64,000 bases of DNA from a bacterium. Lineage in GTDB: Bacteria; SAR324; XYD2-FULL-50-16. Of the stretch, positions 1-64,000 are shown in pieces. Position numbers and translations under genes: made by a program. Within the stretch, counting starts at the first letter, position 1. Each line of letters opens with the position of its first letter. The stretch lies in NCBI GenBank assembly GCA_024275165.1, contig JAJRZQ010000019.1, positions 1 to 64,000 of the forward strand, given 5' to 3'. The notes under the pieces are model-generated. The model saw only the letters and a program-made list of their open reading frames with translations, searched no databases and was not told where the DNA came from.

Positions 1-420
1 AATGGGGGTAAAGAGGCGGCAATGGGAATTTTGCGCTAGGGTGGAATCGAGGTTTCCCGTAATCAGCAAGAGCTTGCAGCCGATTTTTTTTAAGCTGGGA
101 ATGAGGGCGATCATCTCATCGGATTCCCCTGATTTGGAAAGCATTAAAATCAAATCATCGGCAGAGACCATTCCCAAGTCCCCATGCAACCCCTCGGAGG
201 GGTGTAGAAAAAAGGATTTGGTCCCCGTGCTGGCTAGGGTAGCCGCGATTTTCGCCCCAATATGGCCCGATTTTCCCATGCCGGTGACGATCACCCTCCC
301 CCGGCAGCGCAGCATCAACTCCACTGCCTGAGCATAGGCATCGTCCACCGCTTGATGAAGGTCTTGCAGGGTCTGCGATTCAATGGCAATGACTCTTTGA
401 ATGTCTTCTTGGTGACCCAT
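1..420 (-). CDS. kdsD: Arabinose-5-phosphate isomerase, N-terminal part (runs off the left edge)
   Basis: The enzyme interconverts ribulose 5-phosphate and arabinose 5-phosphate, the first step towards Kdo for lipopolysaccharide. The visible 140 residues are an N-terminal SIS domain, with the family-typical stretches VIVTGMGKSGHIGAKIAATL, ASTGTKSFFLHPSEGLHGDL and LMLSKSGESDEM. The ATG at 420 shares one base with the TAA stop of the upstream transaldolase gene (TAATG), implying translational coupling. The remaining SIS region and the expected CBS pair lie beyond base 1. KpsF/GutQ paralogues cannot be excluded. Confidence 0.88.
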   Translation of the reverse strand, partial: MGHQEDIQRVIAIESQTLQDLHQAVDDAYAQAVELMLRCRGRVIVTGMGKSGHIGAKIAATLASTGTKSFFLHPSEGLHGDLGMVSADDLILMLSKSGESDEMIALIPSLKKIGCKLLLITGNLDSTLAQNSHCRLFTPI

Positions 421-1064
421 TATTTAAATTTTTTCGCGTCTTCTAAAAATTGAGCGATTCCCGCATCCGAGAGGGGGTGTCGTTCCAGTTGGCTTAAGAC
501 CTTGCTGGGTACGGTTAGGATGTCGATTCCCATCTGCGCCAACTCCACGACATGGCCCGGAGTGCGGATGCTGGCCGCGATAATCCGCGTTTCCAAGTCG
601 GGGTTTGCCTTAAAAATCGACTTGATTTGCTGGAGCAGGTAAAGCCCATCGTGACCAATGTCGTCTAAGCGGCCCAAGAAGGGGCAAACATAGGTGGCGC
701 CTGCCTTAGCGGCTAAAATCGCCTGGCCGGGGCTGAAGATCAAGGTGAGATTGGTGGGGATGCCTTCTGCCCTAAAGGCTTTGGCTGCCTGCAATCCCGC
801 TTTGAGCATGGGAATTTTGACCACCACATTATCCGCCATTTTAGCCAATTCCCGCCCCTCTTTGAGCATTCCCTCGTAATCGAGAGAAAGCACCTCGGCA
901 TGCACCGGGCCTTGAACAAGCTTACAGATTTCTTGGAGCATGGCCATGGGATCGTCCCCTTCTTTGGCCAGCAAAGTCGGGTTGGTGGTTACTCCATCGG
1001 CCAGGCCCAAGGTCTGGGCTTGGCGGATTTCTTCTAAATTCGCCGAATCGACATACATCTCCAT
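420..1064 (-). CDS. tal: Transaldolase, short TalC/fructose-6-phosphate aldolase type
   Basis: A cytosolic TIM-barrel enzyme of the non-oxidative pentose phosphate pathway. At 214 residues it belongs to the short TalC/FSA-like subfamily. The N-terminus MYVDSANLEEI and the TTNPTLLAKEG stretch are diagnostic. The Schiff-base lysine is K83 in VVVKIPMLKAG. An AAAGGA ribosome-binding site precedes the ATG at 1064, and an alternative ATG lies two codons in. Its stop overlaps the kdsD start, and both genes handle pentose phosphates, so the operon supplies arabinose 5-phosphate precursors. Whether it acts as a transaldolase or an F6P aldolase cannot be settled by eye. Confidence 0.92.
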   Translation of the reverse strand: MEMYVDSANLEEIRQAQTLGLADGVTTNPTLLAKEGDDPMAMLQEICKLVQGPVHAEVLSLDYEGMLKEGRELAKMADNVVVKIPMLKAGLQAAKAFRAEGIPTNLTLIFSPGQAILAAKAGATYVCPFLGRLDDIGHDGLYLLQQIKSIFKANPDLETRIIAASIRTPGHVVELAQMGIDILTVPSKVLSQLERHPLSDAGIAQFLEDAKKFK

Positions 1065-1076
1065 AATCGTTTTCCT

Positions 1077-2432
1077 TTAAGAGGGTTGTTGAGGTTGAGT
1101 CGCTTTCCATCGCACCCCTAAAACCAAGTAGGCAAGAGAAAAGCCAAAAACAAACCAGTAGAGAATCTGGTGACCGCCCGAATAGATGCCAAACATCACC
1201 GCGATTAAAATACAGGTTAAAAGAATCACTAAAATAATCTTAGGGAGCTTTGGTAAAATCACCCTGCCAAAGTGAATATAAGGAATTTTAGAAACCATAA
1301 AAAAGGAGTTGGCCACAATCAGGGCTGCCTTCAGGCCAACGGGAACCTCAGCGAGAATCACCGAACCGGCGACCAAGGCTCCGGCAGGGCTAGGCAAGCC
1401 CATAAAGACGCTCACTCCGCCTTGCGTCCCCGCGGCTCGTTTATTGAGTAAAAATCGAGTTAGGCGAAAGGCGGTCGCAAAGAAATGCAACCCTCCCAAA
1501 AAGAGCCCCAAGCCATGCCAGGGAAGGCTGGCATAAATGATAATCGCAATAGTGCCCCCAAAATTAGTGCCATCGGCCAAGTCGTCTAAGAGTTCGCCTC
1601 GGGGCGTGCTGCCCCATTTTTGCGCCGCGCGCCCGTCAAAAAGGTCTAAAAACTGTCCGGCAAAAACAGCGGCAAAGGCAAGGTCGGGCCGGTGCCACAT
1701 CAAGGTGAGCCAAATCCCCACTAAACCACAGGCGAAGTTCATTAAACTGAGGATGTTGGCATACCAATAGCGGGGTACAATCTTGAAGAAAGCGCTAAAA
1801 AACGCCAAAATAGCGGCCCCCCATAAGGTGATGTGGGCGATGATCCAGGTCTCTCCGGGGGGGAAGTAGACAAACTGGGTTGTGAGCAGGACAATGGTAA
1901 TCACCCCTAAGAAGGTTTTGGCCTTGCCAAACAGGTTCGCTGCCTTTTGGGTGATAAAGTGTCGGGCAAACTGACCGAAAAAATCAAAGAGGATGAAGGC
2001 TGTTACCACCTCCAGGCGGATGAGGCCCAACCAGGCGAAATACAACAGGGGGGGGAAGAGTAAAAGCTTATCCGATAAGGGGTCAATGCTTTTCCCTTCT
2101 TCGGTATGCAAATCAAAATCTCGGGCTATGGTGCCATCGGAGATATCGGTGATGATCCAAAAGGTAAAGTTCCACACCCCCAAATGCTGCCAGAGGAAGC
2201 CCCCCCCCGGCAGCCAGTGCCAAGCGTGAAACAGGGCCACACTGAATAGCCCCATGGGGTAGCGGCAGCGGCTGATGAAGTTCGGGTGCATCCAAAAGGT
2301 ACCACGCACCCAGTTATACCCCCAGCTGGCCCGGGCTAAAAAGCGTAGGGTTAAGCGCTCGCAGATAAACATGAGCCCGGCGGGCAGCACGGTGAGGAGT
2401 AAAAAAAATGAGAGGGGACTGAGATTCTCCAT
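1077..2432 (-). CDS. Fused tandem CDP-alcohol phosphatidyltransferases
   Basis: A 451-residue integral membrane protein containing two complete CDP-alcohol phosphatidyltransferase signatures. The first is canonical: D96-x2-D99-G100-x2-A103-R104-x8-G113-x3-D117-x3-D121. The second is D263-x2-D266-G267-x2-A270-Q271-x7-G279-x3-D283-x3-D287. It ends in LADGTNFG, like the LAD-VSFG of PssA, but has Gln for the usual Arg and is one residue shorter. Family members make phospholipid headgroups (PgsA: phosphatidylglycerophosphate; PssA: phosphatidylserine) and normally have one domain of about 180-230 residues. Many hydrophobic segments flank each motif. It lies 12 bp upstream of the transaldolase gene. 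Substrates of either half are unknown. Confidence 0.85.
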   Translation of the reverse strand: MENLSPLSFFLLLTVLPAGLMFICERLTLRFLARASWGYNWVRGTFWMHPNFISRCRYPMGLFSVALFHAWHWLPGGGFLWQHLGVWNFTFWIITDISDGTIARDFDLHTEEGKSIDPLSDKLLLFPPLLYFAWLGLIRLEVVTAFILFDFFGQFARHFITQKAANLFGKAKTFLGVITIVLLTTQFVYFPPGETWIIAHITLWGAAILAFFSAFFKIVPRYWYANILSLMNFACGLVGIWLTLMWHRPDLAFAAVFAGQFLDLFDGRAAQKWGSTPRGELLDDLADGTNFGGTIAIIIYASLPWHGLGLFLGGLHFFATAFRLTRFLLNKRAAGTQGGVSVFMGLPSPAGALVAGSVILAEVPVGLKAALIVANSFFMVSKIPYIHFGRVILPKLPKIILVILLTCILIAVMFGIYSGGHQILYWFVFGFSLAYLVLGVRWKATQPQQPS

Positions 2433-2551
2433 GGCCTTTTAAGGAATTTTCCCAATCTACCAGCCTTCCCCAAAAAAGAAAAGCCATGCCTTTTACTCTT
2501 TACGAAGCGGCCCCCCTATGGCAAATTGAGCCTGTAAATATAAAAGGCCCC

Positions 2552-3300
2552 ATGAGCGCAAGAAATCTATATTCCTTTTTCGTTCTCTTTTTGTTGTCCC
2601 TCTCTCTTTGTTTAGTTGGTTGCGCTGAAAAAGCGGCCTTAACGGTAGAGGAAAAATACGACAAGGCGATTTTAATGATGGAAAAGGGAGAATACGGTAT
2701 TGCCGAGCCCATCTTTAGCGAAATCATCCGAGAAAGCCCGGGAACCCGCTACGCCAATTTTGCCTATTTAAAAATGGGGGATGCCGGGTTGGCCTCCACG
2801 GATTCAAAAGATCGCCTGGATATCGCTGAAATCAATTACCGTCATTTTTTGCGGCAAAACCCCAATCATCACTTGGTTCCCTATGTGCTGAGCCGACTCA
2901 TTGAGTTGAATGTCAAGCGCAATCAAAGCAGTCTGTTTGGCAAGTCCTACGCCTATGCGCGCGACCCGGGGCACTTTAAGGTGATTGTCTCCGATTACCA
3001 AAGCTTTTACTTGCTCTTCCCGCGAGTCTGTACCTAAAAGAAGCAAGTCAATACCGGGATGAGGCTTTTGATGCCTTGGCCCATCACGAACTCATCATTG
3101 GGGATTGGTATTTTCGTCATTCTCAATACCCTTCGGCGATTGCGCGCTATCGTTATATCTTGAATCAATATCCCAACTTTCAAAAAAGGGATTTGGTGAT
3201 CCACAACTTGATTGAGGCTTATAAAAAAAATCAGCAGCCTGTGCTTGCCGCAAACCTGCAAGCCTTGCACCAGGCTGAAAAAATGGCCCATAACCCTTGA
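2552..3300 (+). CDS. bamD: BamD outer-membrane assembly lipoprotein, interrupted by a one-base frameshift
   Basis: BamD is a TPR lipoprotein of the beta-barrel assembly machine. Starting at ATG 2552, the product has a signal peptide ending in a lipobox (LVGC) and TPR repeats beginning EEKYDKAILMMEKGEYGIAE. The frame reads to DYQSFYLLFP and then hits TAA at 3035. Homology resumes one frame over as SLYLKEASQYRDEAFDALAH and HHELIIGDWYFRHSQYPSAI, ending at the TGA at 3298-3300. The 749-nt span is one base short of 250 codons, and a missing C in the CCC at 3019-3021 would restore the frame. bamD is usually essential, so a sequencing or assembly error is likely. An upstream ATG at 2486 would put 22 residues before the signal peptide and was not chosen. 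Confidence 0.82.
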
Positions 3301-4421
3301 TGCTGGGGCCTCGACTGCGCCTTTTTTTTGCCTTCGGAATGCTCAGCCTGCTGGTGGGCTGCGCCTCTGCCCCCCCGCCGAAGCCGACTCCCAAACCCCC
3401 GGACAAGGCCACTTTAGCCTTACAAAAAAATAGAGAGCTGGAGCGAAAAAATAAGGAGTTGAGTCAGCGGATCGCGGAAATTGAACGGCTGCGCAAAAAA
3501 GATATCCAACAACGAGAAGAAAGCTTAAAAAACCTAGATACCACCTTGGTGATGATGGAGGATAAGCTTTTATCCCTGCAAAGCCAACTGGAAGCGGGGA
3601 AAAAAGCCGCCGCCTTAGCGAAAAAGAAGGCTCAGATCAACTCGGCGGCCTCCAGGCCTCCTTTGCCTCAAGCTCCCGCCCCGCCAAAAGCGAGGGCAGC
3701 CTTGAAAGGGCCTCCTTCTATCCCTAGAGCGGCAACCCGAGGCTCTGCCCCGGCAAAGAGCCCCTTCACCCAAAAGGCTTTCAATTTAAAGGAATTGGAC
3801 CCTGATTTACCGTCAAAGGCCAAGCCTAAGGTAGCGCCGCCTGCGCGCGGGTTGCTCCCCCAGGGGGCAAAGCCCTCTTCTAGAGGCAGCCTGATTCAGG
3901 CCCCCAACCCCAATTCCAGCCCCAGCCCTCCCCTAAGGGTGAGGAAAGTGGTGAAGGCCCCAGAGCAAACCGACGCGGACTTAGCCCCTCCCATCAGCCC
4001 TATTTTACTCATCCAAGAGCCGAGCGCCAAAAAATCCTACAATGAAGCCTTCAAAGCCCTTTCCGCGCGTCGGTTCGACAAGGCGATTGAGCTCTTTAAC
4101 CGGTTTTTGCGCCGCTACCCCAATGATTTGGACGCCGACAACGCCCAATACTGGTTGGGCCAGGCTTATTTTGAACTGCATGCTTGGGAAGGGGCTGAAG
4201 AGGCCTTTCGCAAGGTCTTGGTCAATTACAATCACGGCGATACCCAAAAGGGCTATAAGACCCCCGACGCGATTTTGATGCTGGGTCGGCTTTACAAAAG
4301 AAAACTTCGCCCCTCAAAAGCGAGGTATTACTTTGCCGAGGTGATCAAGCGGTACCCCCGCTCCCGTTCCGCGGCCAAGGCGCGAGAAGACCTTTTAAAC
4401 ATCCAGGGCCCCAAGAGGTAA
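3300..4421 (+). CDS. cpoB: CpoB/YbgF-like Tol-Pal-associated TPR lipoprotein
   Basis: This protein has a signal peptide with lipobox LLVGC, a coiled-coil segment (about residues 30-100, rich in E/K/L), a long Pro/Ala/Lys-rich linker, and C-terminal TPRs (about 240-370: YNEAFKALSARRFDKAIELF and DADNAQYWLGQAYFELHAWE). That is the domain order of YbgF/CpoB, which coordinates Tol-Pal with septal peptidoglycan synthesis. The linker and the lipid anchor are less usual, since E. coli CpoB is a soluble periplasmic protein. The ATG overlaps the bamD stop (TGATG), so the two envelope genes are coupled. Confidence 0.82.
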   Translation: MLGPRLRLFFAFGMLSLLVGCASAPPPKPTPKPPDKATLALQKNRELERKNKELSQRIAEIERLRKKDIQQREESLKNLDTTLVMMEDKLLSLQSQLEAGKKAAALAKKKAQINSAASRPPLPQAPAPPKARAALKGPPSIPRAATRGSAPAKSPFTQKAFNLKELDPDLPSKAKPKVAPPARGLLPQGAKPSSRGSLIQAPNPNSSPSPPLRVRKVVKAPEQTDADLAPPISPILLIQEPSAKKSYNEAFKALSARRFDKAIELFNRFLRRYPNDLDADNAQYWLGQAYFELHAWEGAEEAFRKVLVNYNHGDTQKGYKTPDAILMLGRLYKRKLRPSKARYYFAEVIKRYPRSRSAAKAREDLLNIQGPKR

Positions 4422-4424
4422 AAC

Positions 4425-5534
4425 ATGGATGAAATCGCCCGCGCCTGGTTAGGTTTATGGCTCATTTCGGGGTTGGGGCCGAAAACGATTGCCACCTTGG
4501 TGCAGGCTTTTGGGGGGATTGAAAACCTGATGCAGGCCAATGGATCGGAGATTCACCAGCGCACTAACCTGGATAAGGAAAAATCCTATGCCGTGACCCG
4601 AGCGGCGGACGCGGAGGCTACCTGCAAAGAGGTGGAGGAGATCGAACGCCTCGGGCTGACCTTTTTGCATTGGGGGCACCCTCGCTACCCCCATTTGTTG
4701 GAAGAAATCCATCAATCCCCTCCGGTTCTCTATCAAAAAGGGACGCTCGATTTAAACGAAGGTCTTTTTTTAGCTTTTGTGGGGAGCCGCAAAGCGAGTT
4801 TTTCGGGCAAAAGTTTGACCAAACGACTGGTGGGGGAGTTGGCGGGGGCGCAGCCGCAAATTCGTATTGTCAGCGGGCTCGCGTTGGGGATTGACACAGC
4901 GGCCCACGCCGCGGCCTTAGAGTGTCATCTGCCCACGGTCGCCGTTTTGGCCGGGGGCTTGAGCCGTATTTATCCGGCGCAAAACCAGGGATTGGCCCAG
5001 GCGATTGTGGACCAAGGGGGTTGTTGGTTGACCGAATTCCCAACGGCCACGCAGCCCTTGGCCCAGCATTTCCCCCTGCGCAATCGGATTATTTCGGGTT
5101 TGAGTCGGGGGGTGGTCGTTTCTGAGGCGGGGGAACGGAGCGGGGCGAGCATTACGGCCAACCTGGCCTTGGATCAAGGGCGAGAACTCTTTGCCCTTCC
5201 GGGCCCGGCGGATTCGAAGTTTCATTTGGGTACCAATCGCTTGATCCAACGCGGTAGCGCTAAGCTTATCTTATCCGCGGAAGACATCTTAGTGGAATTG
5301 GCCCCGGGGCTGTTGTCTTCGACTAGCGCAACCCCTTCTTCTCCCTTGGAAACTCCCGGCGATCTCTCGGATGAGGCCGCGATTTTAAAGGCCTTGGAGG
5401 AAGGGGCCCAACACGCGGACGAATTGGCCCAAAAGCTTAACCTACCCCAAGGCAAGCTTTTAGGGCTTTTGACAACCTTAGAAATCCAGGGCCTGATTTT
5501 TCAAAAGAGCGGCAGTCTGTACCAACGGCTTTGA
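4425..5534 (+). CDS. dprA: DNA processing protein DprA
   Basis: DprA loads RecA onto incoming single-stranded DNA during transformation. The 369-residue product has an N-terminal SAM-like/HhH region (LISGLGPKTIATLVQAFGG), the DprA Rossmann core (FVGSRKASFSGK, IVSGLALGIDTAAHAAAL, FPLRNRIISGLSRGVVVSEA, RSGASITANLALDQGRELFA) and a C-terminal winged-helix segment (about 305-369). It is full length for the family. The start lies three bases after the cpoB stop. With recO in the same co-directional cluster, recombination genes are mixed with envelope genes here. Confidence 0.95.
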   Translation: MDEIARAWLGLWLISGLGPKTIATLVQAFGGIENLMQANGSEIHQRTNLDKEKSYAVTRAADAEATCKEVEEIERLGLTFLHWGHPRYPHLLEEIHQSPPVLYQKGTLDLNEGLFLAFVGSRKASFSGKSLTKRLVGELAGAQPQIRIVSGLALGIDTAAHAAALECHLPTVAVLAGGLSRIYPAQNQGLAQAIVDQGGCWLTEFPTATQPLAQHFPLRNRIISGLSRGVVVSEAGERSGASITANLALDQGRELFALPGPADSKFHLGTNRLIQRGSAKLILSAEDILVELAPGLLSSTSATPSSPLETPGDLSDEAAILKALEEGAQHADELAQKLNLPQGKLLGLLTTLEIQGLIFQKSGSLYQRL

Positions 5535-5688
5535 TCCGCTTGGTTCAGACCTCGCCTGTTTAGTACTGGCTTTTTTTTTACTGAGAGGCTATATTAAAGG
5601 ATTCTTTTCCCGCTCCTGATTGCAATCCCCGGCTTTCGCCTCCCCCCAATCGGTTTGCGGTAATTCATTGTTTTTCCCACAAGGGGTT

Positions 5689-7047
5689 ATGCTGCAAGAT
5701 TACGAAAAGGCGATTGACGCCATTGAGCGGTATATTGAGGCCCAAGACCTAGATCAGCTCCGGCGGTTCATCAAGGGGCTCTATCCCGGCGACCTCGCCT
5801 ATTTGACCTCGCACCTCGATACCCCTTACTTAGCCCTCATTTTAGAGGAATTAAAAGAATACCCCGAACTCGAAGAGGTCATCTTCTTGATGGACCCAAA
5901 GCCCATGGCCTCCCTGCTGGAAAGCCTGCAAGCGAGTCAGATCAAAGTCCTCTTCAGCAAGCTCGATACCGACGATTCCGCTAAAATCATCTCTCTGCTT
6001 CCATCTGAGTTAGCCTCATGGGTGCTTTCCAACATGGCCCCGGAGGAAAATCGGGATACGGTCAATCTGCTCGACTTCCCCGAAGATACCGCCGGTCGCC
6101 TCATGGCCCCCGACTACTTTGCCATGGATGAAAACGCCACCGTGTTGGAGGCCTTTCAGGACTTAAAAAAATCCCATGACGCGGAAACCGTTTATTCGAT
6201 CTACATCATTGATGGCCGCAAACACCTCGTCGGGGTTTGCAGCTTGCGCGAACTCTTAATCGAGCCCAATGAAAGCCCCCTCAAAGAGTTCATGAACGAG
6301 GATGTGATTTCCATCCCCGCCGACACTGATCGGGAAGACGCGGCCCGTGTTTTTGAGCGGCATCATTTAAGCGCTCTTCCCGTGGTGGACCCGCAAAACC
6401 GCATGCTGGGGATCATCACCATTGATGACATGATCCATGTCCTGCGTTCTGAGGCCACCGAAGATATCATGAAACTCGCCGGAACCACAGCCGATGAGTT
6501 TACCCTTCAGTCCCCCTTCAAGGGGTTTTTTCGTCGTATGCCCTGGCTTTTGGTCTCTTTTTTCGGGGGCATGATCACCATTCAAACCAATATTTATTTC
6601 GCCGGTCAAATCAATCAGGTGGAATTCTTAGCCTTTATCACCATTATTGCCGGCATGGGGGGAAACATCGCCAGTCAATCTTCGACCATTGTGGTGCGGG
6701 GCTTGGCAACGGGTAAAATCTTAGTGAGCGAATTATGGTCGGTCTTAGCGAAAGAAATCTTAATCGGCTTGCTGCTGGGCTTTTTTTTCGGCTTGCTCTT
6801 GGCTATCGTAGCGAGCCTGCAATTTAGCGATGTGCATCTTATCGGGTTTTACGTAATGGCGGGAATGCTGTTTTCCATGCTCATTGCCGCTACGGTAGGC
6901 AGCCTGATGCCCATTGTGTTCCAACGCTTTTCCATTGACCCTGCCGTGGCCACCGGCCCCTTTGTCTCCACCACCATAGACAACTTAGGGCTCTTGGGAT
7001 ATTTTGGCAGTGTCATTTTGATCCTCCGACTCTTTTTTGTACCATGA
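5689..7047 (+). CDS. mgtE: MgtE-family magnesium transporter
   Basis: An inner-membrane Mg2+ channel/transporter gated by its cytosolic domains. Domain order is an N-terminal superhelical domain (to about residue 130), the hallmark EDTAGRLMAPDY, a CBS pair (about 140-260, including HHLSALPVVD and MLGIITIDDMIHVLRSEATE), then five predicted membrane helices from about 290 with GGNIASQSSTIVVRGLATG. The ATG at 5689 is preceded by AAGGGG at a good distance. A TTG at 5620 would add 23 residues without homology. Its stop overlaps the serA start (ATGA). Confidence 0.94.
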   Translation: MLQDYEKAIDAIERYIEAQDLDQLRRFIKGLYPGDLAYLTSHLDTPYLALILEELKEYPELEEVIFLMDPKPMASLLESLQASQIKVLFSKLDTDDSAKIISLLPSELASWVLSNMAPEENRDTVNLLDFPEDTAGRLMAPDYFAMDENATVLEAFQDLKKSHDAETVYSIYIIDGRKHLVGVCSLRELLIEPNESPLKEFMNEDVISIPADTDREDAARVFERHHLSALPVVDPQNRMLGIITIDDMIHVLRSEATEDIMKLAGTTADEFTLQSPFKGFFRRMPWLLVSFFGGMITIQTNIYFAGQINQVEFLAFITIIAGMGGNIASQSSTIVVRGLATGKILVSELWSVLAKEILIGLLLGFFFGLLLAIVASLQFSDVHLIGFYVMAGMLFSMLIAATVGSLMPIVFQRFSIDPAVATGPFVSTTIDNLGLLGYFGSVILILRLFFVP

Positions 7048-8639
7048 AAAAAATTATGATTACCGGTGCCTTGCACCAACGAGCCTTTGATATTTTAGAC
7101 AGTGACCCAGAGGTAGCTTACGATTACCGCCCCGACCTGCCTCGTCCCGAGATTTTAGAGATGATCGGCGACTTTGATTGCCATATCTCTCGTAGTGAAA
7201 CGGATGTGGATAAAGAATTCATCGACCGGGCGAAAAAGCTCTCCGTTATCGCTCGCGCCGCCGTGGGGATTGGCAATATTGATGTTGATCAGGCTACCCA
7301 AAAGGGTATTTTGGTTTTCAACACCCCGGGGAAAAACACCAACTCCGCTGCCGAATTAACCTTAGGTTTAATGATCGCGGTCCTGCGCAATATGTCTAAA
7401 GCGCATTTATCCATGTCTCAAAATAAGTGGAACCGGCATACCTTTATGGGAACGGAGCTTTTAGGCAAAACCGTGGGAATCATCGGCCTCGGCAATGTGG
7501 GGCACCGGGTTGCCCGCTTTTGCAACGCCTTTGATTGCGAAGTGATCACCTATGACCCCTATGTGACCTCTGAATATTGCGACGGTCACAAGGCAAGGCA
7601 GGTGGAATTTGCCGAGTTGATCGAACAATGTGATATTATTACCATCCACACCCCGAAAAACAAAGAAACGATCCATATGATCGGGGACGCGGAAATCGCC
7701 AAAATGAAAGACGGGGTGATTTTAATCAACGCGGCCAGAGGCGGGCTCTATGACGAGGCGGCTCTGTATCAAGGGCTGAAATCAGGCAAAATCTTTGGGC
7801 TCGGTATTGATACCTGGGATATTGAACCGGTGAAATAACACCCCTTAAAGGAGTTCGAGACCGTGGTCATGACCCCTCACATTGGGGCGAGTACCAAAGA
7901 GGCGCAATTCCGCATCGCCGATTCCGTGGCCAGTGAGACCTTAAAAGCCCTACGGGGCGAAATCGTCTCCACTCCCGTCAACCTGCCCGATATCGCGGGC
8001 TTGAGCGGAGAACTGGCCAGCCATTACGCCTATCTCGCGGGTAAATTGGGCGCCTTTAGCCGCCAGTTCATGCGCCAAGAATTCGTTCCCGGGCAAATTG
8101 AGTTTTTGTTTCGAGGGAAACTCAACCCCGAAGACTTTGCCTTGATTAAGCTCAGTTATTTGAAATCCTTTCTTCAGGGTACCCTGGATGAAACGGTTTC
8201 TTATGTGAATGTGCTGCAAATCGCCCACTCGAAAGGGATTCATATGATCGAACAAGAAGATCACGGGTTTTCGGATTATGAATCGGCGATTCGCGTTCAG
8301 GTGAAGGGCGGGGGGCATCAAATCACCATTGGCGGCACGGTGATGGGCCGCAGCCGGGTGCGTTTGAGCTATTTAAACGGTTTCGCTTTCGAAATCGAGC
8401 CCACCGGCTGCATCCTCTCGATTGAAAACGAGGACAAACCTGGAGTCATCGGTCATGTGGGGACTATTTTAGCCAAGCACTCCATCAACATCAATCGCTT
8501 TGAGCTTTCTAGGGAAAATAAAGGAGGCCAAGCCATGGCCATGGTCATGGTCGATGGAGATGTGACCGGGCAGGCCTTAAGCGACTTGACCCAATACCCC
8601 CACATCAACCGGGTACAGACCATCCGCTTAGGGGGATGA
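7044..8639 (+). CDS. serA: D-3-phosphoglycerate dehydrogenase, interrupted by an in-frame TAA at 7836-7838
   Basis: SerA catalyses the first step of phosphorylated serine biosynthesis. The reading frame covers a complete 531-codon enzyme: NAD-binding GIIGLGNVGHRVA, INAARGGLYDE, the catalytic-Glu region (DTWDIEP), catalytic-His motif TPHIGASTKEAQ, an intervening ASB-type domain, and a C-terminal ACT domain (IENEDKPGVIGHVGTILAKH). TAA at 7836-7838 sits between EPVK and HPLKEFETVVMTPH, with homology continuing in the same frame. Termination there would remove the catalytic His and the regulatory domains. GAA, CAA or AAA would each become TAA by one substitution. The start overlaps the mgtE stop. 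Sequence error, decay and readthrough all remain possible. Confidence 0.9.
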
Positions 8640-9229
8640 GGCGGTTTTCCCTTCTGCTGTTGCTCTGCCTGTGGGTTCTTGTAGGCAGAGCCTCTGCCCA
8701 AGGGCTTCAGGTTGGCCTTGGGGAATCCTTGGATACCTCGACTGGGGTTTACAGCCCCCAGGCCGTGCTGTTGCTTCCCCCCTACTTTGGCTTGCGGGTG
8801 ACTCAGTGGAAAGGGCTCCCCTTAGAAGAACATTACCAAGTTCAAAACAGTCAGATCACTCAGTTTAATCTGGAATTGGAGCAAACCCTAACCGAAGCTC
8901 TATGGCTGATTGATTACCTCCATCACGGCCCGGCCCGGCCCATGCCCTTTGAGTTTTTAACCGCTTATCTCGGGATCGGCTACGCCTCGGGCCCCATGCG
9001 GGTTCGGCAAACCAGGTACATCGCCGACAAGGGGCAGCTTGTCCAAAGCATGCGGGAAGAATCGGCCCCGGCAAAAACAGGCAGCCTCACCCTCGGTTTG
9101 TATGGGGGGGAACGATTTATCAATTTGGATATTGGCCTTCGTTACCTCTTGTCCAACTACCAAACTCAAGAGGGAAGCTCATCGGCAAAAAAACTTCAGT
9201 TTTTATTGGCAATCACTTTGGCCTACTAA
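8636..9229 (+). CDS. Predicted exported outer-membrane beta-barrel-like protein
   Basis: A 197-residue protein of unrecognised family. It has a clear Sec signal peptide (MRRFSLLLLLCLWVLVGRASA, cleavage after ASA). Alternating hydrophobic stretches then follow (LQVGLGESL, FLTAYLGIGYASG, SLTLGLYGGERF, LDIGLRYLLSNY, LQFLLAITLAY), ending in an aromatic residue, as in small outer-membrane beta-barrels. The ATG overlaps the serA TGA stop (ATGA), so it is translated with serA although the functions look unrelated. No specific function can be assigned. Confidence 0.72.
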   Translation: MRRFSLLLLLCLWVLVGRASAQGLQVGLGESLDTSTGVYSPQAVLLLPPYFGLRVTQWKGLPLEEHYQVQNSQITQFNLELEQTLTEALWLIDYLHHGPARPMPFEFLTAYLGIGYASGPMRVRQTRYIADKGQLVQSMREESAPAKTGSLTLGLYGGERFINLDIGLRYLLSNYQTQEGSSSAKKLQFLLAITLAY

Positions 9230-9310
9230 GGCCACTTAAAGCCATTCAGGCATATTTCTTGATATTCTTTTTGCTTTGCGAGTTCATGGTACCACCTTTT
9301 TTTTGATTTA

Positions 9311-11686
9311 ATGGATAAGTTTCAATCTTGGTTTAAGCGAATTGCCGGCAGCTATGTGATGCAAACCTTTCTTGGTTTCTTGGCATTTTTGTTTTTCGCT
9401 GCCTGGGCCATGTATTTTTTTGAGAGCCCGGTTCAAAACACCTTTGATTCTTTTTTTCATGCCCTGTGGTACGCGATTGTTACGGTCACGACCGTGGGTT
9501 ATGGAGACATGTCGCCAAAAACCGAATTGGGGCAGATTGCCGCTGTTTTTATCATGTTTGTGGGCATTGCCTACGCAGGGGTTTTTACCGGCTTAATCAC
9601 CACTTGGCTGGTAGAAAAAAATCGTCGCAAGCAATTGGGTCTGAGCCCCTTAAAAAAGCTGGAGAAAAAATTCTTGGTCTGTGGTTGGAAAACCGACATG
9701 GCCTAACTGTTGAAAGATATTTTAGACCTCCATGGGCGTAAAAGCGATTACTTGATTTTAATCAATAACATGAACCCCAATAAGGTCAATGAACTCCGCC
9801 TTGATCCCAAATTACAGAATTTCTATTTTTATAAAGGGGATGATACCAGCCTAGAGCATTTAGAGGCGGCCTGCGCGGCAACGGCAGATAAGGTTTTGGT
9901 TTTGGCGGATCAAAAGCCCAACAGCTCGGCAGAAGAAAAAGATTTTCAATCGGTCTTGACCTGCCTCGCCATGGACCGGATTAATCCGGAGATCTACCTC
10001 ATCACCGAGATCATTTTACCGAAATTTCAGCTTTATCTACAGCACGCGAAGGTGGAAGAGGTGGTTTATTCCAGCTTCAACGAGCGCGCTCTTTTGTGCA
10101 ATATCGCTTTAAACAGCGGGATGTATAACCTTTTTCGCGTTTTGTTTGATATTCATCAGGGGCAGCTCGACATTGTTTTACTCCCCGAGGAGAAGGAAGG
10201 GAAAAGCTACCGCGAGGTGAAAAGCGTACTGAAGGATCGACTGGTGATCGGTTTATTGGAAAATGTAGGTAATTTGACCCGCCGCAAGCAAGAAAAACTC
10301 AAGCAGGTGCAACAGCTTCCCTCCATCAAAAAAGCGATTCAAGGTTTACGGGAGTTAAAGGAAATGGAGTCCAACATGCCCGTTTTGCACCCCCCTCCCA
10401 ATTATCAAATCAAGAGCAACAGCGCCTTAATCGTACTCAAGTCCCCCCCCAACGGGCTCAACCAGGTTTACGACACCTATGGCGCCAGCAACCTCGCTTT
10501 GAGCGAAACCAAGCAACTGATTGAATTCAACCTACAAGAAACGCTACTCCAAAGCTCAAGTTGGAGGGAGTACTTCGGTTTGTTGGCGACCAACTCCATT
10601 AAACTCTTAGTCGATGAGGGCACCATCCACAGCGTGCAAAGCGGAAGAGAAATCTATAAATTGAGTGAACTGGAGGTTGATGAGGAGCTGACCAAAGAAA
10701 TCGTGCAGGCTTACCTCGCGGAAATCCATGCAGAAGACGAGACCATACAAGCCTTTCACCCCACTCCCGAGGCTTTTTTAAGCGGGAGCAGAAACAAGGT
10801 CAAACTGAGGAGTCATGCCTTGGAGGCAGACAAAAAAGGGCGTCTTTTTATTTTGGGGTGGAAACCGGAACTCCCGGAGATGCTTCATTTTCTTATTATT
10901 CAACAGTTCGTCAACAGCACGGTGGAGTGGAAGGATATCACCGTGGTTGCCAATTTGGAAGAAGCCTTTTTTATAAGCATGCAAGAGCAGTTTGCCAACT
11001 TCGACAACATTCGCCTGTTCCGCGGCGATGTAGCGGATCACGATGTGTTGAAGATGGCGCAAATCGAAACGGCGACCAAAGTGCTGATCTTGGCGGAAAC
11101 GGCATCGAAAAAGAGCTTCAACGAGATTGACGCCCAGACCGTACTGGCCACCATGATGGTTTCAGAATTGAACAAGAGGGCTTATAAGGTGGCAGAGATA
11201 TTAGATAAGCGATACGAGACGACCTTGGCCCATTCCAAGGTGGAAGAGATCATTGCCTTGGATGAATTCAGCCGTAGGCTTTTGGCTTTAGGCAGCCACG
11301 GCAAGGGAATCACCAATGTCTTAAAGGAGTTCATCAACCTAGAACGAACAGTGGTGAGTTTTATTGACATCCCCCAGCAATTCGTCGGCCAATCCATGTC
11401 AACCCTCTACCAAGCCCATACGGTGCCGGGGATCATGGTGCTGGGTATTTTAGAAGAAGCGGGGAATATGTATGTCCGCAAATCGGAAAAGATTCGCCAA
11501 GCGCAGTTCAACCCCCAGATTCAAACCGCGGTAGAGGAGTTGGCCCGGGTCAAGGAACTCAACCCGAATCAGGTGCGGATTGCCCCTCCTCCAGATCACC
11601 TCATCCCCTCCAACTCCCGATTAATTCTCTTGCACAGCTCGGACCACCGAGGTTGGGAGGATTACCTTGAGGCAAGCGACAACTAG
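9311..11686 (+). CDS. Two-TM potassium channel with tandem RCK/TrkA-N domains, in-frame TAA at 9704-9706
   Basis: The product starts with a two-helix pore module: TM1 about residues 18-36, selectivity filter TVTTVGYGDMSP (about 56-67), TM2 about 74-98. A Rossmann-like RCK/TrkA-N region begins at KKFLVCGWKTDMA. TAA follows at codon 132 and the frame resumes with LLKDILDLHGRKSDYLILIN. A second RCK unit starts near FILGWKPELPEM. With the stop read as sense, the protein is 791 residues, similar in layout to Castor/Pollux-like or MthK-like channels. Terminating at the TAA would leave only the pore and the first strand of RCK. It ends 5 bp before recO. Confidence 0.85.
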
Positions 11687-11691
11687 GCCCC

Positions 11692-12447
11692 ATGGAGCTG
11701 TACCAAGAACCTCTTTTTTTGCTGGTGAAGTACCCCCTCGGGGAGGCCGATTTTATCGCCCACCTCTTAAGCCGCTCTCAGGGGCCTTTGCAGGCACGCG
11801 TTCAAGGGGGGCAGCAGCTTAAAAAGGGCTTCGCTTATGAGCCGGGGGATCAAATCGAGGCCACCTTTGAGGGGCAAGAGGGTAGCGAGTTCATCCGCCT
11901 TAAAGAGGTGCGCCCCCTTTTTCAGCGCGACCCTCAACCTTTGGGCTATGTCTCTATTTTAGGGCTGGCAACCATGATGGAGTTGGCCAATCGTCTGGGG
12001 CGGAGGGGGTGGGACGCGGCGGGGCTCTTTGATTTGCTGCGGGCCTCGCAAACTTGGGATTGGTCTCGCCCTAGCCTGCTCCAGCGACTTTTTGACTTTT
12101 TATGGCTCTTAACCGATTTAGGGGGCATCAAACCGGAATATCGCCAATGCATGACCTGTCATCGGGAGAGTTATTTAGTCAAGGGGGAGGGGATTCAGGT
12201 CAGGAAGTCCTTTTACCTTCTCAACCACGCCCAGGGGGGCTTGGTTTGCGGGGGTTGCGGCGAGGGGGGGGATTTAAACGGGAGTAGCGTGAAGCTCTTT
12301 TGGTTGGCCGACCAACAACAACCCCTTGAGGCGGTTCCCGCAGATATTATGTTGCAAGCCCTCTGGCAGCTTTTTGACTACCTCGCCTTTCACAGCCACT
12401 TTCAGCTCAAAGCCTTGCCTCTTTTGCGAGAGGCCTTAAAGGCTTAG
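11692..12447 (+). CDS. recO: DNA repair protein RecO
   Basis: RecO acts with RecR/RecF to load RecA at single-strand gaps. The 251-residue product has the N-terminal OB-fold start (LVKYPLGEADFIAHLLSR), a helical middle (GLATMMELANRLGRRGWD) and the zinc-binding CMTC ... CGGC pair near residues 152-187. The ATG is 5 bp after the channel gene. Its 3' end overlaps the convergent ABC transporter gene by 4 bp. Confidence 0.9.
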   Translation: MELYQEPLFLLVKYPLGEADFIAHLLSRSQGPLQARVQGGQQLKKGFAYEPGDQIEATFEGQEGSEFIRLKEVRPLFQRDPQPLGYVSILGLATMMELANRLGRRGWDAAGLFDLLRASQTWDWSRPSLLQRLFDFLWLLTDLGGIKPEYRQCMTCHRESYLVKGEGIQVRKSFYLLNHAQGGLVCGGCGEGGDLNGSSVKLFWLADQQQPLEAVPADIMLQALWQLFDYLAFHSHFQLKALPLLREALKA

Positions 12448-14186
12448 GCCTCCTGTTTGGGTTTTTCCAATTCCTTTAACAGTTCCAAATAATAACCTCC
12501 TTGCTCTGTTAAGCTTTCATGGGTGCCTCGCTCAATAATTCGCCCTTGTTTCATGACTAAAATCAAATCGGACTTGGTGATGGTAGAAAGGCGATGGGCC
12601 ACGGCGATTACGGTTTTTTCCTGAAAGATTTTTTCAATGGCCAGTTGGATCAGGTTTTCGGTTACCGAGTCCACATTGCTGGTTGCCTCGTCTAAGAGAA
12701 TCAACTCCGAATGACCGGCAATGGTACGGGCAAAGGAGATCAATTGCGCTTGCCCGGCCGAGAGATTGCGCCCGTTGTCCATCACCTTATGCTGGTATCC
12801 GGCGGGGATGTTTTGGATAAAGCGGTCCGCGTAGACAAAGGCCGCCGCCTCTTCAATCTCTTTTTGTCCGATCCCTGGGCGCTCCAGCCCAATATTAAAG
12901 GCTAAGCTCTCATTAAAGAGGTAGACATCCTGCTGCATTAAACTCACACAGCGCAAGAGACTGGTTTTAGACAGGTCTTTCAACTCGCGCCCATTCAATT
13001 GAATCTGCCCCTCATAGCCCCCATAGGTTTTGCTGATCAAGCGTAAAATCGTGCTTTTTCCCGAGCCGGTCGCCCCCACCAAAGCAAGTTTTTGCCCCTT
13101 TTTTAAGTGGAAACTGATTTCTTTCAACACCGGGTCGGCCGACTCTGAATAGGCAAAGCCAACTTGGTTAAAGCGCAGTTCGGCAAACCCGGTCAGCTTC
13201 GGCCCTTGACGCTCTTCTTTCTCGCTCGGTTCATTAAAAAGTTGCTCAATATGCTCTAAAGCGGAGAGTGCCCTCTGGATCATGGCAATTTGCTGGGCGA
13301 ATTCTCGAATGGGGATAAAGATTTTATTTAAGGTCTGCATAAAACCGATCAAGACCCCGATGGTAATGGCCCCGGCTAAAATCAACTCGGCTCCCTGCCA
13401 GATGACCAGGGCCAAGGTGACCGAGGTCATCCCCTCAATGGTAGAAAACAGTACCGCGTCATAGATGTTGGAATGGCGTTGGGCCTGTAAGAATTGGTTG
13501 TTTTTCCCCTTGAAGATGCGGGTCACCTTGTTCTCGGCGGCAAAGAGCTGAATCATCTTGATCCCGTTGAGACATTCGGTGAGGTACGAGGTCGCCTCGG
13601 CGAGAGCGGAACGGCTTTGATTGAAATAGGTTCTTAAGCGTTTGCGCAAAAAGCTTACCAAAAAATACACGAGGGGCAGCGCCACCATGATGACTAGGGT
13701 AAGCTTCCAGCTTAGGTAGGCCAGTAAAGCAAAAAGGGCGAGAGTTTTGATCAAGTCCGTGAAGAGGCTCAATACCCCCATGGCGAGGGATTCCCCAATG
13801 GCTTCCATGTCGCTGGTCATGCGGGATAGGGTGCCCCCCATGGGGTTGTGGTCGAAATAGCTGCGCGGCAGGGTCAGGCAATGGGTAAAGAGTTCTGTTT
13901 TCATGTCGGCAATGGCGTATTGCCCCGAGCGTTGCAGGCTATAGGTATAAAAGGCGTCCATGCCGTAGCCGACGACAACCACCAAAAGCAGCAGGCCCCC
14001 GGAGAGATACAACCCGGGGAGGTCTTTCGCGGCTAGGTTGACATCCACGATACGCACCGTCATCCAGGGGATTAAGAGAGCCGAAGCGGTGCTAAAGGGA
14101 ATTGCCGCCAAGGCGAAGTAAATCCAGATTCGGTGGGGGCGCAGATAGCGAAAGAATTTTTTTAACAGTTGTAAGTCTTTATTCAT
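12444..14186 (-). CDS. ABC exporter half-transporter (consensus Walker B subunit)
   Basis: A 580-residue half transporter with six predicted membrane helices, then an ATPase domain: Walker A GATGSGKST, signature LSAGQAQ (not LSGGQ), Walker B LILLDEATSNVD with the catalytic Glu, and H-loop AHRLST. It overlaps the upstream partner gene by 8 bp (stop TAA at 14179-14181, ATG at 14186). The altered signature here and the altered Walker B in the partner are the pattern of heterodimeric type IV exporters with one degenerate ATP site (for example TM287/288). The substrate (lipid, peptide or drug) is unknown. Confidence 0.92.
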   Translation of the reverse strand: MNKDLQLLKKFFRYLRPHRIWIYFALAAIPFSTASALLIPWMTVRIVDVNLAAKDLPGLYLSGGLLLLVVVVGYGMDAFYTYSLQRSGQYAIADMKTELFTHCLTLPRSYFDHNPMGGTLSRMTSDMEAIGESLAMGVLSLFTDLIKTLALFALLAYLSWKLTLVIMVALPLVYFLVSFLRKRLRTYFNQSRSALAEATSYLTECLNGIKMIQLFAAENKVTRIFKGKNNQFLQAQRHSNIYDAVLFSTIEGMTSVTLALVIWQGAELILAGAITIGVLIGFMQTLNKIFIPIREFAQQIAMIQRALSALEHIEQLFNEPSEKEERQGPKLTGFAELRFNQVGFAYSESADPVLKEISFHLKKGQKLALVGATGSGKSTILRLISKTYGGYEGQIQLNGRELKDLSKTSLLRCVSLMQQDVYLFNESLAFNIGLERPGIGQKEIEEAAAFVYADRFIQNIPAGYQHKVMDNGRNLSAGQAQLISFARTIAGHSELILLDEATSNVDSVTENLIQLAIEKIFQEKTVIAVAHRLSTITKSDLILVMKQGRIIERGTHESLTEQGGYYLELLKELEKPKQEA

Positions 14187-15933
14187 TCTCTTTCCCCTGC
14201 TGCAATTGCCAGGTTTGTTGGTAGAATCCGGGCCGGGTTAAGAGTTCGCTATGGGTGCCTTGATCTACAATTTGGCCTTCATGCAAGACTAAAATCTGGT
14301 CGCAGCGTTCTAAGGCCTGGACTCGATGACTGACAATCAACAGGCTTTGGCAGGCGCGCCTTTGTAAAATTTGCTCCAGCAAAAACCGCTCCGTGGCGTA
14401 ATCCACTGCGGAAAGCACATTATCCAAAATCAACAGGGGCGCGGGCTCGACTAAGGCCCTAGCGAGGCTGATACGCTGCTTTTGGCCTCCAGAAAGCATG
14501 ATCCCCTTTTCCCCCACTAAAGTTTCTACCCCCGCGGGGAAGCGTTCTATTTCCTCTTCCAAGGCCGATTCGTAGATCACTCGTTCCAAGGCTTTGGGGG
14601 TAAGCTGTTCCACCCCAAAGGCAATATTGTTTTGCAGGGAATCACTGAATAAAAAGACATCTTGGGTCACGGTTTTGATGGTTTTTCGCAACGCCTCCAG
14701 GGGGATTTGGCTGATGTCGTGCCCACTGAGGAACACCTGCCCCGGTTGAACCTCTAAATAGTGGTTCAGGCAGTTGACCAAGGTGGTTTTGCCGCTGCCG
14801 ATTTGCCCTAAAACCCCTAAGGATTCCCCGGGGCGGAGGTAAAAACTCACCCCCTTTAACACCGGTTCTTGGCTGTTGGGGTAGGTATAAGATAAATTCT
14901 TTACCCGCAAGCCTTGGGCAAATAACTCCGCCGGGGGTTGGGTTAAGGCGGGGCGAGCGAGGTGGGGGGTTTCTTGTTTTAAAATCGTCTCAATGGATTC
15001 CACCCCGACCATGGCCTGTTGATAGAGCGTGCTGATCCAGCCCAAACCGGTTAAGGGTAGGGTCAATAAAGCTCCATAGGCCATGAAGGCGGTGAGCCCT
15101 CCGATGGTCATTTCCCCTTGAATCACCGTCCAACCCCCTAGGGTGAGAATCATCACCTTTAAGATGTTTTCTAGGTTGTTTAAGATGGGGATGAGAAAGG
15201 AGCGCACAAAAGAAATTTTTAAAGAGGCCTGCAAAAAGGCTTGGTTTGTTTCTTCAAAGCGGTCTGTAGTCCAGCGGGTCAGGTGATACCCCTTGATCAC
15301 ATCCATTCCCGTCAGGCTCGCTACAATATAACTGGAGATGGATTGCAGCAACCCTTGGCGCCCCTCGGAATACTGCACCACAACCTTCATCCCCATGCGC
15401 ACGGCTAAGAAGACTAAAGCAATGGGGATAACGGCATACAGGGTCAGGCTTGGCGAGATCGTCCACATCTTGTAGGGGGTAAAGGACAGGGCGGTAAGGA
15501 TATTGAAAAACTGCATGAGGACAAAGCCGCACAGAAGCCGCAACCCCGTGATGTCATTTTGCACTCGGCTGATGACGCTGCCGGTCGTGTTGTGGTCGTA
15601 GTAATTTTTTTGCAGGTGAACCAGCTTGGTAAAAAGCTCGTTTTTCACTTCAAACTCAATCGCCCTTCCGGGATTAAAAAAGAGGATGCGCGACAAGCTG
15701 CGTACGACAATGATCACTAAGGCAAGCCAAAAAATTTGCCAGAGATGACCGTAAAGCTCAGTTTGATGAGCTTTGAGTTCTTCTGTTCCTAAAGTCAATA
15801 AATCCACCCCCGCTTGAATGTGCAGGGGAATCGTTACGGTAAGCCAATTGGTGGCGATGATAAACAGGATGCCTAAGCTATAGCTCAACCGATGTTGACC
15901 GAGGTAACGGAGAAAAAAACGCGCTCGCTTCAT
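14179..15933 (-). CDS. ABC exporter half-transporter (degenerate Walker B subunit)
   Basis: Partner of the adjacent ABC gene. It has six predicted membrane helices, then Walker A LGQIGSGKTTL, canonical signature LSGGQKQRISLARAL, Walker B LLILDNVLSAVD with Asn where the catalytic Glu is expected, and H-loop SHRVQALE. The non-catalytic site of the heterodimer would pair this Walker B with the LSAGQ signature of the partner. ATG at 15933 was preferred; a TTG three codons upstream (15942) is possible and neither has a clear Shine-Dalgarno sequence. Confidence 0.9.
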   Translation of the reverse strand: MKRARFFLRYLGQHRLSYSLGILFIIATNWLTVTIPLHIQAGVDLLTLGTEELKAHQTELYGHLWQIFWLALVIIVVRSLSRILFFNPGRAIEFEVKNELFTKLVHLQKNYYDHNTTGSVISRVQNDITGLRLLCGFVLMQFFNILTALSFTPYKMWTISPSLTLYAVIPIALVFLAVRMGMKVVVQYSEGRQGLLQSISSYIVASLTGMDVIKGYHLTRWTTDRFEETNQAFLQASLKISFVRSFLIPILNNLENILKVMILTLGGWTVIQGEMTIGGLTAFMAYGALLTLPLTGLGWISTLYQQAMVGVESIETILKQETPHLARPALTQPPAELFAQGLRVKNLSYTYPNSQEPVLKGVSFYLRPGESLGVLGQIGSGKTTLVNCLNHYLEVQPGQVFLSGHDISQIPLEALRKTIKTVTQDVFLFSDSLQNNIAFGVEQLTPKALERVIYESALEEEIERFPAGVETLVGEKGIMLSGGQKQRISLARALVEPAPLLILDNVLSAVDYATERFLLEQILQRRACQSLLIVSHRVQALERCDQILVLHEGQIVDQGTHSELLTRPGFYQQTWQLQQGKENE

Positions 15934-16004
15934 GGAAAACAAAAAGAAAGGAAGGGGAGGAGAGGGAGCTTGATTTTTACCTTTACTTATTTTTATTTTT
16001 TATA

Positions 16005-16033
16005 GTAAATTATTTATATATAAAGGAGGTCCG
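16005..16033 (+). promoter_or_regulatory. AT-rich leader with strong Shine-Dalgarno for the ferredoxin gene
   Basis: The 70 bases before the ferredoxin are almost entirely A/T, with TATAGT at about 16001-16006 as a plausible -10 element. They are followed by the near-perfect Shine-Dalgarno AAAGGAGG at about 16021-16028, six bases before the ATG. Most genes in the window have much weaker sites, so this gene is probably highly translated. No good -35 element was found. Confidence 0.45.
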
Positions 16034-16252
16034 ATGAACAAGAGCATTCAAGGCAAGCTTGCCTATGTAGAAAAAGACGATTGCACCAGTTGCCAACTCT
16101 GTGCCGATACCTTACCTCAGGTATTTCAAATGGACGCGGACGATCTTTCCGAAGTCCACAACCCCTATGGGGCAACAGAAGAAGAGATCCAAGACGCAAT
16201 GGACTCTTGCCCCGGCGAATGTATCCTCTGGAAAAAGCAGGAGGCCCCATGA
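16034..16252 (+). CDS. Small single-cluster 4Fe-4S ferredoxin
   Basis: A 72-residue acidic ferredoxin of the short, single-[4Fe-4S] type: CTSCQLC near residues 17-23, with the closing Cys in DSCPGECI near 57-61. It would carry low-potential electrons in the cytosol and could serve the PFOR, Kor and Rnf systems encoded 15 kb away, though that link is only inferred. It stands alone between divergent and convergent minus-strand genes. Its strong ribosome-binding site suggests abundance. Confidence 0.85.
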   Translation: MNKSIQGKLAYVEKDDCTSCQLCADTLPQVFQMDADDLSEVHNPYGATEEEIQDAMDSCPGECILWKKQEAP

Positions 16253-16329
16253 GCCTCATTCTTTTTGCGCGCGTCTGGTGGGCGAAGCGGCTGGTGTTGC
16301 GCCGTCGGCCCTGGGGAAAAAAGCATTAA
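16249..16329 (+). CDS. Possible 26-residue basic small protein overlapping the ferredoxin stop
   Basis: An ATG overlaps the ferredoxin TGA (ATGA) and opens a 26-codon frame. It encodes a short hydrophobic start (MSLILFARVWW) and a very basic end (RRRPWGKKH), closing with TAA. The overlap mimics translational coupling seen throughout this window. No family is recognisable and the frame could be chance. Confidence 0.25.
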   Translation: MSLILFARVWWAKRLVLRRRPWGKKH

Positions 16330-16371
16330 TAACCATCTCTGAGTCGCGGGCTCGGTTGGTGATGTGGCGCT

Positions 16372-17424
16372 TTAATTGTTGATTCGAGGAATCACCACAA
16401 TATCCACCCGCCGGTTTTGCGAACGATTTTCCGGGGTATCATTTGAAACCAAGGGCTGGTAAGCCCCATACCCCGCAGCGGAGAATCGCCTTTCGTCCAT
16501 ATCGCTTTGTTTCAATAAGAAACGCAGCACCGACAAAGCCCGCTTTGCCGAGAGTTCCCAATTGTCCTTAAAACGCCTTCCCCGGTAAGGAATATTATCG
16601 GTATGGCCTTCGACGATAATACGGTTTTCCGCATAATCGGAAAGAATTTTTTTAATTTTCCGCAAGGCCTTTTTCACCCCCGGTTTTAATTTATCCGAGC
16701 CGGAATCAAAGGAAATTTTATCATCTAAATTGATGATTAAGCGGTTGGAAAATTTCTTTAAGCGAATCTCGCCATTTTTGATTTCTTGTTCCAGTTGCTT
16801 TTCCAGTTCTTTCCCCTGGTTTTGCATCCGTTCCAACTCGTTTTTTTGGTCTTTGCTGAGCTTTTGCAAGCGAGCCAATTCCGCTTCTAGGTTGCGGATG
16901 TTCTCTTTGAGTTGGGTTGCTTCTTTTTCGTTTTTCGCTTTTAAGTCCGCTATTTCAGCGAGTCGTTCTTCCCGTTCTTTTTGGAGTTCTTTTTTGAGTC
17001 GCCTTAATTCACCGCCGAGTCGTTTTTGCAACTCCTCGTTGGCTGCGAGGAGTTCTTTTTCCTTGCCCGTGGCGGAATCCTTTAGGGTCTTTAGGGTTTG
17101 TTCCAGTTCTTTGATGCGTTGGGAGAGGGCCTGCTCTTGGTCTTTCGCGTTTTTTTGAGTCAGGGCCAATTGCGCGCGAAGCGCGTCTAATTCGGCTTCT
17201 AAGTCGTGGATACGGCTTTTGAAGGCGGCTTTTTCATTGCCATATTGTTTTTTTAATTGTTCCAGCTCGGTTTCGGCGGCGATTTTATCCTTATAACAAT
17301 ATTTATTTTTGAGTTCCAGGGCAACATTGTCGTTTTTGCAGGTTTTTAAATCATCACTTCCAAAGAGGGCAAAGAGGGGCAGAGGCCAAAGAAGGAGAGC
17401 GAAAATCAAGAGTTCTTTTTTCAT
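16372..17424 (-). CDS. OmpA-family peptidoglycan-binding protein with long coiled coil
   Basis: An exported 350-residue protein with a signal peptide (LLIFALLLWPLPLFALFG) and a long charged heptad-rich coiled coil (about 45-235). A C-terminal OmpA-like domain follows (about 240-345), with VEGHTDNIPYRGRR, NWELSAKRALSVLRFLL and RRVDIVVIPRI; its Asp and Arg are the usual diaminopimelate-binding pair. The domain order resembles MotB-like or TolB-adjacent stators without a visible transmembrane anchor. It lies 6 bp downstream of a coiled-coil lipoprotein gene, so the pair probably acts at the same envelope site. Confidence 0.85.
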   Translation of the reverse strand: MKKELLIFALLLWPLPLFALFGSDDLKTCKNDNVALELKNKYCYKDKIAAETELEQLKKQYGNEKAAFKSRIHDLEAELDALRAQLALTQKNAKDQEQALSQRIKELEQTLKTLKDSATGKEKELLAANEELQKRLGGELRRLKKELQKEREERLAEIADLKAKNEKEATQLKENIRNLEAELARLQKLSKDQKNELERMQNQGKELEKQLEQEIKNGEIRLKKFSNRLIINLDDKISFDSGSDKLKPGVKKALRKIKKILSDYAENRIIVEGHTDNIPYRGRRFKDNWELSAKRALSVLRFLLKQSDMDERRFSAAGYGAYQPLVSNDTPENRSQNRRVDIVVIPRINN

Positions 17425-17430
17425 GGCGGC

Positions 17431-18126
17431 TTATTCCTTAGGGGGTCCCGCGGCTTTTGCCTGAGCCAATTTTGTTTCGGCCCGGCGCAGTTTGAGGGTT
17501 AATTTTTCAAACTCTTGTTGTTGGTACTGCAAATATTTTTCATAGATTTTCAAAGAGATCATCCCTTCATCTTGTTTTTTATCCTTTTTCGCTTCGCCCT
17601 CTTTAGCCTCTGGTTCAGGGGGGCGCTGTGCCTCTTGTACCCTGCGGCCAATCTTAGCTTGAGACAATCGTTGTTCTGCCACTTTCAAGGCAATTTCAGC
17701 ATCCAGCATTTCTAGCTGGGTTTGCCCTAACTCTAACGCCATTTGATGGTAGGCGAGCTTTTGCCTCTTGCGCTCTTGGGTGATTTCTTGTTCCCGCGCT
17801 TGGTTCTCCGCGGCTTTGAGTTGCTCTGGGCTGCCTTTCTTTTTTAAGGCGGCGAGCTTGTTTTGGGCTTCTTTGAGCGCCGACTCGGCTTGGGCCAACT
17901 CTTGCCGCGCCGCGTCACGAGCCTTGGTGAGTTTTTTGTTTTCCTTGTTTTTTTCTATTTTTCGATCTGGAAAATCAATCAGGCTGCGCTCGAGGGTTTC
18001 TAAGGCTTGCGCTTCGGCAGGGGTCGCCTTTTCCAATAGCGTTTCATCAATGGGGGGGGGGAGGGCAGGGGCGCAAGCCGAAATAAAGAGTAGGGCAAAT
18101 CCAAAAAGTAGGGCTGAAAGTCGCAT
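17431..18126 (-). CDS. Coiled-coil lipoprotein
   Basis: A lipoprotein of about 231 residues, starting at the ATG at 18126, which has GGAGG upstream. The signal peptide (MRLSALLFGFALLFISAC) ends in a lipobox, ISAC. Almost all the rest is a highly charged coiled coil rich in A/E/K/Q. A longer frame opening at 18213 would place 29 residues before the signal peptide and was not chosen. No enzymatic motif is visible. Its position immediately before the OmpA-like gene, with a matching coiled coil, suggests a paired envelope scaffold. Confidence 0.72.
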   Translation of the reverse strand: MRLSALLFGFALLFISACAPALPPPIDETLLEKATPAEAQALETLERSLIDFPDRKIEKNKENKKLTKARDAARQELAQAESALKEAQNKLAALKKKGSPEQLKAAENQAREQEITQERKRQKLAYHQMALELGQTQLEMLDAEIALKVAEQRLSQAKIGRRVQEAQRPPEPEAKEGEAKKDKKQDEGMISLKIYEKYLQYQQQEFEKLTLKLRRAETKLAQAKAAGPPKE

Positions 18127-18209
18127 AGTTCCTCCAAAGGCTTTATATAACGCATTGTCGGTCATTGTACCCCTCCCCCCTTGAAAGCTCAAGGGGAGGC
18201 GGGAAAAAA

Positions 18210-18237
18210 GCAAAAAAAAGGCGGGACAAGCCCGCCT
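18210..18237 (-). terminator. Rho-independent terminator of the beta-barrel protein gene
   Basis: On the minus strand a 7-bp stem (AGGCGGG / CCCGCCT, loop CTTGT) lies about 20 bases after the TAA of the 18257-18874 gene and is followed directly by a run of eight T. This separates that gene from the lipoprotein/OmpA pair further along the same strand. Confidence 0.85.
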
Positions 18238-18256
18238 TAGGCCCTAAAATTAATTT

Positions 18257-18874
18257 TTAGTGACCGAAACCGACTTTCCAACCGAGGGAAATATTAGCTC
18301 CCTTAGGGCCGTCAATGAAAGCTTTTTCGTATTCAACCAATAAGTCGTTGTGACCGAAAAGCTTATATTCACCGCCGACAACAATCACCGCCCCACCGTT
18401 GGTCGCCGAGGAAGAGACACTGTCGATGGTCAGGGTTTCCGCCTCACTCGCGTAGCCGAGTTTGCCTAAGAAGGCAAAAGCCTCGTTGAGGTGGTAGAGA
18501 TAAGTGCCCATTACTCCCGTAGAGGTGTATTTGCCCTCGCCGGTCAACTCATGCTCAGATAAGCTGTTGCTGCCTGAATTGTAGGCTAGTTCCACCGCGA
18601 AATGCGCGGTGATTTGATAGCCGAAATCAAAGCCGAAGCCGCTACCGGAAGCACCGTTAATGGTTGTTCCGGCATGCTCATAGCTGCCGCTTTGGATGCT
18701 GAGGGCTTTTACGACTAAGTAACTTTTAGACCAAAAATCGTCTTTTGGAGCCGATTCCATCGAGTGCGTTGTTTCGCCGGACATTTCCTTTTCATTTTCT
18801 TGTTCTGCCTCTTCCGCCAAGAGGGGGGTCCAAGAAACGAGTAAAAAAGCTGCAAATAAAAGTAAGTTTTTCAT
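18257..18874 (-). CDS. Small outer-membrane beta-barrel protein (OmpA/OmpW-like barrel)
   Basis: A 205-residue exported protein with a signal peptide (MKNLLLFAAFLLVSWTPLLA). After an acidic linker come alternating beta strands typical of an eight-stranded barrel (GFGFDFGYQITAHFAVELAY, MGTYLYHLNEAFAFLGKLGY, AVIVVGGEYKLFGHNDLLVE, ANISLGWKVGFGH). No periplasmic domain is present. It is monocistronic, with its own terminator downstream and a TATAAT box on the minus strand at about 18892-18897. Function beyond a surface barrel is unknown. Confidence 0.78.
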   Translation of the reverse strand: MKNLLLFAAFLLVSWTPLLAEEAEQENEKEMSGETTHSMESAPKDDFWSKSYLVVKALSIQSGSYEHAGTTINGASGSGFGFDFGYQITAHFAVELAYNSGSNSLSEHELTGEGKYTSTGVMGTYLYHLNEAFAFLGKLGYASEAETLTIDSVSSSATNGGAVIVVGGEYKLFGHNDLLVEYEKAFIDGPKGANISLGWKVGFGH

Positions 18875-19038
18875 GTTCTCTAGATCAAAGAATTATAATT
18901 TATCAAGCTCGAGCGGAACTTTACCCTGTTTACTCAAAAAGAAAAAGGGAAAATTTACTTTAAGCCGAACTAATTTTATTTGCATCCACGAATATTTATT
19001 TTTTTTCTTAAAAAACAGGTAGTTATTGGGCCTTTTTT

Positions 19039-19365
19039 CTATTGCTTCATCCATTGCCGGGCTTGGTTCTCATCCCCTAAAAGCGGAATAAAGCGAAACA
19101 ATTCCGCCACTAAAAGCTGATGGGCAATCTGAGGGTTTGCCTTTAAGAGCGCGAGCCTTCCCCCCCGGGCTTTGAGTTTTAAGGATAAATCCACTAAGAG
19201 GCTCATGCCCGCCACATCAATCAATCGCACTTGTTCCATCTGCAAGATCAACCCCCGCAGGTTTTTTGTTTTGAGCAGAAAGAGAAAGTTTGCCTTGAGT
19301 TGATCGAGGTTGTCGCTTACGAGGTCCCCCTGGAGGGGGACGATTTTCACCTCTTTTGTTTTCAT
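19039..19365 (-). CDS. STAS-domain protein (anti-sigma factor antagonist fold) lacking the phospho-acceptor
   Basis: A 108-residue single STAS domain. The usual phosphorylation motif (D-S-S/T-G) reads IDVAGMSLLVDL, so the phosphorylatable Ser/Thr is Ala. It starts 6 bp after the giant kinase/ATPase gene and is almost certainly co-transcribed with it. In classical partner-switching systems a kinase phosphorylates the STAS protein. Here both the kinase domain and the STAS site look degenerate, suggesting a binding rather than a phosphorylation switch. Confidence 0.85.
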   Translation of the reverse strand: MKTKEVKIVPLQGDLVSDNLDQLKANFLFLLKTKNLRGLILQMEQVRLIDVAGMSLLVDLSLKLKARGGRLALLKANPQIAHQLLVAELFRFIPLLGDENQARQWMKQ

Positions 19366-19371
19366 GGGGCC

Positions 19372-22300
19372 TTATTTAGCTGCTTTAGCTTGTTTTAATT
19401 GTTGTTCCAATTGTACGATTTTTTCTTCCAAGCTTTGCTTGGAGCGGCTCAAATCCAGGGTGCTGTTCGCTAAGTCGGCATAAAGACTGGAGTTTTCCAT
19501 GGTAATGGCCACCAAGCTGTTTAGGAGAGTTAAAAATTCCACTTTTTCATGGCTAAAGGCATGGGTAACCCGGTTGTTTTCGAGGTACAAAATGCCGATA
19601 AAATGGCTGTGGTGCGCTATGGGTAGGGCGAGAATAGATTTGGGTCTTTCTTTTTGAATATAGGCGTCATAACCTAAAAAGTTTTCCTTGAGCGCATCCC
19701 CAAGGAGTACGCTTTTCCCGGTGCGCTGCACATAACTAATCACCTTATGGCTCAGGTGTTTACTGTTTTCATAGGCAAAACTGCATAAAGTCACTGGTGG
19801 GTCCACTTCATTGCTCCCCTTGGCGCGAATGATCAAGGCTCCTTTTTGCTCTACCAAAAAATATCCCTTTTGCGCTCCGGAGTTTTCTAAGATCATGCGA
19901 AATAGGTTGGCTAAAATTTTTTCAAAACTGATTTCTAAGGAGATACTTTCAAAGGCCTTGTACAGGGTAGAAAGATCAAAATAACTCGGCATGGTCCGTT
20001 TCAGGGGCTCTAAGGCTTTTTTATGGGGGGCTTTGAGGGGGACTAAGTTTGAATCCGCGCGCAAGAGATTAAAATATTTTCGTTCGAGTAGGGTCACCTT
20101 GGCCCGGGCACCCCATTTGATATAGGCGTGATAAGCTTCTTGCAAATAGGCCTTGGCAATGGTTTCTTTCTTGCGTTGAAGGAAGTAGAGGGCGGCCCGT
20201 TCTAAAATCAAGGCCTCCACCTGGATGAAGTGGTTTTTTTGCGCGGCCTTGATCGCCGCGTCGTAGAGGTTCATCGCTTCTAAGGGGTTGCCCGCTACTC
20301 CAGCCATCTCCGCGGCGATGAGCAGGTATTTGTCCTCAAAATTGACCTTGCTCGCCTCGGCAAAATTTTGCAGGCGGTCGCGGTTGTTTTTTAAAATATC
20401 CCAGTAGCGCTTTTTTTCTTCTTGGCTGTAATGACTGTAATTGGAAAGAAGAATTAAAGAATAATAAAAGTAATGTTCCGGAACCGCCAACTGGGAATAA
20501 CCACCGATCAACTTATCGGACGCTTGGATCCAAGTTAAGGCTTGGCTGGGTTTGCCCAAGTGAAACTCAATCATGGCGGCCAAGAGATGAAACCATTGCA
20601 GCGCGATGGTGTTTTTTTGTTTTTTTAGGCTTTCGAGCAGTTCATCTTGGTGTTCCAGCCTGGTGTTGGGTTCTTGCCCTTGATCTAAAGATTGGCAGAG
20701 GAGCAAGGGGATATCCATCATCTGCATGATTTGAAAAAGCTCTGGGTCTTTGATCTGCTCTGTAAAGTCGAGATGAGTTTTGACTTCCTTGCGCAGCTCT
20801 TCTAAGGGTTGACCTGTAAAAAGCTTGGTCACTAAGGAAAACTCAATCCCTTCGGCCACGGTATGCAGGTCGCCTTGGTTCATGCCCGCGGTCATGGCTT
20901 TTTTTAAAAAACCAATGTTGCCTCGGGCTCGCCCTCGCCAATGGCTGATATAGGCCCCAAAGAGCAAATAAAGTTGCGCCAGCAAATCCTTGCTTTCATA
21001 TTTTTCCGCTAGCCTTAAGGCCATTTCCGCGACAGCGTAACCCTTGGCATAGTCTTCTAAACCACTGCAAAGCAAGACCGCGTAATTCATGTAGGCAATG
21101 GGCGAAACGGCAGAGTTCCCCTTTTCCAAGGTCAAACGCACCATGGTCAAGGTGAGGACAACCCACAAATTTCTCTTAATCAAGTAGGCGGCGGGCAACA
21201 TCAAGGAAATAAATTGCATCAATTCTTGATCCTGGCCCCGGGGCATGGTTCCCATAAAAGGTAGGTTTTCAATTTTGCTTTGGGCGAAACTTTGTTCGAT
21301 CTCCATCATCATCATATGAGCGCGAATCGTCAGTTCCGCTTCATTGGGGGGAATGGTTTCATTAAAAAAGTGTTGCAGGCATTGAATTCCCAACTCAATC
21401 GCTTCTTTGTGCTTGGTCGTTTGGATATAGAGGTTCAGCTTGGTTTTTTCGACCTCCAGCCGTTCCGCTTCGCTTTGTACATGGCTTTTTAAAACCTCGA
21501 AATAGGGAATGGCGGCTTCCACATTGCCGCTATAATACTCGCTCTCTGCCCCTCGTAAAAACAGTTCTTTGGTCAATTCATAATCGGTCTGCCACGAATC
21601 TTCAGAGAGCAGGTTGACCCCAATGGTGTAATAGCGCCACGCGGTTTCATAGGCTGCCGCGGCCTTGGCATTGATTCCCGCTTGCAGGTTGAGCTTTGCT
21701 AGTTGATGGCGTTCCTCGCTTGCGGTTACCAGAGCAAGCCCTTGATTCAAATGCCCTACTAAGGTAAAGAGTTGGTCGGATTGAGAGGTTTGGGTATGTT
21801 TTAAAAGGTGCCTCCCGATTTTTAGATGGGCTTGTTTTTTTTCAGCGGGGTTGAAGAGCTCCATCGTCGCTTGGTGAATCCGGGAATGGGTAAAGTGAAA
21901 GGCTTGATTATTGGGGTCTTGAAAATCCCTAAATTCCATTTCTTCAGCGAGCAGGCCCGCTTGAATCGCTTCGGCAAGGTAATTGTAGAGTTTTCCCTTG
22001 CTCTTTCCCACCGCCCAGCTGAGGGTTTTTAAATCAAACCGCACTCCCAGGCAAGCGGCTTGTTTTAAAACTTCCAAAGTCTTTTGGGGCAAGGTTTTGA
22101 GTTTGTCGCTCATTAAACTGACCACATCACCGAAAGCGGCGGCATCGCGAATTTGCCGGACCTCCCATTCCCAGCGGTTGCTCAGGCGGTTAAAGCGAAT
22201 CAGCTCTTTATCGTAAAACGATTGCAGCAATTGTTTGATGAAAAAGGGGTTGCCATTGGTGGCATGGGTTAATATCTCCGCCAATTCGTGATTGTTTTGC

Positions 22301-23898
22301 CCTCCCCCCACGGTGTCTTCCAGTAAGCGCAAGGTATCTTCAACCGTCATGGAGTGGATGTTTAAGCGGGTAATGGTCACCCCCGCCTTTTTTGTTTCCG
22401 CCAACGCCAACTCAAAGAGGTTGTCGCGAAACATGGTTTGTTCTCGATAGACCAAAACCAAAAGCAGATATCGGCTCTCTATGTCGGTCAATAGGGCTTG
22501 TAAAAAGGAAATACTGCTGGCGTCGGCCCAATGAAAGTTATCTAAAAAAATAACAATGGGGACGCTCAAACCGGCAAAGGCCTCAAAAAACTTCGTGCAG
22601 GCATAGACAAAACGCTTTTGGGTTTCTGCCGAGTCCAACTTAGGTAAGGGATCAAAAGAGCCGAGCAGGAATTTGAGGTCTGGGAGGAAATCAACCATCA
22701 CTCCGGCGTTTTTACCTAAAGCGGCTTGAAAAGCCCTTTTGGATTGTTCCAAGGTTTGCTCGTCTTGGGCCAGAATCTGCAACACCAACCCCTGCAAGGC
22801 CTTTTGCAAACAGAAATAGGGGGTATCTTTATGGATTTTTTCAAAGGAGCCGGGTACAAAGTATCCCTTTGTCGTGGCCACGGGCTCTCTTAACGATTCG
22901 ATCAGGCTGGTTTTACCCACTCCGGGCTTCCCCTCGACCAACACGACTTCAACCTGCCCTTGAGAAATACGCTCAAAAGCTTGGAGCAATTGGGCTAAAT
23001 TTTCTTCCACTCCATAAAGGTGCGTAGGGATTTGAAAACGACCTTCCGTGTCGGAGCCCTCGGGCGTAAAATCAGCAACGGGCAACCCCCGTTCGACCTG
23101 CGTGAGAATGCGGGTGAGGTCGCGAGAAAGGTTTTTTGCCGATTGATAGCGATCTTGTGGATTTTTTTGTAAAAGCTTTTCAACGACCTTGATTAAGGGC
23201 GAGGGGAGGTCTGGATTGGATTCCAGTAGCTTTTGGGGTTGCAAGTCCGCTGGTCTGTAGGTCTGGGGAGAGGGGGCCGCCCCGTTAAAGGGGATTTGCC
23301 GCGCCAAGAACTCGTAGAGGATGCCTCCCAAGGAGTAGAGGTCTGCCCGGTGGTCGACCTGATCCAGGGCATCTTCCAGGAGTTCGGGCGCTCTGTAAGT
23401 GAAATAAGCTTGCTCTACCCCTCGGTTGGGTTGGGGCTGTTTTCCCGCTTTTTCAAAGCCGTAAAAACCAATGAAACGGATCTCCTTTAAACTTTTGCCC
23501 ACTAAAATGTTGCCGGGGGTTAAGTCTTGGTGATAAATCTGCGCTTGGTGGAGTTGATGAAGTTGATCGGCAATGGCGATACATAAAGAAAGGATGGAAG
23601 TGAGGTCGAGGTTCCCGTCTTCAATGAGTACCCGCAAAAAAACCATCCCTAAATCAGGGTAGACAAAACCTAAATGCTGGTTGACGAATAGATATTCTAA
23701 GGGCTTTAAGATCTTGGGGGATTGCGCCTCATCGTCGATTTTTAGGCTCTGCAAGCTGGCGAGTTCATCTAAGGAGGATTCTTTTTTTAGGATTTTAATC
23801 AATACGGGGCGCTCGTCGCTGCTGCGCACGCCTTTAAAGAGGATGGAAAAGGGGCCGTCGTGAATTTCTTCGATGCTGTGGTAGTTGGAAAAATGCAT
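19372..23898 (-). CDS. Giant Ser/Thr kinase-like / AAA ATPase / GAF signalling protein
   Basis: A 1508-residue cytosolic signalling protein. An N-terminal protein-kinase domain (about 1-270) keeps the VAIK-type lysine (K35), HQD (D125) and N130, YRAPELLED and DHRADLYSLGGILYE. The DFG position reads GFY (G144), so the metal-binding Asp is missing. An AAA-type ATPase follows with Walker A EGKPGVGKTS and Walker B VIFLDNFHWAD. A long helical TPR-like region comes next, then a GAF domain (about 1320-1480; VEQKGALIIRAKG, LALPIAHHSHFIGILYLEN) and a terminal coiled coil. The layout matches large kinase-ATPase-GAF sensors, but no histidine kinase core follows. Confidence 0.85.
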   Translation of the reverse strand: MHFSNYHSIEEIHDGPFSILFKGVRSSDERPVLIKILKKESSLDELASLQSLKIDDEAQSPKILKPLEYLFVNQHLGFVYPDLGMVFLRVLIEDGNLDLTSILSLCIAIADQLHQLHQAQIYHQDLTPGNILVGKSLKEIRFIGFYGFEKAGKQPQPNRGVEQAYFTYRAPELLEDALDQVDHRADLYSLGGILYEFLARQIPFNGAAPSPQTYRPADLQPQKLLESNPDLPSPLIKVVEKLLQKNPQDRYQSAKNLSRDLTRILTQVERGLPVADFTPEGSDTEGRFQIPTHLYGVEENLAQLLQAFERISQGQVEVVLVEGKPGVGKTSLIESLREPVATTKGYFVPGSFEKIHKDTPYFCLQKALQGLVLQILAQDEQTLEQSKRAFQAALGKNAGVMVDFLPDLKFLLGSFDPLPKLDSAETQKRFVYACTKFFEAFAGLSVPIVIFLDNFHWADASSISFLQALLTDIESRYLLLVLVYREQTMFRDNLFELALAETKKAGVTITRLNIHSMTVEDTLRLLEDTVGGGQNNHELAEILTHATNGNPFFIKQLLQSFYDKELIRFNRLSNRWEWEVRQIRDAAAFGDVVSLMSDKLKTLPQKTLEVLKQAACLGVRFDLKTLSWAVGKSKGKLYNYLAEAIQAGLLAEEMEFRDFQDPNNQAFHFTHSRIHQATMELFNPAEKKQAHLKIGRHLLKHTQTSQSDQLFTLVGHLNQGLALVTASEERHQLAKLNLQAGINAKAAAAYETAWRYYTIGVNLLSEDSWQTDYELTKELFLRGAESEYYSGNVEAAIPYFEVLKSHVQSEAERLEVEKTKLNLYIQTTKHKEAIELGIQCLQHFFNETIPPNEAELTIRAHMMMMEIEQSFAQSKIENLPFMGTMPRGQDQELMQFISLMLPAAYLIKRNLWVVLTLTMVRLTLEKGNSAVSPIAYMNYAVLLCSGLEDYAKGYAVAEMALRLAEKYESKDLLAQLYLLFGAYISHWRGRARGNIGFLKKAMTAGMNQGDLHTVAEGIEFSLVTKLFTGQPLEELRKEVKTHLDFTEQIKDPELFQIMQMMDIPLLLCQSLDQGQEPNTRLEHQDELLESLKKQKNTIALQWFHLLAAMIEFHLGKPSQALTWIQASDKLIGGYSQLAVPEHYFYYSLILLSNYSHYSQEEKKRYWDILKNNRDRLQNFAEASKVNFEDKYLLIAAEMAGVAGNPLEAMNLYDAAIKAAQKNHFIQVEALILERAALYFLQRKKETIAKAYLQEAYHAYIKWGARAKVTLLERKYFNLLRADSNLVPLKAPHKKALEPLKRTMPSYFDLSTLYKAFESISLEISFEKILANLFRMILENSGAQKGYFLVEQKGALIIRAKGSNEVDPPVTLCSFAYENSKHLSHKVISYVQRTGKSVLLGDALKENFLGYDAYIQKERPKSILALPIAHHSHFIGILYLENNRVTHAFSHEKVEFLTLLNSLVAITMENSSLYADLANSTLDLSRSKQSLEEKIVQLEQQLKQAKAAK

Positions 23899-23901
23899 AG
23901 G

Positions 23902-24519
23902 CTATTTTGCGGGGCAAACCCAAAAGCCGGAGCTTGCGCCTTTTTCGGCTTGATTGATCTCACTTAAACTGCGTGCCGCTTGTACCCCCAGCGCCTGGGC
24001 AAGCTCTTTGCTCTGCGCTTGAGGGTAACGGGGTTGTTGACCCTGCTCCAACATTTGATCACTGAGGAGGTACAACAAGAACTCCACTCCTTCTGCGTAA
24101 AAAGGGCGACCGGTGTTTTCAAAGAGACGAAAGGAAATCTCTCGATTGGTCAAGGGCCGGCAGGCTAGCGCCTTTTGAGCCGTTTGCAAGCTCTTTGGGT
24201 TGGGCGACCGGGCAAAAGAAACCCAATAAAATCGCCATTTTAACCGTCGGCTTTCCCTTAAGCGCGGTACCACAGAAGGGGCAAAGGGCTCTAAAGGGTG
24301 TTTAAATTGGCGGCGGGCTTGATAATCCGCCCCCTTTGCCAAGTCCTTAGCCCGTTCCCAATTCGGCTGTATCTCAAGGTAACTCATGCCCCTTCGCCCC
24401 TCAAGAGTTTTTTTCCAATTATCTTGCGGCGCGTAGTCCAAAGGGATCAAGTAAGGGGCCAATCGAGTCTGCGTTGAGCAGGCGATTAAAAGGGGGAGCA
24501 AAAACAAGCAGAGTCGCAC
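23902..24519 (-). CDS. Uncharacterised lipoprotein
   Basis: A 205-residue protein starting at a GTG one base after the aroB stop. A short signal peptide with lipobox LLIAC is followed by a polar, Arg/Gln-rich body without recognisable motifs. Two further cysteines occur (in LACRPLTN and near the C-terminus, FWVCPAK). It sits 3 bp before the giant kinase gene on the same strand, so it may be co-expressed with aroB, the kinase and the STAS gene. Function unknown. Confidence 0.65.
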   Translation of the reverse strand: MRLCLFLLPLLIACSTQTRLAPYLIPLDYAPQDNWKKTLEGRRGMSYLEIQPNWERAKDLAKGADYQARRQFKHPLEPFAPSVVPRLRESRRLKWRFYWVSFARSPNPKSLQTAQKALACRPLTNREISFRLFENTGRPFYAEGVEFLLYLLSDQMLEQGQQPRYPQAQSKELAQALGVQAARSLSEINQAEKGASSGFWVCPAK

Positions 24520-24520
24520 C

Positions 24521-25642
24521 TTAGGCCTGAATGGTCTGGTCGATCAATTTTCCTCCTTCGGCTAAGTAGGCTTTCCAGGCCTCCCAAAGTTCAAGGGGTT
24601 GAATTTCCTTCATCAAGCTGCATTGCCCTAGGGCGTTTAAACCTACGAATTTCAACCCCTGGGCCCCGACTTTTTTATCTAAACCGAGGATTTTTAAAAA
24701 TTCTTCTTTTTTAACGGGGTTTAAGCTTAAGCGAACCCCTAAGCGGGATAAAAAGCCTTGCATGAGTTGGTGGTCTCGTTCATTTAAAAATTTTCTTCGG
24801 GCAGAAAACCACAAAGCGAACTCCATGCCGGCCAGCACCGCTTCCCCATGCAGGCAGCCTTGGTATTGGGTAAAGGTTTCAATGTAATGGCCTAAGGTAT
24901 GCCCAAAATTCAGCATGGCTCGGTTCCCCCTTTCGGTTTCATCTTCTTCGACAATTCTGGCCTTGACTTCTAAAGAGCGCTCAATCGCCTCCTTGAGTAA
25001 GCTGGGGTCGCCTTTGAGTTCTTCGGGGGTCAATTTATGAACCAACTGGAACAAAAAGGCATCGGCAATAAAGGCGTGCTTGATCAATTCTGCGTATCCG
25101 GCAACAAATTCCCGTAAAGGGAGGGTCTTTAAAAAGTCGATGTCGATGACCACCGCGAAGGGTTGTTTAAAGGCCCCGATAAAGTTTTTCCCCGCGGCGT
25201 GATTGTAGCCCGTTTTCCCCCCGATGCTGCTGTCTACCTGAGATAAAAGCGTAGTGGGGATTTGTAGGTAAGGGATCCCGCGCATATAGGTCGCCGCGGC
25301 AAAGCCAACCATATCCCCAATTACGCCGCCCCCAAAAGCGACCAAAAGGCTTTGCCGATGCGCCCCGCTACGGGCTAAGAAATCATAGATCTTCGCAATG
25401 GAGTCCTCGTTTTTATAGATTTCACCATCGGGCAGCACCAATTGATGCACCCCGACTCCGGGCAGTAAACGGCTCATGAATTCAGGGTAGATTTCTTCAA
25501 TCTGATCGTTGGTGATCACAAAAATATCTTGGATCCCTTTATGTTCCAATAGCTGGGTTACCGTGGATTGAAGGATCCCTTGCCCCACGGTAATGGAGTA
25601 ATGATACTGACTTCGTTTTAACTGAATTTGTAATGTTTTCAT
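24521..25642 (-). CDS. aroB: 3-dehydroquinate synthase
   Basis: AroB converts DAHP to 3-dehydroquinate in the shikimate pathway. The 373-residue product shows the NAD and metal-binding framework: DGEIYKNEDSIAKIYDFL, AFGGGVIGDMVGFAAATYMR, IPTTLLSQVDSSIGGKTGYN, AELIKHAFIAD, and the zinc His residues in LNFGHTLGHYIET and HGEAVLAGM. It starts 3 bp after the acylphosphatase stop. Length and motifs are complete. Confidence 0.96.
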   Translation of the reverse strand: MKTLQIQLKRSQYHYSITVGQGILQSTVTQLLEHKGIQDIFVITNDQIEEIYPEFMSRLLPGVGVHQLVLPDGEIYKNEDSIAKIYDFLARSGAHRQSLLVAFGGGVIGDMVGFAAATYMRGIPYLQIPTTLLSQVDSSIGGKTGYNHAAGKNFIGAFKQPFAVVIDIDFLKTLPLREFVAGYAELIKHAFIADAFLFQLVHKLTPEELKGDPSLLKEAIERSLEVKARIVEEDETERGNRAMLNFGHTLGHYIETFTQYQGCLHGEAVLAGMEFALWFSARRKFLNERDHQLMQGFLSRLGVRLSLNPVKKEEFLKILGLDKKVGAQGLKFVGLNALGQCSLMKEIQPLELWEAWKAYLAEGGKLIDQTIQA

Positions 25643-25645
25643 AAA

Positions 25646-25921
25646 TTATCGTATGGTAAATCGAGATGGCGCCGGTGAGGGGGACCAGGGGATAGGGATT
25701 ACTTCTTCAACCTTAGCCCAGGGGGAGCCTTGACAAGACCAGGTCAATAAAGCCTCTAGGGCTTCTGGCCGGCCCCAGGCATAAATTTTGACCTTTCCGT
25801 TGTTTAGGTTTTCCACGCTTCCTGTGAGCCCAAGTTTTTGAGCCTCTTTTTGGCAATAGCTGCGAAAGCTCACTCCTTGTACTTTTCCTGAAACTTGAAT
25901 TTGTAATCCTTGAGGTTGCAT
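25646..25921 (-). CDS. acyP: Acylphosphatase
   Basis: A 91-residue acylphosphatase. The hallmark GKVQGVSFRSYCQKEAQKLG contains the phosphate-binding Arg, and the catalytic Asn is in VENLNNGKVKIYAWG. The family hydrolyses acylphosphates such as carbamoyl phosphate. The ATG at 25921 gives the standard family length. The open frame extends to 26044, but that stretch lacks homology and includes a fragment of a dispersed repeat. aroB follows after 3 bp. Confidence 0.9.
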   Translation of the reverse strand: MQPQGLQIQVSGKVQGVSFRSYCQKEAQKLGLTGSVENLNNGKVKIYAWGRPEALEALLTWSCQGSPWAKVEEVIPIPWSPSPAPSRFTIR

Positions 25922-26003
25922 GTTTAGGTTTTGGCGTTGATCTTGCTTTTGTAAGAAGCCTGAATGATTCGCTATCGTTGCAAAAGTGCGGCAAAATATC
26001 TTA

Positions 26004-26031
26004 GGAAACTCTGAAAAACACGGAGGTTCCC
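26004..26031. repeat. Solo end of the dispersed hairpin repeat
   Basis: A 28-base sequence nearly identical to the left end of the three ~212-bp repeats near the right side of the window. It starts GGAAACTCTGAAAAAC and closes CGGAGGTTCCC, itself an imperfect hairpin. No other part of the repeat follows, so this is either a solo hairpin unit or a deletion remnant. It lies in the intergenic region between acyP and the divergent unknown gene. Confidence 0.75.
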
Positions 26032-26132
26032 TTAGAGTACGCATAAGGATTTGCCCTGAAATATCTAGTTCGCAGTCAGGCTATTTTGCGTCAAGGCGAT
26101 CTTTTTGTCTACCAATGCCGATGCTTTAAACC

Positions 26133-26161
26133 TTGGCCAAACCAATACATCGGTTTATACT
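26133..26161 (+). promoter_or_regulatory. Candidate sigma-70-type promoter of the gene at 26194
   Basis: TTGGCC (26133-26138) and TATACT (26156-26161) are separated by exactly 17 bases and end 32 bases before the ATG at 26194. The -10 matches the consensus at five of six positions and the -35 at three to four. Confidence 0.5.
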
Positions 26162-26193
26162 TTGATCAAATCTTAGTTTTTTTCGAGTCTTTT

Positions 26194-27507
26194 ATGAGCG
26201 AAAACGCAGCAGCCCAAAATACCGACAAAACCAAACTGGACTCTCAGGCCAAAGTAAATGAGTTGGCTGCTTTTGAAGCGAGCTTAAATAAAAAGCTCGC
26301 TCAGGTTTCGGATATCCCCATTCCCGGAATGGGCGAGAGTTGGTATTTATCCCCCATTGTGAAAAATAAGGGTTCCAACTTAAATATTCTGCATTTATTT
26401 GGTAAGAAAAAAATCAGTGATGAAGAGCTGATCGAACTCCGAAAAACCTCGATTCTACAACCGGGAAATACCCAAACCAAGGTACAGAAACTCAAAAAAC
26501 AATACCCCGGGAACCCGGAACTGATGATGATCAGCGCCATCTGCACCCAAGGGATGATGGCCAACTCCGGTATGGGCAAACAGCTTGAGGGTTATAAAGC
26601 CGCCACCCGTGACGCGGGTACCGCTTTGATGAGCAACGGATTGAGCCTCTATAATGCCGAAAACTTCATCAAGCTTTATTTTATGATGTTGGAGCGTTAT
26701 AAACGAGAGCAAAATAAGGTTTTTGACGAACTGCGCCACGACCCCCGCCTACAGGCGCAAAAGCAAAAAATGGCGCATGAGATGCAACTGGTCGATTACC
26801 TCACGATGGATCGGAAAAAGAGCTTGAACATCCTCGCTCACCTGAAAAAAAAGATTAAAAGCAGCGCCTACTCCCAATATTTTGATGTTTTTAGCGTTGC
26901 CAAAGCTTGCCAAATGATCAGCGACGGCAAACAGAAAGAAACCCTCGACTTTTGTTCCGCCGGGGAATTCATTGCCTATCTTTATGCCTTGGCGATTGCC
27001 TTTGCTAAAATTCCGATTCTTTCTCCCCTAGTGGATCAAATTTTAGAAGGCATGAACACCAGCAATATGGGGGTTCGTTTGCGCCGGGTCTCGGTTTCTT
27101 CGGTACGGCATTTTTCTCAGTTGCGTATTGCCGCGATTTTAAACGAGCAAACCAAGATGAAAAAATTGGGCAGCATGATCTACCAAGAAAACTTGACCTA
27201 TGTTAAAAAAATGGAGAACGCGGCTCTTTACCAGGTCTATGAAACAGACCCTTTTTTCAATCTTGCCCACATGGCGGAGTTGACCTTTGGGCTTTACGAG
27301 AGTTCGGACCAACCCAAAATTGTGAGAAACGCGATTGTGGCCATGGAAACGGTGATAAAAAAAGACATGAGCCCCAATCATGTTTTTACGGAACTGGCAA
27401 AAACCCATACCTATAAATTGGGAGAACTGATTGCCAGTGGGGAAACGCAGTCCAAAACAGATTCGGCGGAGGCTCCAAGCAAGGCGCATTCTCAAGGTTT
27501 GCCCTGA
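26194..27507 (+). CDS. Unknown 437-residue soluble protein
   Basis: I do not recognise this family. From the ATG at 26194 the protein is mostly helical and charged, without signal peptide or clear membrane helix; one moderately hydrophobic stretch near the middle (FIAYLYALAIAFAKIPILSP) is flanked by helices. It contains a Lys-rich segment (LHLFGKKKISDEELIEL), a Met-rich patch (ELMMISAICTQGMMANSGM) and a Ser/Ala-rich polar tail. A good promoter precedes it. Its 3' end overlaps the convergent hemH gene by 16 bp. The open frame extends 36 codons upstream but those residues look non-coding. Methionine content and lack of motifs suggest a lineage-specific protein. Confidence 0.7.
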   Translation: MSENAAAQNTDKTKLDSQAKVNELAAFEASLNKKLAQVSDIPIPGMGESWYLSPIVKNKGSNLNILHLFGKKKISDEELIELRKTSILQPGNTQTKVQKLKKQYPGNPELMMISAICTQGMMANSGMGKQLEGYKAATRDAGTALMSNGLSLYNAENFIKLYFMMLERYKREQNKVFDELRHDPRLQAQKQKMAHEMQLVDYLTMDRKKSLNILAHLKKKIKSSAYSQYFDVFSVAKACQMISDGKQKETLDFCSAGEFIAYLYALAIAFAKIPILSPLVDQILEGMNTSNMGVRLRRVSVSSVRHFSQLRIAAILNEQTKMKKLGSMIYQENLTYVKKMENAALYQVYETDPFFNLAHMAELTFGLYESSDQPKIVRNAIVAMETVIKKDMSPNHVFTELAKTHTYKLGELIASGETQSKTDSAEAPSKAHSQGLP

Positions 27508-28514
27508 ATGATTTCAACTAAGGCCTGGGCAAACAGGTCTGTGCTATTGAGCGATTCCACTAAGGTAAATTCTTCCCCTCCCAGGGCTAAAAATCGTTCC
27601 TTTTCCCCTATGGCCAGTTCTTCTAAGGTTTCTAAACAATCCGCGACAAAAGCGGGGGAAAACACCACCAGTTTTTTGACTTCCTCTTGAGCTAGCTTGC
27701 TGAGGACTTGATTGGTCGCCGGGCCGATCCACGCGGCTTTGCCTAAGCGAGATTGAAAGGCGACTTCGTATTGGTCGGGGCGCAACCTTAAACCTTCTGC
27801 GATGAGGCGCGCGGTGCAAAAGGCCTGAGCCCGGTAGCAATGGGCGTTGCGCGGGGTTAAGCTTTGGCAGCAGTCCGGGCTTGCCAGGCAGCCCCCTTTT
27901 GGGTCCGCCTTTTGGATCTGGCTTACGGGGAGCCCGTGAAAGCTGAACAGCACCTTGTCAAAGGGTTTCCGCAAGTAGGCCTTTCCCTGCTCCACCCAGG
28001 CGCGAATAAAGGCGGGGTGGGAGTAAAACTCGGGGATGATCTTCAAGGAGGGGTAAACCTGCCAATCTTGTATTTCCCGCAATAAAGCCTCCACCATACT
28101 GCCCGTGGTGGCGCTCGCCTGCTGGGGGAAGAGCGGCAAGAGGGTAATGCTTTGCGCCCGCTCTTGCGCTAGCTGTTTGAGTAGAGCTTGCAGGCTCGGC
28201 TCTCCATAGCGCATGACCAATTCAACCCGGTGGCTTTGGCCTAGCAGGGCTTGCACCTTGGCGGCCAGTTTTTGACTGTGGGCAATCAGGGGGGAGCCCT
28301 CTTCTGTCCAAATTTGCGCGTATTTCGGGGCCACCTTAGAGGGCCGTTTGCGCAAAATCACCCCGTGAAGCAGCAGGGTTTTAGGAAGAGGCGGCAAATC
28401 CAAAACCCGATCATCACCTAAAAACTCGCGTAGATATTTTTTTACCGCGGCCTCTGTTGGGGCTTCTGGACTGCCTAATTGGGCCAAAATCAAAACATTC
28501 TGAGGGATGGTCAT
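27492..28514 (-). CDS. hemH: Ferrochelatase
   Basis: HemH inserts Fe2+ into protoporphyrin IX, the last step of classical haem synthesis. The 340-residue product begins LILAQLGSPEAPTEAAVKKYLREFLGD. It has the catalytic-His motif LFSFHGLP and the acidic metal path VVFSPAFVADCLETLEELAI. A Cys-rich segment (GGCLASPDCCQ) may mark an extra cluster or metal site, as in some bacterial ferrochelatases. It is divergent from panC across only 50 bp, so their promoters must overlap. Haem synthesis implies cytochromes elsewhere in the genome. Confidence 0.95.
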   Translation of the reverse strand: MTIPQNVLILAQLGSPEAPTEAAVKKYLREFLGDDRVLDLPPLPKTLLLHGVILRKRPSKVAPKYAQIWTEEGSPLIAHSQKLAAKVQALLGQSHRVELVMRYGEPSLQALLKQLAQERAQSITLLPLFPQQASATTGSMVEALLREIQDWQVYPSLKIIPEFYSHPAFIRAWVEQGKAYLRKPFDKVLFSFHGLPVSQIQKADPKGGCLASPDCCQSLTPRNAHCYRAQAFCTARLIAEGLRLRPDQYEVAFQSRLGKAAWIGPATNQVLSKLAQEEVKKLVVFSPAFVADCLETLEELAIGEKERFLALGGEEFTLVESLNSTDLFAQALVEIIQGKP

Positions 28515-28564
28515 AGTACAAAAGGAATGATATTTCTAAGCTACTTTTTGAGGAAAAATATAAC

Positions 28565-29407
28565 ATGATCATCGCAAAAGAGCCAGTAGAAGTCCGCGCC
28601 TATATTCAGTCCAAACCAGGGGCAGCCGTGGGTTTCGTGCCCACCATGGGATATTTGCACGAGGGGCACCTGAGCTTGGTGGAACGAGCGAAAAAAGAAA
28701 ACGATACGGTGATTGTGAGTCTTTTTGTCAACCCCACCCAGTTCAACAATCCCTTCGACCGGGAACAGTATCCCAGAAAAGAGCAAGCCGACCAAGAGAT
28801 GTTGCGAGCCGCGGGGGTGGACTTGCTCTTTCAACCGAGCGTCGATAGCATGTACCCCTCTGGTTTAAATACACAAGTAGAGGTATTGGGCCTCACCGAG
28901 GTTTTGGAAGGGGCTCATCGCCCCGGTCATTTTTCCGGGGTCACCCTCATTGTCGCCAAGCTCTTTAATATTACCTCCCCTACCCGCGCTTACTTTGGCT
29001 TAAAGGACTACCAGCAGTTGAAGGTGATTGAGCAAATGACTCAAGACCTCAACTTCCCTGTAGAGGTGGTTGCCTGCCCCATCCTTCGCGACCCGGACGG
29101 GGTGGCGATGAGCAGCCGCAACGCTCGCCTGACTCCCTTGCAACGGCAAGCGGCCAGGGGGTTGTATCAGTCCTTATGCCATGCCCGCAGACGATTGACA
29201 ACAAGCAACCCCCCGACTTTAGAGCAATTGCGCGCGGAGATGAAAGAGATCCTCCAACAAGCGGGGCAGAGCGAGATTGATTATATCTCCTTTAATGACG
29301 CGGAGACTCTGCGACCCCTCAGCGAGGTCAAAGGCCCTCTGCTGATCTCCCTGGCCGTGTTTTTTGGCCCCCTGCGCTTGATCGACAATCTGCGGCTTGA
29401 TTTGTAA
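28565..29407 (+). CDS. panC: Pantothenate synthetase
   Basis: PanC joins pantoate and beta-alanine using ATP, on the way to coenzyme A. The 280-residue protein has the nucleotidyltransferase motifs PTMGYLHEGHLSLV and the KMSKS-like VAMSSRNARL, plus VSLFVNPTQF and YFGLKDYQQLKVI. GAGGAA lies upstream of the ATG. Its TAA overlaps the tilS ATG (TAATG). Confidence 0.96.
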   Translation: MIIAKEPVEVRAYIQSKPGAAVGFVPTMGYLHEGHLSLVERAKKENDTVIVSLFVNPTQFNNPFDREQYPRKEQADQEMLRAAGVDLLFQPSVDSMYPSGLNTQVEVLGLTEVLEGAHRPGHFSGVTLIVAKLFNITSPTRAYFGLKDYQQLKVIEQMTQDLNFPVEVVACPILRDPDGVAMSSRNARLTPLQRQAARGLYQSLCHARRRLTTSNPPTLEQLRAEMKEILQQAGQSEIDYISFNDAETLRPLSEVKGPLLISLAVFFGPLRLIDNLRLDL

Positions 29408-30363
29408 TGGATCCCCAGACCTACCAAGTCTTTCAGCGCTTTGCCAAGCAAGGGGTCTGGCAAAAAGATCAGGGCTTGATTGTCAGCCTCAGCGGAGGCC
29501 CCGACTCGGTTTATCTCTATCGTTTTTTATCCGAGGTGGCCCAAAAAATACCCTTGAGGCTCTACCCCGTCCACTTCAATCATAAAAAGCGCCCCCAAGC
29601 GGAGAAGGAAGCGGAGTTCTGCCAAAAGCTGGCCCGCTTTTTGGGGCAAGAGTTGATCTTAATCGAAGCAGAGGGCGAGTTTCAGGGAAATTTTCAGCAA
29701 GCGGCCCGGAAGTGGCGCAAAGAAGAACTGCTCTACTGCAAAGAAAAGCACCATTGCGCATACATCGCTCTAGGACACCAGGCGGATGATGTAAGCGAAA
29801 CCATGCTATTTCGGCTTTTGAGAGGAACAAGCCTGTTCAGCTTAGAGCCCATGAAGGAGCTTGACCCTCCCTTTTTTCGCCCCCTCCTCCGCTGGAGCAA
29901 AGCTGAAATCCTAAAGCGTCTGGCAGGTTTAGAGCAAACTTATTGCCACGACCTTTCAAATGAAAGCCCCCGCTACCGTAGAAATCAACTGCGGATTGAA
30001 CTGCTTCCCCTGCTCAAAGAGCTGGCTTTGGGGGATTTGAATGAAAAATTAGGGCAGATTGCCCAAGAAGCGGGGCTGCTAAAAGAGGCCTTTGAGCATT
30101 ATCTCCCCCCAGTAGGGTACGGCGACTCCTTGCCCTATGCCCAGGTGTCGTTGTTGCCCACTCTTTTCGCGCGGGAGTTGATCCACCGTTTTTTGCTCCA
30201 TCACGGTTTGACCGAGATTCACCGCGGTCAAATCGAAGAAATCCATAGCCTGGTGCGGCAGGGTCGGGGAGGCTGGCGATTGGCGATGAAAGGCGGCAAG
30301 GCTTGGGGGGAGAAAAAACAACTTTGGGCTAAAAAAAATGACTCTCTAGGGGAACTTTATTGA
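29407..30363 (+). CDS. tilS: tRNA(Ile)-lysidine synthetase
   Basis: TilS modifies C34 of the CAU-anticodon tRNA-Ile to lysidine, so it reads AUA. The PP-loop ATPase motif is LSGGPDSVYLYRFL; further family stretches are YIALGHQADDVSETMLFRLL and RYRRNQLRIELLPLL. At 318 residues it is a short form lacking the C-terminal tRNA-binding domain of the E. coli enzyme, as in many bacteria. The start shares one base with the panC stop. Confidence 0.93.
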   Translation: MDPQTYQVFQRFAKQGVWQKDQGLIVSLSGGPDSVYLYRFLSEVAQKIPLRLYPVHFNHKKRPQAEKEAEFCQKLARFLGQELILIEAEGEFQGNFQQAARKWRKEELLYCKEKHHCAYIALGHQADDVSETMLFRLLRGTSLFSLEPMKELDPPFFRPLLRWSKAEILKRLAGLEQTYCHDLSNESPRYRRNQLRIELLPLLKELALGDLNEKLGQIAQEAGLLKEAFEHYLPPVGYGDSLPYAQVSLLPTLFARELIHRFLLHHGLTEIHRGQIEEIHSLVRQGRGGWRLAMKGGKAWGEKKQLWAKKNDSLGELY

Positions 30364-30410
30364 ACATGGTATGCTTCTGGAATTGACAAACGACCTATTT
30401 ACTCGATTCC

Positions 30411-31529
30411 ATGCGAAGGCACTTGCGTACGATTTTTTCCCTTTTTGTTGTTTTCAGTCTCCTCTGCCCGGCAAGGCTCTGGGCCGGCTACAGCGACCCT
30501 GAAATCAAGGTTTTGCTGCTCAATGCCCGGGGCACCGTAAGCTTTTCAAGCCGCCGGGGGATTGAAATCTTCCAGGGCCCCAAAACCCTCTCTCCCCCCA
30601 AACGAATCAAATTGAGGTTTTTAGGCCCTAAGCAGGTTCAAGTGGGGCATTTAGGCAAGGTGACGGCCCCCTTTTACTTGGTCGGCGAAGGGCCTATTTT
30701 ACTGAATGGGCGCCTCTATCAAGGAGAATTGGAGATTCGCCCCCATAAAAGGGGTTTTTATGTCATCAACCATATCCCGGTGGAAAAATATTTAGAAGGA
30801 GTCCTCAACGCGGAGATCAGCAGCAAATGGAATTTAGAAGTGGTCAAGGCCCAGGCGATTTTGGCGCGAACCTATGCCTTAAAAAAAGCCAAGACCAATC
30901 ACGCAAAGGCCTGGCATTTAGAGGCCGGGCATTTAGATCAAGTCTACCAAGGGGCCGGCATCAGCGATGCGCGTTCCAGGCAGGCTTTGAGGGAGACAAA
31001 AGGGCTGGCGCTCCATTACCAGGGCCGCCTTGCCGAGGTCTTTTACCATTCCAATTGCGGCGGCACCACCGAAGAGCCGGGTAACCTTTGGGCTTACAAC
31101 CTCCCTTATTACAGTATTAAAGAGGTTCCCTTTGGCTTGGAAGACCCCAATTACTACTGGCAATTAAGCTTAAGCCAGCGCGAGATGCGGCGTATTTTAA
31201 AAAAAACGGGAATCCGCGATTTTTGGGCGATCTCGGTGGAGGAGCGCAATGACAGCAACCGAGTGCAAACCCTGTTGCTGCAAGGGGAAAATGAACAATT
31301 CCTGCCCGCTAAGGAATTCCGCCGCTTAGTCGGCTACAGACGGCTCAAAAGCCTCCATTTCGATCTGATTGCCACGGATGGGGGTTGGCTGATTCAAGGG
31401 CAGGGCAATGGTCACGGGGTTGGAATGTGCCAATGGGCGGCCAAGGAAATGGCGGAGATGGGGTATCAGTACCAAGATATTTTATATTACTTCTATGATG
31501 GGGTGGATATCGAACCCTACGGATTTTAG
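30411..31529 (+). CDS. SpoIID/LytB-domain exported protein
   Basis: A 372-residue exported protein with a signal peptide (IFSLFVVFSLLCPARLWA). Its SpoIID domain shows VEKYLEGVLNAEISSKWNLE, VKAQAILARTYALKK, VFYHSNCGGTTEEPGNLW and the C-terminal GNGHGVGMCQWAAKEMAE. SpoIID of Bacillus is a lytic transglycosylase acting on stripped glycan strands. In Gram-negatives the family is linked to cell-wall remodelling, not sporulation, and no other sporulation gene is seen here. It follows tilS by 47 bp. Confidence 0.88.
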   Translation: MRRHLRTIFSLFVVFSLLCPARLWAGYSDPEIKVLLLNARGTVSFSSRRGIEIFQGPKTLSPPKRIKLRFLGPKQVQVGHLGKVTAPFYLVGEGPILLNGRLYQGELEIRPHKRGFYVINHIPVEKYLEGVLNAEISSKWNLEVVKAQAILARTYALKKAKTNHAKAWHLEAGHLDQVYQGAGISDARSRQALRETKGLALHYQGRLAEVFYHSNCGGTTEEPGNLWAYNLPYYSIKEVPFGLEDPNYYWQLSLSQREMRRILKKTGIRDFWAISVEERNDSNRVQTLLLQGENEQFLPAKEFRRLVGYRRLKSLHFDLIATDGGWLIQGQGNGHGVGMCQWAAKEMAEMGYQYQDILYYFYDGVDIEPYGF

Positions 31530-31669
31530 GCCTTTTTTGTTTCCTGCCTTCGGCGCTGGGCTGCTCCTTGATTTCATCCAAAATTCTATATGTACCTACC
31601 CCTTATTTTTTGCTATGAATGAACTAGGTATGGAATTGTCATTTTCGTAAAAAAGTCGCGAGGTCCCCC

Positions 31670-32539
31670 TTGGTCTATCTTCAACCCCTTATTTTTATGG
31701 CAGGATTAGGGGGCTTTCTCGCTTTTTGCCTGATTTTGGCACAGCATTATTTTGCGGTGGCCGAAGACCCCAGACTGAGCCAACTTGTAGAACTCCTCCC
31801 CCAAAGCAACTGCGGGGCCTGTGGGGCCCCGAGTTGCCGCGCCTTTGCCGAAAACCTGCTCCATCACGGCAGTCAACCGGCGCATTGCAGTCAATCCACT
31901 TTAAGCCAAGTCCAAAAAATTGCCGACTTTTTGCAAGTCGAAGTCGGGGTGATGGAGCGCAAAGTAGCGCGCCTCGCCTGCCAAGGGGGGGGGAATGTAG
32001 CTCGGCAACGAGCCTCGTACCGGGGGTTTTATTCTTGCGCCGGCGCCGACTTGGTCGCCGGAGGGGGCAAGGGGTGCGCTTGGGGCTGCTTAGGCCTAGG
32101 CGATTGTGAGGTCGCTTGCTCCTTTGACGCGCTGCGTTTAGACGACTTGGGCCTTCCCTTTGTTACCCCGGATAAATGCACGGCCTGCGGGGATTGTGTC
32201 GATGCCTGCCCCAAGGGTTTATTTCGCCTCCTGCCCTTGTCTCAACCCTTATTTATTGCCTGCAAAAACCTTTTAGAGGGGGAAGAAGCCGAGGCGGATT
32301 GCGCTGTCGCCTGTACGGGATGCGGGTTGTGCGCCCAGGATTCCCCCAAGGGGCTCATTTCCATGCGGCATTTTTTAGCCGTGATTGATGAAACTCAAGA
32401 GCCACCAGAAGCAGTCCGGCAAAAAGCCATCCAGCGTTGTCCCACTGGGGCTATTGGGATTTGGAACGAGCAAGGAACGCTGGTCAAGGGGCGCAAGGCG
32501 AAGAAGATTTTGAACCATCAAAGATTAGAGGTGGGCTGA
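31670..32539 (+). CDS. rnfB: RnfB, iron-sulfur subunit of the Rnf complex, with reduced C-terminal cluster set
   Basis: RnfB receives electrons from ferredoxin and passes them into the ion-pumping Rnf complex. It has an N-terminal membrane anchor (LIFMAGLGGFLAFCLILAQH), the RnfB FeS domain SNCGACGAPSCRAFAENLLH ending in PAHC, then ferredoxin motifs: GDCEVACSFDAL, CTACGDCVDACPKGLF and CTGCGLC. After CTGCGLC the usual closing Cys-Pro is AQDSPKG, and only one later CP (QRCPTGAI) remains, so at least one cluster of the long RnfB type looks eroded. A TTG start at 31670 has GAGG at the right distance; ATG 31697 is the alternative. It heads an overlapping operon. Confidence 0.9.
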   Translation: MVYLQPLIFMAGLGGFLAFCLILAQHYFAVAEDPRLSQLVELLPQSNCGACGAPSCRAFAENLLHHGSQPAHCSQSTLSQVQKIADFLQVEVGVMERKVARLACQGGGNVARQRASYRGFYSCAGADLVAGGGKGCAWGCLGLGDCEVACSFDALRLDDLGLPFVTPDKCTACGDCVDACPKGLFRLLPLSQPLFIACKNLLEGEEAEADCAVACTGCGLCAQDSPKGLISMRHFLAVIDETQEPPEAVRQKAIQRCPTGAIGIWNEQGTLVKGRKAKKILNHQRLEVG

Positions 32540-35500
32540 TGAAAAAAAAGGTAAAATACCCCGGCATTCCCCTGGTTTTGGATGGAAATTCAGCGGTGAT
32601 CTATTGCGAGAGGGAGGCGAGCGACGCTGCCGGGGCCTACCCCATTACCCCTTCTACCCAGATGGGGGAATACTTTGAAAAGGAAATGGCCAATGGGCAT
32701 CTAAATATCTCGGGGCGGCCCTTGATTTTTATTGAGCCCGAGGGGGAGCACGCGGCGGCGGCGGTCACCGCGGGCCTCTCCATGACGGGGTTGAGGGCCA
32801 CTAATTTTTCTTCCGGTCAAGGGGTCGCTTATATGCATGAGTCGCTTTACGCCGCGGTGGGAAAACGCCTCACCTATGTGCTGAATATGGGTTGCCGGGC
32901 CATGACCAAGGCCAGCCTCAATGTGCATGCCGGGCATGACGACTACCACGCGGTGGACGACACCGGCTTTTTTCAATTCTTTGCCAAAAATGTACAGCAG
33001 GTGGCCGATCTGAATCTGATTGCCCATCGCCTCGCCGAACTCGCCTTAACCCCGGGGATTGTCGCCCAAGATGGTTTTTTGACCACCCACTTAATGGAAT
33101 CCTTACAGGTTCCGGAACGAGAACTGATCCAAGAGTATTTAGGGCTCCCCGCCGACCGGATTGCCACTCCCAGCAAAGCGCAGGAAATGCTGTTCGGCAA
33201 ACGGCGCAGGCGCGTCCCCCTGCTTTGGGATGTGGATCAGCCCCTGCTGGCGGGGCCGGTGCAAAACCAAGAATCCTTCATGCAATCGGTCGCTGCCCAG
33301 CGGCCTTACTTCTTTCAGGAAATCCCCCCTTTGGCAAAACAGGCTTTTGCCGAGTTTCATGAGCTCACGGGCCGTTTGTACGCCCCCTTGGAAGGGTATA
33401 AAATGGAAGACGCCGATTATGTCCTCTTAGGTCAAGGGAGCCTGATCCCCAATGCCGAGGCCGTGGCGGATTTTTTTCGGAAGAAAAAAAAGCTCAAGGT
33501 GGGAGTGATTAACCTCACCATGTTTCGCCCCTTCCCGGGGGCAAAATTGAGTCAACTGCTCAAGGGGAAAAAGGGCATCACGGTTTTAGAGCGGGTCGAT
33601 CAACCCCTAGCCGAAGATTTGCCCCTGATGAGAGAGGTTCGCTCGGTGATCTTAAAGGGGTTGGAAAATGGAACCTCTTCCTCTTCACCCTATCCGGGTT
33701 ATCCAGCGCTTAACCGCCCTCCCGCCCTCTATTCGGGTTGTTATGGCTTGGGGAGCCGCGACTTGCAGCCTGAGGCCTTGATCGGAGCGGTCGAAAACAT
33801 GGTTCGACAGGGCCCTCGATTTTTTTACCTCTCCATTGACTTTTTTCGGGATCAACCCTTATCCCCCAAAGATGAAATTCATCTAACCAAGTTGCGGGAG
33901 GCCTACCCCGAGGTAAAAAAATTGGCGCTTCACGGTAGTGAAAACCCCAATCTGCTGCCCCCGGGCAGCCTGACTTTGCGCATTCACTCCATTGGCGGTT
34001 GGGGGGGCATGGCGACCGGAGAAAGCTTAGCCCTGACCCTCGCTGATATTTTGGGTTATTTCGTCAAGGCAAACCCGAAATACGGCTCGGAAAAAAAGGG
34101 GCAACCCACTACCTTTTTCCTGGCCCTCGCGCCGGAACCGATCCGGGTGAATTGTGAATTCTTTTATGTTGATGGGTTGTTAAGCCCCGACCCGAATCTT
34201 TTTGAACACGCCAACCCCTTGGGGGGGCTGAAAAAGGGGGGCTTGTTGCTGTTGCAAAGCGAAGAAAGCTCGCCTGAAAAAGTCTGGGCTTCCATTCCCC
34301 AGCGCTATCAAAAAGAGTTGGTCAATAAGCGGATCCGGCTTTTTGCCTTAAACGGGTCTCAAATTGCCCGTGAAGAGGCGAGCGATCCGGAATTGATCCT
34401 CCGAATGCAGGGGATGGCTTTTCAGGGAGGCTTTTTTCAGGCCTCCCCTTTACGAGAAAGCTTACAGCTCGGTGAAGCGGACTTGTTTGCTAAGATCGAG
34501 GCGCGGCTCAAAGCCAAGTTCGCCAGTCAGGGGCCCAAAGGGGTGCGGGCAAACCTTCAGGTGGTAAAACGCGGTTTTAAGGAGACCTTCGCCGTTCCCT
34601 ACGCCTTAATTCAAGCGGAGTTGGAACCCTCCAACAAGGAACCCCCGATCCCTGATTTACTCCAAAGGCATCCTCTTTCTCAAGTCCCTCTTGCTGACCT
34701 GCATCGTTTTTGGGAGCAAACCGGAACGCTGTATCAGCAGGGGCAAACCGCCCGACTCTTGGCCGATCCTTTTGCCGCGCTCAGCTTAATGCCGGCGATG
34801 AGTGGAGTTTTTAGGGATTTGACCGACATCCGTTTAGCGCACCCGCAATGGGTTCCCAGTCAATGCACGGGCTGCGGAAAATGCTGGGTCGCCTGCCCCG
34901 ATTCCGCGTTGCCGCCCCTGGTAACCCCTATTATCGACCTGCTGCAAACGGCCTTGCAAACCTTGCCGCCAAGCAAGGGCTTGGCAAGGGTGATCCGGCG
35001 ACTTGAACCCAAATTAAGAACCGCCTTAAGGGAAAAAGCGACTTGGCCGGAGGCCCTGGAGCAAGTCTTTGCCCAAGCAGGGGAAGCCGCTCCCCCCAAA
35101 GGGGTGGAGGGGGCAACCTACCAAAGGGAGTTGGCCCAGTTAAAAGAGGCCCTAACCCCCTATGAGGCGGCGATTACGCGGCCTTATTTTTACCACAGGG
35201 AAGAAAAAAACCAGCCCGGGGGACTGCTCAACATCACGGTTCATCCGGGAAATTGCAAGGGCTGCATGGAATGTGTAGAGGTCTGCCAGGATCAGGCTTT
35301 AATCCAGATTCCGCAAACCAAAACCTCGGTGGAAGTCTTAAAAAAAGCTTGGAGCTTCTGGCAAAAACTACCCACCACCCCGCCGGACTACCAACGAATT
35401 ACGGATATAGAAGAGGGAATCGGCGCTTTAGAAGGCTTATTGCTCGATAAGAATGTCTATTTCAGCATGCTCGGAGGGGATGGGGCCTGCTTGGGCTGCG

Positions 35501-37029
35501 GGGAAAAAAGTGTTTTGCATTTGTTTTCGGCAAGCCTGCACGCCCTGATGGGGCCGAGGGTACAGGCCTTTATCGAGGAATTGACCCGGTTGATCAATGC
35601 CTTACAAAGCAAGTTGCAAGCCGCTTTAACCCCCAACCTGGATGACCCGAGCGCCTTAGAGAGGTTTCTTGCCCTACACCAAAATCAAGATGTCAATTTA
35701 AGGGAAATCACCGAAGAGCTGGGTTTGCATGCTTGGGTCGATGGGGATTCATTAAGGGAACAGGCTCACTTAATCCAAGGACTGAGGGAGTTGAGGGAAC
35801 TCTACCTGACAGGCCCAACCGGGAGAGGGCGGGCCGTGATGGGCCAGATCAATTCTACCGGTTGCAGCTCGGTTTGGGGGTCGAGCTATCCCTTTAACCC
35901 CTACCCCGTTCCTTGGGTCAACCATCTCTTTCAAGACGCCCCCTCTATTGCCTTGGGGGTTTTTGAGGGGCACATGGCCAAGATGAGCGAAAATTTTAAG
36001 CTTGCGCGCAAGGCAAAAATGGCTTTAGGGGAATTGGAACCCAGTGATTTAACCTATTTGAATTGGGAGGGTTTTACGGATCAAGAATTTGCGCTCTGCC
36101 CCCCGGTGGTGACCGTGGGGGGGGACGGGGCAATGTACGATATCGGCTTGCAAAACCTTTCTCGCTTGATGATGACCGGCAAGCCCATCAAGGTCGTGGT
36201 CTTGGATACGCAAAGCTATTCCAATACGGGGGGGCAGGCCTGTACCTCCGGCTTTAGGGGGCAGGTCTCCGATATGGCGGTGTTCGGGAAAAAGAAACAG
36301 GGCAAAAGCGAAATTCGCAAAGAAATCGGGCTCATCGGCATGGGCCATCGCTCCACCTTTTTGTTGCAAAGCGGCTTGGCCAGCAGCAGCCATTTGATTG
36401 AAGGGGTCATCAAGGGGTTAAAATCAAGAAGGCCCGCCCTGTTTAATCTTTATTGCACTTGCCAGCCCGAGCAGGGGGTGGCCGATGACGGTTCCACCAA
36501 ACAGGCAAAGCTTGCCTTAGAGTCCAGGGCGTACCCCTATTTTGTCTATGACCCCGATTTGGGGGATACTCCTCAAGATTGTTTGGATTTAAGTGGGAAT
36601 AGCGACTTAGAACAAGATTGGAGGAGTCTAGAGATTGAAAAAGAGGGAAAGACAACAGAAATCACCTTTACCTTTGCCGATTTTGCCGCCACAGAAGGGC
36701 GATTTCGTCAACATTTTACCCCTCTTGACTCCCAGACTGCCGAGCTGGTGGAGGTGGCTCCCTACCTTGATTTGGACCCGGAAGATCGGGCGGAAAAAAC
36801 CCCGGTGATCTGGGCAAAAGACTTTCAGGGGAAATGGCAGGCTTGGGGGGTGAGCCCAGAGATCATCGCGGCTTGCAGGGATCGGCGTCAATTTTGGCGG
36901 ACCTTGCGATTTTTGGGCGGTTTAGACCGAGAGACAACGCAGGTGGAGGAATTGACCCAAGAGATTCAAAACAAGATGGTCGCTACCTTGACTCAATCCT
37001 TGCTGAAGCTTGCCCAGGGAGGAGAATGA
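32539..37029 (+). CDS. nifJ: Pyruvate:ferredoxin (flavodoxin) oxidoreductase, enlarged single-chain form
   Basis: The enzyme oxidises pyruvate to acetyl-CoA and CO2, reducing ferredoxin. From the ATG at 32539 (TGATG overlap with rnfB) it is 1496 residues, about 300 longer than typical single-chain PFOR. Domains in order: pyruvate domain (AAGAYPITPSTQMGEYF), core domain II, gamma domain (GGWGGMATGESLALTLADIL), two 4Fe-4S motifs (CTGCGKCWVACP at 776; CKGCMECVEVCQ at 906), TPP domain with CLGCGE (984) and GDGAMYDIGLQNLSR (1195 on), then the C-terminal EKR-like part (AYPYFVYDPDLG). Extra residues lie between the two cluster motifs (about 790-900) and after the CLGC motif. Its place between rnfB and rnfC couples it to Rnf. 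Confidence 0.92.
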   Translation: MKKKVKYPGIPLVLDGNSAVIYCEREASDAAGAYPITPSTQMGEYFEKEMANGHLNISGRPLIFIEPEGEHAAAAVTAGLSMTGLRATNFSSGQGVAYMHESLYAAVGKRLTYVLNMGCRAMTKASLNVHAGHDDYHAVDDTGFFQFFAKNVQQVADLNLIAHRLAELALTPGIVAQDGFLTTHLMESLQVPERELIQEYLGLPADRIATPSKAQEMLFGKRRRRVPLLWDVDQPLLAGPVQNQESFMQSVAAQRPYFFQEIPPLAKQAFAEFHELTGRLYAPLEGYKMEDADYVLLGQGSLIPNAEAVADFFRKKKKLKVGVINLTMFRPFPGAKLSQLLKGKKGITVLERVDQPLAEDLPLMREVRSVILKGLENGTSSSSPYPGYPALNRPPALYSGCYGLGSRDLQPEALIGAVENMVRQGPRFFYLSIDFFRDQPLSPKDEIHLTKLREAYPEVKKLALHGSENPNLLPPGSLTLRIHSIGGWGGMATGESLALTLADILGYFVKANPKYGSEKKGQPTTFFLALAPEPIRVNCEFFYVDGLLSPDPNLFEHANPLGGLKKGGLLLLQSEESSPEKVWASIPQRYQKELVNKRIRLFALNGSQIAREEASDPELILRMQGMAFQGGFFQASPLRESLQLGEADLFAKIEARLKAKFASQGPKGVRANLQVVKRGFKETFAVPYALIQAELEPSNKEPPIPDLLQRHPLSQVPLADLHRFWEQTGTLYQQGQTARLLADPFAALSLMPAMSGVFRDLTDIRLAHPQWVPSQCTGCGKCWVACPDSALPPLVTPIIDLLQTALQTLPPSKGLARVIRRLEPKLRTALREKATWPEALEQVFAQAGEAAPPKGVEGATYQRELAQLKEALTPYEAAITRPYFYHREEKNQPGGLLNITVHPGNCKGCMECVEVCQDQALIQIPQTKTSVEVLKKAWSFWQKLPTTPPDYQRITDIEEGIGALEGLLLDKNVYFSMLGGDGACLGCGEKSVLHLFSASLHALMGPRVQAFIEELTRLINALQSKLQAALTPNLDDPSALERFLALHQNQDVNLREITEELGLHAWVDGDSLREQAHLIQGLRELRELYLTGPTGRGRAVMGQINSTGCSSVWGSSYPFNPYPVPWVNHLFQDAPSIALGVFEGHMAKMSENFKLARKAKMALGELEPSDLTYLNWEGFTDQEFALCPPVVTVGGDGAMYDIGLQNLSRLMMTGKPIKVVVLDTQSYSNTGGQACTSGFRGQVSDMAVFGKKKQGKSEIRKEIGLIGMGHRSTFLLQSGLASSSHLIEGVIKGLKSRRPALFNLYCTCQPEQGVADDGSTKQAKLALESRAYPYFVYDPDLGDTPQDCLDLSGNSDLEQDWRSLEIEKEGKTTEITFTFADFAATEGRFRQHFTPLDSQTAELVEVAPYLDLDPEDRAEKTPVIWAKDFQGKWQAWGVSPEIIAACRDRRQFWRTLRFLGGLDRETTQVEELTQEIQNKMVATLTQSLLKLAQGGE

Positions 37030-38357
37030 GAAGTTTCCCCCAGGGGATTCATCCTAAGCCCCATAAGGAACAAACTCGGTATACAGCGATCCAGCGCCTG
37101 GAGTTTGCCCCTTATTTTGTGCTGCTTTTAAACCAGCAAATCGGGAAACCCTCTTTGCCGCTGGTTCAAGAAGGGGAAGAGGTGAGGCGGGGCCAATTGA
37201 TCGCTCAGGCGAATGGGGATTTTTCTTCTCCCCTGCACGCTCCGGTGACCGGTCGAGTGCTGAAGCGGGGGTTGAACTTGGATATGAACGGAAGCATGCA
37301 GGATTCGCTGGTGATCCAACCCTTTCCCGCCTCCGGCCAAAGCCCACAGCTAGAGGCTCCTTGCGACCCCTTTGCTCTTTCATCCTTAGAGTTAATCGAA
37401 AAAATCAAAACAATCGGGATGGTGGGTCTCGGGGGGGCGGCCTTTCCCACTCATTTGAAATTAAAAAGTTCTTTAGATAAAAAGGCGCATACGCTGGTCA
37501 TCAATGGCTGTGAATGCGAGCCTTTTTTAACCGCGGATCACCGGATCATGTTGGAACAACCCGCGAAACTGTTGCGGGGAATCCGCATTATCCTCCATAT
37601 TTTGGGGGCCAAGCAAGCTGTTTTGGCCCTGGAAGAGAATAAACTAGACGCCTTGCGGGCCATCGAACCCCACCTTTTACCCCATGACCAAATTTCTCTG
37701 GTTCCCCTAAAGACCAAATACCCCCAGGGCGCTGAAAAAATACTCATCCAGGCCCTGTTTCAGCAAGAGGTTCCCTCTGGTGGGCTTCCCGCGGATTTAG
37801 GGATCATGGTGGCGAATGTCACCACCATGTATGAGGTCGGTCAACTTCTCCCCTTGGGGCAAGGGATTATTGAGCGAGTGGTCAGCGTTAGTGGGGATGG
37901 GGTTCAAAAACCGGGGAATTATTTGATCCCGATGGGGACCCCTTTAGAGTTTATTTTAGAAACCCTAGGGCTTTGTACAAAATCCCCCCAGGTTATTTTT
38001 GGCGGCCCCATGATGGGTAAATCGGTGGTTTGCTTGCAAACCCCGACCACCAAAGGGGTTACGGGAATCCTTGTTTTTCGGGGGGAATCGCGCCCCAAGC
38101 CCCAAGCCCCCTTGCCCTGCATCAACTGCGGGGAATGCCTACAGGTCTGCCCTTTGCGTTTAAATCCCTGTGAAATGGCGAGGCAGGCGGCCAACAATCA
38201 GTTGGAGCCTCTTTTAAAGCGTTTTCATCTTTTCGATTGCTTTGAGTGCGGGAGCTGCGCCTGGGTTTGCCCTTCGAAAATCCCCCTCACCCAATTGTTT
38301 AAGGCAGCGAAGAAGCAAATTCGACAAAAAAAACTCCATCCCTTAAAAAGCGCGTGA
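37026..38357 (+). CDS. rnfC: RnfC, NADH/ferredoxin-side subunit of the Rnf complex
   Basis: RnfC is the peripheral FMN/NADH-binding subunit. The 443-residue protein starts at the ATG overlapping the PFOR stop (ATGA). It carries the barrel-sandwich start (EGEEVRRGQLIAQANGDFSS), the nucleotide site MVGLGGAAFPTHLKL with INGCECEPFLTADHRIML, and two 4Fe-4S motifs, CINCGECLQVCPLRLNPCEM and CFECGSCAWVCPSKIPLTQ. The frame is open upstream to 36834 inside the PFOR gene, but homology begins at 37026. Confidence 0.95.
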   Translation: MRSFPQGIHPKPHKEQTRYTAIQRLEFAPYFVLLLNQQIGKPSLPLVQEGEEVRRGQLIAQANGDFSSPLHAPVTGRVLKRGLNLDMNGSMQDSLVIQPFPASGQSPQLEAPCDPFALSSLELIEKIKTIGMVGLGGAAFPTHLKLKSSLDKKAHTLVINGCECEPFLTADHRIMLEQPAKLLRGIRIILHILGAKQAVLALEENKLDALRAIEPHLLPHDQISLVPLKTKYPQGAEKILIQALFQQEVPSGGLPADLGIMVANVTTMYEVGQLLPLGQGIIERVVSVSGDGVQKPGNYLIPMGTPLEFILETLGLCTKSPQVIFGGPMMGKSVVCLQTPTTKGVTGILVFRGESRPKPQAPLPCINCGECLQVCPLRLNPCEMARQAANNQLEPLLKRFHLFDCFECGSCAWVCPSKIPLTQLFKAAKKQIRQKKLHPLKSA

Positions 38358-39376
38358 GAAACTACCTGCAAGTTTTGGTGGAACCCGCTCCCCACCTACG
38401 GCGCGCCCTGGATACAAAACAAATCATGGGCGGGGTTTTTTTTGCTCTTTTACCAATCTGGGGGCTTTCGATCTTTAAATACGGCTTGGTTTCTTTGTTC
38501 ATGGGGTTGGTGTGCATGGCGGTCTGCTGCGGGCTGGAATATTGGATTTTAGCTTTAAAAAAACAGAGCCCAAGTAGGTGGTTGAACGATTACTCCGCCT
38601 TGATTACCGGGCTTTTATTGGCCTTGACCCTGCCCCCCTCCCTGCCCTTTTGGATGGCCGCCCTCGGGGCCGCGGTCAGCGTCACTTTGGGAAAGCATGC
38701 CTTTGGCGGCTTGGGTCACAACCCCTTTAACCCCGCGATTGTGGGGAGAGTCTTTTTACAGGCGAGCTTTACCGCTCCCATGACTTCTTGGGTTCCCCCT
38801 TGGCAAAAGAACCGTTTTTTTGAACTGCTTGCCTCCAACCTGACCCTCCCCTTGATGCGCCCTAACCTGGATGCCTTGAGCGGAGCGACTCCCCTGGGGC
38901 AATATAAATTTGCCGGAGTCGCTACAGATTGGTGGTCATTGCTTTTAGATCAAACCCCGGGGAGCTTGGGCGAGGTGTCTCCTCTGCTCATTTTGCTTTT
39001 GGGGTTGGCCTTGGCTTGGAAAAGATATTTGGATTGGAGGATTCCCCTCGCCATGCTTGCCGGCTCTCTGATTTTTTCCGGGGTGGTAGAGGCGTTGGGT
39101 TGGGGGTCCAATCCCTTGGTTTTTTTGTGTTCCGGCGGCTTGATGTTGGGGGCTTGGTTCATGGCGACCGACATGGTAAGCAGTCCGGTGACGCCGTTGG
39201 GGGTATGGCTGTATGGGGGCCTGATCGCCTTGTTGATCGTGGTGATTCGTACCTGGGGCGGCTTGCCCGAAGGGGTTGCCTTCGCGATTTTAATCGGAAA
39301 CGCGGTGACCCCTCTTTTGCACCTGGTGACCCAACCTAGGGTGTATGGAACGCCAAAAAACAAGGCCCTGGGATGA
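38354..39376 (+). CDS. rnfD: RnfD, membrane subunit of the Rnf complex
   Basis: An integral membrane, FMN-bearing subunit homologous to NqrB. The 340-residue product has about nine hydrophobic helices and the family stretches DYSALITGLLLALTLPPSLP, GKHAFGGLGHNPFNPAIVG and LDALSGATPLGQYK, the last containing the Thr for covalent FMN. It begins at a GTG overlapping the rnfC stop (GTGA). Confidence 0.95.
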   Translation: MRNYLQVLVEPAPHLRRALDTKQIMGGVFFALLPIWGLSIFKYGLVSLFMGLVCMAVCCGLEYWILALKKQSPSRWLNDYSALITGLLLALTLPPSLPFWMAALGAAVSVTLGKHAFGGLGHNPFNPAIVGRVFLQASFTAPMTSWVPPWQKNRFFELLASNLTLPLMRPNLDALSGATPLGQYKFAGVATDWWSLLLDQTPGSLGEVSPLLILLLGLALAWKRYLDWRIPLAMLAGSLIFSGVVEALGWGSNPLVFLCSGGLMLGAWFMATDMVSSPVTPLGVWLYGGLIALLIVVIRTWGGLPEGVAFAILIGNAVTPLLHLVTQPRVYGTPKNKALG

Positions 39377-40005
39377 ACCATAAAAGCCTTAAAATGATGG
39401 GTTCCTTAACCTTGATTTCCACAATTTCCGCCTTTTTGCTGCAAATGGTGGTGCTTTATACCCAGCCCATCATCGCGAAGAATCAGGCCCTTTATCTAAA
39501 GCAGGCGATCTATGAAATCTTACCAAACACGGCTTCGGTGCAAGGCTACCGGCTCCAGGAGGGGCGGTTTATCCGCTCCGATTTACCCAACCCCTCTGTT
39601 TTTGCCGCTCTCGATGCCCAAAAAAAGACCCTCGCCTTTTTGTTCCAATGGCAAGGCCAAGGCTATCAGGAGTTGATGAAGATTTTGGTCGCCTATGACC
39701 CGGTTTCTAAAAAGCTGCAGGGGATTAAGGTATTAGAAAGTAAGGAGACCCCTGGCCTCGGGGAGCGCATTCTTACAGATCAAGCTTTTTTGGCTCAATT
39801 TCAAGGGCTCGCGATGCCCTTCAACCAAGAACGACAAGAACTGCGCCATCCCCTGCAACTCGCGCTGCGAGGCAAGCCCAAACAACCGGGGCGGATCGAC
39901 GGCATTACCGGGGCAACCATCAGCTCAAAGGCGGTGCTGCGCATTGTCAACCAAGGGGCGCGGTATTATTTTCCGCTCCTGCAAAAAACAGGAGGGGGGA
40001 AATAA
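39373..40005 (+). CDS. rnfG: RnfG, covalent-FMN subunit of the Rnf complex
   Basis: One N-terminal membrane helix anchors a periplasmic FMN-binding domain. The covalent FMN-Thr site is GITGATISSKAVLRIVN near residue 180; SKETPGLGERI is also typical. 210 residues; ATGA overlap with rnfD. Confidence 0.95.
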   Translation: MNHKSLKMMGSLTLISTISAFLLQMVVLYTQPIIAKNQALYLKQAIYEILPNTASVQGYRLQEGRFIRSDLPNPSVFAALDAQKKTLAFLFQWQGQGYQELMKILVAYDPVSKKLQGIKVLESKETPGLGERILTDQAFLAQFQGLAMPFNQERQELRHPLQLALRGKPKQPGRIDGITGATISSKAVLRIVNQGARYYFPLLQKTGGGK

Positions 40006-40006
40006 G

Positions 40007-40612
40007 ATGGAAAAGGAAGCTCCAAGCTTGGATTTAATCCTCAAGGGCTTGTGGAAAGAAAACCCGGTCTTTGTCCAACTTTTAGGGATGTGCCCTTTGC
40101 TGGCTGTTTCCAACTCCGTTAAAAACGCGCTTTCCATGGGGCTGGCGACGACCTTTGTTTTGGTCTTCTCCGCGGCATTGGTTTCTTTGCTCAAGCGCCT
40201 GATTCCCAAAGAGGTGCGGATGGGGTGTTATATTCTGATCATCGCAAGCTTCGTTACCATTGCCGAATATGTGATGCAGGCCATTAGTTTGGAAATTCAC
40301 CGCAGCTTGGGGGCTTTTACCTCCTTGATTGTGGTCAACTGCATTATTTTGGGTCAGGCCGAGTCTTTTTCCTCAAAACATAAATTATTGCCTTCGGTCG
40401 CGCACGCGCTGGGGCGGGGAGCGGGGTTTAGCTTGGCGATACTCTGCATGGGAATCATTCGCGAGGTTGTCGGCAAGGGGAGCTTTTTTGAGATCCCTCT
40501 TTTTGGAGAGCAATACCAAGCCTGGACCCTGCTCATTTTGCCCAGTGGGGGTTTTTTTGTCTTGGCTTTGCTCTTGATGCTCTATGAAACTTTTTCCAAA
40601 GAGTCTGGATGA
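40007..40612 (+). CDS. rnfE: RnfE, membrane subunit of the Rnf complex
   Basis: A 201-residue six-helix subunit homologous to NqrD. Typical stretches are LWKENPVFVQLLGMCPLLAV and VVNCIILGQAESFSSKH. The ATG at 40007 directly follows the rnfG TAA and has a GGAGGGGG ribosome-binding site inside the rnfG end. A longer open frame from 39944 lacks homology. It ends in an ATGA overlap with rnfA. Confidence 0.95.
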   Translation: MEKEAPSLDLILKGLWKENPVFVQLLGMCPLLAVSNSVKNALSMGLATTFVLVFSAALVSLLKRLIPKEVRMGCYILIIASFVTIAEYVMQAISLEIHRSLGAFTSLIVVNCIILGQAESFSSKHKLLPSVAHALGRGAGFSLAILCMGIIREVVGKGSFFEIPLFGEQYQAWTLLILPSGGFFVLALLLMLYETFSKESG

Positions 40613-41190
40613 ATACCGACAGCCTGGGGTTTATTTTTCTCAGCAGTTTATTGATCAATAACTTTGTGCTGAGTTATTTTTTGGGAATCTGCCCCTTTTT
40701 GGGAGTATCGGGCAAACTGGGTCGGGCGTTGAAAATGGGGTTTGCCGTTACCTTTGTCATGCTGATCAGTTCGCTCTCAGCCACCTTGATTCATTCCCTT
40801 TTGGTTTGGCTGGACGCGCTTTTTTTGCAATTGATCGCCTTTATTTTGGTGATTGCTTCGGTGGTGCAGTTGGTAGAGATGGTGATTAAAAAGTATAGCC
40901 GAGCCCTGTTTGAATCCTTGGGCATCTTTTTACCTCTCATCACCACCAATTGCGCGATTTTAGGGGTCGCCTTGTTCCAAACCGCCAGAGAATACAACCT
41001 GCTCCAATCCTTGATTTTTGCTTTGGGGGCCGGGTTGGGTTTTACCTTGGCCTTATTGATCATGGCGGGCTTGCGAGAGCAATTGGGCTTGGCCAAGGTT
41101 CCCAATTTAATTCAGGGAACGGCCTTGACCTTGCTGGTGGCTGGCATTCTTTCCATGAGTTTTATGGGCTTTGCGGGGTTGGGGGGGTGA
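40609..41190 (+). CDS. rnfA: RnfA, membrane subunit of the Rnf complex
   Basis: A 193-residue six-helix subunit homologous to NqrE and to RnfE. Motifs: INNFVLSYFLGICPFLGVSG and LPLITTNCAILGVALFQ. It completes a full B-C-D-G-E-A set in the order B-(PFOR)-C-D-G-E-A. Confidence 0.95.
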   Translation: MNTDSLGFIFLSSLLINNFVLSYFLGICPFLGVSGKLGRALKMGFAVTFVMLISSLSATLIHSLLVWLDALFLQLIAFILVIASVVQLVEMVIKKYSRALFESLGIFLPLITTNCAILGVALFQTAREYNLLQSLIFALGAGLGFTLALLIMAGLREQLGLAKVPNLIQGTALTLLVAGILSMSFMGFAGLGG

Positions 41191-41259
41191 AAAAACGCAA
41201 ATTTTTATATAAAAATAGTATGAAATCAGGTATATATAAAGAAAAAATAAGGTGATTGA
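41191..41259 (+). promoter_or_regulatory. AT-rich leader between rnfA and korA
   Basis: This 69-bp gap is strikingly A/T-rich compared with the near-zero spacing elsewhere in the block. It contains TATATAAA-type boxes at about 41208 and 41231 and a Shine-Dalgarno-like AAGGTGA just before the korA ATG. It probably gives korAB their own promoter; no clear -35 could be chosen. Confidence 0.4.
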
Positions 41260-43101
41260 ATGAAGAAGCTACCGATTTCTCAACATATCTTAGAAATTGT
41301 CAGCGACGCAGGGGAAGGCGCGCAAAAGGCAGGCTCGATTTTCGCCCAGACCACGGCGAAAATGGGCAATTATTTATGGACGGTGGAACTGATTCCCTCA
41401 GAAATCCAACCGCCGCCCCATACCACTCGGAGTTCTTCGGGGATTCGGATTCGCTTCGGCTCCGAACCCATTACCAATGGGGGAAACCTGACCAACCTGA
41501 TTTTTGTCTTTAATGAAATGTCGCTGCTCGCTCGCTTAGAAGCCCATGCCTTAGCAGAAGAGGTCATTGTTTTTATCGACAACCAATGGGCCAGCGACCC
41601 CAACCCCGACATCGTAAGGCAGTATCAGCAAATTCTGGCCGAGCTGAGCCAGCGCGGGGCCGACATTTATGAACTCGCCTTGAGCCAAGAGGTGGAACCC
41701 TTTACAGAAGACCCTCAAAAGGGGAAAAATATGTTTGTGCTGGGGGTGTTGGGTTTTTTATACCAACGAGATATCGACCTCTTGCAAGCCTGCGCGGCCA
41801 AGGCCTTTTCCCATAAATCAGCGCAAGTTTTAGCCAGCAACCGAGCTTTAATTCAAGCCGGTTACGCCTGGGGGCAGGGGCAGCTTGATTTTTGCTTTTC
41901 TATCCCTCTCCTCCCTCACGCGGCGCCCATGGTTACCTTGAATGGAAACCAGGCCTTGGCCTATGGGGCCATTGCCGCGGGCTTTGAACTCTGTTCCATG
42001 TACCCAATCACCCCTGCCAGTTCGGTTGCGCACACCTTGGCGAATATCTTTGAAGAATTCGGCGGCATGGTGCATCAAGCCGAAGATGAAATTGCCGCCA
42101 TTGGGGTGGCCTTAGGCGCCAATTACGCGGGCAAACCGGCCTTTACCGTTACCAGCGGCCCGGGGATGGCCTTAAAAACAGAGTTTATGGGCCTCGCGGT
42201 GATTACCGAGACCCCCTTGGTGGTGGTGGATGTGCAACGGGGAGGCCCCAGCACAGGCCTCCCCACCAAAATCGAGCAGGGGGATTTATTGAGCTCCCTT
42301 TTTGCCACCCCCGGCGACGCCCCTAAGGTCGTACTGGCGGCAAGCAGCATCGCGGATTGCTTCCACCTCATGAAAACCGCCCGCACCCTAGCAGAAGAGC
42401 TGCGAATTTTGGTGATTTTGCTCAGTGACAGCAACCTGGCCACGGGGATGCAGCTTTTTGAGCGCCCCGCGATCTCGGCGATTTCTTCTTCCCCGCCTCA
42501 TGCCGCGGAAATGGAAAGCCTCCCCTACCATTGGGACAAGCTCACCGGAGTACCCCCTCGGCTGATTCCGGGGGTATCGCAAAAGGTGGGGATGACCAGC
42601 AGCTTAAATCATTCCGAAGCGGGTTTGGTGCGCTATGACAGCCTGGCCAACGAAGCCGCTCACCAGATGCGCAGCCATAAACTCGCTACCTTAAGAAAAT
42701 GCCTCAAACCCCCTGCGGTACTGGGTGAAGAAGAGGGAGACCTGCTGCTGATCGGTTGGGGCAGCACCAAGGGGGCCATTGCCGAAGCCGTGCAGATTGC
42801 CAGGGGCAACGGGTTGAAGGTCTCTCATCTGCACTTGGTCTTTTTAAACCCCCTGCCTCCGAGGTTGAAGGAGATTGGCGCTGGTTTTAAAAAGATTGTA
42901 GTCGTGGAGTTAAACTATCAAGATGTACCCGGTGACCCCTATACCAAAGATGCCCCTCGCTTGAGTCAATTGGCCCTGTTGCTTCGCTCGCATACCCTGT
43001 TGCCCATAGAAAGTTTTGCCCGGGTGTGGGGGAGGGCCTTTATGCCGCAAGAGATTTTAACCCAAATTGAGCAAGAGATTTTAGCCTTAGAGGCCTCATG
43101 A
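41260..43101 (+). CDS. korA: 2-oxoacid:ferredoxin oxidoreductase, fused gamma-alpha subunit
   Basis: Large subunit of a two-subunit 2-oxoacid (probably 2-oxoglutarate):ferredoxin oxidoreductase. The first ~190 residues are a gamma domain (SDAGEGAQKAGSIFAQTTAK). The alpha domain follows: YGAIAAGFELCSMYPITPAS, HQAEDEIAAIGVALGANYAG, FTVTSGPGMALKTEFMGLAV and QRGGPSTGLPTKIEQGDLL. The gamma-alpha fusion is typical of KorA/OorA-like enzymes. 613 residues; ATGA overlap with korB. Substrate is inferred from family resemblance only. Confidence 0.9.
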   Translation: MKKLPISQHILEIVSDAGEGAQKAGSIFAQTTAKMGNYLWTVELIPSEIQPPPHTTRSSSGIRIRFGSEPITNGGNLTNLIFVFNEMSLLARLEAHALAEEVIVFIDNQWASDPNPDIVRQYQQILAELSQRGADIYELALSQEVEPFTEDPQKGKNMFVLGVLGFLYQRDIDLLQACAAKAFSHKSAQVLASNRALIQAGYAWGQGQLDFCFSIPLLPHAAPMVTLNGNQALAYGAIAAGFELCSMYPITPASSVAHTLANIFEEFGGMVHQAEDEIAAIGVALGANYAGKPAFTVTSGPGMALKTEFMGLAVITETPLVVVDVQRGGPSTGLPTKIEQGDLLSSLFATPGDAPKVVLAASSIADCFHLMKTARTLAEELRILVILLSDSNLATGMQLFERPAISAISSSPPHAAEMESLPYHWDKLTGVPPRLIPGVSQKVGMTSSLNHSEAGLVRYDSLANEAAHQMRSHKLATLRKCLKPPAVLGEEEGDLLLIGWGSTKGAIAEAVQIARGNGLKVSHLHLVFLNPLPPRLKEIGAGFKKIVVVELNYQDVPGDPYTKDAPRLSQLALLLRSHTLLPIESFARVWGRAFMPQEILTQIEQEILALEAS

Positions 43102-44075
43102 AAACCCTGCATGTCGATCAATTTACCGCCGGCTATTGCCCCGAAGAGGCTGGTTTTACCCTAGAGCGTTATGCGGGGGAGCAACCTCGTTGGTGCAAGG
43201 GTTGTGGTGATTACGCGATTCTTGTTGCCTTGGAAAAGCTTTTGGCCTTAAAAAAAATCCCGTCCAATCAAGTGGTTTGCGTTTCGGGGATCGGTTGTTC
43301 CAGCCGCTTCCCCTATTATTTAAAAACCTTTGGCTTTCATGGGATCCATGGGCGGGCGCTCCCGATTTCCACAGGAGTCAAATTAGCCAATCCAAAGCTG
43401 ACCGTGGTCACGGTGATGGGGGATGGGGATTGCTTTTCGATTGGCTTAGGCCATTGGATGCACGCGGTGAGGTATAACCCCAATCTCTTGGTTTTGGTGT
43501 TGGATAATGAAATCTATGGGTTGACCAAACAACAAACCTCGCCCACCACGCCTTTAGGGACCAAGACCAAAACGACCCCCAAAGGGCCTTATATTCCCCC
43601 CCTAAACCCCTTAAAATTAATCATGGGGGCTACCGGGGTTAGTTTTGTAGCCCAAACAGCCACCTGGATGCCCGGCCATGTCAGCGCCACTTTGGCCAAG
43701 GGGATGGAGCATTCAGGTTTAAGCTTTATTCGGATTTTGCAGCGCTGCCCGATCTTTTCCCCCCAGGCATTTGGTCAGGGGGGGAAGGAGCGAGAGGGCT
43801 TTTGCTTTTTAACCCATGAACAAGGCATTTTGCTCGAAGATAACCTGCAAAATATGGCCGAAAGCCTGCCCCATGACCCAAGGGATTTTTCGGCGGCTCA
43901 AGCGCTGGTTCAGCAAACCGAAGACGCGGAAAAAGGTTTTACCCCCTTAGGGTTGATTTTCCAAGCCTTGAACCGACCAAGTTATGAAGAGGTTCGCTTT
44001 CGTTCAATAAGCCACCCCAGCCCGGAGGAAAAGGCGGAACTCCTGTTGGATAAACTGAAACCCTTTGAAATTTAA
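43098..44075 (+). CDS. korB: 2-oxoacid:ferredoxin oxidoreductase, TPP-binding beta subunit
   Basis: The 325-residue TPP and 4Fe-4S subunit. Cluster and TPP motifs: RWCKGCGDYAILVALEKL, SGIGCSSRFPYYLKTFGFHG, HGRALPISTGVKLANPKL, MGDGDCFSIGLGHWMHAVRY and DNEIYGLTKQQTSPTTPLG. It overlaps korA by four bases and is followed after 4 bp by a PFOR-tail-like gene. Confidence 0.93.
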   Translation: MKTLHVDQFTAGYCPEEAGFTLERYAGEQPRWCKGCGDYAILVALEKLLALKKIPSNQVVCVSGIGCSSRFPYYLKTFGFHGIHGRALPISTGVKLANPKLTVVTVMGDGDCFSIGLGHWMHAVRYNPNLLVLVLDNEIYGLTKQQTSPTTPLGTKTKTTPKGPYIPPLNPLKLIMGATGVSFVAQTATWMPGHVSATLAKGMEHSGLSFIRILQRCPIFSPQAFGQGGKEREGFCFLTHEQGILLEDNLQNMAESLPHDPRDFSAAQALVQQTEDAEKGFTPLGLIFQALNRPSYEEVRFRSISHPSPEEKAELLLDKLKPFEI

Positions 44076-44079
44076 ACCT

Positions 44080-45600
44080 ATGGAAGATCAATTATGGAGC
44101 TGGCTCCAGGGGGAGGAATGGAAAAGCCCCTTATTTTTAGAGGTACAAGAAGCTTTAGGCATGGGCAAAGAGTTGGATTTGGCAGGCGAAGAGATCGACA
44201 GCGCTCAACTGACCCAAGCCCTGCACCCCTCCCAGAGCCAAGGCATGGAGCGCGAATCAAGTTGGAACCGGGTACTCAAGGCCCTGTCGGGGGCATTGGT
44301 TTTAAAGGGAGGGGGTGACCCGCAAGACTACTTTGCCGCCTATGACCAACATATGCGGTATGCCTTGCAAGCCTTGGCCTTGATTCGAGGAAAAGAGGCC
44401 CCAACAACCTGGCAAGAACTCAGCAACCGGGATTTCGCCTTTATCCCCCCGGTGATTCTTTATTTTCGTATTGATGAGCTCAACGACCCTGTTTTAAGAC
44501 AACTCGGGGAGTTGATGAGGCAAGAGAGGGAGTTTAAGCTGATTCTTGTGCAGACTCAAATCCACGCTACTGTTTCGCGCCTGGGAAGAAGTGTAACCTT
44601 AAATCCCCATTGGGATGTGGGTTTTTGGGGGCTTTTTTTCCGCACTTATTTTGTGTTGCAGATTCCTGCGCATTTACCGGCCCTTAAAACAGAGGTTCAA
44701 CGAGCGGTTTCAAGCCCTCGCCCGGCGTTGATCTCCATCTACGCCCCCGCTGATTTGGCTTTATCCGAGTTGGCCTTGCGGACCCGAGCCTTTCCCTATC
44801 TACGCTATGACCCTGAAGAGGGGCTTTGTTGGCAAGCAACCCTCGACCTGTCTTACAACCCGGAGCCGCGACAATTGTGGGCGCTGGAGGCGAATCAAGA
44901 AGAATTAAATTTGGGGCACTTTCTTTTTCGGCAGAATCCATCTGCCTTTACCCCCTTTATGGGTGATGGGGTTCCGGTGCGAGATTGGTTGGAGGCAGAG
45001 GGGACAAAACCGGTTTTTTTGTCCATGGACCAGCAAAAATGGACTCTCACCCCAACGCAACAAGAAAAAATTCTTTCCCAAATTCAGCTTTGGGGCAACC
45101 TTCAGGCCATGGCCGGGCAGGCAAAGGGGGGTGACCCCGGCCTTGTTGTGGACTGGGAAGAAAAAATAGACCTAGAACGCCAAAAAGCGGTGACCAAGGC
45201 ACTGCAAACCTTGTCGGCTAAGCTTTTAGGGGTGACCTCGGTTGATTTTACGGGCTCGGAGTTGAAATTGAATTTGGGCTCCCATGGGGAGGAGACAAAA
45301 ACAAAGAGGGAAAAGAGTCGCTTGGAGAAGCCCCTGCCCGTGGCGCAAAGCTCAGAAACAGCCTGGATCGAAACCCCTCTATGCACCGCCTGTGATGAAT
45401 GCACGGGGATCAATCCAAGAATTTTTGCCTATAATCAAGACAAACAAGCCTATGTCAAAGATCCGGCTGCCGGCCCCTACGCTGATTTGGTCAAGGCGGC
45501 GGAAAAGTGTTCCGCCTCGATTATTCATCCTGGGGCTCCCTTAAATCCAAAGGAGAAAAATTTAGAAAAATGGATCCAACGAGCCGCAAAACTCGGGTGA
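44080..45600 (+). CDS. PFOR-C-terminus-like protein with a terminal 4Fe-4S ferredoxin domain
   Basis: A protein of about 506 residues. The part from about residue 100 to 270 (SNRDFAFIPPVILYFRIDEL, SSPRPALISIYAPADLA, AFPYLRYDPEEGLCW) resembles the region of the neighbouring PFOR that includes RRPALFNLYCTC and AYPYFVYDPDLGD. The C-terminus carries a ferredoxin motif, CTACDECTGINPRIFAYN with later EKCSASIIHPGAP. It lacks TPP and pyruvate domains, so it cannot be catalytic alone and may act as an accessory electron-transfer subunit of KorAB. ATG 44080 was chosen; a TTG at 44065 overlaps korB. The exact role is unknown. Confidence 0.75.
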   Translation: MEDQLWSWLQGEEWKSPLFLEVQEALGMGKELDLAGEEIDSAQLTQALHPSQSQGMERESSWNRVLKALSGALVLKGGGDPQDYFAAYDQHMRYALQALALIRGKEAPTTWQELSNRDFAFIPPVILYFRIDELNDPVLRQLGELMRQEREFKLILVQTQIHATVSRLGRSVTLNPHWDVGFWGLFFRTYFVLQIPAHLPALKTEVQRAVSSPRPALISIYAPADLALSELALRTRAFPYLRYDPEEGLCWQATLDLSYNPEPRQLWALEANQEELNLGHFLFRQNPSAFTPFMGDGVPVRDWLEAEGTKPVFLSMDQQKWTLTPTQQEKILSQIQLWGNLQAMAGQAKGGDPGLVVDWEEKIDLERQKAVTKALQTLSAKLLGVTSVDFTGSELKLNLGSHGEETKTKREKSRLEKPLPVAQSSETAWIETPLCTACDECTGINPRIFAYNQDKQAYVKDPAAGPYADLVKAAEKCSASIIHPGAPLNPKEKNLEKWIQRAAKLG

Positions 45601-45619
45601 TTGAGTTGGTCGGCGCAAG

Positions 45620-45699
45620 CATAGGGAATGATTTTTTTTGCAAAAAATCATTAAAAAAAAGGAGTGTTATTTTTTAGCTATAACCCTTGATTCCCTATG
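45620..45699. repeat. Perfect 10-bp inverted repeat enclosing an AT hairpin
   Basis: CATAGGGAAT (45620-45629) and ATTCCCTATG (45690-45699) are perfect inverted arms about 60 bases apart. Inside lies an 11-bp A/T stem (45627-45637 with 45642-45652) followed by an A-run and a T-run. It may terminate the korAB block, or the arms may be operators for the next operon. Nothing protein-coding is seen in 45601-45910. Confidence 0.5.
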
Positions 45700-45797
45700 G
45701 TCAGCCTGGAAAAAACTCGGATGCGTACAAGATTTGCCCTCTTTGATTTTTTTTAGGAAGCGTTGCTGAAGGGGCTTTTTCACAATTCATTTATATA

Positions 45798-45826
45798 TTG
45801 ACTATATGACCAGTCGTCTTTAGAAT
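45798..45826 (+). promoter_or_regulatory. Sigma-70-type promoter of the ergothioneine-type operon
   Basis: TTGACT (45798-45803) and TAGAAT (45821-45826) are separated by exactly 17 bases: five of six -35 and five of six -10 consensus positions. The start codon of the first gene is 84 bases downstream, leaving a leader of about 75 nucleotides. No riboswitch was recognised in it. Confidence 0.65.
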
Positions 45827-45910
45827 TGCGTACAATGAGTGATTTTATGTTTTTGCAGCGGTTCGCTTTTGAACCAGCCATAAACTTCATTCTACTCCTC
45901 TAGGATTTTT

Positions 45911-48097
45911 ATGCCTGTGATCCGTTGTCTAAAAAATGGCCCCTATCAAGTTGAAGACTTGCCCCGTCTGAGGGATCCACAAAAAAACGAGCTTGCGACC
46001 CCTCAAAAAATCATGCTGTGCCGCTGCGGCAAATCAAAGAGCAAACCCACTTGCGACGGCACCCACCAAGAAGTCGGGTTTACCTCAAATAAGGAAACCG
46101 CTGGAGAATGGAACTACCGCGGCAATTATGCGGGAAAAAACATAACGATTCACGATAACCGTGGGATTTGCTCCCACGCGGGCTATTGCACCTCTGGTTT
46201 GCCGCAGGTTTTTTTACAAGGGGTGGAACCCTGGATTCAACCCGATCAGGCCACGCTAAAAGAGGTTTCCGAAACCATTGATCAATGCCCTTCGGGTGCC
46301 TTAAGCTATTCGATTCAGGGGGTTGAGCAGCGAGATCGGTCGCAAGAACCGGAGATATCCATCTCCCTCAACGGCCCCTATGAGGTAAAGGGTGGCCTTG
46401 AACTCGACTTAGGGGGGGAGCCATGGGGCGAAGGCGCGAGCCAGGAACATTATACCCTGTGCCGTTGCGGTGCCAGTAAAAACAAACCTTTTTGCGATGG
46501 AAGTCATTGGCACGCAAAGTTTCGCGATGATGATAAAATCCGCATTGCCATGCCCGCCGAGATCAAAGCAGGGCTCAACTCCGTTGAGGCCGAGGGGGTT
46601 GAACTGATCGTGCTTCGTTTTGGTGATGAGTTTAAGGTTTTTTCCGGTACCTGTCTGCACCAGGGGGCAAAACTCGGTGAAGGCATTTTAGAAGAAGGCA
46701 AAGTCGTTTGCCCTGCTCATGGTTGGGCCTATGACGCTCAAACCGGCTGTTTGGAGGGGGAAGACGCGCAATGCCTTTCCAAACTCGAATGCTGGGTCGA
46801 ACCCTGGGATTTACTGGTCGAGAGGTCGGCCCTCGCGGCCTTGTCGGGCGCGGGCCTGCCTAAGCCCGTTCCCACCGAGGAAGAGCCCTATGTTGCCTTG
46901 ATTCACCAACTCGCTGAAAAGGGCTTGGAGCATAGTCATGGGCCTGTGGTGGCCATGGGGGTTCCGCGCTCTCAACTGCCCGATTGGAATGATTTACAAT
47001 TGCTCGCGGCCCAACTGCACCGTTTTCCCTTGCTTGACGAGGAGCCGATTCATACCCAGACTGTCATTGGGCCTTCTGCGAAAAAGCCGCTTCAGCTCGA
47101 CATCCCTATTTTTGTTTCGGACATGAGTTTCGGGGCGTTGAGCTTTGAGGCAAAAACCGCCTTGGCTCAAGGGGCTAACGCCGCTGGAACGGGGATTTGT
47201 TCCGGGGAAGGGGGGATGCTGGCAGAAGAGCAGGCGGTAAACCAACGCTATTTTTATGAATTCGCCTCGGGGCGTTTTGGCTTTGATTGGGAAAAGGTAA
47301 AAAAGTGTCAAGCCTTTCATTTTAAGGGGGGGCAAGGGGCAAAAACAGGAGTGGGCGGCCACCTCCCCGGGAGCAAGGTCACGGGGAAAATCGCGGAAAC
47401 CAGAGGCCTGGCAGTGGGGCAAGACGCGATCAGTCCGGCCCGTTTTCCAGAATTTACCTCGCTCCAGGATTTTAAATCCTTAGCGAATGAAGTTCGGGAA
47501 AAAACCGGGGGGATTCCCATTGGCTTTAAATTATCGGCCCAGCATGTGGAAAAAGACCTTGCCGCTGCTTTGGAAATCGGAGTAGATTATGTGATTCTCG
47601 ATGGTCGCGGCGGGGGGACGGGAGCGGCGCCCGATGTGGTTCGAGATCATATTTCGGTTCCCCTGATGGCGGCTCTGCCCCGGGCCAGGAAATTCTTAGA
47701 TGAAGCAGGCAGAACCGATATCACTCTGGTGGGAACCGGTGGTTTGCGCCTTCCCGCTGATTTTGTGAAAGCCTTGGCTTTAGGGGCCGACGCGGTCGCG
47801 ATCAGTAATTCGGCGATGCAAGCCATTGGCTGCCTTGGCGCGAGAATTTGCCATACCAACCAATGCCCTGCCGGAATCGCCACCCAAGACCCGGTTTTGC
47901 GCCGTCGTTTGGATGTGGAGCGGGCCGCGGCTCGTCTGGCCCGATTTTTTACCGCTTCGACTCAATTGATGTGCGTTTTGGCTCGCGCTTGCGGTCATTC
48001 CAGGTTAAGCGATTTTCAGCCCTCTGACTTAACCAGTTGGAAAGAAGAAATCGCCCGCTTGGCTCGGGTTTCTTATGCTGGCGACTCAAAGCTTTAA
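45911..48097 (+). CDS. Multi-redox-centre glutamate-synthase-like protein (CDGSH, mono-cluster ferredoxin, CDGSH, Rieske, FMN/[3Fe-4S])
   Basis: A 728-residue cytosolic protein made of successive redox modules. CDGSH 1: C37, C39, C48, H52 (CRCGKSKSKPTCDGTH). A divergent mono-cluster ferredoxin domain: C87, C93, C126. CDGSH 2: C184, C186, C195, H199. Rieske: C248-x-H250 and C267-x2-H270. From about 330 comes a GltB-like FMN barrel: MSFGALSFEAKTALAQGANA, GQGAKTGVGGHLPGSKV, and the [3Fe-4S] motif ARICHTNQCPAGIATQDP. The glutaminase domain of glutamate synthase is absent. It is 18 bp upstream of the molybdopterin/desulfurase fusion and shares its promoter. It probably channels electrons to or from that enzyme; making glutamate from free ammonia is the alternative. 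Confidence 0.88.
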   Translation: MPVIRCLKNGPYQVEDLPRLRDPQKNELATPQKIMLCRCGKSKSKPTCDGTHQEVGFTSNKETAGEWNYRGNYAGKNITIHDNRGICSHAGYCTSGLPQVFLQGVEPWIQPDQATLKEVSETIDQCPSGALSYSIQGVEQRDRSQEPEISISLNGPYEVKGGLELDLGGEPWGEGASQEHYTLCRCGASKNKPFCDGSHWHAKFRDDDKIRIAMPAEIKAGLNSVEAEGVELIVLRFGDEFKVFSGTCLHQGAKLGEGILEEGKVVCPAHGWAYDAQTGCLEGEDAQCLSKLECWVEPWDLLVERSALAALSGAGLPKPVPTEEEPYVALIHQLAEKGLEHSHGPVVAMGVPRSQLPDWNDLQLLAAQLHRFPLLDEEPIHTQTVIGPSAKKPLQLDIPIFVSDMSFGALSFEAKTALAQGANAAGTGICSGEGGMLAEEQAVNQRYFYEFASGRFGFDWEKVKKCQAFHFKGGQGAKTGVGGHLPGSKVTGKIAETRGLAVGQDAISPARFPEFTSLQDFKSLANEVREKTGGIPIGFKLSAQHVEKDLAAALEIGVDYVILDGRGGGTGAAPDVVRDHISVPLMAALPRARKFLDEAGRTDITLVGTGGLRLPADFVKALALGADAVAISNSAMQAIGCLGARICHTNQCPAGIATQDPVLRRRLDVERAAARLARFFTASTQLMCVLARACGHSRLSDFQPSDLTSWKEEIARLARVSYAGDSKL

Positions 48098-48115
48098 TTC
48101 GGGCGGAGCGCGTTT

Positions 48116-51100
48116 ATGAATCAACCAAAAAAGATTTCTTCCCAATCCAATTCGGGTTTTGTCAAAAGCATTTGCGGTATTTGCCCCGCTGGTTGTTGGG
48201 TAGAGGCGCGCTTAGACGCAAAGGGAAAGCTGAGCGAGGTTCGGGCTGACCCGGATTCAAGTTTTGGGACTATCTGCCACTTAGGTGAAGCGAGTACCGA
48301 GATCGTCTACGCTAAAGACCGCATCCAAACCCCGCTGAAGCGGGTCGGCCCCAAGGGGAGTTTTCAGTTTGAGCCCATCACTTGGGATGAGGCAATGGAA
48401 CTCATTGCCCAAAAACAATTGGATTTTAAAGAGCAATATGGGCCGGAGTCCCTGGCTATCTACACCGGCAGGGGGAGCTTTGATTTAAGTCTCTGCGATG
48501 TTTACCAACCTGCCGGGGTTGCCGTTTCCTCTGCCGCCTCGGTGCTTTTTCCTCTTGGCAGCCCCAATACTTTAGGTGTAGGGGCGCTCTGTTATGTTTC
48601 CTTTGCCATGATCGCCCCTCATGTGACCTTGGGCGGCATGCTCACCAACATGTATTCGGATATTGAACAGGCTGAAATCGTGGTGATTTGGGGCGCGAAT
48701 CCCGCCACCGACAGCCCTCCTTTGGATTACCAGCGCATCACCGATGCCCATGCCCGAGGGGCAAAGATCATTGTCATTGACCCCAGGGAAACCGCCCTGG
48801 CTCGATTAAAAAATGCCCAATGGGTGCCGACTCGACCGGGTACCGACGGGGCCTTGGCTTTAGGCTTGTGCCAGGTGATCATCGCCGAAGAACTATATGA
48901 CGAGGGCTTTGTCAAAGACTGGACTTTAGGTTTTGATGAATTTGACAGCTATGCGCAGCATTTTCGCCCCGAAGTGGTGGAAAATATTACGGGCGTCCCG
49001 GCAGAGGTGGTGGTTGAACTGGCCAGGGAAATCAGCGCGGCAAAAGGGGCGGCCCCGGTGATGTATTCCGGTTTGGAATATAGTGAGTCTGGGGTGCAGG
49101 CGATTCGGGCAACCTTGGTTTTATGGGGCCTGGCAGGGCAGTTGGATGTTCCTGGCGGGCGTTGTTTTACCATGCGGCAAAATCATTTTCAGGTCAATCG
49201 GGATGGCTTGGTGGCCAATCCTTGCCCGGATAAAGCCTTGGGGCGGGATCGTTTTCCCGTTTACAGCCACTACCGGGGAGAGTCGCACGCGATCAGCCTT
49301 CCCGAGTCCGTTTTGGATGCCAAACCCTACCGGATTCGCAGCCTCATTATTTTAGGCGGGAGCATCATCACCTCTTGGCCGGAACCAAAAAAATGGCGCA
49401 AAACCCTAGAAAATCTAGATTTTTTAGTCACCATTGATCGGCAATTAACCGCGGATTCAGCCTATGCCGATATCGTGCTTCCGGCCACCACGGGGTATGA
49501 AATCGACAGTTACATGGTTTATGGCCCTATATTTAAGATTCGTGAACGCTTGATTGAGCCGGTCGGCTTGGCGAGGAATGATTTTTTTATTTTGGCTGAT
49601 TTGGCAAAGCGCTTAGGCTATGGACACCTTTACCCCCAAAGCAAAGAAGAGTTGTATGCCTATGTATTGAAGGGAACAGGCTACAGCTATGAGCAGGTGA
49701 AGGCCAACCAAAACCAGGTGAGCCTGCAAACCCAGATGATGGAATATAAAAAATGGGAAAAAGGTGGCCTGCGGGCCGATGGAAAGCCTGGTTTTGATAC
49801 GCCCAGCGGCAAGCTGGAAATCGCCTCCAGCTTATTGGAAGAATATGGTTATAATCCGCTTACTGTTTACACCGAGCCCGCCGAATCGCCGCTCTCGCGG
49901 CCTGATTTAGCCAAGGAGTTCCCCTTAGTGTTTAATTCCGGCGCCAGGGTAACCACCGATTTTCGCAGTCAGCACCATGGGGTTGCCAGTTTATCGAAGG
50001 TTCAGCCTGAACCGGTCGTGACCTTAAATAACAAAGATGCCGCTGCCAGAGGGATTGAAGAAGGCTCTTGGGTTGAGGTGAAAAGCCCCCGCGGCGCGGT
50101 CGCCATGCGGGCTTATGTGACCGAGAGAATCGTCCCCGGAGCCATTGATGCCAATATGGGCGGTGGTGGCCCCATCGGCCCCAAGGCATGGCAAGAAAAC
50201 AACATCAATGAATTGACGAATTTGTCTCAGTTTGACCCCATTTCGGGGTTTCCCGTTTACAAGGCTTTGCTCTGTGATGTATTGCCTTTACAGGGGGATA
50301 AGCGCGCGACCCAGAGTGGAGAATACACAGCGCCCCAAACCCAACACAAAGCCGTAACGCGTCGGGTTTATTTTGACCACAACGCCACCAGCCCGCTCGC
50401 CCGCTCGGTGAAAGAGGCCATGATTGCCCACTTGGATGATTTTGGAAATCCAAGCAGCATCTACAGTGAGGGGAAAAAAATCAGGGCCCTGCTGGATCAA
50501 GCAAAACGCCATTTGGGGCAGTTGCTCAACTGTACGGCAAAACGCCTGATTGTGACTTCTGGCGGTTCCGAGGCCAACAACCTCGCGTTGAAGGGATTGT
50601 TGCATTTGCGTGGCAAGCGCAACCGCTTGATTACCAGTCAATTTGAACATCCTTCCATATTAAAGGCCTGCCGACAATTAGAGGCCCAAGGCATTGAGGT
50701 CACCTATTTGCCCGTGAGCAGCCAGGGAGTGGTTACGCCCCAGGCCTTGACCGATGCCCTTGATGATGATTGTTTTGGAGTCAGTATTATGCTGGCGAAT
50801 AATGAAGTGGGGAGCCTGCAACCTATCGCGGAATTGGCTGAAATCGCTCACCAAAACGGGGCTTGGTTTCACTGCGACGCGGTGCAGGCCGTGGGGAAAA
50901 TTCCCTTAGATCTAACTCAATTGCCCGTGGACGCCTTGAGTTTGTCGGCCCATAAATTCCACGGCCCCAAGGGGGTCGGGGCCTTGTTCCTACGCAAGGG
51001 GTTCGAGTTGGAACCCTTGATCGCCGGTGGCGCACAAGAGTACGGGGTGCGCGGGGGCACGGAAAACAGCCTGGCCTTGATCGGTTTGGGTAAGGCGGCT

Positions 51101-51511
51101 GAAGAGGCGGTTAAGAACTTAGCTCAATTTGCCCAGGTGGCCCAACTCCGAGATCAATTAGAACAGGGGATTGTAACCCAAGTTCCCGGGGCGGTGATCA
51201 ACGCCGCAGGGGCAAACCGCTTGCCCCACTGCACGAATATCACCCTACCCCAAACTCGGGGGGAATCGCTGGTCTTAGCCTTAGACCAACGGGGTTTTGC
51301 CTTGAGTTCTGGTTCCGCCTGTCAATCGGGCAGCCCGAAACCTTCTCACTGCCTCTTGGCTTTAGGCTTGAGCGAAGCCCAAGCGCACTGCTCGATTCGC
51401 TTAAGCCTTGGCATTGAAAACACAAAAGAAGAGGTTGAATTGTTTTTAAAGTCCCTGCAAGAGTTGTTTGCCGGATCCGCCCAGTTGATTCGTTTTGTTC
51501 CCTGTCGCTAA
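48116..51511 (+). CDS. Metallopterin-dependent ergothioneine synthase-like fusion: molybdopterin oxidoreductase plus cysteine desulfurase
   Basis: A 1131-residue fusion. Residues 1 to ~735 are a DMSO-reductase-family molybdo/tungstopterin enzyme: 4Fe-4S ligands C20, C23, C27, C54; a probable metal-ligand Cys159 in GVGALCYVSF; VIWGANPATDSP; and a C-terminal pterin-binding domain. Residues ~750-1131 are a complete NifS/IscS-type cysteine desulfurase: YFDHNATSPLA, TSGGSEANNLALKG, PLP-lysine SAHKFHGPKG, and the active-Cys loop SSGSACQSGS. The same two-module layout was reported for the ergothioneine synthase of Caldithrix abyssi, where the desulfurase feeds sulfur to the pterin site for trimethylhistidine. 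The next gene is egtD, which makes that substrate. Assignment to this function is strong but inferred; a sulfurated formate-dehydrogenase-like enzyme is the alternative. Confidence 0.9.
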   Translation: MNQPKKISSQSNSGFVKSICGICPAGCWVEARLDAKGKLSEVRADPDSSFGTICHLGEASTEIVYAKDRIQTPLKRVGPKGSFQFEPITWDEAMELIAQKQLDFKEQYGPESLAIYTGRGSFDLSLCDVYQPAGVAVSSAASVLFPLGSPNTLGVGALCYVSFAMIAPHVTLGGMLTNMYSDIEQAEIVVIWGANPATDSPPLDYQRITDAHARGAKIIVIDPRETALARLKNAQWVPTRPGTDGALALGLCQVIIAEELYDEGFVKDWTLGFDEFDSYAQHFRPEVVENITGVPAEVVVELAREISAAKGAAPVMYSGLEYSESGVQAIRATLVLWGLAGQLDVPGGRCFTMRQNHFQVNRDGLVANPCPDKALGRDRFPVYSHYRGESHAISLPESVLDAKPYRIRSLIILGGSIITSWPEPKKWRKTLENLDFLVTIDRQLTADSAYADIVLPATTGYEIDSYMVYGPIFKIRERLIEPVGLARNDFFILADLAKRLGYGHLYPQSKEELYAYVLKGTGYSYEQVKANQNQVSLQTQMMEYKKWEKGGLRADGKPGFDTPSGKLEIASSLLEEYGYNPLTVYTEPAESPLSRPDLAKEFPLVFNSGARVTTDFRSQHHGVASLSKVQPEPVVTLNNKDAAARGIEEGSWVEVKSPRGAVAMRAYVTERIVPGAIDANMGGGGPIGPKAWQENNINELTNLSQFDPISGFPVYKALLCDVLPLQGDKRATQSGEYTAPQTQHKAVTRRVYFDHNATSPLARSVKEAMIAHLDDFGNPSSIYSEGKKIRALLDQAKRHLGQLLNCTAKRLIVTSGGSEANNLALKGLLHLRGKRNRLITSQFEHPSILKACRQLEAQGIEVTYLPVSSQGVVTPQALTDALDDDCFGVSIMLANNEVGSLQPIAELAEIAHQNGAWFHCDAVQAVGKIPLDLTQLPVDALSLSAHKFHGPKGVGALFLRKGFELEPLIAGGAQEYGVRGGTENSLALIGLGKAAEEAVKNLAQFAQVAQLRDQLEQGIVTQVPGAVINAAGANRLPHCTNITLPQTRGESLVLALDQRGFALSSGSACQSGSPKPSHCLLALGLSEAQAHCSIRLSLGIENTKEEVELFLKSLQELFAGSAQLIRFVPCR

Positions 51512-51526
51512 TGAGTGAGAAAAAAT

Positions 51527-52513
51527 ATGAATTTATTTAACCAACCGATTACCTTAGAAAACCACCTCCACCTAGACTTCAGTCAGGAGTTGAAAGAAGA
51601 TATCCGCCGGGGCTTATTGGCCAAGCAAAAACGCATCCCCAGCAAATACTTTTATGATGATCAGGGTTCGCAACTCTTTGAAGAAATTTGCAAAACACCC
51701 GAATACTATGTGACCCGCACTGAATTGGAATTGCTCGAATCCATTGCCGAAGACTTGATGCAGGGGTTTCAGGAGGGGGATTTGGTGGAGCTGGGTTCCG
51801 GTGCCCATTGGAAGATTCAGCGCTTGTTGGAGGCGACGGATTCCGCCCAGCGCCAACGATTGCGCTATCTCCCGATTGATGTGAGTCAAGAGGCCATTCG
51901 GGTCTCTTCCCAGGCCTTGCAGCGGAGGTTTCCTGATTTGGCTATTCATGGTCATATTGCTGATTTTACAGGTAATTTAATCGGTTTAAAGCAAAGCCGA
52001 CCCTTGATGATGATTCTTTTTGGCAGTTCAATCGGTAATTTTGAATTTGACGAGGCGAGGGATTTCCTTCGCAGAGTGACCGCGGACCTTACACAAGAGG
52101 ATCGCTTTTTATTGTCCGTGGACCGGGTGAAGCCTGCTTCGGTTTTACATGCCGCGTACAATGATCAAGCGGGGGTGACCGCGGCGTTTAATAAAAATGT
52201 TCTTACGGTACTCAATCGCCAGCTCGAGGCGGATTTTGTTTTGGAGGATTTCGCTCATAAGGCTTTTTTCAACCTCGAGGCCGAGCGGGTCGAGATGCAT
52301 TTAGTCGCCCAACGCCCCTTGCGTGCCCGGGTGAAGCATCTTGATATGGAATTTGAATTTGCGGAGGGTGAAAGCATTCACACCGAGATCTCTCAAAAAT
52401 ACTCAAAAGAGTCTGCCTTGGCTTTGGTTCAGGCAGCAGGCCTGCAATTAGTGCGATGGTATCATGCCCAAGATGAATGGTTTTCAATCATGGAACTGCA
52501 AAAAGCCAATTGA
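51527..52513 (+). CDS. egtD: L-histidine N-alpha-methyltransferase
   Basis: EgtD trimethylates histidine to hercynine (trimethylhistidine) with three S-adenosylmethionine. Typical stretches: IPSKYFYDDQGSQLFEEICK, PEYYVTRTELELLE, the SAM site LVELGSGAHWKIQRLLEA, PIDVSQEAI, LFGSSIGNFEFDEARDFLRR and YHAQDEWFSIMELQ. An in-frame GTG at 51515 is an alternative start; ATG 51527 gives about 328 residues. It follows the metallopterin/desulfurase fusion directly, completing a two-enzyme ergothioneine route without oxygen-dependent EgtB. A dispersed repeat begins at the base after its TGA. Confidence 0.92.
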   Translation: MNLFNQPITLENHLHLDFSQELKEDIRRGLLAKQKRIPSKYFYDDQGSQLFEEICKTPEYYVTRTELELLESIAEDLMQGFQEGDLVELGSGAHWKIQRLLEATDSAQRQRLRYLPIDVSQEAIRVSSQALQRRFPDLAIHGHIADFTGNLIGLKQSRPLMMILFGSSIGNFEFDEARDFLRRVTADLTQEDRFLLSVDRVKPASVLHAAYNDQAGVTAAFNKNVLTVLNRQLEADFVLEDFAHKAFFNLEAERVEMHLVAQRPLRARVKHLDMEFEFAEGESIHTEISQKYSKESALALVQAAGLQLVRWYHAQDEWFSIMELQKAN

Positions 52514-52725
52514 AGGAACCTCTGAAAAACTCCTTGCCTACCGCTTGTTCAAGCGGTAAGTTCGTGCCCTTCGGGCTGATTGTAGCCCTGGGGGCGCGTC
52601 GAGTTTTTCGGTCTTTTCGGTTGTGAATGAAATCCACAATCCCAACGCGAATCAATAAGTCGCGCTTTTTGATTTGGCAAGGCATCCCTGCCTTGCTGGG
52701 AAACTCCGCGTTTTTCAGAGTTTCC
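52514..52725 (-). repeat. Dispersed hairpin-rich repeat, copy A
   Basis: A 212-bp element with inverted ends (AGGAACCTCTGAAAAA at the egtD side, TTTTTCAGAGTTTCC at the far side). It contains several internal hairpins: TACCGCTTG/CAAGCGGTA, GCCC-GAA-GGGC type, and GGCAAGGCA/TGCCTTGC type. It is inverted relative to copies B and C. The egtD-side end starts at the base after the egtD stop codon. A short minus-strand open frame inside it is a by-product of the repeat, not a gene. Confidence 0.88.
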
Positions 52726-53134
52726 TGAATCGTAAGCTGGAACCTTAAACCGTGGAGGGCAAATAGCGTATGCTGTGCTTTGGGGTTGTTGGTTGAAATA
52801 AAAATATTCTACATTCTAATCCTGTATTTGATTTCTTCGCCCTTTTTCGCCTTTTCACCCTCCTTTGTTATCTTACAGGGAAAACATAACCCAGCTGCGA
52901 GGGGGGCTGTTTCCTGACCCGAATCCCTTATATTGATAAGCCAGGCGGCCCTTTAGCCCCTTGTCATTTTTCCCGCTCAAATGGCTTTATATTTTTTCAA
53001 GAAAGGCTTCTTTACCTGGGTAGAGAACTTGGGTACCCTCAAGCGTAGCCCAGCGGCAATTTTAGAACAAAATTGAGTTAGTCTACGCATCTTTTCAGGA
53101 TTATAAAAACCGAAGCTGTGTCTTAGAGGGAACC
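52726..53134. other. Intergenic leader upstream of the NRPS-PKS gene
   Basis: About 410 bp with no coding frame, tRNA or recognised riboswitch. It is richer in A/T than the flanking genes. A perfect 7-bp hairpin (CAATTTT, loop AGAAC, AAAATTG; 53057-53075) sits 60 bases before the start codon and could be an operator. TATAAA near 53103 may be a -10 box, but no convincing -35 was found. AGAGGG precedes the ATG. Confidence 0.5.
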
Positions 53135-56100
53135 ATGTCACAACAAGATACTTGGAGGGAACTCTCCATAGGCCAAAAGTCCTTTTTCTTTTTCTACCAA
53201 GCCTACCCCGAAGCCCCGGTATACAATGTCAGCTATTTTTGGACGGTTGAAGGGGAGTTGGACCCTGATCGTTTAGGGGATTGCCTAGCGCAAATCATTG
53301 AAAAGCATGAGGTGTTGCGTACTACCTTTCACCTCAAATCGGGCCAACCCATGGGCCAGGTTCGTAGTGACCTTCCCCTCCCTTTTTGCGTACAGGAAGT
53401 TGGTGATTGGACTCCAAGCCAGCTGGAGCAATGGCGACAGCAAGAAAACCGAACCCCCTTCGACCTCTCCAGCGAGGTGCCCTGGCGTTGGAATTGTCTG
53501 TTGCAAAAAGGGAAAGCTCTTTGGCTATCGGTAACCTGGCACCATATCTGCAATGACCTGTGGTCTCATATGCTTTTGATGAGGGAGTTAAAACACCTCT
53601 ATGGCGGACTCGACCCCTTTAGCCCAGAGCGGCCCTTTTACGAGGCCGTGGAGCAGAAAAAAAAATGGCTTGAGGGGCCCCGGGCCGCCAAGCAGCTCGC
53701 CTATTGGCAGGAAAGGCTTGTAGACGCTCCCCCCCTGGAAATGCCCTGTGACCAACCCTTAAGCGGTGTCCCCCGTTTTGAGGTCGGCCGCCTGCAAGAG
53801 GAGGTACCGCCACCCATTGCTCAGCGACTCGCGGAGTTGGCCCAAGAAGCGAAAACCAGTGAGTTCACCCTGTATCTTTCTTTGCTTCAGCTTTTGTTGC
53901 ATCGCTATTCGGGGCAGGAGCGGTTTTTTGTTGGCGCGCCCATGGCGGGGCGCAGCGGGGATGCCTTTGCCCATACCGTTGGCTACTTTGTGAATATTAT
54001 CGCTTATGAAGCGGATTTTTCCGGTCAACTTAGTTTTTTACAGTTTTTAGATATCCAGCACCAACAGGTGCGCCAGAGCCTGCGGCGCAAGGATTACCCC
54101 TTTTTTCTCTTGCTCAAGCAGTTGGGGTCTCGTCGGGATTTGCAGCGTCCCGGGGTTTTTCAAGTTGCCTTTGGCTGGGAAGAACCCAATTCCTTTTTAT
54201 CTCCTCAAGCTCCAATGGTCAGCCAGGAATACGGTCAACGAGAAACCTGGGATTTAGGAAGTTTCAAGCTCCGTTTAACTGCCAAGTGGCAGGTTACCGA
54301 GTTTGATTTGGTCTTGCGTATCGCCAACAACACCAATAATCTGAAGATAGATTTAGAATACAATCGCCAACTCTTTAGTCCTCAGCTGGCTGAGGACCTC
54401 TTGACCAGTTTTCAAGTGCTGCTGAGCGAGGTCGCTCAGGAGGCGAACCGCCCCCTTTCCAGCCTGCCTTTGCTTTCTTCAGAGCAGAGGCACCGCTTGG
54501 TAAATCAATGGGGCAAGGGGCCTGGTCAGCGTTGTGATTTTGGTTCTTTTGTGGGGCTGGTCACAGATTGGGCAACAAAACAACCCAGGGCTCCGGCATT
54601 GGAAATGGAAGGTCAGGTGATGAGTTATCAAGAGTTGGATCACCGTTCCAATCAATTGGCCCGTTATCTGCGCCAAGAGGGGGTAAAGAGGGGAGAAATC
54701 ATTGGGCTTTATACCCAACCCGCCTTAGAGCGAATTGTCGCCCTGTTGGCGATTCAAAAGGCAGGGGCCGCCTATTTGCCCTTGGACCCGAGTTACCCTT
54801 GGGATCGTTTGGAATTCATGATGAAAGATACCCAGCTCAATTGGGTTGTGGGTCTGGAAGGGATGGAGGTCTTGGGTCAAGGGGTCAAGACCTTCAATGT
54901 CAAGGAGAAGTCGGCCCAGTGGCGGAGTTGCTCTGGAAAACCTTTGCAAAACCAGGTAGGGCCGTCAGACTTAGCTTATGTAATCTATACTTCCGGTTCC
55001 ACGGGGGAGCCAAAAGGCGTTTTGTTGGAGCATCAAGGGCTGGTTAATTTAGTTTGCTCCCTGCGAGGGATTTATCAAATTCAGCCCCTGAGTCGCGTTT
55101 TGCAATTGGGCAGTCTCAATTTCGATATTTCTCTTTTTGAAATCGCCTTAGCTCTGGGTTCAGGGGCTTGCCTCGTGCTGGCCGCCAGGGAAAAGCTCTG
55201 GCCGGGGCCGGGCTTGGTCGAGCTTTTGGCAGAGCAGAGGGTCTCTCATCTTTTTATCACCCCTTCCAGCCTGGCCGCGCTGCCTCATGGAGAGTTGCCC
55301 CATTTGAAGGCGATTATCGCGGGAGGGGAGGCCTGTTCACATGGCTTGGTCGCCCAGTGGGGCAAGGGGAGGCGTTTTTTTAATGCCTATGGGCCTACGG
55401 AAATCACCATTGCGGCCACGACCGCGGAAGTGAGCCCAGAAGATGAAACGGTTCCCCTAGGCCGCCCCTTAGCCAATCTGAATCTGTTGGTTTTGGATCA
55501 AGTCGGGAACTTAGCCCCTCCGGGGGCTACCGGGGAGCTGTACATCGGTGGGCCCGGGTTGGCCCGAGGTTACCTCAACCAAGCGGATTTGACCGGACGC
55601 CGTTTTGTTCCCTCACCGCTGGATCCCAAACAACGGCTTTATCAGACCGGCGATTTGGTGCGTTACCGTTTTGACGGCCAATTGTTGTACCTAGGCCGGG
55701 CAGACCGACAGATCAAGATTCGGGGTTTTCGGGTGGAGCCCGGTGAAATCGAGGTGCGACTTTTGCGGTACCCGGGAATCAAACAGGTCAAGGTCATCGA
55801 CAATCCGCCCAATAGCCAATTGGTGGCCTACTATCTGCCCCAAGGGGTCGCGCCCAGTGCCGCTAAACTCAAAGACTTCTTGAGCGAACAATTGCCCCCT
55901 CAATTGGTTCCTTCGGGTTTTGTCGCGCTGACCGCCTTTCCCTTGACCGCCAATGGAAAGCTGGATGTCCTTCGCCTGCCCCTACCTTACGCGGAGGCGC
56001 AAGCTGAGGCGGAAAGCTCACCCGCCTTAGAGGGGCAAGGTGGCCGGGCAAAGGTGGCTCAGATTTGGAAAAAGGTTTTGGGGCATGGGAATTTTGGTCT

Positions 56101-59100
56101 CCAAGACAACTTTTTCGATGTGGGGGGCGACTCGCTGCTTTTGGTTCAATTGCATCATTTTCTTGGGGAATGGACAGAAGAACCAATTCAGTTGATGGAT
56201 CTCTTTAAAAATCCCACCATTGAACGCCTTGCCGAGCTGATAGGGGGAGGCCCCTTGGAGGCGCAAACTCGGAGCGAGGCAAAGACCTGGCAGGGGGAAG
56301 AAATCGCGGTGATCGGCATGGCGGGGCGTTTTCCCGGCGCGGCCAACCTCGATGAACTGTGGGAACTCTTGTCCCATGGCAAGGAGGGGATTCGCCGCTT
56401 TTCCTTAGAGGAATTGCGTCAAGCGGGGCTGGAACCAGAGTCACTGGACCACAAAGATTATGTGCCCTCTTTAGGTTGGTTGGAAGGGGTCGAGTTTTTT
56501 GACGCCCCCTTTTTTGGTTACTCTCCCATTGAAGCGAAAAGCATCGACCCCCAGCAACGGATTTTTTTAGAGACCGCTTGGCACGCCTTGGAAGACGCGG
56601 GCTGCGACCCAGATCAATTTAAAGATTCGATTGGGGTTTTTGGCGGTTGTGGGTCGAGTGGCTATTACCGAAATCATCTCGCCCCCAATGAGAGCTTATT
56701 GGAGCAGTTGGGCAGTGTTCAGGTGGCGCTGGGCAATGAAAAGGATTTTCTCTGTAGTCGAGTGGCTTATAAACTCAACCTCACCGGGCCGGCAATGACG
56801 GTTCAAAGCGCTTGTTCCACTTCCTTGGTGGCGATTCACCAAGCTTGCCGCTCTTTGTTGAAAAACGAATGCGAACTCGCTTTGGCAGGGGGAGCGTCGG
56901 TGATTGACCCGATCAAGACGGGGTACCGCTATCAAGCAGGCGGGATTTTATCTCCCGATGGTCATTGCCGCCCCTTTGACGAAAAGGCCCAGGGTACCGT
57001 TCCCGGTCAGGGGGTCGCTTTGGTCGCCTTAATGCGCCTGGAGCGAGCCTTGGCCGAAGGCTACCCCGTCCGTGCAGTGATCAAGGGTTCGGCGATCAAT
57101 AACGACGGTTCGGACAAAATGGGTTTTACCACCCCGGGAATCAAGGGGCAGGCTCAGGCCTTGCGCTCTGCCTTAGAGGCCTCTGGGCTTTTGCCCGGTG
57201 AAGTGGGTTTGATTGAGGCGCATGGAACCGCGACAATTTTGGGCGACCCGGTGGAAATGGCCGCCATCAGTGAAGTTTACGGGGATCGCGGCCCCAGAGG
57301 CGAAGCTTGTTTTGTCGGCTCCATCAAAGGCAACTTGGGGCATTTGGATAGCGCGGCCGGGGTGACGGGGGTGATTAAGGCGGTGCTGGCTCTAGAAAAA
57401 CAAGTGATTCCGGGAACCCTAAATTTTCAACGGCCAAACCCCAACATCAAGCTGGAGGACCGGGTCTTTCGCTTTAGTGGTCAAGCGGTGCCTTGGCCCA
57501 GCAAGGGGGCTTTGCGTCGGGCGGCGGTCAGCTCTTTCGGGTTGGGGGGGACCAACGCCCATTTGATTTTGGAAGAGGCCCCGAGGCCCCAGGAATCCCC
57601 ACCTCCACAACCGCCGCCCCATCTCTTGGTTTTATCGGCAAAAAGCCAGGTCGCCTTGCTGCAAAAGGGCAAGGACTTGTCTCATGCCCTTCAGGCTCAG
57701 CCTGAGCTTGATTTGGCTTTGGTGGCCCAGACTTTGGCGCGGGGGCGCAAGGTTTTTGCTTATCGCGGTTCTTTGGTGGTCGAAGATTCCAAGGAAGCGA
57801 TTGCTCGCTTGGAAGAGCTGAGCTTGATGGATGAACTTCCCCCTGCCAACCCTGTGGGGCCGGTTTTTTTGTTTCCCGGGCAGGGGACGCAATATGCGGA
57901 TATGGGTCGGCAGCTCTATGGGCGCTTTCCCCTCTATAAAAAAAATCTGGATTATTGTGCCGAAGTCTTTGCCGATTTAACGGGGAGCGACTTTCGCAAA
58001 GACCTCTTTCCCAGCAAGGCAAATCGAGGTTCCGCTTCGGAGAGGTTGAGCCAGGTTTGGTTGACCCAGCCCGTACTCTTTGCCACGTAATACGCTTTGG
58101 CCCGCCTCTGGATGGATTTCGGGTTGATGCCCTCGGCTCTGTTGGGGCATAGCCTGGGGGAGTATGTAGCCGCGGCCCTGGCTGGGGTATTTACTTTAGA
58201 AGAGGGGGTGAAGATCATCGCGGAACGGGGTCGCTTGGTGCAACAACTGCCCCAGGGGGATATGATCAGCCTGGAAACGGATTTAACTCAGCTTAAGCCC
58301 TGGTTGGAAGGGGATTTGGATATTGCGGGAATCAATTCCTTAAAGTCGATTGTGGTTTCCGGTTCCCGTGAGGCGGTGCATCGCTTGAAGCTTAGGGCGC
58401 AACAAGAGGGGGTGCGTTCCAAACGGCTGTTTACCTCCCATGCCTTTCATTCGAGGATGCTCGATCCCATTTTGGATGAGTTTCGTAGCGTGATGCGGCA
58501 GGTAGAACTCAAACCTCCGAACATCCCCTTTTTGTCCAACCGTCATGGGGATTGGGCGGAAAAATATGGGCCGGATCAGGCGGATTATTGGGTAAATCAT
58601 CTGCGTGGCCCCGTTCATTTTGCCGATTGCGCGGCGCGGCTTTTACAAGAAGAGGCAAAGCGAACTTTTTTAGAGGTCTGGCCTGGGTTTGTCTTGAGTT
58701 CGTTGATGCATAGCCTCAACGAGTTTACCAAAGGGCATAAAACCTTGCGGAGCTTGCCCACGGGCAGTGATGAAGATGAGGTTCGGCGTTTTTTTAGCCT
58801 CTTGGGAAAGTTTTGGGAGGAGAATGCCTTGAGCGATTTAAGCAAACTCAACCCCTCGGCCCGTCGCCTCTCCTTGCCGGGTTATCCTTTTGAGAAAAAA
58901 TCCTATTTCGTGCCTCGTGCCGTGGCTCCGCCGGGGGCAAAAGGGGGAGGGGAAATCCTTAGGGTTGCCACGGAGAAAGCAGCGCCCCAGGTAAAGCAAA
59001 AGGCCGCGACTAAACCCCAGCCAGATAAACCTTTACCGAAGTTGGAACAAGAAACCCTACAACTTTGGAAAGACTTTTTGCAACAAGACGACTTGAGCGT

Positions 59101-60136
59101 GCAGGATGATTTTTTTGATCTCGGTGGGGATTCCTTGATGGCGATTCAATTAGCCGCGCAATTGGAGAAAAAATTCAAACTCCCCCTTTCGGGGCATGTG
59201 ATTTTGCAATATCCAACCCCTGCCAAGCTCGCCGCGGCTTTGCGGGAGCAACTCTATAAAGATACGGGAAAGACCCAACGCCAAGCCCGAGACTTGCGAC
59301 AACAACTCTATAAACCTATTGAGGAAAGCCAGAGTCAAAAGAGCTTTCAATTTGTCGTTCCCCTACAGCAGCAGGGCCCAGGCACCCCGATTTTTTTGTT
59401 TCCCACCGGTGGGGGGTTTGTTTTGTATTATCGGGATTTTGTTCGCCGCATGGGGGAGGAACAGCCAATTTTTGGTTTTCAGGCTCGGGGGTTGGATGGG
59501 AAAGAGCCTCCCTTTGAGCGGATCGAAAGCATGGCTTCAGCCTTTATCGAAGAATTGGTACAACTCTGCCCTCAAGGCCCCTGCATCATCGGAGGGGCTT
59601 CTTTTGGCGGGATGGTGGGCTATGAGGTTGCCCGGCAGTGGGTTGAACTGGGGCGGGAGGTGGAACTGCTCTTTTTGATTGATTCCCCCGGGCCGGGGCA
59701 AATGCCCACTCGCTTTGACAACAATGTGATGATCATCCAAGAACTGGTGGGGGACGCCTTGAATCTAAATCTACAAGAATTGTCCTTGATGTCGGCAGAG
59801 GAACAGGTGAATTATGTCTTTGAGAAGGCGCGCTTAGCCAACTTACCCAATCTTTTGCCTAGAGAATTCGGCATTCCCTTTTTGACGGTGACCAAGGCCC
59901 ATATGAGCGCGATGTTCGCCTATCAGCCTCAGGCCTTAAATCAACGCTTGCTTTATTTTCGCCATAGTGAGCCCCTGCAGCATTACCCCTCTCACCCCGA
60001 GCGGCCTTGGGTTGATTTATCTCAGGGAAACATTGATATTCGTACCATTCCGGGCAATCATTATACGATGAACTTCAACCCTCATGTGAATTGGATTGTA
60101 CAAGAAATCAAGCGGCAAATCTCTTTAAGGTCTTAA
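53135..60136 (+). CDS. Hybrid NRPS-PKS synthetase (C-A-PCP-KS-AT-ACP-TE), in-frame TAA at 58088-58090
   Basis: A 2333-codon single-gene assembly line. Condensation domain with HHICND (H136-D141). Adenylation domain with YTSGSTGEPKG, FNAYGPTEITIA, YQTGDLVRYRFDG and GRADRQIKIRGFRVEPGEIE. PCP with GGDSL (S1000). Ketosynthase with SACSTSL (C1227), EAHGTA and NLGHLDSA. Acyltransferase with FPGQGTQ, GHSLGE (S1673) and a malonyl-type HAFHS. Second carrier GGDSL (S2000). Thioesterase with GASFGG (S2156). No reductive domain is present. TAA at codon 1652 falls inside LFAT-x-YALARLW, 21 residues before the acyltransferase Ser; the frame continues unbroken after it. Stopping there would lose AT, ACP and TE. 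Repeat copies in opposite orientation flank the gene. Confidence 0.92.
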
Positions 60137-60185
60137 AGCCGTGGAGTTGTTTGCCTGAAAGAAGCGAACCCCTGACGGGATTGAA

Positions 60186-60396
60186 GGAAACTCTGAAAAA
60201 CGCGGAGGTTCCCAGCAAGGCAGGGATGCCTTGCTAAATCAACAAGTTACACTTTTTGATTTGCCTTGAGGTTGTGGGTTTTATTTCCAACCGAAAAGAC
60301 TGAAAAACTCGACGCGCCCCCAGGGCTATAATCAGCCCGAAGGCACGAACCTACCGCTTGCACAAGCGGTAGGCAAGGACTTTTTCAGAGGTTCCT
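60186..60396 (+). repeat. Dispersed hairpin-rich repeat, copy B
   Basis: A 211-bp copy, the inverse complement of copy A and parallel to copy C. It begins GGAAACTCTGAAAAACGC, includes the hairpin GCAAGGCA/TGCCTTGC and the hairpin ACCGCTTG/CAAGCGGT, and ends TTTTTCAGAGGTTCCT. The last base is the first base (on the plus strand) of the stop codon of the minus-strand histidine kinase gene. Confidence 0.88.
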
Positions 60397-62081
60397 TAAG
60401 TTAGGGCGGGGGGTTGTATTTCCTTGGCTCTGCTGATCAAGGGCAGGTTGATGATAAAGCGAGTGCCTTCGCCTAGGGTGGATTCGCAGGAAATCGTACC
60501 TTGCATTTTTTGCCGCACCAGACTGTAGACAATGTTGAGCCCCAACCCCGTGCCACCTTGATTCCTTCGGGTGGTAAAAAAGGGCTCGAAGATATGAGGC
60601 AGGCTTTCTGGTTGGATGCCCTTTCCGTTATCGGCTAAGATGAGTTGAACCTCTTCGTCTTGCAGTTTCGCCTGGATGCTGATTTTCGGGTTTTTTGCAG
60701 TAGCGTGAAAAGCGTGGAGCAGGGCATTTTGAATGAGGTTGATGATGACCTGGGAAAAGGCCCCTGGGTAGCCCGTGATGTTAATGTTTGGGTCACAGTC
60801 GATATCCAACTCCGGCTTGAGCTTTTTGAGTTCCGGCTCAATGCTGGCTAAGGTCATCTTTAAATAGGTGAGCAGGTTAAACTTTTGCCGCTCAAAATAG
60901 CTCTGGTCTGCCGCGACTTTCTTAAAATTGGTGATTAATTCGGTTGCCCGCTCAATATTGACGCTCAGCAAGTCGCTGTGTTCTTTGGCCTTGCTCAAAA
61001 AAGCAGAAAAATCCTTCTCGGTCATGGTTCCCGCGGCGTATTTTTTAGCCAGGTCCCGAATCCGATTTTTCAAATAGGAGTTGGCCGTTACGCTCACGCC
61101 TAAGGGGGTGTTTAACTCATGGGCCACTCCGGCGACCAAGCGGCCTAAACTGGCCATGGTTTCGGATTCAATGAGCATTCCTTGGGCTTCTTCGAGTTGT
61201 TCGAGTAAGGTTTCCAATTCCAAATTGGTGTTTTCCAATTTGGTTTGGTATTGCAGCATTTCTTGGCTGCGTTTTTCTTGTTCCGAAATTTGAGTTTTTA
61301 GTCGTTCCGCCTCGCGAACCTTTTCAATGCGTTGTGTTGTGTTTTCTTCGATTTTATCTAAGAGTCGATTTACGGTTGTGGCGAGCAAGGAAAATTCATC
61401 CTTGCGGGCATTGGGCGGAGCAATGCGTTGGGTGGAGGTTTCTTCCAAAGAAAGATTGTTCAACTCCGCAACTAGGTGTAAGAAGGGATGGGTGATGATC
61501 CGGTGGAAGACAAAAAGGAGAATCAAGGCGAGAATAAAATTTCTTGCCAGTCCATAGCCGACGATTAAAATCGCTCGCTCAAAGAATTCAGCGCCTTTGG
61601 AGTAGGTATCCAATTCAACCTGAATGCGGCCAGCGGGCTGGAACTTCGCCATGGAAAACAGGTCGGTTGGTCGGGGTTGGAATTTAAGATCTAAACTGTA
61701 AGGGGTGGTGGGGCCAAAAATGAAATTCACTAATTTACGGTAGGGCCCCTCTCTGAGCGAGCTTTGGCGAAAGGCGAGTAAATTATTGTTTTTGGTATAA
61801 ATTTCAACCTTATAGACTGATTTGACTTCAAAAAGCCCGATGAGCAGTTCATTGGCGTAAAGGCGATCTTCGTAATAGGCGGCGCGAGAGGCGGGCTGGT
61901 CTAGGGCTTCTAAAACCTGATTAAAGGTACTGTCGAATTTGTGGCGTACCAATTGGTATTCATAGGTCAACTGGGCCAAACTGACCAAAACCCCTAAAAT
62001 AGCGGCAATGGTGATGGTCCATTTAGCCTGAATGACCGGGAGGCGGTCTTTTCTGCGTAGATTGAAGGTTGGTTCTGGCAA
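60396..62081 (-). CDS. Membrane sensor histidine kinase
   Basis: A 561-residue sensor. Two membrane helices (about 22-42 and 178-200) flank a periplasmic domain of about 135 residues. A HAMP-like linker, a coiled coil (about 255-320), a HisKA-type dimerisation domain with GVAHELNTPLG and a HATPase domain (NLIQNALLHAFHA, LADNGKGI, PFFTTRRNQGGTGLGLNIVY) follow. The start is a TTG (62081) closely preceded by an in-frame stop, so no longer start exists. It is divergent from the response-regulator/kinase gene; the two probably form one phosphorelay. Signal unknown. Confidence 0.88.
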   Translation of the reverse strand: MPEPTFNLRRKDRLPVIQAKWTITIAAILGVLVSLAQLTYEYQLVRHKFDSTFNQVLEALDQPASRAAYYEDRLYANELLIGLFEVKSVYKVEIYTKNNNLLAFRQSSLREGPYRKLVNFIFGPTTPYSLDLKFQPRPTDLFSMAKFQPAGRIQVELDTYSKGAEFFERAILIVGYGLARNFILALILLFVFHRIITHPFLHLVAELNNLSLEETSTQRIAPPNARKDEFSLLATTVNRLLDKIEENTTQRIEKVREAERLKTQISEQEKRSQEMLQYQTKLENTNLELETLLEQLEEAQGMLIESETMASLGRLVAGVAHELNTPLGVSVTANSYLKNRIRDLAKKYAAGTMTEKDFSAFLSKAKEHSDLLSVNIERATELITNFKKVAADQSYFERQKFNLLTYLKMTLASIEPELKKLKPELDIDCDPNINITGYPGAFSQVIINLIQNALLHAFHATAKNPKISIQAKLQDEEVQLILADNGKGIQPESLPHIFEPFFTTRRNQGGTGLGLNIVYSLVRQKMQGTISCESTLGEGTRFIINLPLISRAKEIQPPALT

Positions 62082-62196
62082 GGGTCTTTTTGTAAAAGCT
62101 TTTCATATCGTAAACGATTGGTTGCCTTTTGAGTTTGAGGTTGGTATTTTTACCAGACCAAGTCAAGTTAATTTCAGTGTGAACCCACAAAAACCA

Positions 62197-63420
62197 ATGG
62201 CCTCCGACAATAAACTCATTTTCGCGGCAGATCCGGCCCCCTCTGTGTATCAAGAATCCTTGCCCCCTTGGAAAGTACTTTTGGTGGATGACGAGGCCGC
62301 GGTGCATGAAGTCACCAAGACGATTTTTTCCGAATACAAAATCCTAGACCGAGATATCGAGTGCATCAGCGCCTATAGCGCCGCAGAAGCGAAGTTTCGC
62401 CTGACGGAACACGATGACATTGCCGTTGCTTTTGTGGATGTCGTGATGGAAGAGGATGATTCCGGGTTGCAATTGGTGCGCAGCATACGAGAGGAATTGA
62501 ACAACCACTTGTTGCGGATCGTTTTGCGGACCGGGCAGCCTGGGCAAGCCCCAGAGAAGGAGGTATTTGTCAATTACGATATCAATGATTATCGGACCAA
62601 AACCGAGCTGACAGAAGAGCGACTCTTTACCACGCTTTTAGGCTCAATCCGCTCCTACTGCCAAATTCAAGAACTCATTGAGGCCAACCGCAAGGCTGAA
62701 GAAGCCCATATTGCCAGGAGTAACTTTTTAGCCAACATGAGCCACGAGTTGCGCACTCCACTCAACGGGATTACGGGAATCGGTCAACTCGTTTTAATGC
62801 AAACCGAGGATGAGAGTACGGCCCACGAGTTGCGGATGATGCTCCAGTCGAGCTGGGCCTTAAATTCGATTTTAGACAACATTCTCAATTTGGTTTCCAT
62901 TGAGAAGAAAATCCTGCTGCTGCGCAATCATTCTTTTTCTTTGCCTGAACTGCTGGAGGAGCAGCAAAAACTTTTTAGCGCCTCCCTACTGGTCAAAAAG
63001 CTGCATTATTATTTAGATCTCGACCCAGAGATCCCCCATCAGCTTATTGGCGATTCCGAGCGCTTGAAACAGATTATAACCAACCTGCTCAGCAACGCGA
63101 TCAAGTTTACCGACGCGGGGCAGATTGGGTTATCTTTAAAGGTGGTGGAGTCCAAGGGCAACCAGATCGTTTTAAACATTCAGGTGAGCGATACGGGGGT
63201 GGGGATCAAGCCGGAAGTCTTGCCTTATATCTTTGACCCCTTTCGTCAAGGGGATGAGAGTTCGACAAAGACCTTTATGGGGGTGGGCTTAGGCCTCACT
63301 TTAGTCAAGCAACTCATTGAGATGATGGGGGGTAATATTGAAGTGCAATCCACTATGGGGCAAGGGAGCTTGTTTAGTTTTCACCTTCCCTTTGAACGAG
63401 ACGAGTCGGCCAGCCTCTAA
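62197..63420 (+). CDS. Hybrid receiver-histidine kinase
   Basis: About 407 residues. An N-terminal receiver domain (KVLLVDDEAAVHEVTKTIF, phospho-acceptor Asp in VAFVDVVMEED) continues into a segment typical of receivers that act through their own effector (RIVLRTGQPGQAPE, YDINDYRTKTELTEERLF). HisKA (NMSHELRTPLNGITGIG) and HATPase (NLLSNAIKFTDAG, DTGVGIKPEVL, FMGVGLGLTLVKQLIEMMGG) follow. No membrane helix. The open frame extends 55 codons upstream into the divergent kinase gene; ATG 62197 is preferred, with GTG 62179 possible. Likely partner of the sensor kinase on the other strand. Confidence 0.88.
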   Translation: MASDNKLIFAADPAPSVYQESLPPWKVLLVDDEAAVHEVTKTIFSEYKILDRDIECISAYSAAEAKFRLTEHDDIAVAFVDVVMEEDDSGLQLVRSIREELNNHLLRIVLRTGQPGQAPEKEVFVNYDINDYRTKTELTEERLFTTLLGSIRSYCQIQELIEANRKAEEAHIARSNFLANMSHELRTPLNGITGIGQLVLMQTEDESTAHELRMMLQSSWALNSILDNILNLVSIEKKILLLRNHSFSLPELLEEQQKLFSASLLVKKLHYYLDLDPEIPHQLIGDSERLKQIITNLLSNAIKFTDAGQIGLSLKVVESKGNQIVLNIQVSDTGVGIKPEVLPYIFDPFRQGDESSTKTFMGVGLGLTLVKQLIEMMGGNIEVQSTMGQGSLFSFHLPFERDESASL

Positions 63421-63548
63421 AAAAATTCATCCTGGATTTTTGCCTTGTTTCAAGGCGGGGAACAGAGTTCCTCACCTGAAGCAAATTAACCGATTATTTT
63501 GATGGATTGGTTGCTCTGCCTAGCCCCGTAGCCTCCTTTAGTATTTAG
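63421..63548. other. Short intergenic stretch with a small hairpin
   Basis: Between the hybrid kinase and repeat copy C there is a hairpin GCCTTG-TTT-CAAGGC (63442-63456). The T-run lies before rather than after it on the plus strand, so it is not a standard terminator. Nothing else is recognised. Confidence 0.4.
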
Positions 63549-63760
63549 GGAAACTCTGAAAAACGCGGAGTTTCCCCGCAAGGCAGGGATGCCTTGCCAA
63601 CTCAAAAAGTGGTACTTATTGATTCGCGTTGGGATTGTGGATTTCATTCCCCACCGAGAAGACGGAAAAACTCGACGCGCCCCCAGGGCTATAATCAGCC
63701 CGAAGGGCATGAGCCTACCGCTTGAACAAGCGGTAGGCAAGGAGTTTTTCAGAGGTTCCT
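63549..63760 (+). repeat. Dispersed hairpin-rich repeat, copy C
   Basis: A 212-bp copy parallel to copy B. Left end GGAAACTCTGAAAAACGC pairs with GAGTTTCC to make its own hairpin. Then come GCAAGGCA/TGCCTTGC, GCCC-GAA-GGGC and TACCGCTTG/CAAGCGGTA hairpins, and the right end TTTTTCAGAGGTTCCT. The final T is the first plus-strand base of the next minus-strand gene's stop codon. A minus-strand open frame across it is spurious. Confidence 0.88.
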
Positions 63761-64000
63761 TAGTTTAAGAAGGCATTTAATTGCTCAAGGCTGTATTTTG
63801 TGGTGGGGTAAAACAACTGCAATTGATAAGGCGTGCCTTGAATCGGCCAGATCAGTACCGCTAATTGGAGGGGTTCTTTGGTGTCGGGCCAATAGTGATG
63901 CTGAAAAAGCCAGAGCCCTCGCGGGTTGCCGGGGAGCTTTTTACAAAGAATGTGGAAGGTGGGTTGTCCGTCCAGGTCGCGAAACTTGCGCAAAGCGTTG
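63760..64000 (-). CDS. Uncharacterised protein, C-terminal part (runs off the right edge)
   Basis: About 79 C-terminal codons are visible. They encode an aromatic-rich sequence (LWLFQHHYWPDTKEPLQLAV and PYQLQLFYPTTKYSLEQLNA) with no family I recognise. The true start lies beyond base 64000; an internal ATG at 63993 is unlikely to be the start because the frame remains open upstream of it. Its TAA stop (63760-63762 on the plus strand) touches the end of repeat copy C. Confidence 0.6.
   Translation of the reverse strand, partial: NALRKFRDLDGQPTFHILCKKLPGNPRGLWLFQHHYWPDTKEPLQLAVLIWPIQGTPYQLQLFYPTTKYSLEQLNAFLN

Follow-up and report, generated by a model that had tools for sequence, protein, structure and literature searches.

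A SAR324 bacterium carries a predicted two-gene operon for oxygen-independent ergothioneine synthesis

What does a metallopterin enzyme do when it is fused to a cysteine desulfurase and followed by a histidine methyltransferase gene? The question is raised by a locus in the window analyzed here, a stretch of 64,000 nucleotides from a bacterium of the SAR324 lineage, where a generic annotation as molybdopterin oxidoreductase or cysteine desulfurase would miss an ergothioneine pathway. The first-pass annotation had read one unbroken frame of 1131 codons, and positions 48116..51511 (+) indeed form a single open frame that runs from ATG to stop with no internal stop codon, a length with a chance of about 7e-22 at the local GC content. 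In the 1131-aa product, Pfam recognizes Molybdop_Fe4S4, Molybdopterin and Molydop_binding (residues 15-717) followed by Aminotran_5 (residues 751-1110). This confirms that the gene encodes a DMSO-reductase-family metallopterin module and a complete NifS/IscS-type cysteine desulfurase in one chain.

The metallopterin (bis-MGD) module covers residues 1-722 (48116..50281, +), and its best relative in the PDB is acetylene hydratase (2e7z). It carries the Fe4S4 cysteines 20, 23, 27 and 54, which are invariant in 19 full-length homologues, and Cys159 (codon 48590..48592, +), the predicted Mo/W ligand. Cys159 aligns with the tungsten-ligand cysteine of acetylene hydratase in the motif GSPNxxxxxxC and is invariant in 34 of 34 aligned relatives, whether fused, unfused or truncated. 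A linker (residues 723-748; 50282..50359, +), weakly conserved in the alignment and modeled with low confidence at residues 737-747, leads to the cysteine desulfurase module (residues 749-1131; 50360..51508, +). This second module is full, as had been claimed, matching Aminotran_5 with an E-value of 5.5e-69 and the NifS model TIGR03402 with 429 bits, and its fold matches solved NifS/IscS structures (target TM about 0.85-0.92). It shares with NifS and IscS the fold, the PLP lysine and the catalytic loop cysteine but differs from them in being fused to a pterin module and in having a C-terminal tail that ends in Cys-Arg/Lys. The PLP-binding lysine is Lys947 (codon 50954..50956, +) in SLSAHKF, the persulfide cysteine of the desulfurase loop is Cys1069 (codon 51320..51322, +) in SGSACQSG, and two further cysteines follow, Cys1092 (codon 51389..51391, +) and the penultimate residue Cys1130 (codon 51503..51505, +) in the C-terminal sequence RFVPCR. 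The cluster cysteines, Cys159, the PLP lysine and the loop cysteine all sit where the first-pass annotation had put them. In the predicted structure of the fusion (mean pLDDT 77, pTM 0.61), the metal site and the C-terminal tail are poorly modeled, as one would expect of a cofactor-free model. We also observed a cysteine at the end of the pterin module, Cys720 (codon 50273-50275, +) in a KALLC motif, which is invariant in the fused and unfused relatives that extend this far; we noticed no discussion of it in the 2022 paper introduced below (PMC9516567).

In 2022, Beliaeva and Seebeck described the metallopterin-dependent ergothioneine synthase (MES) of Caldithrix abyssi, CaMES, a protein of 1136 aa (PMC9516567). 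This is the report to which the first-pass annotation pointed, and the enzyme has the two-module build stated there. CaMES binds its Fe4S4 cluster through Cys14, Cys17, Cys21 and Cys48, the metal through Cys153 and PLP through Lys952; Cys1074 and Cys1135 are essential relay cysteines, while Cys1097 is conserved but less important, with a two-fold effect when mutated (PMC9516567). Activity depends on the lysine, both relay cysteines and the cysteine that binds the metal, and the reaction is reversible (PMC9516567). A 1136-aa Calditrichota protein (L113, genome G086) has all nine of these residues at exactly the published positions; it is either the synthase of C. abyssi itself or an identically numbered ortholog. 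The alignment check suggested at first pass was therefore made through L113. The window protein shares 63% identity with L113 and retains equivalents of nine out of nine published residues, the metal ligand included: C20, C23, C27, C54, C159, K947, C1069, C1092 and C1130. These residues are invariant across the 19 full-length homologues, and the penultimate cysteine is found in every complete fused MES examined. The window protein thus resembles CaMES in module order and size (1131 versus 1136 aa), in the cysteines for the Fe4S4 cluster and the metal, in the PLP lysine, in the pair of relay cysteines, in the penultimate position of the C-terminal one and in the link to a histidine methyltransferase gene, but comes from a different phylum.

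That methyltransferase gene is egtD, encoding histidine N-alpha-trimethyltransferase (51515..52513, +). As claimed at first pass, it directly follows the fusion: its frame opens 3 bp past the MES stop codon, and its product scores 346.4 bits against the NCBIfam equivalog TIGR03438, above the cut-off of 290.9. The start may equally be the GTG at 51515 or the in-frame ATG at 51527. Against the solved EgtD (PDB 4pim), the product scores 215 bits and keeps the YY motif as well as the IGN and TExS substrate motifs. Scans of 45400-53400 for promoters and terminators returned about as many sites as shuffled sequence.

The association extends well beyond this locus. MES occurs in many phyla in our survey, and in many records egtD is a neighbor of the fused gene, on one side or the other and on either strand, among them the phylum-mate G001 and about a dozen named records that represent other phyla. 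The co-occurrence survey proposed at first pass revealed a strong link: egtD is present in 23/26 genomes with fused MES (a count that includes truncated rows of the fused clade and one partial match at the edge of a contig) and in 1/9 genomes with unfused relatives (Fisher p 6e-5, indicative only, related genomes not being independent). Other known routes to ergothioneine, through the O2-dependent sulfoxide synthase EgtB or the rhodanese EanB, have the EgtD step and the product in common with the MES route but use unrelated enzymes for sulfur insertion. EgtB was not found in the window genome (completeness 98%, contamination 0.3%), where the best match reaches 72 bits over the C-terminal part of the model only, against a cut-off of 360. 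For EanB, the rhodaneses of this genome were examined in part; in each of the two that we read, a lone rhodanese domain is joined to unrelated domains. The genome hence encodes a histidine methyltransferase adjacent to MES and, with EgtB absent and EanB partly examined, no other sulfur-inserting enzyme that we could find. The window host makes molybdopterin, since MoaA is present.

We placed the N-terminal module in a rooted, quick maximum-likelihood tree of 69 N-module sequences (SH-aLRT supports, no bootstrap), with related pterin enzymes of unstated function as outgroups and formate dehydrogenases compared only in the PDB ranking. The fused proteins all fall in one clade (43 rows, SH-aLRT 95) that holds the window protein, its phylum-mates from G041 and G001 and the Calditrichota proteins. 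The module thus groups with the C. abyssi-type enzyme and apart from the outgroup pterin enzymes, the placement on which the first-pass reading had been staked. By sequence and by fold, its closest solved relative is acetylene hydratase 2e7z from Syntrophotalea (Pelobacter) acetylenica, with thiosulfate reductase and formate dehydrogenases ranking behind it, and the Fe4S4 site and the cysteine metal ligand of the two proteins align. Could the fusion be an acetylene-hydratase-like enzyme with a different substrate? We regard this as extremely improbable: identity is only about 25%, 2e7z has no desulfurase module, and the comparison suggested at first pass, which aligned the tungsten-ligand cysteine with Cys159, put Pro24 at the position of Asp13. 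Asp13, which we take to be the catalytic residue (2e7z numbering), lies by the Fe4S4 site; in MES the corresponding position, between the second and third cluster cysteines, is nearly invariantly proline. The window protein therefore has neither the aspartate nor the lack of a desulfurase domain that mark an acetylene hydratase. It is also very improbable that the fusion is a generic molybdopterin oxidoreductase (a formate dehydrogenase or a thiosulfate/polysulfide reductase) whose desulfurase only sulfurates its own cofactor in an FdhD-like manner, with egtD a chance neighbor. Desulfurases do supply cofactor sulfur to other Mo enzymes (PMC9516567), and the Fdh-alpha, PhsA and DMSO reductase models do match the N-terminal module, but no generic model comes anywhere near its cut-off (Fdh-alpha, 294 versus 666 bits; PhsA, 253 versus 694), so that the thresholds of the formate dehydrogenase and thiosulfate reductase families are not reached. 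Membership of the fused clade with the Calditrichota proteins, retention of the MES-specific relay cysteines and an egtD co-occurrence that spans many phyla argue against it as well.

A different alternative would keep the protein within the MES family but change its task, as an enzyme sulfurating or selenating another histidine derivative or as an ergothioneine desulfurase running mainly in reverse. The family has evidently diversified, with unfused relatives in hut, MttB and OvoM-like contexts, and the published enzyme is reversible (PMC9516567). We nevertheless consider this very unlikely for the window protein, which is fused, is nested deep within the clade linked to egtD and is itself followed directly by egtD.

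The window protein is clearly a new example of the enzyme type described in 2022, and we infer its own activity from sequence. Judged on the same grounds, the locus is very probably a two-gene operon for oxygen-independent ergothioneine synthesis by EgtD and MES. The first-pass proposal of a C. abyssi-type pathway is supported by the nine retained residues, the position in the fused clade, the co-occurrence with egtD, the absence of EgtB and the capacity to make molybdopterin. In this operon, EgtD would trimethylate histidine to N-alpha-trimethylhistidine, and MES would insert sulfur at the imidazole C2 of this substrate without oxygen. In CaMES, the PLP module loads cysteine sulfur onto the loop cysteine; within that chain, the sulfur then goes to the C-terminal cysteine and the metal centre, which passes it to trimethylhistidine (PMC9516567). 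By analogy, the PLP module of the window protein would move cysteine sulfur onto Cys1069, leaving alanine, and a persulfide relay would carry it to the mobile C-terminal Cys1130 and on to a Mo/W-bis-MGD centre held by Cys159; we infer each relay step from residue conservation. The imidazole of trimethylhistidine may then attack the metal-bound sulfido, yielding ergothioneine and a reduced metal that would be re-sulfurated, the metal-sulfido chemistry being a proposal of the CaMES authors (PMC9516567).

The setting of this pathway appears less strictly anaerobic than had been thought. The 2022 report found MES in about 55 genomes, of anaerobes only (PMC9516567), and the first-pass annotation had likewise implied a strictly anaerobic setting. 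This does not hold for the window host, which, unlike the organisms of that report, encodes an aa3-type heme-copper oxidase subunit I (L123, G000:C39:1-1482; TIGR02891, 515 bits; truncated at the contig start) and is probably not a strict anaerobe. Among its phylum-mates, G001 carries another aa3-type COX1 and G041 a cbb3-type oxidase; the occurrence in strict anaerobes described in PMC9516567 is thus not seen in these three genomes, which are fragmented assemblies. Many other MES genomes carry members of the heme-copper oxidase family, some of which may be NO reductases. The oxidase pattern is broad among MES genomes, though individual assemblies may be contaminated. The oxidase subunit of the window host indicates that MES also occurs outside strict anaerobes, and it is no bar to membership of the enzyme type, as strict anaerobiosis is an ecological statement and not a defining property of the enzyme. 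EgtB scores above its cut-off in three MES genomes (G053, G058 and G078), which apparently encode both the oxygen-dependent and the oxygen-independent ergothioneine routes, although mis-binning is possible. The presence of MES in hosts with respiratory oxidases, a few of them with EgtB, bears on why cells retain an oxygen-free route. The phylum and physiology of the window host have not been stressed before for MES.

Two genes that flank the operon were considered as possible partners. Ending 18 bp upstream of MES, 45911-48097 (+) encodes an unusual redox fusion of CDGSH, divergent 4Fe-4S (Fer4_19), CDGSH, Rieske and FMN glutamate-synthase domains. We rejected it as part of the MES system, as it is absent near MES in G041, G001 and the named MES loci; the sole glutamate-synthase-like homologue near a MES relative lies beside an unfused one (L045). 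Downstream of egtD, across a gap of 620 bp, 53135-60136 (+) is an NRPS-PKS gene (C-A-PCP-KS-AT-ACP-TE) with one in-frame stop at 58088-58090, inside the acyltransferase domain. There is no evidence that it uses ergothioneine, and it is not beside MES in G001.

The tree also holds several unfused clades in which the desulfurase is missing and the cysteines for the Fe4S4 cluster and the metal are retained. One of them, of 7 rows, is sister to MES, and its union with MES is supported at 100. It comes from Dethiosulfatarculus sandiegensis (NZ_AZAC01000003.1, L046:7019-10193) and six further genomes of the same phylum, Desulfobacterota (L134-L139). In all seven genomes, the pterin gene is preceded, at a distance of about 10-30 bp, by a methyltransferase gene; no further neighbor is common to the four regions that we read more widely. 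This methyltransferase begins with a Trm112-like segment and scores 89-113 bits against the OvoA C-terminal family, under the cut-off of 170; among solved proteins it is closest to OvsM (5-selenohistidine N-methyltransferase), OvoA and OvoM. None of the seven genomes has an OvoA sulfoxide-synthase module above cut-off. The pterin enzymes of this clade end in a conserved LGCVG, mostly DP(T/S)LGCVG. These features suggest a candidate oxygen-independent pathway to ovothiol or ovoselenol; we found no description of such a metallopterin ovothiol route in the literature searched. The pairing of an unfused sister clade with an OvoM/OvsM-like methyltransferase goes beyond the 2022 report, as does MES in a host with an aa3-type oxidase subunit. 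The CaMES authors speculated that related molybdenum enzymes sulfurate other heterocycles (PMC9516567), and this sister clade makes their speculation directly testable. A broader picture, which we offer tentatively and judge somewhat likelier to fail than to hold, is that MES is one branch of a wider metallopterin family sulfurating or selenating histidine-type imidazoles. Within it, the Desulfobacterota clade may provide an oxygen-free route to 5-thiohistidine or ovothiol (or ovoselenol), with sulfur delivered in trans by a separate desulfurase, and MES may also provide an oxygen-independent supply of ergothioneine to oxygen-respiring hosts.

Other unfused relatives occur in further contexts. 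A TGA in the homologue from G031 (L003) was considered as a selenocysteine codon and rejected; it is an ordinary stop that ends an unfused protein. In G023 (L102:6093-15464), an unfused MES-like protein lies inside a histidine-utilisation cluster (hutH, hutU, hutC, MES-like, hutI, hutF), and a role in the catabolism of thio-histidine or ergothioneine is possible. The HutH of this cluster is not supported as an ergothionase, scoring 254 bits against histidine ammonia-lyases versus 143 against the ergothionase 6s7j, and for the urocanate hydratase of the cluster hutU (940 bits) is a better match than the thiourocanate hydratase models. In two Chloroflexota records (L041:1242-4940 and L050:938-4639), unfused MES-like genes adjoin genes for MttB-family (quaternary amine) methyltransferases.
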